A stretch of 24,756 nt of DNA. Source: a virus. Of the stretch, positions 1 through 24,756 are shown one piece after another (the first letter of the stretch is position 1; the number at the start of each line of letters is the position of its first letter). The stretch lies in IMG/VR virus record IMGVR_UViG_3300002760_000320, positions 15,863 through 40,618 of that record, one strand, 5' to 3'. The translations under genes were made by a program, and so were the position numbers. Below the pieces are notes generated by a model. That model saw nothing but the letters and a program-made list of their open reading frames with translations, was not told the DNA's origin and ran no database searches.

Positions 1-3000
1 CCACCTGTCGTTGACTCAATCAAGCCGCCAGCCGTAACCGTCGTCGGTGTTATATTGCCCAGCCCTAATGTGAAGTTGGCAGGACCAGCGAGAACCGAGG
101 CTGTTCCCGTGATCCCGTTGTTAGCCGTGATTGAAACTGAAGTAATATCAGCTTCACCAACAAACTGGCTCGCCGCGTCGCCAATGATGAAGCCGCCACC
201 TACCGTCAAATCCTTAACCGTAAGCGTTCTCGGAGATGTTGACGTCACTAGGTTTGTGGTGTCGTAGCTTGTGTCTGTCGTGCTGATTGCCGCCTTGACG
301 TAATAGGTGCCCGCCGCGACCGCCTGACCATTAGCCGCCAATCGCGACCCTTCCAGCGTTATAAATCCACTACTATCAACCGCTCCCTGATTTTTCTTTA
401 CTGAAGCTGACGCAATGTATCCAAAACCATCCGGCGTGCCAGAAACCTCGCCAAAGATACTACTCGCTTCACATTCATATTCAGTGCTGCTCGGTGATCC
501 ATCTGTTGACTTCGTAAAGGTTCCTGAGGCCGCAAATAGTCCATCTCCTGCTGCAACATCAAAATCAGGATCAGTAGAAATCCTAATCAATATTGAGAAA
601 TTATCAGGAAGCTCAGAAATAGCGTTATTCTCAGCAACACTTTGAGAAGCGTTTGAGGCGGAACCGCTGAAGTTGACGTTAAACACACATCCGAACGTAA
701 CGTCTGACCCGCCGGTCTCCTCGAAAGTCACCTTAAGCTTGCCGTCATCACCAACAACAGCATCATCATATTCAGTTACCTTGCCGCCAATCTGACTTGC
801 AATCTGAGAAATCGCTAGGTTAGTCAGACCTGTTTGAGCGTTAAAGTAAGCGTTCCCGTTCGTGTCCGTCAGGACCAGATTACGTGCAAACACTTCCCCG
901 TCAGATCGAACAATAAATGGCGTTGTGGCGGTCACATTTTCGGACCCAGCCCAGAACCTCGCCGTACCAGCCGAAGACATAACAGCCCTCGTCGAACCTG
1001 ACCCGACGACGATCTGGTTAGATTGAATATTGCCGTCAATGATTAGCGTCGGATCAGAAACCGTTCCGTCAAACTGTAACTTATCCTGAATGCTGAACTT
1101 GCCGTTGCTGCCCAAAAAGAAATCTGTGTTTGCGTTTGCAAATGTTCCGGTTCCTTGGTGGATTGAGTCCCCGTCTATGGTTATAGACCCGCCACCCACA
1201 GAACCAGCCGTTATAGCCCCCAAGTCGGCACTGATCGCAGAAAGTTGGCTGACGTCTATGCGAGCCGCCCCAATGGTTCCCGCTGTTATGTTATCAGCGT
1301 TAATATTCGTTACAGTAATAGTTGAGGCGTCAATCGTGCCCGCCGTAATGACACTTGCGTTAAGGTTCTCAACGTCCGTAGTCGTGGCCCTTTTGAATTG
1401 CCCCGTTACTTGGCTAGTGTACGAACTGGCGCTGCCGTATACGTTGACCGACCTGATCTTGAAGTAATAGTTGGTATCGTATGAAAGCCCCTGCGCGATT
1501 CCGAGATTAACTAGCTTGGCCTTCGCAGGCTCGCCGTAATAGGTATTCAGAAGCGTCCCACTGCTCGGAGTGAAGCCGCTACTTGTCGAGTAATGAACCT
1601 CTACAGCCCTGAAGTTCTCATTTGTCGGATTAGTCCAAGCCAGAGACACAAAGTAAGGCTTGTCCGTTGTCGCGCTGACACTTGAAGGTGCCGAGATAGT
1701 GTCCGGCTCGGCTATGGTGATAGACGAGAAGCTCACGAATGAGCCGAATACGTTATCCCATGAGTAGTGCCGCGCTCTGACGTCATAGGTCTTGCCGACC
1801 TGCACATTTGGAATGGCAATCTCTGTCGAACCACGCCCAGCACTGGTCACAGTGTCATATGTCGAGGCGCCGCTCTCCTTGTACTGAATCTCCGTTCCCT
1901 GAAGCGCCGTCTCTACAGCATTGGTCCAAGGCACTATAATATCAATTTTAGCTGTCGGACCCTCAGTCCTCGTCCTCTGCGTGAGAGAGCCAGCCGTCGG
2001 TGATCCGACCGACAGATCGCCACCCTCAGGAGCCGATGCAGGCGTTTGTGGTGTCTCGTACTCATTCGAAGCGTAACTGTAGACCGAGGCTGAAACCTCT
2101 TGAAGAGTTAATCGTGTTGCCGCGAATATCGCGCCGTCGTTCTCTCCGAACTCCATGGTCACGCTCAGAACCTCGAAGATCTTATCCTCGAAACCAAATC
2201 GCTCATTGTTAACTTGCACCCAGTCGGCGGGCTGTAACTTCATGAAATCCAGCGTGGTTAAGACAGACAGCGTGGCCGCCTCTCTTTGCCGCAATAACTG
2301 GATCTTCTGTATGCGCTGCGCCATGGTGTGCGTCACGGTAAACGGTAACTGCGTCTCCATGACCTTCTTATAGTTGGCGGTCGCCTCCCCGCTTGGCGTG
2401 TCCTCGTTCAAGAACGTCGTATTCAGAAGAACCGGCGCCTCTGTGCCGATATAATTTTCTGTGCTGTCAACGAATATAGCCTTAACACCGTTATACAGAT
2501 CGCCGTTTCCGGTCTTGGTGCTGAGTTGCTGCGCCTGCAACACGTCCGAGTCATTGATTGTTAGGGTTGGCGTTTGTGAGGCACCTACAAACAGATTGAA
2601 CTTGCCGCTCGTATACGTCAGCTTGCCCGCACATGACGACAGGAAGCCCTCCAGAATGCCGTCACCGCGACCTGAAGCATTGATAAACCCGTTGAGAGTG
2701 TAGCGGTCTTCGGTGCTGCTTCCGTCGGCCAGAGTCACCTGCTGTTCGCAAGTGTTGGCCGCCGCTGCGAAACCTCCCGCCCCTGTCGTGTCATTGACCT
2801 CATCATCAACAGCCTTCAAGCCGTAAACTGTATCCTTCAGGTAATCCCGAATGATAAGCGCGGGGTTGTCCGACCATGCAGTCGAAGATGTGCGCGGATC
2901 GTAAACCTTCTTCCCCTTAACAAGGAAATGGATCGCCGGAATGTTCGGCATTTTCTCAGGATCGTAGATGATCTCCATGTAGACATAAGCGATGCCCTGA

Positions 3001-3617
3001 AACTTAGCCGTTGATGGGTAGCGCGAACTTAGGTTCTGAGCCGCCAAAGGATCAACAACAGTCTGAGACCCGTCGTTGAAGGAGAACTGAACAAGCGTTC
3101 CGTTTGAGTCTATCTCATGCTCGTTGTCCGTGTTCTTGAACTCAGCGTTTGTCACTTTGAAATAGGTCTTACCGCCCACCGTCGCTGTAGACGTTGTGAG
3201 CAAGGTGTCATTGAAATAGACCCCCTCTAGGGATTCAACCTCATGGCCCGCCAGAGCGATAGCCAGATGCAGCTTGTTGTTCTTGGTGCCGCTCGTCGAC
3301 ATTTTGAGTATGGTCCCGCCGACTCTAGCCTTTCCATAGATTATGTTGCGCGGAACCTGCGCCCCCTTGCCAGCTAGTTTCGTGCCGAAATTTTGACTTG
3401 TCGCTTCAATACCCCGAGACGTCATCATAGCGACGCCGCCTGTTATCAAGGAGCCCGCAAAAGCGGCAACCGCGTATTGAGCGGCTATGCTTAGACCGCC
3501 GAGCGTGCTTGTTGACGCGAATAGAGCCGTCGCGTTTAATCCGACCAGTGGACCCAGCGTGATAACAACGAAAGCTGTTGCAGCGGCGATCAATGCGCCT
3601 TTGATAACCTTACTCAT
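1..3617 (-). CDS. Tail tip / host-specificity protein (partial, C-terminus beyond left edge)
   Basis: An uninterrupted minus-strand frame of about 1205 codons starts at ATG 3617, four bases inside the end of the preceding tail gene, and leaves the window without a stop. The protein begins MSKVIKGALIAAATAF. Residues 1-65 are hydrophobic and Ala/Gly-rich, as in many tail-tip proteins. A J-like tail-tip core follows (for example VPRNIIYGKARVGGTIL near residue 90), then a section with fibronectin-III-like features (VSLAWTNPTNENFRAVEVHY). After that comes a low-complexity region rich in repeated Thr-Ala-Gly-Thr-Ile/Asp motifs. It is the last gene seen in the tail operon, where the host-recognition tip protein usually lies. 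The family call is from sequence feel and gene order; the receptor-binding function is inferred. The C-terminal receptor-binding part is not in the window. Confidence 0.85.
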   Translation of the reverse strand, partial: MSKVIKGALIAAATAFVVITLGPLVGLNATALFASTSTLGGLSIAAQYAVAAFAGSLITGGVAMMTSRGIEATSQNFGTKLAGKGAQVPRNIIYGKARVGGTILKMSTSGTKNNKLHLAIALAGHEVESLEGVYFNDTLLTTSTATVGGKTYFKVTNAEFKNTDNEHEIDSNGTLVQFSFNDGSQTVVDPLAAQNLSSRYPSTAKFQGIAYVYMEIIYDPEKMPNIPAIHFLVKGKKVYDPRTSSTAWSDNPALIIRDYLKDTVYGLKAVDDEVNDTTGAGGFAAAANTCEQQVTLADGSSTEDRYTLNGFINASGRGDGILEGFLSSCAGKLTYTSGKFNLFVGASQTPTLTINDSDVLQAQQLSTKTGNGDLYNGVKAIFVDSTENYIGTEAPVLLNTTFLNEDTPSGEATANYKKVMETQLPFTVTHTMAQRIQKIQLLRQREAATLSVLTTLDFMKLQPADWVQVNNERFGFEDKIFEVLSVTMEFGENDGAIFAATRLTLQEVSASVYSYASNEYETPQTPASAPEGGDLSVGSPTAGSLTQRTRTEGPTAKIDIIVPWTNAVETALQGTEIQYKESGASTYDTVTSAGRGSTEIAIPNVQVGKTYDVRARHYSWDNVFGSFVSFSSITIAEPDTISAPSSVSATTDKPYFVSLAWTNPTNENFRAVEVHYSTSSGFTPSSGTLLNTYYGEPAKAKLVNLGIAQGLSYDTNYYFKIRSVNVYGSASSYTSQVTGQFKRATTTDVENLNASVITAGTIDASTITVTNINADNITAGTIGAARIDVSQLSAISADLGAITAGSVGGGSITIDGDSIHQGTGTFANANTDFFLGSNGKFSIQDKLQFDGTVSDPTLIIDGNIQSNQIVVGSGSTRAVMSSAGTARFWAGSENVTATTPFIVRSDGEVFARNLVLTDTNGNAYFNAQTGLTNLAISQIASQIGGKVTEYDDAVVGDDGKLKVTFEETGGSDVTFGCVFNVNFSGSASNASQSVAENNAISELPDNFSILIRISTDPDFDVAAGDGLFAASGTFTKSTDGSPSSTEYECEASSIFGEVSGTPDGFGYIASASVKKNQGAVDSSGFITLEGSRLAANGQAVAAGTYYVKAAISTTDTSYDTTNLVTSTSPRTLTVKDLTVGGGFIIGDAASQFVGEADITSVSITANNGITGTASVLAGPANFTLGLGNITPTTVTAGGLIESTTG

Positions 3618-4030
3618 GGAATCCTAAAAACCCTCTGTGACAGCCCTTTAGGCTTGTAAGTGTACCCACCGTCTGATGGACACAAAATAGCGAAACCGTC
3701 GCATATGCCAGCGGCTTGCTTGCCGAACTCCTTGACAACAACAACATCGCCTTTGCGAGCGTCGCCTTTGTCAGCCTTCTCCAGTCCCGCTGCGATTGCA
3801 GCCCTTTGAACCGACATCCCAAGCGTTTTACCATAACCAGAAATCGCTTTCAGTGCGCTTTCCTCGTCATGCCAAGCGAGGCTGTCAGGTATCAAATCCT
3901 GCCCTGTTATAGCCCGAACTGCGTGATTAGTAAATTTGCAGCAATCCCAGTCGCCCCAAGAGAAAGGCCGCGTCCTGTTCCTCATAAGGAATAGGTGAAA
4001 GCGATCTTCCCAGTCAGGCAGCTTCTTCAT
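3614..4030 (-). CDS. DUF6950-like tail-assembly protein, possibly NlpC/P60-related
   Basis: This 138-residue protein begins MKKLPDWEDRFHLFLMRN. Near residues 24-34 it has the segment FSWGDWDCCKFTN with a Cys pair, where NlpC/P60-like tail peptidases carry their catalytic Cys. A KGDVVVV strand and a GICDGFAILCPSDGG segment follow near residues 93-122. This pattern fits the DUF6950 proteins that precede the tail-tip gene in many alphaproteobacterial phages. No clear His partner in NlpC/P60 style is obvious, so peptidase activity is uncertain. Its start overlaps the stop of the upstream gene by four bases (ATGA type), and its end overlaps the tail-tip start. The position matches the GTA/lambda K-like slot between the minor tail proteins and the tip. 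Confidence 0.7.
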   Translation of the reverse strand: MKKLPDWEDRFHLFLMRNRTRPFSWGDWDCCKFTNHAVRAITGQDLIPDSLAWHDEESALKAISGYGKTLGMSVQRAAIAAGLEKADKGDARKGDVVVVKEFGKQAAGICDGFAILCPSDGGYTYKPKGLSQRVFRIP

Positions 4031-4662
4031 CGCTCTATAAGGGGTGCATCCAAGTTCGGCAGGCTTCCGCTGCCACCACCACCGCCGCTATTCGAAGCCC
4101 GCCCCCACATTAACTGCATGTCTTGGATCTTTGAGACCTCATCCAGAGACGTGTCGTTCGGGTATAGGTGGTTCTGGCTCTCTTTAGTGTAGCGAATGTT
4201 CGAAGGTCGGCGTAAGTCAACCAGTCTGTTTTCAGTCTGAACGCTAATAGTGGCGCCCTCTTGCGGGCTGTCGGCAATGTCTATCTGGATCATGCGACCG
4301 CTATAGATGTCCATTACGCCTACAGCGTGATCTGTTCCTGCGCTCAAGAATGCCATTTTCAGAGTGGCCGGTCTGTTCTGATAGTTCTCTGTCAAAGCGT
4401 AGCCTAACACCTCGGCGTTCATTCCGCTCAGAGAGAACGTCACACCTGAACTCTTCAGGTCCATTGCATCCTCAATGTCCGAAATGGAAAGAAGCGTTCC
4501 GGCGCCCTCGTAATCCTCACCGCCTATACTCAGAGTACCTCCGCCACTGTGTAGCCGGATGGTCTCAGTGTCGAACTCTAGCTTGAGAGCAAACACAAGC
4601 TGCTGGTTCTCGTCTGTTAGGCGCTCCGCCGCCTGAGCATCAATCCCCGTTCTTGTAGCCAT
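4027..4662 (-). CDS. Minor tail / baseplate hub-like protein (DUF2163-like)
   Basis: This protein has 211 residues. It contains an N-terminal segment with alternating strands, a central VGVMDIYSGRMIQIDIA region near residue 113 and a segment around VQTENRLVDLRRPSNIRY near residue 136. These are typical of the minor tail / hub proteins between the distal tail protein and the tail tip in GTA-like phages. The C-terminus has a flexible Gly-rich stretch (SNSGGGGGSGS) before the last 12 residues. ATG 4662 coincides with the last base of the upstream stop, so translation is probably coupled. Family assignment is moderate; the tail-tip role is inferred mostly from position. Confidence 0.65.
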   Translation of the reverse strand: MATRTGIDAQAAERLTDENQQLVFALKLEFDTETIRLHSGGGTLSIGGEDYEGAGTLLSISDIEDAMDLKSSGVTFSLSGMNAEVLGYALTENYQNRPATLKMAFLSAGTDHAVGVMDIYSGRMIQIDIADSPQEGATISVQTENRLVDLRRPSNIRYTKESQNHLYPNDTSLDEVSKIQDMQLMWGRASNSGGGGGSGSLPNLDAPLIER

Positions 4663-5549
4663 CAGATGACCTCCATGAACTCAAAAGTGAACCCGAAGTT
4701 AGATACAGCATTTGTATCCCACTGAACCTCGTTAGTCGTAAGCCTGAATCTTGACTTGTTATACAGAGAGGAAAACCCGACCGCGTTGGATCCGAGATTG
4801 GCTCGAAGTTTTGGCTGTATAGGTACAGAGTAATGATCCGGTCCAGACTCAACCGAGAAAACAGCATCAGCCGTCGCCATAACAAGCTGAACAGGACTTC
4901 CGTTTGCGGGCGCTCCTGAGTCGTATATTCCCAGATAGTCACCCTTCTTGATCGTTCCAGTCCCAGAGTCACCTGAAGCCCTCAAGCTCAAGGCTGTGCT
5001 TCCTTTGACGTTCTGGCGAACCTGACATGATGCCGTGCTTGATTCAGTTGTCAGGCTGTGATCGACAACAACAACGGTATCACTTGTCTTCGTGGTGATT
5101 TTGAATGTGCCGTTATTCTCCTCCTTGAGCGCACCGCTCACCGTGAAGAAGTCCCCGACCACTAGCCCGTCAAATATAGCCGTTCCTGCCGTTATAGTGC
5201 TACCTGAAAAACTGAGCGTGACGCTCGTTACTTGAGAGCCTGAGTCAATCCTCGTCTCACCTCTAAGATAACCGCCGTTGAATGTGCCTTGAGGCGTCTT
5301 CGCGTCAGGATCACCGAAGATGAAATTATTTTTCATTCCTTCCAGATCAAGAAAGAAAGATTGCCACTCTACAGCGTCAGATCGCTTCATGGGTGGCAGT
5401 GTTGCTCTGCCGGTCCAGTAAACCGCGTCATACTCCTGCGTTCTCTGCGCCCCGCTAAATGGCGAGCCAGACATGGCAACAGCTCTATAGAGCGTGAACG
5501 TGCTATTCGTGAAACCAACATTCGTTGGAATTGAAATGGTCTTAGGCAC
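4662..5549 (-). CDS. Distal/minor tail protein (slot of GTA g12, DUF2460-like)
   Basis: This 295-residue protein is encoded directly downstream of the tape measure gene, overlapping its end by eight bases. Its N-terminal half carries MKRSDAVEWQSFFLDLEGM and NNFIFGDPDAKTP (residues about 53-86). These resemble the part of distal/minor tail proteins in which a segment is described by length and matched against a template. The middle is Ser/Thr-rich and beta-strand-like (about residues 100-200), suggesting an inserted Ig-like or carbohydrate-binding domain; the C-terminus is strand-rich. In phages of this layout the gene after the tape measure encodes the distal tail protein that starts the tail tip. 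The DUF2460 relation is a guess from position and general form. Confidence 0.6.
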   Translation of the reverse strand: MPKTISIPTNVGFTNSTFTLYRAVAMSGSPFSGAQRTQEYDAVYWTGRATLPPMKRSDAVEWQSFFLDLEGMKNNFIFGDPDAKTPQGTFNGGYLRGETRIDSGSQVTSVTLSFSGSTITAGTAIFDGLVVGDFFTVSGALKEENNGTFKITTKTSDTVVVVDHSLTTESSTASCQVRQNVKGSTALSLRASGDSGTGTIKKGDYLGIYDSGAPANGSPVQLVMATADAVFSVESGPDHYSVPIQPKLRANLGSNAVGFSSLYNKSRFRLTTNEVQWDTNAVSNFGFTFEFMEVI

Positions 5550-7782
5550 CTAATAACCCCTTCCTGTAATTGCCGCCGCGTCGGGTGGCCTCAAGGACCG
5601 AGGATTTCGTTACCTCGCTGATTTGAGGCAGCATCCGCTGAACCTCAGCCCGAACCGTAGGAACGACCCCAGTAGAGAAGTTAAGAGACTGGTTGACGAC
5701 TATAGGCGCACCACCTCCCATCATGCTCCGCGTGTCGTTACCGTTCTTAAGCGTTCCCGCCACCTGCGGAATAAACAGCTCCGGCCCACGCTCACCGACC
5801 AAGTAAGATTTGCCTCGGCTCATAGCGCCACCACTAGCCCGAGGCGCATTGTATTGCATACCTTTGTCGCCAAATGACAGAGTTGGAAAGATGTTGCCCC
5901 CGAACACTTTATTGAGAATCTGGTTGACCACCGCCAATTGAAGGAATGTGGATATGATCTGAGACACAATATTTTTCGAGAAGTCCTTAAAGGATGAGAG
6001 AGCGTTTTCCCCCTCAAGAAGCGAATTGACGAAATCGTTAGTAAACGTCAGCGACATGGACTGGACCGCAGGTGCAAGGATGTCACCGATTGTCTCAGCG
6101 GCCTCTTCCGCCGGATCGGTCATGTCCTGCAAACCTTCCTTCATGCTGTTGAACATTTCGGATATCTCTTCCTTCGAGAGATCACCGAACACATGCTGTA
6201 TCAAGGATTGGTCTTGAGAAGCCAGAACCTCTTGGAACCGCTCAATCTGCTCCTTAACTTCACGCACTGGATCAATAGATGCTTCCGCCACTGATCGAAG
6301 GTCTTCATAAACGCTCAGGCGCTCCCGTTCGGCTTCAGCTAATGCCCGCGCCTGTCTTTCCTGCTCGGCTGCATTTGCCGCGTCAATAGTCTCTTGCTGC
6401 TCCCTCTTGATACCATTCAAGTAAAACAGAACCCGCTCATATTCCTCAACGGGTATATGATTCTTGGCCAGCGCCAGTGCGTCGAACTGTTCTTGCAACT
6501 CCTCTGCCGCTGTGACTGAATCCTCTAACGCCTTCTTCACGATAGCCTGAGCCTCGACAAGAGCCGCTGCTTGTGACGCCCTCCTACGTTCCAGCTCCGT
6601 GAAGCCTTCTTCCATCATAGTCGGTGCGAGAACACCCATACCTCCCAGCGCCGCTGATCTTCCAGATGCCCTCTCTTGCGCGGCGACGTTCGCTTTCCTT
6701 GCGTCAATCAATGCGTATAGAGCATCTTCTGTTCTCTGAGCCGCTGCCATTTCGGCTTCGTAGCCAAACCCAAAGAATGAACCCGCGCCTTCACGCTGTC
6801 GCCGGACGTTCTCAAACGCGGCATTAATTGCGTCATCAACACTTCCCACGCCGAGCATGTCAACGCCGGTCTCCTCCTGCCGCAAAGCCATTCGAACATT
6901 TTGTGGCAGCTCTCTTTGGCCCCCTGCTCTCGCGGTCTCAACCCTTATAAGCTCTGCCGTTGCAGCGGTCGCAGCGGTAATATCATCCGCCATATCCTTG
7001 AAGAATTGACCAAGCCCCGTCTGGAATAAAGCATCCCCAAGATCTTTGAACGCGATCTCCATATTCGATAGCTTTGTGGACAAGTTGTCCATCTTCGCTT
7101 CCATAGCGCCGCCGAACTGCTCGTTCATTGCCTCGGTGAGCGTTCGCATGATGATTGCAGCGCCTTCGGCTGTTTTACCGAATGTAGCAATCTCGTCTCT
7201 TGATAGATCCAGACGGCGACTGAGCATACCGAAAACATCAATGCCACGGTCGGCGATCTGGTTAAGCTCCTCCAGACCAACACCACCAGACACCGATCTC
7301 TGCGTGACCCGAACCAGAGCCTCAAAAACGCCCAACTGGTCAGTGGTCGTTGACGCTGTGTCAGCGAACGTCTGCAACGTCGCAATATTAGGCTCCAGCC
7401 CTGCACCCTTCAGGGCGATGAACGCCTTCGTAACGGTCTCAATCTGAAATGGCGTTGTCTGAGCAAAATCAAGGATTTGGCCCATAGCCTTATCACCGGC
7501 CTCAACACTGCCGAAAACCTGATTAAGGCTATCCTGTAAATCCTCGAATTCTGCCCCCACAGAGGCGATACCCTTCAAGGCACCTATGGCAGCCATGCCC
7601 GCGCCAACCGCCGCCAGCGGCGCAATTAGGCCCCTTAGCTGCCCGCCCATGGCAACAATAGGCGAACGCCCGCCAGCCGGAAACGCTGAATTGACGCTCT
7701 GCTTCGTATTCTTCAGCTCTCGCCTGAGATCTCTTGTGTCAGCTTTGATCTGAACAATTAGTTCATCTACTTCTTTGGCCAT
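5542..7782 (-). CDS. Tape measure protein
   Basis: This 746-residue protein sets tail length and is ejected with the DNA. It begins MAKEVDELIVQIKADTRDLR, with a charged N-terminal helix. Hydrophobic Ala/Gly-rich stretches around residues 45-75 follow (RGLIAPLAAVGAGMAAI), then a long helical middle with an Ala/Glu/Arg-rich coiled-coil section near residues 410-500. Near the C-terminus it has SYLVGERGPELFIP (about residue 664), a motif I recognise in many siphophage tape measures. Length is at the short end of the usual range; at roughly 0.15 nm per residue the tail would be near 110 nm, a rule-of-thumb estimate. The ATG overlaps the stop of the frameshifted chaperone by one base, consistent with coupling. 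Confidence 0.92.
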   Translation of the reverse strand: MAKEVDELIVQIKADTRDLRRELKNTKQSVNSAFPAGGRSPIVAMGGQLRGLIAPLAAVGAGMAAIGALKGIASVGAEFEDLQDSLNQVFGSVEAGDKAMGQILDFAQTTPFQIETVTKAFIALKGAGLEPNIATLQTFADTASTTTDQLGVFEALVRVTQRSVSGGVGLEELNQIADRGIDVFGMLSRRLDLSRDEIATFGKTAEGAAIIMRTLTEAMNEQFGGAMEAKMDNLSTKLSNMEIAFKDLGDALFQTGLGQFFKDMADDITAATAATAELIRVETARAGGQRELPQNVRMALRQEETGVDMLGVGSVDDAINAAFENVRRQREGAGSFFGFGYEAEMAAAQRTEDALYALIDARKANVAAQERASGRSAALGGMGVLAPTMMEEGFTELERRRASQAAALVEAQAIVKKALEDSVTAAEELQEQFDALALAKNHIPVEEYERVLFYLNGIKREQQETIDAANAAEQERQARALAEAERERLSVYEDLRSVAEASIDPVREVKEQIERFQEVLASQDQSLIQHVFGDLSKEEISEMFNSMKEGLQDMTDPAEEAAETIGDILAPAVQSMSLTFTNDFVNSLLEGENALSSFKDFSKNIVSQIISTFLQLAVVNQILNKVFGGNIFPTLSFGDKGMQYNAPRASGGAMSRGKSYLVGERGPELFIPQVAGTLKNGNDTRSMMGGGAPIVVNQSLNFSTGVVPTVRAEVQRMLPQISEVTKSSVLEATRRGGNYRKGLLGA

Positions 7783-8323
7783 TAGTCGGGATGTAACTCC
7801 ATCAGTTCCTCAAGCTCGCTCCTCGACATTGCTGATGACTCACTTTTGCCACCATTGAACTCAGAGAAGCCTGATATCGCTCTATAAATTTCCACAGGCG
7901 CCATGTCCCAGAACTCGCTTGGCTGTATGCCTATCATTCCGACACAGACCGAATAAAACCTTTCCCATGGAATAGAGTCGTCGGCCCCTGCTACTTTTTT
8001 TCAGTGTCCTCCGAGTTTGGATCGCTAAGGGTTGCCACGAGAAGTTGCGCCACAGCCGCAGAACATGCCACGATGCCTGAAGAGGCAATCATTTTCTTGA
8101 TGTCGTTGTGGGTTAAGTCCTGACCACCGCCGCGCAAAGCGTGGTACAGAACAACAGAAAGCTGACTTAGGCGAATGTCTGCATCAGCTATTTTCTGAGT
8201 CAAAGCCAGCACACCTGTGTCTAGCTCTGTCTCAATCTTAATGAGTGCGTCTACTGTCAATCGGCAAGGATGGGTTTCCCCTCCCAACTCAATCTGTATC
8301 TCGCCCTTCATCGGGTTGGTCAT
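7782..8323 (-). CDS. Tail assembly chaperone, -1 frameshift fusion product (gpGT-like)
   Basis: A ribosome starting at ATG 8323 reads 110 codons to AAA AAG TAG. A -1 slip on the heptamer at 8000-7994 lets it continue GTA GCA GGG ... for 70 further codons to TAA at 7784-7782, giving about 180 residues. The extension contains WERFYSVCVGMIGIQPSEFW and DMAPVEIYRAISGF. This matches the pattern of the GTA g10.1 / TIGR02216 tail chaperone (a Phe-Trp pair followed by a Pro-x-Glu-x-x-x-Ala helix). The second frame has no credible start of its own: a TGA closes it at 8003-8001, directly before the A-run, and the first ATG lies about 20 codons in, inside the conserved core. The sites are seen directly; that frameshifting occurs is inferred from lambda G/GT. 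Confidence 0.75.
7991..8323 (-). CDS. Tail assembly chaperone, unshifted product (gpG / GTA g10-like)
   Basis: This 110-residue protein begins MTNPMKGEIQIELGGETHPC and has the helical core of the GTA g10-type tail chaperone (LTVDALIKIETELD, ALTQKIADADIRLSQLS). In lambda such proteins coat the tape measure protein during tail assembly and are absent from mature tails. ATG 8323 is chosen because an AAGGAGAG Shine-Dalgarno lies just upstream. The gene begins inside the previous gene (35-base overlap) and ends TAG at 7993-7991. The final codons AAA AAG lie in a slippery heptamer, which is the entry point of the longer fusion product annotated separately. Confidence 0.8.
   Translation of the reverse strand: MTNPMKGEIQIELGGETHPCRLTVDALIKIETELDTGVLALTQKIADADIRLSQLSVVLYHALRGGGQDLTHNDIKKMIASSGIVACSAAVAQLLVATLSDPNSEDTEKK
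7994..8012 (-). promoter_or_regulatory. Programmed -1 frameshift site with upstream SD-like stimulator
   Basis: On the minus strand the heptamer A AAA AAG (8000-7994) lies in the zero frame of the first chaperone gene, the same as the E. coli dnaX slip sequence. The next codon is the zero-frame stop TAG. A GGAGG stretch at 8012-8008 ends seven bases before the heptamer, in the place where an internal Shine-Dalgarno stimulates -1 slippage in dnaX. All these elements are seen directly. Frameshift efficiency and any 3-prime structure were not assessed. Confidence 0.75.
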
Positions 8324-8555
8324 CTGACTCTCCTTCTAACGCCTCCGCGTCTGCGGGTGCTTCTGCTAAGTCTGTTGTAATGATTGCCAGTTCGCCGCGA
8401 TCATCCTCCTGACAGTCCAGCACATTGGCTGAAACGTCATTCACTGTGATCGTCTTAGGTGAACCAATAGAGAGGCTTAACGCCACTTCGGCCCCACGCT
8501 GGAAGCCCTCAAACAGCTTCTTGCCGTGTTTTACTGATACCTGCTTCCAAGCCAT
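8289..8555 (-). CDS. Small conserved phage protein between major tail and chaperone genes
   Basis: This 88-residue protein begins MAWKQVSVKHGKKLFEG. The N-terminal half is basic and the C-terminal third is very acidic (EAPADAEALEGESDDQPDEG). A good ACAGGAGGG ribosome site lies upstream of ATG 8555. It overlaps the chaperone gene by 35 bases in another frame. I do not recognise the family. Position suggests a tail assembly or tail terminator-related part, but that is inference only. The region has both SD and order support, so the gene is likely real. Confidence 0.7.
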   Translation of the reverse strand: MAWKQVSVKHGKKLFEGFQRGAEVALSLSIGSPKTITVNDVSANVLDCQEDDRGELAIITTDLAEAPADAEALEGESDDQPDEGRDTD

Positions 8556-8567
8556 GAGGCCCTCCTG

Positions 8568-8975
8568 TTATGCGAATGTTACCGCGCCGGACGATTCAAA
8601 AGTCACGTTGTACGTGGCCTCACCGTTGTATTCTCCGGCATACTCCAGACTGGCAACCATAAACGCGCCGGTATAGGTTCCCAGATCTGGTATCACGAAC
8701 TGATAATTATTGAAGGCTGCCGCCCCGAACTCACCGCGAAGAGAAACTTCTGCCGCCGAGTCAGTGAAGACGCCAGAGCCAGAAATCGTTATTGACTTGA
8801 TCCCTGCGCCGCCGAGCAATTCTCTAGCGTTCGCACTGTCCTTGTTGGTGATATCAACGGCCTCATCATTCTTCGTGATTGAAGACGAGCGCAATCCGCC
8901 GATAGTCGAAAAGACTTCAGGACTTGCGCCGTTTCCGTGCTTGATAAGAACGGCCTTACCCTTTTGTGCTGCCAT
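8568..8975 (-). CDS. Major tail (tube) protein, second copy
   Basis: This 135-residue protein begins MAAQKGKAVLIKHG and resembles the TP901-1 / GTA g9 type major tail protein. Typical features are TIGGLRSSSIT, a variable middle with an ITISGSGVFTD motif, VIPDLGTYTG and the C-terminal ESSGAVTF. Such proteins form stacked rings around the tape measure. The ATG has a GGAGTAAAGGAT site upstream. It is downstream of, and clearly paralogous to, the gene at 8987-9391 (by-eye identity well over half; the N-termini MAAQKG and the last ten residues nearly match). Whether both copies are in the tube, or one is a minor variant, cannot be seen. Confidence 0.85.
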   Translation of the reverse strand: MAAQKGKAVLIKHGNGASPEVFSTIGGLRSSSITKNDEAVDITNKDSANARELLGGAGIKSITISGSGVFTDSAAEVSLRGEFGAAAFNNYQFVIPDLGTYTGAFMVASLEYAGEYNGEATYNVTFESSGAVTFA

Positions 8976-8986
8976 ATCCTTTACTC

Positions 8987-9391
8987 CTATGCCGCGCTAA
9001 ATGTTACGGCACCGGATGACTCAAGCGTTATGCTATAGGTCACTTCGCCGTTAAACTCGCCAGCATATTCAAGGCTGGTGATCTGAAATGTTCCGCTATA
9101 CGTGCCAAGGTCAGGAACGATGAAGCTATATGTCTTCAGTGTCCCAGTTCCCCAGTATCCACGAATAGTCGTCTCGCTGGTCGCATCTGTGAAAATGCCA
9201 GAGCCGGAAATCGTAACCGTCTGCGTGCCACCTTGCGGTAACAACGTGCGATTGCCGCTCGAATCTTTTGTCGTGACGTCAACAGGCTCATCAGACAGTG
9301 TGATAGAGGACGAACGTAGCCCGCCTATGGTTGTCTGACTGCCGCCCACGTCGGCCTTGATTAATACTAAATTGCCTTTTTGCGCGGCCAT
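8987..9391 (-). CDS. Major tail (tube) protein, first copy
   Basis: This 134-residue protein, the upstream copy of the pair, begins MAAQKGNLVLIKADVG and shares TIGGLRSSSIT, TVTISGSGIFTD, PDLGTYSG, SLEYAGEFNGEVTYS and ESSGAVTF with the second copy. Differences cluster near residues 13-20 and 50-60, where tail-tube proteins have exposed loops. A TAGGAGAC ribosome site precedes ATG 9391. It is placed directly after the DUF3168-like gene, the usual place of the tail-tube gene. Assignment as tail tube is from family pattern and order. Confidence 0.85.
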   Translation of the reverse strand: MAAQKGNLVLIKADVGGSQTTIGGLRSSSITLSDEPVDVTTKDSSGNRTLLPQGGTQTVTISGSGIFTDATSETTIRGYWGTGTLKTYSFIVPDLGTYSGTFQITSLEYAGEFNGEVTYSITLESSGAVTFSAA

Positions 9392-9403
9392 TGCTTGTGT
9401 CTC

Positions 9404-9817
9404 CTACGATGTGCCTAACATGACTGCACGGAACCTCATGACTCCGTGCCTCGTTATTCCATCTGGATCGCGAATCACGTCAGCGAATTCAGCTCTCAAG
9501 TTTATGAGATTATGTCCTGTGACGGTCAGATTACCATCATGAAGCAATTGATGCAATCTTTCCATGATCTGCTTGGCTTCCTTGCTGCCACGATACCTAC
9601 TCCAGACATGGATGGTGACAGTCGTTTCGGTGCCGACAACATCCTTCGTTGAGTAGTCTATGCTCGTATCCTGCCCCAGTTGAACAAAGGGGTAATCCGC
9701 CGCTTGGAAGTCTGGAACGTCGTCATATACGCCAGCGCCCAGAGATGACGTCAAGGTGGAATCATTATTGAGCGTTGTGAAGATCGCCTGTTGAAGGGGC
9801 CAAATGCCTATGCTCAT
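9404..9817 (-). CDS. Tail completion / tail terminator protein (DUF3168, GTA g8-like)
   Basis: This 137-residue protein begins MSIGIWPLQQAIFTTLNND. Its order of elements fits DUF3168: an N-terminal helix, a VYDDVPDFQAADYPFVQLG strand region, VTIHVWSRYRGSKEAKQIME and LLHDGNLTVTGH. DUF3168 proteins cap or complete the tail at the head-proximal end in siphophages and GTAs. An AAGGAGGG ribosome site precedes ATG 9817, and its first bases overlap the upstream gene end by four. High confidence in the family, moderate in the exact role. Confidence 0.85.
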   Translation of the reverse strand: MSIGIWPLQQAIFTTLNNDSTLTSSLGAGVYDDVPDFQAADYPFVQLGQDTSIDYSTKDVVGTETTVTIHVWSRYRGSKEAKQIMERLHQLLHDGNLTVTGHNLINLRAEFADVIRDPDGITRHGVMRFRAVMLGTS

Positions 9818-10254
9818 GAGATTATGCCCTCCTTCTTGAAGATCGCCTCTATCTTGTCTGCATTCTTTTCGAGCGCGGGCTGCATAAATGGCCTTGCGGC
9901 CATGCGAACGGTTCCGAATTCAAGGAATGCACTGTAAGGCGCTGATGAGCGAACAATTCCTATGATCTCGTCCCTAGAAACGTCCACCTCTGATGTTATG
10001 TTGCTTACAAGAAATCCTGTGTCGCTTGCTGGCGGCTCTCCTGCTGCACTCGCTCTGTGTTGCCGCTTTGGATCATACCGCGTCGAAGTCGCGCCAGTCT
10101 TTGCACCCTGCGCGATACTGGTCTGAGCCTCATTCTTCACTAGGTTCGCGGCGCGGAAACAAGCCTTTTTAGCGTTCTGCGTGGCAACAGGACCAAGGCG
10201 CTTTTCCATACGCTTGAAAAATGCTTCCTTGTTGATGATTTTCATACTGCTCAT
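9814..10254 (-). CDS. HK97 gp10-like neck/tail protein
   Basis: This 146-residue protein begins MSSMKIINKEAFFKRMEK. It has a Lys/Arg-rich N-terminal helix, a helical region with AAGEPPASDTGFLVSNIT near residues 70-90, and SAPYSAFLEFGTVRMAARPF. Both the GT(G)xLxxSI-type patch and the Y-x-x-x-x-E-F-G-T motif are hallmarks of HK97 gp10 family proteins, which sit at the head-tail interface. It overlaps its neighbours by four bases on each side, so it is coupled in the neck operon. A GGAGGAGGG ribosome site lies upstream. Confidence 0.88.
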   Translation of the reverse strand: MSSMKIINKEAFFKRMEKRLGPVATQNAKKACFRAANLVKNEAQTSIAQGAKTGATSTRYDPKRQHRASAAGEPPASDTGFLVSNITSEVDVSRDEIIGIVRSSAPYSAFLEFGTVRMAARPFMQPALEKNADKIEAIFKKEGIIS

Positions 10255-10586
10255 GTAGCGACGCCCTCCTCCGCCGTAACGATCAGGTACTTGTCTCGCT
10301 CGCCGGTATTGTTCACGTCACGCACATTGTACGTCTTGCCGTCATATTCGAGGATACTCTTCACGAAGATGAAGTTAGTCGAAGGCTTCCGACAGATGAA
10401 CTCCCAGACGCTCCTTCCGTCGACCTTGCCCTCGAAGTAACCTTCTCTCCCGCTCTTTTGACGAATGGCGCAATATACGGTCTCCGTAGAAACGCTGCCG
10501 TCAACATAGCCACCGCCACCGTCAGACGTTCGAGTCACATTCTTGACCGTCACCAAGTGACGCATATCTCCGGTCGACGCACTCAT
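10251..10586 (-). CDS. Head closure / head-tail joining protein
   Basis: This 111-residue protein begins MSASTGDMRHLVTVKNVTRT. The N-terminal segment with DGGGGYVDG and ETVYCAIRQKSGRE resembles the phage head-tail joining family (SPP1 gp16 / HK97 gp7-like) that closes the connector. It lies between the gp6-like connector and the gp10-like gene, where GTA g7-type genes lie. Its ATG overlaps the last base of the upstream TAA (TAATG), consistent with coupling, and no strong ribosome site is visible. Confidence 0.8.
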   Translation of the reverse strand: MSASTGDMRHLVTVKNVTRTSDGGGGYVDGSVSTETVYCAIRQKSGREGYFEGKVDGRSVWEFICRKPSTNFIFVKSILEYDGKTYNVRDVNNTGERDKYLIVTAEEGVAT

Positions 10587-11251
10587 TAGCCAATCGCCAT
10601 AAGATTAGAACCGCCCAGACCGCTTAGGATCTTATAGGATTGATACATATTCGGTACAGCGGGTGGCATAGTCTGAGCCTGCTGGTAATCCTTCATATCC
10701 CCGCGTTGATCGTACAAATAGGCAATGTGCTGCATCATACCAATACGAAGAGGAGAAGGGACATCAGACGCCGAGTCACCATAACCAGCAACGTAGACGA
10801 TCTCTATAGCATTAGCGACACGCAGAGCGGTCGGCCATGTCTCACCGGTACGGAGAACAATGCGAGCCGGTTCTCGTGTCAGGTCTGAGTAATACTTTGA
10901 CGTGCTCAAGGTCGTCTCCGTGTCGTCGTCAGCGAACGTCTTAACGCTTGTCACTGATTGGACCGGAGAGTTCGGAAGGGATATGAAGCTCTTATAGAAA
11001 TTGAGATCAGGTCCGATCCTTGTTCCCTCCCAGAGAGGATCGCCCCCATGATCCGCAGAATCAAGGGATAGCTTCAGCGTTTGGGTGATTAATGCCCGAC
11101 CTATAAAGTTTTCGCAGAACACACGCGCCGTCTCAATGAACGTAGAGATCAACGTATCTTCCGCACTGCCGCTCACTCGCAGATATGCCTTGACGTCTGA
11201 CAATGCCAGAGGCTCGGCTGCTGGTGGCGTCACTACCGTTAAACCTGCCAT
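10586..11251 (-). CDS. Head-tail connector, gp6-like (phiE125 gp8 / GTA g6)
   Basis: This 221-residue protein begins MAGLTVVTPPAAEPLALSDV. It has the classic N-terminal LALSDVKAYLRVSGSAED and LISTFIETARVFCENF helices of the gp6-like connector. Around residues 85-130 there is a SLPNSPVQSVTSVKTF strand region, and at about 165-195 a helical AIEIVYVAGYGDSASDVP to MMQHIAYLYDQRGD section. This matches the phiE125 gp8 family: long N-terminal helices, a beta part and a C-terminal helix. The protein forms the ring under the portal. Upstream it directly abuts the end of the gene at 11252-11998. Confidence 0.88.
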   Translation of the reverse strand: MAGLTVVTPPAAEPLALSDVKAYLRVSGSAEDTLISTFIETARVFCENFIGRALITQTLKLSLDSADHGGDPLWEGTRIGPDLNFYKSFISLPNSPVQSVTSVKTFADDDTETTLSTSKYYSDLTREPARIVLRTGETWPTALRVANAIEIVYVAGYGDSASDVPSPLRIGMMQHIAYLYDQRGDMKDYQQAQTMPPAVPNMYQSYKILSGLGGSNLMAIG

Positions 11252-11998
11252 CTATGAATTCCTCTCGTATATGATCGTGAAGGCGCCCGACACATCCTGC
11301 GTACCAGAAGACGCGACAGCCGTCATTTTAATATCAGACTTCTCAGGGATAACAGTCGGCAGCGGCATTTCCATCCTGAAGGTAGCGGTCGAAAAAGATC
11401 CCTTCACCTTAGTCTGCCAGACTTTGCCGATTTCTTTAACCTCAAGTCGCCCAATGATATATTTATTGGTGGCCTCTGTCCCAGAATTGAAAACGGTCTC
11501 GTACAGATAGCCCGTGTAATCAGCCGGAACAGTCCAAGCCGCCAGAAGTGTTTGCCCCTCCCCCGATGGAAGTGCCATTATCTTGTTAGCCGGAATTCCT
11601 GACGTGATCGTTCCGTAACCTATGTGCAAATCGCCCACGTTTGTCCCTGACGAGCCTGCGCTCTCAACGGTGGCACGATATACCCGAATATAAGAAACGG
11701 CTGTAGAGACGCCATTCTGACCGTTTAACGATATGGTCTCGCTTGCCTCGTTGTAATTTTCGTCCAATCCGTACAGCTTCAAGGTTCTAGCCCCTGTGCC
11801 GTCCGACGCATCATTTGTGCTTGAAGAACTGACCGTCAAAGCCTGCGCCGAGGTCAGAAGATCGTAATTGTCGCCAACCTCACCTATCGTTGACTTGTCA
11901 GTGCCAACGGCGTCGCGGTAACCGAACTTATTAATCGCTTTGAGATTATAAAGCTCACCCTTGCGTATCTGATAACCATACAAGCTCTGCAAGGGCAT
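11252..11998 (-). CDS. Predicted virion structural protein (head appendage/fibre-like), unassigned
   Basis: With ATG 11998 this gives 248 residues beginning MPLQSLYGYQIRKGELYNL. I chose it over the longer frame at 12061 because TAGGAACG lies about eight bases upstream and the 62-residue gene ends at 12007; the longer start would read through that gene in another frame. The protein is Ser/Thr/Gly-rich and beta-strand-like throughout (LTVSSSSTNDASDGTGARTL, SVDLHIGYGTI-type stretches). This fits a capsid- or tail-decorating structural protein. Genes of this kind occur between capsid and connector genes in marine phages, but I cannot name the family. Confidence 0.55.
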   Translation of the reverse strand: MPLQSLYGYQIRKGELYNLKAINKFGYRDAVGTDKSTIGEVGDNYDLLTSAQALTVSSSSTNDASDGTGARTLKLYGLDENYNEASETISLNGQNGVSTAVSYIRVYRATVESAGSSGTNVGDLHIGYGTITSGIPANKIMALPSGEGQTLLAAWTVPADYTGYLYETVFNSGTEATNKYIIGRLEVKEIGKVWQTKVKGSFSTATFRMEMPLPTVIPEKSDIKMTAVASSGTQDVSGAFTIIYERNS

Positions 11999-12006
11999 AT
12001 TCGTTC

Positions 12007-12195
12007 CTATCCAAACAACTGAGCGATACCTGCGCTGAAAATTAGCAGGTACAGTCCCCAAATCATATTCTCTAATCTGCTGAAGCGGCTTTCCCCAGAG
12101 ACTAGCCGCTCCTCAATCCGCTTGTAACGCTCCGCGCAAACCCGCTCATGCGTATCAAGTCCGTGCGCCACACCTTCCACAGTCGTCTCATCCAT
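12007..12195 (-). CDS. Small coiled-coil protein with C-terminal membrane segment
   Basis: This 62-residue protein begins MDETTVEGVAHGLDTHER. Residues about 15-42 are charged and amphipathic (coiled-coil-like), and residues about 44-61 form one hydrophobic segment, MIWGLYLLIFSAGIAQLF. The layout resembles XhlA/holin-accessory or other small phage membrane proteins, but it lies in the head operon rather than with lysis genes. The start is a few bases after the upstream stop at 12198, without a strong ribosome site. Function is unknown. Confidence 0.6.
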   Translation of the reverse strand: MDETTVEGVAHGLDTHERVCAERYKRIEERLVSGESRFSRLENMIWGLYLLIFSAGIAQLFG

Positions 12196-12197
12196 TA

Positions 12198-12494
12198 CTA
12201 CTTGGCTTTGCTCGCTGGTGCCTTCTTGGCCCGCGTGGCCTTCTTAGGCGCGGGCTTCGGCTTAGGTGCGGGCTTAGGTGCGGGCTTAGGTGCCTCCTCA
12301 GCCTTCGGGGCCGGATCTTCAGAGACAATCATTTTCAGTTCTGTGGCCCAAAGGTTAGCAACGAAAACATCCATTAGAGAAATTTGCCAATCCTCAGTCG
12401 CCTCGACAACCTCTCCGGCTGTGTACAGCTTCACCTCGGAACCATCCTTATTGGCTGCTGCTGGCTTCGGGACGTCAATTCTAAATGTTTTCAT
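12198..12494 (-). CDS. Small protein with Lys/Ala/Pro-rich histone-like tail
   Basis: This 98-residue protein begins MKTFRIDVPKPAAANKDG. The first 60 residues form a small mixed domain. The last about 40 are almost only Ala, Pro and Lys, in repeated APKPAPK units ending KKAPASKAK, similar to the tails of H1-like DNA-binding proteins. The tail is encoded by 12-base tandem repeats. It has a GGAGGAG ribosome site. Its place after the capsid-proximal structural gene suggests a role inside or on the head, but function is unknown. Confidence 0.7.
   Translation of the reverse strand: MKTFRIDVPKPAAANKDGSEVKLYTAGEVVEATEDWQISLMDVFVANLWATELKMIVSEDPAPKAEEAPKPAPKPAPKPKPAPKKATRAKKAPASKAK
12261..12292. repeat. 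Short tandem repeats, 12-base unit, coding
   Basis: The plus-strand unit CTTAGGTGCGGG occurs at 12261-12272 and 12273-12284, and partially at 12285-12292. It encodes the Ala-Pro-Lys-Pro units in the tail of the 98-residue protein. The repeats keep the reading frame. Confidence 0.85.
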
Positions 12495-12519
12495 GATAAC
12501 TCCTCCAGAGAAAGATCAA

Positions 12520-12541
12520 GGGGCAACCCGAAGGCTGCCCC
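12520..12541 (-). terminator. Hairpin with UUCG tetraloop between decoration-like and downstream genes (possible attenuator)
   Basis: On the minus strand GGGGCAGCC and GGTTGCCCC pair as nine base pairs (one G-U) around a TTCG loop, an unusually stable tetraloop hairpin. The following bases are TTGATCTTTCTCT, only a weak U-rich run. This may partly end transcription after the capsid and decoration genes, or protect the upstream mRNA. No strong intrinsic terminator can be claimed. Confidence 0.6.
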
Positions 12542-12548
12542 CATCATA

Positions 12549-12977
12549 TTAGACAGCGCCGTGGCGTGGGTGGCCCTTAATGACCGCCGCTGCTACTGCT
12601 GTGCCTGTGCTGTGCGTACCCGTGAAGTCAGCGACAACACGAACGTAACGCTTGCCACCGACATAACCGATCTCAGAAATCTGAGGAGTCTCGCCGTCAG
12701 CGTCCAGCGTCAGGAAGATACCGCTTGAGTCAACGGTTCCGCCGACCACAAGATTATTCGAAGTGACGGCAGCGAATGTGCTGTTGTCGTCCGAATCTTC
12801 CAGTTTGAAGTCAATCTTAACGCTTGAAGAAAGTGTTACGCCTTCCGCGCCAGTGTCGACAACAATCGTTGCTGACTCAAAGCCCTGAAGATCAACACCA
12901 TCACCATTTGCATCAGCCGTGCGAACCGCTGGTGCCAAAGATTGAACAGGTGCAATATTGTTTGCTAGGTCTCTCAT
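12549..12977 (-). CDS. Putative head decoration / structural protein
   Basis: This 142-residue protein begins MRDLANNIAPVQSLAPAVRT, sits directly after the capsid gene, and has a strong AAGGAG ribosome site. The sequence is Ser/Thr/Val-rich and strand-like, with ADANGDGVDLQGFESATIVV near residues 22-41 and YVGGKRYVRVVADFTG near residue 103. Similar small proteins (LxSLAPAV start, GxKRYVRVV near the end) sit beside HK97-type capsid genes in many alphaproteobacterial phages. A decoration role is inferred from that place; the family name is not certain. Confidence 0.65.
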   Translation of the reverse strand: MRDLANNIAPVQSLAPAVRTADANGDGVDLQGFESATIVVDTGAEGVTLSSSVKIDFKLEDSDDNSTFAAVTSNNLVVGGTVDSSGIFLTLDADGETPQISEIGYVGGKRYVRVVADFTGTHSTGTAVAAAVIKGHPRHGAV

Positions 12978-12991
12978 CGTGATACTACTCC

Positions 12992-14203
12992 TTAGCTAGC
13001 GATTTTCTGTTTTACAATCGCTTCGGGCAGGATCACCTGACCACCTACGCGACGGCGAGCGATGTAACGCACGTTGCCGGTAGTAGCCTGAGTGAACGGA
13101 TCACGAAGGACTGCGAGCGCGACACGATCAACGATCATGTAACCACGGCTAAAGTCACCGAACGCAACAGGGTAAGCGCCAGCGCCCACGTCTGCCATGT
13201 CTGGTGCCTCAACATAGGCATATCCGAGGATAGTGTTCGGAACACCATTCTCTAGGCTCATCCCAGCTTGGAAGACGTACTGACCGGCAGTGTCTTTCAG
13301 CTTACGGATTGCTGCAAGTGTTGTGCGGTTAAAGACGAAGCGACCATTACGGCCATACTGCGACTTGACACTATGAACCAGCGTCAGGAGACCATCAGCT
13401 GTCAAAGCAGATGCCGCACCAGAATTGACTTCGGATACGTCACTGTTTGTCATGAAGCCTTCAGGCTTGCCAACAGAGTTACCTGTGCAAAATGCTGCGC
13501 CTTCCGCTTTCGCGAACTGTTCAGCGAACTCTGACTGCATTTCCGCTTCGAGATCGAAGACAGAATCCTCTAGGTCTTGTTCAGAAATGTCGACCAGAGC
13601 GTAATGCTCATGCGTCGGGATTTCTTCCATACCCACAGCGTAGCCAGTTGTTTCTGCACGAGTGCCGGATTCAGCAACCCATGCCGCCGCAAACTGACCA
13701 GTACGCTTCGGCATTTGAACCGAACGCTGACCTGTTGTGCGAACACGAGCGATAGAGCGGATTGGTGAAATCTCGGTAACCGACTTGATGATTTCACGAA
13801 CATACTCAGGGGGTGCCAAGTAGCCACCAGTCGAATCGTTAGAAACGGTCAGTGCCTTTTTCTCGGCTGGATCAAGAGCCTCAAGGCCCTTACGAAGGAA
13901 CGAATCCCAAGCCATCAGGCTTTCGTCGATCTTCTTGGACTCAACACCAGTTTGAGGACGGCGAAGCATTGTTTCAATGCGGTCCATCTGCTCTTTCTGG
14001 TTTTCCTGCTGCTGTTTTTGCAGGGTGAGCGATTGGTTCACGTTTTCCAGCGAATCCATCTTGGCTTCAATTGCCGCGATTTTGTCATCCAGAATCGGAT
14101 CACTTACGCCCTTTTCAATGTTCTCTAGTTTCTGGTCATAGCTTTTTTTGAACTCGTCAAAAGCATTGCCCATCTCAGAGATTGCTGTCTTGATGTCATC
14201 CAT
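12992..14203 (-). CDS. Major capsid protein, HK97 fold with N-terminal delta/scaffold domain
   Basis: This 403-residue protein begins MDDIKTAISEMGNAFDEFKK. Residues about 1-95 are a charged coiled coil (KLENIEKGV, QQQENQKEQMDRIETMLRR) typical of the cleavable delta/scaffold domain. Residues about 100-403 have HK97-fold capsid motifs: LTVSNDSTGGYLAPPEYV near residue 122, SPIRSIARVRTT, EEIPTHEHYALVDISEQDLED and a C-terminal RYIARRRVGGQVILPEA. It corresponds to GTA g5. A GAGGAGC ribosome site precedes the ATG. The protease gene immediately upstream would mature it. Confidence 0.95.
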   Translation of the reverse strand: MDDIKTAISEMGNAFDEFKKSYDQKLENIEKGVSDPILDDKIAAIEAKMDSLENVNQSLTLQKQQQENQKEQMDRIETMLRRPQTGVESKKIDESLMAWDSFLRKGLEALDPAEKKALTVSNDSTGGYLAPPEYVREIIKSVTEISPIRSIARVRTTGQRSVQMPKRTGQFAAAWVAESGTRAETTGYAVGMEEIPTHEHYALVDISEQDLEDSVFDLEAEMQSEFAEQFAKAEGAAFCTGNSVGKPEGFMTNSDVSEVNSGAASALTADGLLTLVHSVKSQYGRNGRFVFNRTTLAAIRKLKDTAGQYVFQAGMSLENGVPNTILGYAYVEAPDMADVGAGAYPVAFGDFSRGYMIVDRVALAVLRDPFTQATTGNVRYIARRRVGGQVILPEAIVKQKIAS

Positions 14204-14215
14204 CGTTATAGCTCC

Positions 14216-15139
14216 TCAATTTTTAAGGGATTTGGTTAGTGATAAAATGGCGCTTGCCACTGAGTCATCCACGCCAGCGTCACGCTGTGAAAACGTCTCA
14301 TGAACGGCTTTCGCCGCCCTCTTCGCTTCTGAACGGGACAGATGAAAAACATCACGCAGTCCATTTTCCCATTCTCTGATGGTCATTTCTGCGCCCTTAA
14401 CCGACCGAACCTTAGCTTTAGGATTCATCGGGAAAGTAACTAACGAAATCTCCATTAGATCCACTTCCTTGATCATACGGCGCTTACGTCGCGCATCGTA
14501 AGACTGCCCTTTGGGGGCAACACGGAAACCAATTGACAGGCCGTCTAGTGCGCCCATCTTCATTAACTCATACGCCTCAGCGCCTAATTGAGTCTTCAGC
14601 GCCAGCTTGCCTCGGACCTTTAGACCGCGCTCGTCTTCTTCGATTGACTCAAATACGCCGATAGGCATGTCTGTCTTATGCTGATATAGCAATTTGACCG
14701 CTTTCGGTCCTGTCTTGGCTAGGCTCTTTTTGAAGGCGCCATTAAGGATAACGTCATTGCCAAGGTCAGTGTTGTTGAAGACTGATCCATAACCCTCGAA
14801 GGTTCCAGCCTCTTCGTCGTCCATATCCAGAGCCTTAAGCTCAAGAGTGCAATCAACCGACTCCTCTGACTTGCTGTCCTCGTCCGACTCTTCGTTGCCT
14901 GCCTCTTCAACAACTTCTTCATCTGGCTCCGACTTTCCGAATTCAACAATGAAGGAATCCTCGGTCTCGGTAACAGCCCTGATGTGCTTGGCTTCTTCCG
15001 CGTCTGCCGCCTTGTTCAAGCCTGACAGGCTTTCGGATAGCCGATCCTCGGCGTTCTTGTAATTCTTCATGTATCTGCCCGTTTGCCTTCGACTGATCTG
15101 ATCGTTCGTCTCATCTGAGCGGGATCTCGGAAGCGACAT
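14216..15139 (-). CDS. Prohead protease (HK97 U35 / GTA g4-like) with acidic N-terminal extension
   Basis: With ATG 15139, 307 residues begin MSLPRSRSDETN. I prefer this over the GTG 6 bases upstream because AGGAAG lies at the right distance; a second ATG at 15070 (MKNYKN) lacks an obvious site. Residues about 55-100 are very acidic (PDEEVVEEAGNEESDEDSKS). The protease part starts near residue 103 with LELKALDMDDEEAGTFEGYG and FNNTDLGNDVI, and continues through VKLLYQHKTDMPIGV (His of the catalytic set) and MKMGALDGLSIGF (Ser). The family is clear: it matures the capsid by removing delta domains. It opens the capsid-tail operon after a promoter-like region. Confidence 0.92.
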   Translation of the reverse strand: MSLPRSRSDETNDQISRRQTGRYMKNYKNAEDRLSESLSGLNKAADAEEAKHIRAVTETEDSFIVEFGKSEPDEEVVEEAGNEESDEDSKSEESVDCTLELKALDMDDEEAGTFEGYGSVFNNTDLGNDVILNGAFKKSLAKTGPKAVKLLYQHKTDMPIGVFESIEEDERGLKVRGKLALKTQLGAEAYELMKMGALDGLSIGFRVAPKGQSYDARRKRRMIKEVDLMEISLVTFPMNPKAKVRSVKGAEMTIREWENGLRDVFHLSRSEAKRAAKAVHETFSQRDAGVDDSVASAILSLTKSLKN

Positions 15140-15166
15140 CTGCACTTCCTGCTAGTCCCTGTTTAC

Positions 15167-15194
15167 ATCATATCTTCGTTTGATGCAATCACAA
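15167..15194 (-). promoter_or_regulatory. Candidate sigma70-type promoter for the protease-capsid-tail operon
   Basis: On the minus strand TTGTGA (15194-15189) and TATGAT (15172-15167) are separated by 16 bases, 28 bases before the prohead protease start. This is the right place after the GcrA-operon terminator. The -10 matches five of six consensus bases. It is a visual call without alternatives tested. Confidence 0.5.
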
Positions 15195-15197
15195 GGC

Positions 15198-15226
15198 AAA
15201 AAGCCCACGTCTGGCACAACATGGGC
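15198..15226 (-). terminator. Intrinsic terminator after GcrA-like gene
   Basis: On the minus strand GCCCATG and CGTGGGC pair over seven base pairs (one G-U) around a ten-base loop, followed by TTTTT at 15202-15198. It lies 30 bases after the GcrA-like gene stop and would separate that small operon from the late genes. Confidence 0.75.
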
Positions 15227-15255
15227 GTAATTGGTTGCTTGGTGACTTTATGGGC

Positions 15256-15504
15256 CTATAGTCCGAACTTCTTAAGCCCGTCCCTCACAGGACACCAAGG
15301 CTCCTTGTGGACTGTAACAATAGGCTTCGCCTCCGTCTTGAGGACTTTATGCCGAGCGGTGAAACCCATCCTGCCCCGCTTTCCAGCTATCGCATTTCTC
15401 GACACTCCCAGCTTCGCGCCGATCTCCCTGTTCGACTTTCCTGCTATAATCATATCAAGGATTAGCTGCTCGTCCTCGGCTGTATACTTCTTGCCGATGC
15501 TCAA
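15256..15504 (-). CDS. GcrA-like cell-cycle regulator homologue
   Basis: This 82-residue protein begins (TTG start) MSIGKKYTAEDEQLILDM. Residues about 7-46 (YTAEDEQLILDMIIAGKSNR, EIGAKLGVSRNAIAGK, RGRMGF) follow the N-terminal helix-turn-helix of GcrA, where W/Y-T-x-E-x-x-x-x-L and the G-x-(S/T)R-N-A-I-x-G-K segment are typical. GcrA activates promoters carrying CcrM-methylated GANTC sites in alphaproteobacteria; phage versions are known. The C-terminal sigma-factor-interacting part seems short. The TTG start is chosen for the AAGGAG eight bases before it; TTGA also overlaps the upstream TGA, a coupled arrangement. The terminator after it ends the operon. Confidence 0.7.
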   Translation of the reverse strand: MSIGKKYTAEDEQLILDMIIAGKSNREIGAKLGVSRNAIAGKRGRMGFTARHKVLKTEAKPIVTVHKEPWCPVRDGLKKFGL

Positions 15505-15767
15505 AACGGTGGCTCCTTAGCTGTCGGATTCTTGAAATATTCGGTAGCCCGTGCGCGTATTGCCGAGACGTCGACGCGACCATGAGTATCCCACGTTATT
15601 TGATCCGCTCTTCGAACAAGCTCCAGCCCTCGCTCATAATTGGTTCGCCAATTTGCCGGATCTCTGATGTCCTTCATGAACTCGTCAACCAGCGTTCGAG
15701 GCCCGAAGGTGCGGGGCAGCATAAGCCGCCCCTTTCTCCTGAAGTGTCTAGCCAATGCTCGTATCAT
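15501..15767 (-). CDS. Small basic protein of the regulatory operon, unknown
   Basis: This 88-residue protein begins MIRALARHFRRKGRLMLPRT, with a strongly basic first half and a helical second half (LELVRRADQITWDTHGRV). It overlaps the RHH-like gene upstream by 20 bases and the GcrA-like gene by four. A GAGGAAAATCAGG ribosome site precedes ATG 15767. I do not recognise the family; a DNA-linked role is suggested only by charge and neighbours. Confidence 0.65.
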   Translation of the reverse strand: MIRALARHFRRKGRLMLPRTFGPRTLVDEFMKDIRDPANWRTNYERGLELVRRADQITWDTHGRVDVSAIRARATEYFKNPTAKEPPF

Positions 15768-15963
15768 CCTGATTTTCCTCGTGCAAGTTTAACAAGACGG
15801 TGAAAAACTGCTGAATAGATAAATCAAACGGGTATTTACCGCTCTCAATTTCATACGCAGCGTGAAACCTCTCATGTATGTCGCGGTTAAGACTTACTGC
15901 TCTTTGACCAGTAGCTCCAGTCCCTTGACCGGCTGGCCGTCCTCTACGTTTCTTCTCTGTCAA
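15748..15963 (-). CDS. Putative ribbon-helix-helix-like DNA-binding protein
   Basis: With TTG 15963, 71 residues begin MTEKKRRGRPAGQGTGATG. I chose this over GTG 15990 because AGGAGAGTAAA lies directly before the TTG and the region between overlaps the ribosome site. A basic arm (KKRRGRPAGQGTG) is followed by QRAVSLNRDIHERFHAAYEI, which fits the strand plus first helix of an RHH repressor (the Val-Ser-Leu-x-x-x-x strand). It is first in the operon from the central promoter, so autoregulation is plausible. Assignment is moderate to low. Confidence 0.5.
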   Translation of the reverse strand: MTEKKRRGRPAGQGTGATGQRAVSLNRDIHERFHAAYEIESGKYPFDLSIQQFFTVLLNLHEENQDDTSIG

Positions 15964-15997
15964 TTTTACTCTCCTGTAAAATGGCCGCACAATTGCA

Positions 15998-16031
15998 ACC
16001 GTTTGTTAAGGTAAACCAATTAGTTAACGGT
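15998..16031. repeat. Inverted repeat flanking the minus-strand -10 (candidate operator)
   Basis: ACCGTT at 15998-16003 and AACGGT at 16026-16031 form a 6-base inverted repeat with a 22-base centre that holds the minus -10 element. It may be the binding site of the RHH-like protein, but short arms make chance possible. Confidence 0.3.
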
Positions 16032-16036
16032 GTCAA
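16008..16036 (-). promoter_or_regulatory. Candidate promoter for the RHH-like/GcrA-like operon
   Basis: On the minus strand a perfect -35 TTGACA (16036-16031) and TACCTT (16013-16008) have the ideal 17-base spacing, 45 bases before the proposed TTG 15963 start. The -10 is weak, suggesting an activated or repressed promoter. Confidence 0.6.
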
Positions 16037-16080
16037 CAATTTATTTTCGGCGCCTCCGCAGAAGTAATTAAAAAAAGGGG

Positions 16081-16109
16081 TTGTAATTGAAAACTACCTG
16101 TGCTAACAT
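16081..16109 (+). promoter_or_regulatory. Candidate promoter for the plus-strand island
   Basis: TTGTAA (16081-16086) and TAACAT (16104-16109) have a 17-base spacing, with an extended-10 TGC directly before the -10. Another reading, TTGAAA (16087-16092) with TATATG (16111-16116), has 18-base spacing. Transcription would start near 16116. It drives the first gene at 16165. Confidence 0.5.
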
Positions 16110-16114
16110 GTATA

Positions 16115-16134
16115 TGTCAGCTGGGAAACTGACA
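16115..16134 (+). promoter_or_regulatory. Perfect 6-base inverted repeat at the plus-strand transcription start (operator or leader hairpin)
   Basis: TGTCAG (16115-16120) and CTGACA (16129-16134) are perfect inverted arms around an eight-base loop. It falls at the likely start of the plus-strand transcript, where it could be a repressor site or a stabilising leader hairpin. Confidence 0.4.
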
Positions 16135-16164
16135 GTTGTTTGACAATCAGAAGAGGAGAAGCAA

Positions 16165-16602
16165 ATGCGCTTTGAATACTCAGACGGTGGCCGTCAGGCC
16201 GCAGGACGAAAAGGACGCACGGCAGATTGTGTTTGCCGCGCAATTTGTAACGCAACGGGGCGCCCGTATATGGAAGTATACAACGCCTTGGCGCAAGGCA
16301 ACGCAACGCAGCGCAAGGGCAAGCATGACAAGGGCGAGCGCAGACGAACCGCGTCACGCGGGATTGATGTCAAGCGCAAGTGGTTCAAGGACTACATGCA
16401 CAGCTTGGGCTTTAGTTGGACGCCGACAATGAAAATTGGCCAAGGCTGCAAGGTCCACCTGCGAGAGGGCGAATTGCCAAAGGGTTCATTGGTCGTGAAC
16501 GTCTCACGTCACTTCACTTGCGTGCGGGACGGCGTGTTGCTTGACACTTACGACTGTAGCCGCGACGGCACACGCTGCGTTTATGGCTACTGGTCACTAT
16601 AA
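16165..16602 (+). CDS. Putative papain-like cysteine peptidase, phage type
   Basis: This 145-residue protein begins MRFEYSDGGRQAAGRKGR. It has a Cys in TADCVCRAICNATGRPY near residue 22-24, a His in VNVSRHFTCVRDG near residue 115 and an Asp in LLDTYDCSRDGTRCVYGY near residue 128-132. The order Cys, His, Asp with an N-terminal Cys-bearing helix and C-terminal strands fits a papain-like (C39/C70-like) fold. The phrase SWTPTMKIGQGCKVHLREGE recalls conserved proteins of phages and plasmids with the same layout. The family is recognised from memory, the peptidase reading is inference. An AGAGGAGAAG ribosome site precedes the ATG. It leads a plus-strand operon that runs opposite to the late genes. 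Confidence 0.55.
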   Translation: MRFEYSDGGRQAAGRKGRTADCVCRAICNATGRPYMEVYNALAQGNATQRKGKHDKGERRRTASRGIDVKRKWFKDYMHSLGFSWTPTMKIGQGCKVHLREGELPKGSLVVNVSRHFTCVRDGVLLDTYDCSRDGTRCVYGYWSL

Positions 16603-16611
16603 CTACTAACA

Positions 16612-16631
16612 GGGGCGGCTTCGGTCGCCCC
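16612..16631 (+). other. UUCG-tetraloop hairpin between plus-strand genes
   Basis: GGGGCGGC and GTCGCCCC pair as eight base pairs (one G-T) around a TTCG loop. No T-run follows; instead the ACAGGAGAGA ribosome site of the next gene comes shortly after. This argues against a terminator and for an mRNA-stability or processing element. Confidence 0.7.
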
Positions 16632-16649
16632 ATACAGGAGAGAGAGAAA

Positions 16650-16916
16650 ATGAGACTTTACAATTTCGTTGACGTTCGGAATGCGCGTGGCGCATGGTTC
16701 ACCAGTGAAGCAAAGGCGAGGCAGGAAGCAAAATCTGCCGAATCTGACTGGTGGATTATATATGCCGTCGACTTCGCGGAACTCAGCAAACAACAGCTCT
16801 TGCTGAACGTCCTAAACGAAGAAAGAGACGTCGAAACTAGAGTTATAATCGCTCAGAGCGAAGACTTCCTAGTCGCCTCCGCGACAATGGGCGGTATTCG
16901 CAGGAACCACAATTAA
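16650..16916 (+). CDS. Small protein of the plus-strand island, unknown
   Basis: This 88-residue protein begins MRLYNFVDVRNARGAWFTSE. It has a mixed alpha/beta composition with a helical run (AKARQEAKSAES) and an acidic middle. A strong ACAGGAGAGAGAGAAA ribosome site lies before the ATG, and a hairpin precedes it. I do not recognise a family; coding is supported by the ribosome site and lack of overlap. Confidence 0.6.
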   Translation: MRLYNFVDVRNARGAWFTSEAKARQEAKSAESDWWIIYAVDFAELSKQQLLLNVLNEERDVETRVIIAQSEDFLVASATMGGIRRNHN

Positions 16917-16920
16917 AACA

Positions 16921-16934
16921 GGGCGAACCGGCCC
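16921..16934 (+). other. Second intergenic hairpin with repeated spacer layout
   Basis: GGGC (16921-16924) and GCCC (16931-16934) form a short stem, and CAGGAGAGAAAG follows. The whole spacer, AACAGGG ... ACAGGAGAGA, repeats the layout of the spacer at 16609-16649. It is not followed by T's. Confidence 0.4.
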
Positions 16935-16953
16935 GACATAACAGGAGAGAAAG

Positions 16954-17136
16954 ATGACATATTACTCAGTGCGTACAGAACGCAAAAAGGATATCAGAAT
17001 ATACCACAGACTGACCAAGGATGAAGTCAAGCAGGTCATCCATAGATACGGCTTCGACGTCCATATGGTCGTTAACTGGCCCTGTCTTACAGAACTTGAC
17101 GAGACAGCCTATAGGGAAATCTTCTTGGACTCCTAG
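16954..17136 (+). CDS. Small protein of the plus-strand island, unknown
   Basis: This 60-residue protein begins MTYYSVRTERKKDIRIYHRL. It is charged and could form a small strand-helix domain. ACAGGAGAGAAAG precedes the ATG. No family recognised. The gene follows the same spacer layout as its upstream neighbour. Confidence 0.55.
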   Translation: MTYYSVRTERKKDIRIYHRLTKDEVKQVIHRYGFDVHMVVNWPCLTELDETAYREIFLDS

Positions 17137-17168
17137 TCACCGATGGTCATAAAGTGTAAAATGCCAAG

Positions 17169-17396
17169 ATGTATGTTATACGGCTAGATGATGTCGGCTT
17201 CGCCATAATCAGGGGGCATGGCTCCTTGAAAGAGGCGAGGCTTGACTTCATGAGTGCCGCTCAACACATAATCGAACCGGAAGTCTTCCCAATGTGGAAA
17301 CGGGTTGTCATCTGCGAGAGTTACCGTCGGGACTTTCGAGGCGACGTTCACCCGATAGGCATACACAGCCAGCTTCATTGCTACGTCAATGATTGA
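17169..17396 (+). CDS. Small protein of the plus-strand island, unknown
   Basis: This 75-residue protein begins MYVIRLDDVGFAIIRGHGSL. The sequence is mixed, with a Trp/Arg-rich middle (FPMWKRVVICESYRRDFRGD). No strong ribosome site is visible before ATG 17169, so the start is less certain. It ends ten bases before the next plus gene. No family recognised. Confidence 0.45.
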   Translation: MYVIRLDDVGFAIIRGHGSLKEARLDFMSAAQHIIEPEVFPMWKRVVICESYRRDFRGDVHPIGIHSQLHCYVND

Positions 17397-17405
17397 GGGA
17401 ATAAG

Positions 17406-17588
17406 ATGGAAGACTTCGCGCAGACATGGTGGCCTCAGCTAGTCGCCTTCGTATCCCTGATTTTCTGGACAGCGCAACGTCACGCCGCGCAGGATGAAAA
17501 GACGGCGCAGCTAGAAAAGAAAGTCGAGAATCTGTTCGTCCTTTGGAACAAGCACATGGACTGGCTTCTCAATAACAAGAAAGATTAA
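17406..17588 (+). CDS. Small membrane-anchored coiled-coil protein
   Basis: This 60-residue protein begins MEDFAQTWWPQLVAFVSLIF. Residues about 8-22 form one hydrophobic segment (WPQLVAFVSLIFWTA), and residues about 27-55 an amphipathic helix with heptad-like spacing (DEKTAQLEKKVENLF). This is the layout of small holin-associated or DUF2730-type phage proteins. A GAGGGAATAAG ribosome site precedes the ATG. Its stop overlaps the stop of the convergent gene at 17585. Function is unknown. Confidence 0.6.
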   Translation: MEDFAQTWWPQLVAFVSLIFWTAQRHAAQDEKTAQLEKKVENLFVLWNKHMDWLLNNKKD

Positions 17589-17767
17589 ACCCGCTGGATA
17601 AACGGAACGCCAGCCTCAAAAGACCTTCGAGCGACCGCATCCTCTTCGGTCTCGTTTGGGTACTCGTCAAATAACGTCTGGTATTGCGCCGCGTCATCAT
17701 CTGTCCACTCTTCCAAGGACAGAAGCGCCGAAATGTCGGCCCATATTTCTTTACGATATCTCGGCAT
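17585..17767 (-). CDS. Small acidic protein, paralogue B
   Basis: This 60-residue protein begins MPRYRKEIWADISALLSLEE. It is acidic after residue 15. It aligns without gaps to paralogue A at 17784-17966; by eye 33 of 60 positions are identical, including IWADI, LLSL, EWT, LFDEYP and ETxEDA. A strong AAGGAGGATTAGCA site precedes ATG 17767. No family recognised. It is the last gene of this minus-strand run. Confidence 0.7.
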   Translation of the reverse strand: MPRYRKEIWADISALLSLEEWTDDDAAQYQTLFDEYPNETEEDAVARRSFEAGVPFIQRV

Positions 17768-17783
17768 TGCTAATCCTCCTTAG

Positions 17784-17966
17784 TTAAGCCCTATCAATCA
17801 GGTCTGCCGCCTCATCGAATGTCTGCTTTGTCAGCGCGTCCTCTATCGTCTCGTCAGGGTACTCATCAAACAGTATTTCGTAGTCGGCTTCGTCCATCTC
17901 CGTCCACTCGTCGAGGGATAGCAGCTTTTTGATATCTGCCCAGATGTCCGACCTACTTCTAGCCAT
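17784..17966 (-). CDS. Small acidic protein, paralogue A
   Basis: This 60-residue protein begins MARSRSDIWADIKKLLSLDE. ATG 17966 is preferred: an upstream frame to 18170 exists but is an antisense-like overlap of the next gene, whereas this start gives exactly the same length as paralogue B. It overlaps the stop of the gene at 17959-18189. Function is unknown; the pair look like a recent tandem duplication with divergence. Confidence 0.7.
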   Translation of the reverse strand: MARSRSDIWADIKKLLSLDEWTEMDEADYEILFDEYPDETIEDALTKQTFDEAADLIDRA

Positions 17967-18189
17967 CATTCGTCCAGTGGTCAGAGGGGTAGGGGATACC
18001 CCCGACTTTTCGGGCGATCTTTTCATAATCGTCCCTATAACGCTTCGGCATTTCGCCCACAGTGAAGAATTCCTCAAGGCTCTGCATAAGCCCTCTAGCA
18101 TAAGCAAAATCTTTCCCATCTCTGAACTCTCCCATATTTTCCGCGAACCAGCGGGACGAATACGGGTCAAAAGCCAACCTCTTCTTCAT
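17959..18189 (-). CDS. Small protein downstream of the MuF gene, unknown
   Basis: This 76-residue protein begins MKKRLAFDPYSSRWFAENMG. It has a helical run (FAYARGLMQSLEEFF) and several Tyr/Arg pairs. A GGAGAGATC ribosome site precedes ATG 18189, 12 bases after the MuF stop. It overlaps the next gene by eight bases. No family recognised. Confidence 0.6.
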   Translation of the reverse strand: MKKRLAFDPYSSRWFAENMGEFRDGKDFAYARGLMQSLEEFFTVGEMPKRYRDDYEKIARKVGGIPYPSDHWTNDG

Positions 18190-18201
18190 GATCTCTCCAT
18201 C

Positions 18202-19713
18202 CTACTCCTCAAACACCATAGCCGTTCTGTTCAACAGCACAAGGTAATCAGCGTCAGTTGACCGGTTGAACTCCTTAATAATCGCGTCATAACCTCTGAA
18301 CGCCGCGTAATGCCCCTCGTCCGTCAAAATCTTGTAGAGAGCCGTATACTTCGGAGATCCACGCTTCCAGCTCTCATCCCCGACTAGCGGTCGGGTAGCC
18401 CTTCTTGCCCTTTTCTCCAGTTCGTCAAAATCAATCTCCATCTGACGGGTAATCTTGTCGTATGTGATAGTCTTAGCGTCAGGCGCTAACTTGAAGGGTG
18501 TAACTCCACTTAGATCGCTACCAGCGTAAGCCCTTGCAGTCAGCTTCGCGTCCTTAACCTGTTCAGTGGTGCCACGCGCCATCGCTGCATATGTCCCATT
18601 TCCATATATCCCTCTTCCGAGGAAGAACTTTCCAGTCTTCAGAGCGTCTATTCGTTCCTTTGCGCTCACCGTTGCGCTGCCTTCAACACCCCGCCACATC
18701 TCGTCGCTTCCCAGTGCGTCGTATTCCTTCTTCGAGACGATTTTAGGCTTTCCAGCATAGCCCTGCCGAGCCGTGATATACTTTAATGGGTCAGCGGCAA
18801 TATCTAATAGCTCGCCTGCCTCCAGATCATTGAGCGCGTACATTGGGTCTATATCTGTTCCATACACCCTCTCGAACTCATTCTCTTTCGGCAGCTCGTC
18901 CTCAGTGTCGACATAAAGGATCACGCAGCGACAGTTGACGACATTAGATGGACCTCCTGCCGTGTCACCGACATAGCTCATCTCTGTGCCGTTCGGCATT
19001 TTGAACGTCTCGTCCATCTCCACAGTAACGCCGTTCATAGCCGCATGAGCGCCCCTTGTCCGAGCGTCTGACGTTGCTACCCACTGCTTCTTCATCAGCA
19101 CGCCATAGGACGAAGCGACCTGCCGGTGGTAATTGTCGTGCGCTGCTCCCGTTGCCGAATGCGTTTCTGTTCGTGCAATCGTTGTCGCACGAGAGCGATT
19201 TATTCGACTGTACTTTGCGCTGATCTCCCGCGAAATCTGAGGTAGCGTTAAGCCCTCCTCCCGCAAGGAATTGATATCCCCAACAATAGATCGCCCCATC
19301 CGCTGGCTTATGTTCGTTATGTAGCTCTGCCGCCCTTGCAGGTACGAACTGATGTATGAGTCATACTCCGCATTGTTGCCAAACCCAAAACCAAAGGATA
19401 CCTCGCCCTTTGTGTTCAAATCCTTGTAACGGTCGTTGTTGTAATCATAAACGGTCCTGAACGTCCTCCGAATACGATCATTGAGAACCCCTGCCATCTC
19501 CTCAGCGAGAGGAACTGCTGTGACGTCAAGATCAGGGATAAGCTCCGCCTTCAGAGCGTCCGTGACAGCCTTAAGCCGCCGGTTGAACATTCGGACAAGG
19601 CTTTTCTCCAAACCTCGCTCTAGCCCAGCCCTAAGCCGCGCCTGCTCCTTAGCGTAACGTCGCGCCGAGACCTTGCCCTGACGAAACGTAAAGAACCGCT
19701 TGAGCGACCGCAT
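18202..19713 (-). CDS. MuF-type minor head protein with C-terminal ADP-ribosyltransferase-like domain (candidate)
   Basis: This 503-residue protein begins MRSLKRFFTFRQGKVSARRY. Residues about 175-268 carry the SPP1 gp7 / MuF signatures: RATTIARTETHSATGAAHDN, KKQWVATSDARTRGAHAAMN and a NVVNCRCVILY strand. Residues about 290-503 do not belong to MuF. There a MWRGVEG motif (Arg at 341), a GRGIYGNGTYAAM turn (366-378) and a GYDAI to DADYLVLLNRTAMVF end resemble ADP-ribosyltransferase toxins linked to phage head proteins. ART residues beyond the Arg cannot be assigned with certainty. MuF proteins are packed in the virion and some are ejected, so a delivered enzyme is plausible. An AAGGAAGTAGGG site precedes the ATG. 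Confidence 0.8.
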   Translation of the reverse strand: MRSLKRFFTFRQGKVSARRYAKEQARLRAGLERGLEKSLVRMFNRRLKAVTDALKAELIPDLDVTAVPLAEEMAGVLNDRIRRTFRTVYDYNNDRYKDLNTKGEVSFGFGFGNNAEYDSYISSYLQGRQSYITNISQRMGRSIVGDINSLREEGLTLPQISREISAKYSRINRSRATTIARTETHSATGAAHDNYHRQVASSYGVLMKKQWVATSDARTRGAHAAMNGVTVEMDETFKMPNGTEMSYVGDTAGGPSNVVNCRCVILYVDTEDELPKENEFERVYGTDIDPMYALNDLEAGELLDIAADPLKYITARQGYAGKPKIVSKKEYDALGSDEMWRGVEGSATVSAKERIDALKTGKFFLGRGIYGNGTYAAMARGTTEQVKDAKLTARAYAGSDLSGVTPFKLAPDAKTITYDKITRQMEIDFDELEKRARRATRPLVGDESWKRGSPKYTALYKILTDEGHYAAFRGYDAIIKEFNRSTDADYLVLLNRTAMVFEE

Positions 19714-19715
19714 CC

Positions 19716-21860
19716 CTACTTCCTTGTCGAAAGCGGGTGATCCTTAGGCAATAGGTCGGTATCATGCTTGCCGCCCTGAAACCTTCCAGTCCTGAGCGCG
19801 AACAACAGGCTGTTCACCCGTGCATACGCCCACTGGTCCGGCCCTGTTACATTCGGCCTGACGCTTTGAGGATTAGTCCTATAAGCGCCCACGCCTCGCC
19901 GGAATGAGGCTATCAGCATTCTCAGCGTCGCCCGCTTGCTTCGGTCGTCACCCACCTTGTCGTTGTGATCAGATACTTTGCCTCGCAGCGTTTCCTTGAT
20001 GCGCTCAGAAACCTCACCGCTCTCCTCGGCCTTTGTGTGAACGTCAAGCAATAGAGCCTCAATGTCGTGCGTGTCGTCCCCGTCTGGCTCGCCGAGATCG
20101 CCTTTGCGCTCCTCCAGCTTCTTGGTCATCTCAAGGATAACGTCCTTCATACCCTGCTCACCGAGCCGAGGATTAATAGCGCCCCACTTAATCAGTGCAA
20201 CAATGCCCCCGATATTGGACAGGTTAGGCGACAGGTCGCCACTTACAAACTGGTTGCCGTCAACGACCGTATGACGAGCGCACCACGCCTCTCTTTCCTT
20301 GATCCATGCCAAGACAGCCGGTGATTCCGAGCCGTCCCGCGCATTACCCCAAAGCCGGTATGCGTCATTGCCTCTTATATTGCCTCCAGCCTTCCATATC
20401 TTCCGACCATTGGCGCTACGATCACCTGCCATGACCTCCGCGAAATTGTAATCAAACTGCGGATAGTTCGAATTGCGAAGACTGATCTTTTTGTTGTCTC
20501 CGCGACGCGGGAAGTTCGTGATCTCCTCCGCCTTCTCGTCATCATACAACTTGAGATCGTCGTCGCTGACCATCTCCTCGTCCTCATCTGGCCCGCTGTC
20601 TGGCTCGTCCTGAGCCGTGGAACCCAAGGGAAACAGGTTAGCTGCCACCAGAAGCTCATCAGCACCGTCGACAGGACTGAGACCGATCATTTCACGCGCC
20701 TCGTTACGTGTCATGATCCCTGCACCTACGGCACCCAGCACGTTCTGATAGATCATTCTGCGACGCTCTGACAGAGCCGGTATCCGGTCGACGTCATATT
20801 CGAACGTCAAATCCTCGTTGAACATCGGAACCAGCCATTCGTTAATGTCCGATTCCACCTTTCGCAGGTAAGGAATGATCGTCTCCTCGTAGAGGGCGAG
20901 CCTTGCCTCTGCGACGTTTGAATACGTCTGGCTGTCAGGAACGCCCACCAGCTGACTAGGCACCCCAAAACACATCGCGATGTCAGTTGCGGCCATGTGC
21001 TTCAGGTTAATGAAGTCCATGTCCTTCGGAGACAGGCCCATCTCCTTCCAGTCAAAATCGCCCTCCAACAACATTGGACGACCAGCGTTCTTGCTCCCAG
21101 TGAACCTTTGGTTCAAGTCACTCATTAGCTGTTGACGCTGACCGTCTGACAACTGGACCGCGTATCCGGCGTCGTCTTTCGGTCGGAAGACAACAGCTCC
21201 CGAAGGTCTCGCTCCGTTTTCCAGAAGATTGATGTTGTGCTTGGTGGCGCTGTTATGCTGGTCGACCTCCATAGCCGCCGCCGTCAAGGGCGAACAACCG
21301 TAGAAGTCGTCCATAGGATGCCATAGCTTGACCTGCTTTACGTCACTGAAGCCTGTTTCCTGATCAACCTCATACGTCGCCCGCACTCGCCCAGCCACAC
21401 GGTACTCATAGGATGCAGGAAAAACACCTGAACCGCCCCTGATCTCAACCCTGTCAGGTCTGAGCAAATGCAGCTCTCTAGGTATATTCATGCCGTTTGA
21501 AACGCGCATCATGTATGAGTTACCGCCCAGCATAAGGAAGCCGAACAGCGCGTTGAAGAATTCACTATAGGACTGCTGCGGATTCGGACGATTTAGAAGA
21601 GAGATCAGAGGATGACTTTCGAGAACGTCGCCCGTCCCTGTCTTGATACGAAACGGTACAGATGAAGCGCCCTTTGAAATCTCGTTGACGCATCTATAGA
21701 CGATTGCGTTCTTGAGATACCCTTCAACCGCCAGATCGCCATATGACATTTTTCTGTCGTTTGCGGCTCCAACGCCGAAATAGCCCACCATGGAACCAGT
21801 ATTCTTGATTTCTACAGTCTGGCTTCGCTGCTGCCCGAAAAGTCTGTCCAGTATTCCCAT
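19716..21860 (-). CDS. HK97-type portal protein with about 255-residue C-terminal extension
   Basis: This 714-residue protein begins MGILDRLFGQQRSQTVEIKN. Residues about 1-400 match the HK97 portal (NAIVYRCVNEISKGASSVPF at 51, ELHLLRPDRVEI near 129, FGVPSQLVGVPDSQTYSN near 298). Usual HK97-like portals are about 400-450 residues. After an acidic linker (DSGPDEDEEMVSDDD near 421) comes an extra segment. Residues 459-585 contain WKAGGNIRGNDAYRLWGN and IGGIVALIKWGAIN. Residues about 645-714 contain GVGAYRTNPQSVRPNV, QWAYARVNSLLFALRTG and HDTDLLPKDHPLST. I recall similar modules in other phage head proteins but cannot name them. The start follows the TerL stop directly. Confidence 0.9.
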   Translation of the reverse strand: MGILDRLFGQQRSQTVEIKNTGSMVGYFGVGAANDRKMSYGDLAVEGYLKNAIVYRCVNEISKGASSVPFRIKTGTGDVLESHPLISLLNRPNPQQSYSEFFNALFGFLMLGGNSYMMRVSNGMNIPRELHLLRPDRVEIRGGSGVFPASYEYRVAGRVRATYEVDQETGFSDVKQVKLWHPMDDFYGCSPLTAAAMEVDQHNSATKHNINLLENGARPSGAVVFRPKDDAGYAVQLSDGQRQQLMSDLNQRFTGSKNAGRPMLLEGDFDWKEMGLSPKDMDFINLKHMAATDIAMCFGVPSQLVGVPDSQTYSNVAEARLALYEETIIPYLRKVESDINEWLVPMFNEDLTFEYDVDRIPALSERRRMIYQNVLGAVGAGIMTRNEAREMIGLSPVDGADELLVAANLFPLGSTAQDEPDSGPDEDEEMVSDDDLKLYDDEKAEEITNFPRRGDNKKISLRNSNYPQFDYNFAEVMAGDRSANGRKIWKAGGNIRGNDAYRLWGNARDGSESPAVLAWIKEREAWCARHTVVDGNQFVSGDLSPNLSNIGGIVALIKWGAINPRLGEQGMKDVILEMTKKLEERKGDLGEPDGDDTHDIEALLLDVHTKAEESGEVSERIKETLRGKVSDHNDKVGDDRSKRATLRMLIASFRRGVGAYRTNPQSVRPNVTGPDQWAYARVNSLLFALRTGRFQGGKHDTDLLPKDHPLSTRK

Positions 21861-23156
21861 CTAGTTAATCCTCCAAGCGACTTCGCCGCGTGACTTGTTC
21901 AATTCAGAAAGCCCCCAAACCAGCGCATCTAGGCGGTCAGGAGATGGTTTCGGGCGAACACCTGTATAGGTGCACATCTGGCTTTCCAAATCAGAGAACA
22001 CCCCAACATGATGCACTCTGCCCTGCTCATATAGAGCCGCGATTGGCTCTGCCCTCACTAGCTTCCCTCTAGTCGCATGGACCGAAGTATATCTCACTTC
22101 AGGGTCAATCGTCCGAATAAGGCGCTCCACAAGATCGCCACCGTTATTAACCTCAGCAACCACTCTATCCGCTTCCCACTTGTGAAACAAGTCCGAGGCC
22201 ATTCGGCCCCATTGCTCCGGCGAGTATTTGCCTGATGCGTCTTCTAGCACATAAAAGGCTCCCTCACCATCCTTACCCACCACCACTATACCTGTCTCGT
22301 CCGATCCTTCTCCGCTAGTTACTGCCGGATCAATCGCCACCAGCACGTTTTGCAGGTCTGGAAAATCCTTGCATCGCGCACGGTCAATCATGGACGAATT
22401 CCATAAGGCGCCGTCCATGTTATTGATGACCTCAGCGTAAAGCTCCTGACGTCCGAGCGTCGTTCCTTCGTACTTGTCTTTCAACATCTGAAGGGTTGAC
22501 GCGGCTAGATTGGCCTCGTTCTCAAACGTGGTTCCGGTCGTCACCAGCGTATCATTTCGCCCCATTAGCTGCTGTATCAGAGGCGTCGGTCTAGGTGTTG
22601 TCGTAATGACGCACTGAGGCTTGTCACCGAGCCGCAAGGCGAACATAAGCTGGTCGAAGGCGTCAGGGTAGCGCCAAGCTGCAAGCTCGTCACACCACGC
22701 CCGATGAAACTGAGGACCACGAAGCCTGTCAGGTTCCGTCGCACTGAAGCCCATGATTTTTGAGCCGTTATACAGTCTGATTTCACTGGCTGAGGAATTG
22801 AAGCCCTGCCCTCGTCCTTCCAGCAAGCACTCCGGTGGCATCGTCTTGAGGATTCCAGAAACCCCTTGGAAGGCGACACGCCGCAAGTCACCGAACGTCG
22901 GCGTCACCACCGCGACCTGAACTTCTGGATTTCTCAATGCGTACAGCATGGCGTCTGTCGCGCCGGTTCGTGTCTTTCCCCAGCCACGGCCCGCAAGGAT
23001 TAACCAGATATGCCAGTCACCCGTAGGGGTAAGCTGATTCTTTCGAGCCGTTGCCAGCCAGTCAGTGTACAGAGTCGCCGAACTCTTGTGACCGGCTTGC
23101 TGCAAGCTCGTCCAGTTGGTCCATAATTTCGTTGAAGGCGTCGGGGTTGCTGACAT
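21861..23156 (-). CDS. terL: Large terminase subunit
   Basis: This 431-residue protein has an ATPase Walker A LAGRGWGKTRTG near residue 54, Walker B as HRAWCDELAAW near residue 151, and C-terminal nuclease residues in VAIDPAVTSGEGSDETG (near 271) and DRLDALVWG (near 411). It powers DNA packaging and cuts the concatemer, docking on the portal encoded next. The N-terminal start at ATG 23156 overlaps the upstream gene by 95 bases, more than usual; a TTG start inside the overlap is also possible, so the exact N-terminus is uncertain. The stop abuts the portal ATG. Confidence 0.95.
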   Translation of the reverse strand: MSATPTPSTKLWTNWTSLQQAGHKSSATLYTDWLATARKNQLTPTGDWHIWLILAGRGWGKTRTGATDAMLYALRNPEVQVAVVTPTFGDLRRVAFQGVSGILKTMPPECLLEGRGQGFNSSASEIRLYNGSKIMGFSATEPDRLRGPQFHRAWCDELAAWRYPDAFDQLMFALRLGDKPQCVITTTPRPTPLIQQLMGRNDTLVTTGTTFENEANLAASTLQMLKDKYEGTTLGRQELYAEVINNMDGALWNSSMIDRARCKDFPDLQNVLVAIDPAVTSGEGSDETGIVVVGKDGEGAFYVLEDASGKYSPEQWGRMASDLFHKWEADRVVAEVNNGGDLVERLIRTIDPEVRYTSVHATRGKLVRAEPIAALYEQGRVHHVGVFSDLESQMCTYTGVRPKPSPDRLDALVWGLSELNKSRGEVAWRIN

Positions 23157-23634
23157 TCGCGCTCACTTTCGAAATCTCTTGTGCTTGGCCCAGCGCCAGC
23201 TTGCCAATCTTCTGTGCGTTAGCTGTCGCGGTTGATAGCTGGCTCAGGACACTTGAGTCCATGCCCTCATAGCTCGGATCGCTACGCTCTCGCTCCATTG
23301 CTTTTTGAATCTTCCGGCCAACAACGCCAAGCATCGCCTGTGCAATCTGAATACTCGTATCGTCCAGCCTTTTGCCGTCTTCGACCATGCGCTCCAGACG
23401 CTCTTGATCTATGCGGTCCTGTAGCTCGGTCTGGTACTTGTTCTTTTGGCCCTGCCAGTCCTCAGAGCTACTGTGACGGTACAACGTGGCCCTTGAAACG
23501 TCATGCTTTCGCGCCAGTGCGTCAACGCTCATAAAGACACGTTTTCCGTCGGCGTCTATGAACCCGTGAACGAACTCGTCCCGTATGGTCTGCTTCAGGT
23601 TATCTGTTAGCTTTTCACTCATGACCGTTATCAC
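23062..23634 (-). CDS. Candidate small terminase subunit
   Basis: This 190-residue protein may start at GTG 23634 (overlapping the ParB-like stop) or ATG 23622. A helix-turn-helix-like segment is at about residues 37-55 (SVDALARKHDVSRATLYRHS), and a long helical, coiled-coil-rich body follows. This layout and the place directly before TerL fit a small terminase that binds the packaging site. No specific family was recognised, so another DNA-binding protein is possible. Confidence 0.6.
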   Translation of the reverse strand: MITVMSEKLTDNLKQTIRDEFVHGFIDADGKRVFMSVDALARKHDVSRATLYRHSSSEDWQGQKNKYQTELQDRIDQERLERMVEDGKRLDDTSIQIAQAMLGVVGRKIQKAMERERSDPSYEGMDSSVLSQLSTATANAQKIGKLALGQAQEISKVSANVSNPDAFNEIMDQLDELAASRSQEFGDSVH

Positions 23635-24197
23635 TTACTCTCATCAGGTTTAGACTCAAGCTCCTTCTTCAATCTAATCTGATGCTTCGAAACCCAAGAT
23701 TTACTGTATTCTACATCATCGAACAATTTAGAAAAGCCCGTTATGTGCTTGAGACGTAAAAGCTCATCCGGCTCCATTCCTAAATGATTGCATATCTCAG
23801 CATCACCCCAGCCGTTCTCCAGCATGTTAAACACCATATTAGACATCCCTGAGACGCTGTGCGCTCCCCGCGCCCTGTTGTGTCTGACAGTTGCCGCCAT
23901 TCGCTCGTTTATGTCTTTTTGGATGACCACAATAGGAACACAGCCCTCTGTGCTGTCTCTGATGTCTTTGTTATTGAGACAGGTGAAATACCTATGGAAC
24001 CCGTCGACGATTACATATTTGTCATTTGCCTCGTCATAGATCGTGACGATTGGCTGAGTGTAGCCGTCATGCTTGATTGACGTGTAGAGGAGTTTCATCT
24101 CTTTGCTTGCAACAGAGTTTGGGTTGTAGTCGTTCGGCTCAACCTTTTCAATTGGAACCCACTTCGTGTGACTGATTGGATGATCCTTTTGGGTCAT
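23631..24197 (-). CDS. ParB/Srx-fold protein, IbrB-like
   Basis: This 188-residue protein begins MTQKDHPISHTKWVPIEKVE. Residues about 17-60 have the ParB-N pattern (VEPNDYNPNSVASKEMKLL, IKHDGYTQPIV). Near residue 67-76 the VDGFHRYF sequence replaces the ParB G-E-R-R box, as in IbrB-like and Srx-fold proteins. A C-terminal helix-turn-helix-like part follows (AEICNHLGMEPDELLRLKHI). It overlaps the PAPS-reductase-like gene stop by four bases (ATGA), so the two are probably co-translated. IbrB-type partners are known beside IbrA; role in a phage is unknown. Confidence 0.75.
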   Translation of the reverse strand: MTQKDHPISHTKWVPIEKVEPNDYNPNSVASKEMKLLYTSIKHDGYTQPIVTIYDEANDKYVIVDGFHRYFTCLNNKDIRDSTEGCVPIVVIQKDINERMAATVRHNRARGAHSVSGMSNMVFNMLENGWGDAEICNHLGMEPDELLRLKHITGFSKLFDDVEYSKSWVSKHQIRLKKELESKPDESK

Positions 24198-24756
24198 GTC
24201 GCGCCCCTCTGCTCCTTCTTGATATACCTTAGGTCTCGCTCTGGTCGCCCCCAGTTAATAGGCTTTCCCCGTTTGAACTTCAGGAAGTTAAGGGTCTCAG
24301 GTCTCGCAAGGAAGTTATTTAGCTTCGTGAAATGGTAATCATTTGCCAAGATACAGAGCACCTCTGATTTATACCTCTCATCAGAGAGAGCCATATCCTC
24401 GAACTTCTCGTCCATCCATTTGAACTTCTTTTTGAACAGCGCACGCCGCTCATCCGTCTGGATAAGCTTATCCACTAGATAGTCGCGGTACTCCGGCCAA
24501 TCGCTGAACATGTACGGAAGTGACTTCACCGAGAACATGTCCTTCTTGAGCATGTGCCTTGTCTGATTGATACCCTTTAGGCGCTTGGTGAGCCGATCCC
24601 ATGTGTCGCCCTCCATCTCCTGAAGGTAAAATAGCTGGTCAATCGCTGTTTCATGGTGAAGGTTAGATACCCGCATCTTCATCGGCTGAATACCATAGCG
24701 ATAGAACTCGTCGTATATTTTGCAGTATCTCCATCCGTTTTCGTGGATCGCCTTCC
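24194..24756 (-). CDS. Phosphoadenosine phosphosulfate reductase-like protein, IbrA-like (partial)
   Basis: The frame is open to the right edge (KAIHENGWRYCKIYDEFYRY upstream of the internal ATG 24682), so the N-terminus lies outside. The visible about 187 residues include GIQPMKMRVSNLHHETAIDQ, which fits the C-terminal part of IbrA / DUF3440-type PAPS-reductase relatives. The ATP-pyrophosphatase P-loop is expected in the missing N-terminus, so function cannot be confirmed. Overlap with the IbrB-like gene is ATGA. Alternatives include other PP-loop proteins of phage modification systems. Confidence 0.65.
   Translation of the reverse strand, partial: KAIHENGWRYCKIYDEFYRYGIQPMKMRVSNLHHETAIDQLFYLQEMEGDTWDRLTKRLKGINQTRHMLKKDMFSVKSLPYMFSDWPEYRDYLVDKLIQTDERRALFKKKFKWMDEKFEDMALSDERYKSEVLCILANDYHFTKLNNFLARPETLNFLKFKRGKPINWGRPERDLRYIKKEQRGAT

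Follow-up and report, generated by a model that had tools for sequence, protein, structure and literature searches.

A marine tailed phage with a probable lambda G/GT-type programmed -1 frameshift between its tail assembly chaperone frames

Tail assembly chaperones of many tailed phages are made in two lengths from two overlapping frames. The window analysed here is a stretch of 24,756 nucleotides from a 40.6-kb virus record (IMG/VR record IMGVR_UViG_3300002760_000320, positions 15,863 to 40,618), and the sequence comparisons indicate that it very probably carries a marine tailed-phage chaperone gene expressed by programmed -1 ribosomal frameshifting of the lambda G/GT type. That the putative frameshift is conserved across the virus relatives of this locus is well supported; the lambda-type mechanism is already known, and this example of it is new. 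We also describe a subset of GTA-type loci that may use a different slippery sequence for the homologous gene pair.

Organization of the chaperone locus

All features of the locus lie on the minus strand of the window (Table 1). The overlap of ORF1 and ORF2 sits between the tail tube and tape measure genes, with one small ORF between tail tube and ORF1, and the ATG of the tape measure gene overlaps the TAA of the extension as TAATG. The 3' end of ORF1 reads ACT GAA AAA AAG TAG on the minus strand, and the initial annotation, made from the letters alone, had placed the heptamer, the stop and the GGAGG seven bases upstream exactly to the base.

Table 1. Coordinates of the chaperone locus and its neighbours in the window
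Feature	Position	Strand	Remarks
Tail tube protein, upstream neighbour	8568..8975	-	PF06199
ORF1 (tail assembly chaperone 1)	7991..8323	-	110 aa; PF11836 Phage_TAC_11 / GTA-gp10
GGAGG, Shine-Dalgarno-like element, possible stimulator	8008..8012	-	7-nt gap (8007-8001) to heptamer
TGA, upstream closure of -1 frame	8001..8003	-	
Slippery heptamer A AAA AAG	7994..8000	-	zero frame of ORF1
Zero-frame stop TAG	7991..7993	-	abuts heptamer
-1 frame extension (ORF2)	7782..7994	-	70 codons + TAA (7784-7782); PF09550 Phage_TAC_6
Tape measure protein	5542..7782	-	746 aa; PF20155

ORF1 matches PF11836 with 68.8 bits (Pfam cut-off 27.8) and the -1 frame matches PF09550 with 37.1 bits (Pfam cut-off 23.4). The second frame had been described earlier as a TIGR02216-type chaperone; the chaperone assignment holds through PF09550, but the label itself is a distant match, as the score of 24.3 bits for TIGR02216 (the rcc01693 family) falls below the curated cut-off of 56.1. 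A sequence search of solved structures gave no convincing relative for ORF1 or ORF2.

A slip at A AAA AAG would join the two frames into a predicted fusion of 110 + 70 = 180 aa with the junction E-K-K-V-A-G, in agreement with the peptide of about 180 residues and the K-V-A-G junction first proposed for this locus. In the mechanism that we propose, most ribosomes would terminate at TAG and release the 110-aa ORF1 protein, while a minority would shift back one base on the heptamer, the lysine tRNAs on AAA and AAG re-pairing with AAA and AAA. The slipped ribosomes would then bypass TAG in the -1 frame and complete the 180-aa fusion with its PF09550 domain. By analogy with lambda, ORF1 would have a gpG-like role, its short form coating the tape measure protein, and the extension would have a T-like role, through which the long form would recruit the tail tube protein; the PF06199 protein is the probable client of the extension.

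Nowhere else in the window does an X XXY YYZ heptamer lie in the overlap of an ORF with a -1 ORF (each of 60 codons or more), and the two strands together contain AAAAAAG only three times, which argues that the layout is not due to chance. The -1 frame has no ATG, GTG or TTG between its upstream TGA and the PF09550 domain, and its first ATG (7937-7935) lies within the PF09550 match, so that the initial description of a 70-codon frame without a credible start is borne out. These observations bear directly on the alternative in which ribosomes terminate at TAG and ORF2 is then translated independently, with initiation at a non-standard or internal start. Two phage relatives do have ATG starts for ORF2 and many GTAs use an ATG or GTG that overlaps the ORF1 stop, yet a separate start would leave the conserved heptamers described below without explanation, and together with the lack of a start codon ahead of the domain this leaves the alternative only a very slight chance at the window locus.

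Two further features of the neighbourhood were observed. An 88-aa ORF at 8289-8555 of the minus strand, without a family match, shares 35 nt at its 3' end with the start of ORF1, and several relatives have a similar ORF that overlaps the ORF1 start and ends in SDDxPxxGRD. Two similar tail tube-like ORFs stand in tandem on the minus strand (8568-8975 and 8987-9391), the first of which matches PF06199.

Conservation of frame and heptamer among virus relatives

More than 100 loci were gathered from three scans of virus contigs, and removal of near-copies (joined proteins of those kept being less than 90% identical) left 62 non-redundant loci, window included. The ORF1 relatives are 46-97% identical across most of their length. 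ORF2 lies in the -1 frame in 60 of the 62 loci, and every one of these 60 has an in-frame slippery heptamer within the overlap: A AAA AAG (25), G GGA AAG (25), A AAA AAA (6), G GGA AAC (2), A AAA AAC (1) or G GGA AAT (1). The overlap and a heptamer are therefore conserved in homologues, as the initial annotation had supposed, with A AAA AAG itself in 25 of the 60, and its proposal that a lambda-like -1 slip joins two chaperone frames is supported by the layout, the domains and these heptamers.

Against the 60 observed, the heptamer rate in the remainder of ORF1 predicts 3.8. Synonymous shuffling of ORF1, a procedure that disregards the ORF2 frame, gave a mean of 12.9 heptamer loci and a maximum of 20 in 300 runs; coding in ORF2 could account for part of the excess but probably not for the whole of it, because heptamers with different encoded residues interchange. 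A tree of the 62 loci requires several switches among A AAA AAG, G GGA AAG, A AAA AAA and G GGA AAC, a pattern that fits conservation of slipperiness and not of the encoded residues. Among relatives the distance from the heptamer to the zero-frame stop downstream of it varies between 0 and more than 20 nt, and the heptamer is retained. In about half of the 60 loci exactly 15 nt separate the heptamer from the zero-frame stop; in the window the distance is 0 nt.

Both frames show coding-type evolution. The -1 frame of the window differs from that of L003 at 12/6/36 sites in codon positions 1/2/3 and from that of L004 at 15/15/35, a pattern from which we conclude that ORF2 is translated and evolves as a protein. 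With a single metagenomic virus contig as the source of the window, the two overlapping frames might represent one gene broken by an indel or an assembly error rather than programmed recoding. This explanation is refuted by the 59 other non-redundant, widely divergent contigs in which ORF2 again lies in the -1 frame and a heptamer is present, and its probability is negligible.

The frames could also be fused without any ribosomal slip if RNA polymerase slipped on the run of seven A and produced mRNAs with a changed number of A. Runs of A can make RNA polymerase slip (PMC3711429) and a few relatives have longer A runs (L038-L042, L048), but a run of seven A is rather short for such slippage, 25 of the 60 loci have G GGA AAG and no such A run at the same place, and X XXY YYZ phasing is preserved in all 60. 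We therefore regard transcriptional slippage as having a slim chance only, and prefer programmed ribosomal frameshifting for the window and its -1-frame relatives. Separately, Cellulophaga phage phi18:2 (L146, about 1471-1530) has a run of nine A followed by ORF2 in the +1/-2 frame, and either transcriptional slippage or a -2 shift may occur there.

In the two virus loci outside the -1 set, L017 and L026, there is no heptamer and ORF2 occupies the +1/-2 frame, with an ATG about a dozen codons upstream of the conserved I-D-W; they appear to express ORF2 from this ATG, and the fusion thus seems dispensable in some members. They form one clade in the tree of 62 loci (support 99/92); the likeliest history, among others that the insecure rooting of the tree allows, is that frameshifting was lost once. 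Homologues that have a start but no slippery site, which the initial annotation had named as evidence against a slip, do therefore exist, both here and among many GTAs, and show that both modes of expression are open to the gene pair. They do not refute frameshifting at the window, because the ORF2 of the window lacks a start.

A tblastn search with ORF1 against annotated phages gave a single weak match. In more distant phages, reading of the frames by eye identified in-frame C CCA AAG in Pseudoalteromonas phage SL25 and Alteromonas phage PB15, G GGA AAA in the isolate ctUhy936 and A AAA AAG in Idiomarinaceae phage 1N2-2. The records of SL25, PB15 and 1N2-2 give two hypothetical proteins or omit ORF2, and that of ctUhy936 likewise has two genes or no ORF2; none has a join, and the concern that fusions of this kind are missed in annotation is warranted for these phages.

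Candidate stimulators of slippage

The GGAGG of the window could form an anti-Shine-Dalgarno duplex of -9.5 kcal/mol, a strength matched by 58 of 2000 synonymous resamples of the window alone, and as a stimulator at this locus it is suggestive only. Across the family, anti-Shine-Dalgarno complementarity peaks 5-10 nt upstream of the heptamer, with a mean best value of -5.8 kcal/mol versus -2.6 kcal/mol in ORF1 (Wilcoxon 2e-9 before codon control). After synonymous resampling the observed -5.8 compares with -5.2 +/- 0.34 kcal/mol; the strong family-wide enrichment was set aside, as it is mostly gone under this control, and the signal is mostly one of codon use, because acidic Glu/Asp codons are located there. 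Downstream of the heptamer of the window there is no significant or strong stem (z -0.6 to -1.1), and the family has mean folding z values of -0.8 to -1.7. The stop that abuts the heptamer could add a pause. The description of the site as DnaX-like thus holds for the heptamer; family-wide the Shine-Dalgarno-like element mostly reflects acidic codons, and a dnaX-like stem is not apparent in the window.

GTA loci

The chaperone frames of the window had been described as GTA-type. The tape measure protein of 746 aa, compared with about 220-270 aa in GTA loci, and the place of the window in a virus record identify the locus as that of a phage and not of a GTA. A scan of genome contigs with the ORF2 alignment returned no matches, and a scan with a GTA-like ORF2 returned two loci, which were the basis for genome surveys in which PF09550 was sought in alphaproteobacterial genomes.

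One large GTA family, which we place by inference in the Rhodobacteraceae, had a PF09550 match in 90 of 120 genomes. ORF2 had its own start in all 30 loci of this family that were read, 20-31 codons upstream of the P-x-x-F-W motif, most frequently as ATGA over the ORF1 stop (15/30). Annotation as two genes is therefore right for this Rhodobacteraceae-like family, and the earlier suggestion that GTA annotation overlooks a fusion can apply only to the C CCT TTC/C CCT TTT subset described below. The ORF2 start is also ATGA in one Hellea and one Caulobacterales locus. In another order, heptamer-free loci have the ORF2 start 19-24 codons ahead of the P-x-x-F-W motif, in most cases as a GTG or ATG placed on the ORF1 stop.

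In 15 alphaproteobacterial GTA-type loci, the first usable ORF2 start is only 4-12 codons before the P-x-x-F-W motif, so that a protein started there would lose the first helix (P-F-P-W). These 15 have an in-frame C CCT TTC (L154, L156, L157, L164, L167, L174, L180-L182 and L235-L239) or, once, C CCT TTT (L153), 12-15 nt upstream of the ORF1 stop. Three further loci, L158, L166 and L177, have G GGA AAG. Two of the genomes with C CCT TTC or C CCT TTT, L240 and L242, were examined across the whole cluster and are of GTA type, with DUF2460, a PF09931 hub protein and a protein of 1323-1327 aa with GTA_TIM and Rcc01698_C. The L240 cluster also contains an acyl-CoA dehydrogenase gene with three Pfam domains (L240:3426-4625), situated between the head genes and a 406-aa ORF at the position of the portal.

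We consider it rather likely that this GTA subset frameshifts its chaperone at C CCU UUC (once C CCU UUU), 12-15 nt before the g10 stop, that related GTAs initiate the second protein separately, and that the pair has alternated between the two modes. C CCU UUC is absent among the heptamers of the phage set, and the tree of GTA-type loci has weak support and long branches. A codon-use estimate of 3e-12 for C CCT TTC was discarded as evidence because the loci had been selected for carrying the heptamer and are mutually related. In the titles and passages of open-access papers that were covered, we found no report of a frameshift in the chaperone genes of GTAs. Should this GTA subset be real, the second chaperone of its members would be predicted too short, without the first helix.

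Discussion

The putative frameshift is ordinary in kind and useful for annotation: gene callers miss the long chaperone in this phage family. Homologous pairs with frameshifting, pairs with separate starts (L017, L026) and both modes among GTAs would provide a clean test of why a fixed ratio of short to long chaperone is needed in tails, and the GTA subset is the part that deserves pursuit.

Comparison with known systems

The slippery site G GGA AAG, which is lambda's own, is shared by 25 of the 60 virus loci, whereas the window has A AAA AAG directly before the stop. In lambda G/GT a short chaperone and a longer -1 frameshifted form are encoded between the tail tube and tape measure genes, and the arrangement here is the same; the window pair differs in being assigned by profile to PF11836/PF09550. 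The frameshift mechanism is established in lambda and many tailed phages (PMC5009743; Xu et al. 2004, as cited in PMC5009743 and PMC3711429).

By their description, the phiCbK-like Caulobacter phages, which are alphaproteobacterial phages, resemble the window locus in having GTA-related tail genes and a -1 chaperone pair (gp93/gp94), with -1 sites A AAA AAC / G GGA AAC (PMC3556154). RcGTA-type loci share the two Pfam families of the window and also their order ahead of the tape measure gene. In PMC11409702, g10 of RcGTA is tail chaperone 1 and g10.5 is tail chaperone 2, and the g10.1 of the initial annotation may be another name for g10.5. The Rhodobacteraceae-like GTAs differ from the window in the separate start of ORF2, most often ATGA, and in their far shorter tape measure protein. 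Finally, E. coli dnaX shares with the window A AAA AAG and an upstream Shine-Dalgarno-like stretch (PMC3711429), but its shifted product is shorter and a stem-loop stimulates the shift (PMC3711429, PMC5009743), whereas the window locus would give a longer product and has no clear stem.

Follow-up and report, generated by a model that had tools for sequence, protein, structure and literature searches.

The window analysed here, 24,756 nucleotides of a 40.6-kb virus record (IMG/VR IMGVR_UViG_3300002760_000320, positions 15,863 to 40,618), contains head genes in the order terL-portal-MuF-S78 protease-HK97 capsid, with several ORFs lying between MuF and the protease. The features that concern us are the following.

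21861..23156, minus strand: terminase large subunit, the gene directly upstream of the portal (PF03237/PF17289)
19716..21860, minus strand: portal ORF with C-terminal modules, 714 aa, uninterrupted; same fusion in loci L002-L020, L185, L204-L220 and others
20685..21704, minus strand: HK97-family portal domain, residues 53-392 (PF04860 and TIGR01537)
20520..20636, minus strand: acidic linker, residues 409-447, pI 4.05
20097..20519, minus strand: mod1, residues ~448-588, basic and predicted all-helical (alignments and AlphaFold), pI 9.5
20013..20096, minus strand: second linker, residues 589-616, acidic and predicted disordered (pI 4.1 for residues 586-616; low pLDDT)
19719..20012, minus strand: mod2, residues 617-714, basic and predicted helical, of the DUF5824 kind by homology (weak PF19141 match), pI 10.9
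18202..19713, minus strand: MuF minor head protein, the next gene (PF04233, 63.4 bits, residues 153-265)
14216..15145, minus strand: S78 prohead protease, downstream (PF04586, 125 bits)
12992..14203, minus strand: HK97-fold major capsid protein (PF05065, 263 bits, residues 126-400)

Layout and conservation of the portal ORF

The N-terminal part of the ORF is an HK97-family portal. PF04860 (Phage_portal) matches residues 53-392 with 267.5 bits against a cut-off of 39.1 (E 2e-79), and TIGR01537 matches residues 46-399 with 211.6 bits against a cut-off of 112.05, covering nearly the whole model. In this, and in its gene order, the protein resembles other members of the family, from which it differs by two modules that lengthen its C-terminus by ~300 residues; bare relatives of the same core measure 446-473 aa. 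A sequence-only reading of this DNA had described a 714-residue portal carrying two additional C-terminal modules behind an acidic linker, and we find just this arrangement in one ORF. The four motifs on which it drew lie at residues 489-506, 550-563, 676-692 and 699-712. It had ended the extension at 20490; the extension is real, but begins at residues ~409-448, upstream of that position. MuF is a separate ORF in the window, and the portal ORF contains no MuF domain.

Only a single copy of the extension exists in the 40.6-kb record. A scan of viral contigs recovered relatives of the extension in 189 of them. Complete portal-mod1-mod2 ORFs were found at no fewer than 15 loci, in addition to L185, a contig binned as a putative Flavobacteriales MAG that encodes terL, a 717-aa portal and MuF. 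The same ORF thus recurs in many marine viral contigs that are independent of one another and come from different samples, which rules out that the fusion is an artefact of assembly joining two genes, a concern raised in the earlier reading.

That reading had also taken the modules to be conserved and distinct from portal domains, and both points were borne out. No portal-family match extends beyond residue 399. Compared with portal-fused relatives, the portal core is 67-83% identical, mod1 66-81% and mod2 73-84%, whilst both linkers drop to 19-62% (38-62% for residues 409-447). Since module identity equals that of the core, the modules appear to be under selection about as strong as the portal itself. 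Synonymous sites are saturated and dN/dS is therefore not usable, so this argument rests on identity.

Contents of the portal tail among close relatives

Using the portal core alone as query, we retrieved the 80 most similar portals (core identity 67-83%) and recorded what follows the core. The tail holds mod1 in 26 and, in 46, a different domain that we nickname ARHE and that corresponds to phrog_2859, a family with no annotated function; in 6 of these 46 the portal ORF runs off the end of its contig. A further 6 portals are bare (L221, L222, L228, L241, L242 and L246) and 2 are truncated before the tail. The variants comprise mod1-mod2, mod1 alone (without mod2 in the portal tail in L196-L198 and L213), ARHE with or without mod2, ARHE with Hva1_TUDOR, and nothing. 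In L203, L205, L208, L215, L217 and L219 the portal carries ARHE and mod2 is the next, separate ORF. The tail of L223 has ARHE without mod2, followed by Hva1_TUDOR (35.7 bits, cut-off 24.1), and in L014-L016 the position of the second linker is occupied by a DUF3721-like insert. mod1 and ARHE occupy an equivalent position in the portal slot and never occur there together. The acidic tail is kept in bare-portal relatives too, the linker sequence itself being variable.

A tree built from the portal cores of 46 loci requires no fewer than 7 changes of slot content and 6 of mod2 presence. Over the 4.4 kb that lead to the slot, L222 (bare) and L223 (ARHE with Hva1_TUDOR) have a DNA identity of 80.6%; for L228 and L229 the figure is 94.8% downstream of the slot and 75.6% upstream. 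These pairs indicate that recombination has acted around the slot. Two records with bare portals, G001 (52.9 kb) and G002 (34.1 kb), gave no match to ARHE, mod1 or mod2 anywhere, in searches whose controls, two module-bearing records, returned the expected ARHE matches and included no positive control for mod1 or mod2. The existence of bare relatives shows that the modules are not required for making the portal. The anatomy of the fusion and the swapping of tail contents are firmly established by these comparisons.

The portal is commonly regarded as an invariant machine. That tail modules differ, are split off or are absent among close relatives shows its tail to be an evolvable site, and the pairs L222/L223 and L228/L229 are near-matched natural pairs with which to ask what these widespread, unexplained domains do.

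The extension had been thought rare of its kind, which did not hold up: close relatives carry these or other modules, and both E217 gp19 and portal-MuF fusions are known. The E217 portal, gp19, has 765 aa and a C-terminal barrel that projects into the head (PMC10329688). Like the P22 barrel, it resembles the window portal in the long C-terminal stretch that follows the core within the head, a location that is probable for the window portal. These barrels, however, continue the portal helix, whereas the window portal has globular domains behind a disordered acidic linker, and the comparison of topology is therefore one of analogy only. Other fusions of head proteins are portal-MuF, MuF-VIP2 and the protease-scaffold-capsid protein of Microbacterium phages (PMC7302621), and in the haloarchaeal viruses HRTV-4 and HRTV-28 ARHE lies inside a portal-MuF protein. 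The window differs from portal-MuF-type fusions in that its MuF is separate and what has been added is a pair of small modules instead of another head protein. In the literature searched we found no portal tail described as a slot where small domains are exchanged, and no papers on portal-protease tail fusions.

Identity of the modules and their other positions

Sequence and profile searches gave no Pfam, NCBIfam or PDB-sequence match for mod1, and one weak match in PHROG (E 0.018) to a family without annotated function; nor did we find mod1 described as a domain family in the literature searched. Against PDB sequence profiles neither module produced anything better than E 0.47. The window's mod2 scores 14.3 bits against PF19141 (DUF5824), under the gathering cut-off of 25. 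Its close homologues in L030 (30.7 bits) and L027 (26.3 bits) pass that cut-off, and mod2 is therefore placed by homology with DUF5824, a Pfam family with no described function, which no paper names in the literature searched. The strongest PF19141 match is elsewhere, on a T4-like cytidylyltransferase fusion in Melnitz-3 (67.2 bits; L086:6837-8786), whereas in the window the domain sits on a portal.

Structure prediction, a check proposed in the sequence-only reading, yielded two helical domains separated by a disordered linker (AlphaFold with 38 aligned rows; mean pLDDT 80, pTM 0.51). pLDDT is ~80-95 over most of mod1 and below 50 in the second linker (model residues 142-169). Searching the model with Foldseek found no similar solved structure in the PDB (best E 1.6), and in BFVD found uncharacterised phage proteins together with ones named XkdF, prohead protease and ChaB. 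Invariant polar residues are R78, E79, R84, H85, D89, N104, K113, K127 and D128 in mod1 (A2 numbering) and R39, R52, R65, D84, D86 and H92 in mod2 (A5 numbering); many other invariant positions are Gly, Trp or Pro.

mod1 may be a remote homologue of ARHE, judging from sequence comparison. The two are alike in an RH...GxxAxxxWG pattern and in the spacing of their last four helices (50-63, 69-85, 106-113 and 122-143 in mod1; 32-42, 49-61, 81-88 and 91-111 in ARHE). With hhalign, mod1 matched a diverse ARHE set at P 8e-4 and 25% probability, with 1 of 149 column shuffles scoring equally high; narrow ARHE alignments gave nothing (P 0.25).

Outside the portal tail the modules were found in several other arrangements, counted here in similarity-selected samples, so that the numbers are not frequencies. 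In 19 complete loci they make up the N-terminal part of the prohead protease, and in others that of protease-capsid polyproteins (mod1-mod2 in 8; ARHE with or without mod2 in 53 complete loci). They also lie between portal and MuF within single ORFs of 1.18-1.26 kaa, and in L030 they are free-standing, two genes beyond a portal. Among the isolates that carry them are phages of Salinibacter, Roseobacter, Synechococcus and Vibrio, and the haloarchaeal viruses HRTV-4, HRTV-28 and HATV-3. Virion mass spectra exist for the Salinibacter phages of PMC11631230, and Roseobacter phage CRP-831 is in culture. The HATV-3 portal comes from a different family (PF06381), which implies that the association of modules with portals arose more than once. 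The 974-aa protein deposited as 'major capsid protein' of Roseobacter phage CRP-831 (L084:4473-7394) is an ARHE-mod2-protease-capsid polyprotein.

Some copies lie elsewhere. In PaBG (L190:2977-3309) a stand-alone ARHE adjoins a topoisomerase and not head genes, and in HTVC202P (L085:7983-8219) a mod2-like ORF stands alone, apart from head genes. Given these two occurrences and the cytidylyltransferase of Melnitz-3, a strictly head-specific role of the modules is not certain. We also observed inserts between modules and protease: one with a weak AAA_33 P-loop match (L033:1246-3306), and a cupredoxin-like segment, 'YYYCVNHxGMGG', in L045:2358-5444 and L137:1628-4630.

Candidate roles of the modules

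In proheads, four elements point inwards: the C-terminus of the portal, MuF, the S78 protease and the N-terminal portion of HK97-type capsids. Movement of the modules among portal, MuF, protease and capsid positions is best explained if they are head-interior domains, and we consider their display inside the head quite probable. The reading that we favour, in which we place about half of our confidence, is that they are optional, exchangeable accessory modules of the head interior, carried on the disordered acidic tail of an ordinary HK97-type portal. That tail serves as a slot for small helical modules, here mod1 and the DUF5824-type mod2, which would be displayed inside the head, in 12 copies when on the portal. 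In that position they may bind packaged DNA or the prohead core (protease or MuF), and trimming by the S78 protease may occur at the acidic linkers. That the modules are basic and their linkers acidic hints at contact with DNA or another core protein. Versions from halophiles are acidic, with pI down to 4.3, and ARHE is mildly basic, so that charge alone is no proof of nucleic-acid binding; a DNA- or core-binding role is plausible, somewhat short of probable.

The main rival is that the modules are virion cargo: the prohead protease would free them from the portal, and they would be ejected with the DNA and swapped to match hosts or defences, in the manner of the T4 internal proteins and the toxin tails of MuF proteins. 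Their being optional, exchangeable and attached by linkers, beside a MuF gene with a variable C-terminus, would suit cargo, as would recombination around the slot of the kind seen between L228 and L229. Fast-diversifying effectors, however, would not be expected to come as a few strongly conserved module types across unrelated viruses, archaeal ones included; a fusion to the capsid polyprotein would mean hundreds of copies per prohead; and the solved-fold search found no toxin-like or enzyme fold. We consider cargo unlikely on balance. A similarly low probability attaches to the possibility that the modules are handles for assembly, which would nucleate the prohead by recruiting or activating its protease (or MuF) at the portal vertex. 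It would fit such a role that the same modules are found at the C-terminus of the portal or at the N-terminus of the protease, but bare-portal relatives lack modules and nevertheless possess every gene of the set. Also in its favour, the presence of mod2 agrees in 42 of 46 loci with that of a DUF3721 module on protease or portal; this amounts to ~3.3 independent pairs (sign test p ~0.25), with the window itself among the four exceptions, and we regard the coupling as a lead and not as a finding.

The sequence-only reading had suggested scaffold or enzyme at this vertex. An essential scaffold is unlikely, because bare portals exist and because the 403-aa capsid ORF has its own N-terminal part, ~125 residues that precede the Phage_capsid domain and presumably resemble those of HK97-type delta-domain capsids. 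It is very improbable that the modules represent a new enzyme family at the unique vertex: the invariant polar residues of mod1 and mod2 would fit catalysis, but the searches of Pfam, NCBIfam, PDB sequences and PDB folds returned DUF5824 and nothing beyond it, no enzyme family among them, and the many invariant Gly, Trp and Pro positions fit a structural role.

A wider form of the head-interior reading that we favour would make the portal tail a docking slot at the unique vertex of bacterial and archaeal tailed viruses, with mod1/ARHE, DUF5824, DUF3721 and Hva1_TUDOR loaded into the head, processed by the protease and passed on together with the genome; recombination would exchange them on a portal that is itself retained. 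We think this generalisation rather doubtful. The portal slot is in any case a defined 12-copy position, presumably facing the lumen, and useful as such for structural work.

The neighbouring head genes show further variation. The window protease lacks the DUF3721 module found there in most mod2-bearing relatives, and a PF12518 search of the whole record gave no match, and none came from its controls either. The N-terminal ~45 residues of this protease look like a decayed 'MPIPKP..RCM..AVC' module, whose cysteines are kept in relatives. MuF ORFs in relatives range from ~270 to 635 aa, the C-terminal half being variable. In the window the C-terminal ~240 residues of MuF (18202-18920, minus strand) have an ADP-ribosyltransferase-like look (GRGIYGNGTYAA); the last 174 residues had no Pfam or PDB match. 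Just downstream of MuF lie two small acidic ORFs (17588-17767 and 17787-17972, minus strand) that are paralogous, 54% identical with E 3e-23, and could possibly encode proteins that partner the MuF C-terminus or give immunity to it. The head operon is broken up between MuF and the protease by small ORFs running the other way (16165-17588, plus strand).
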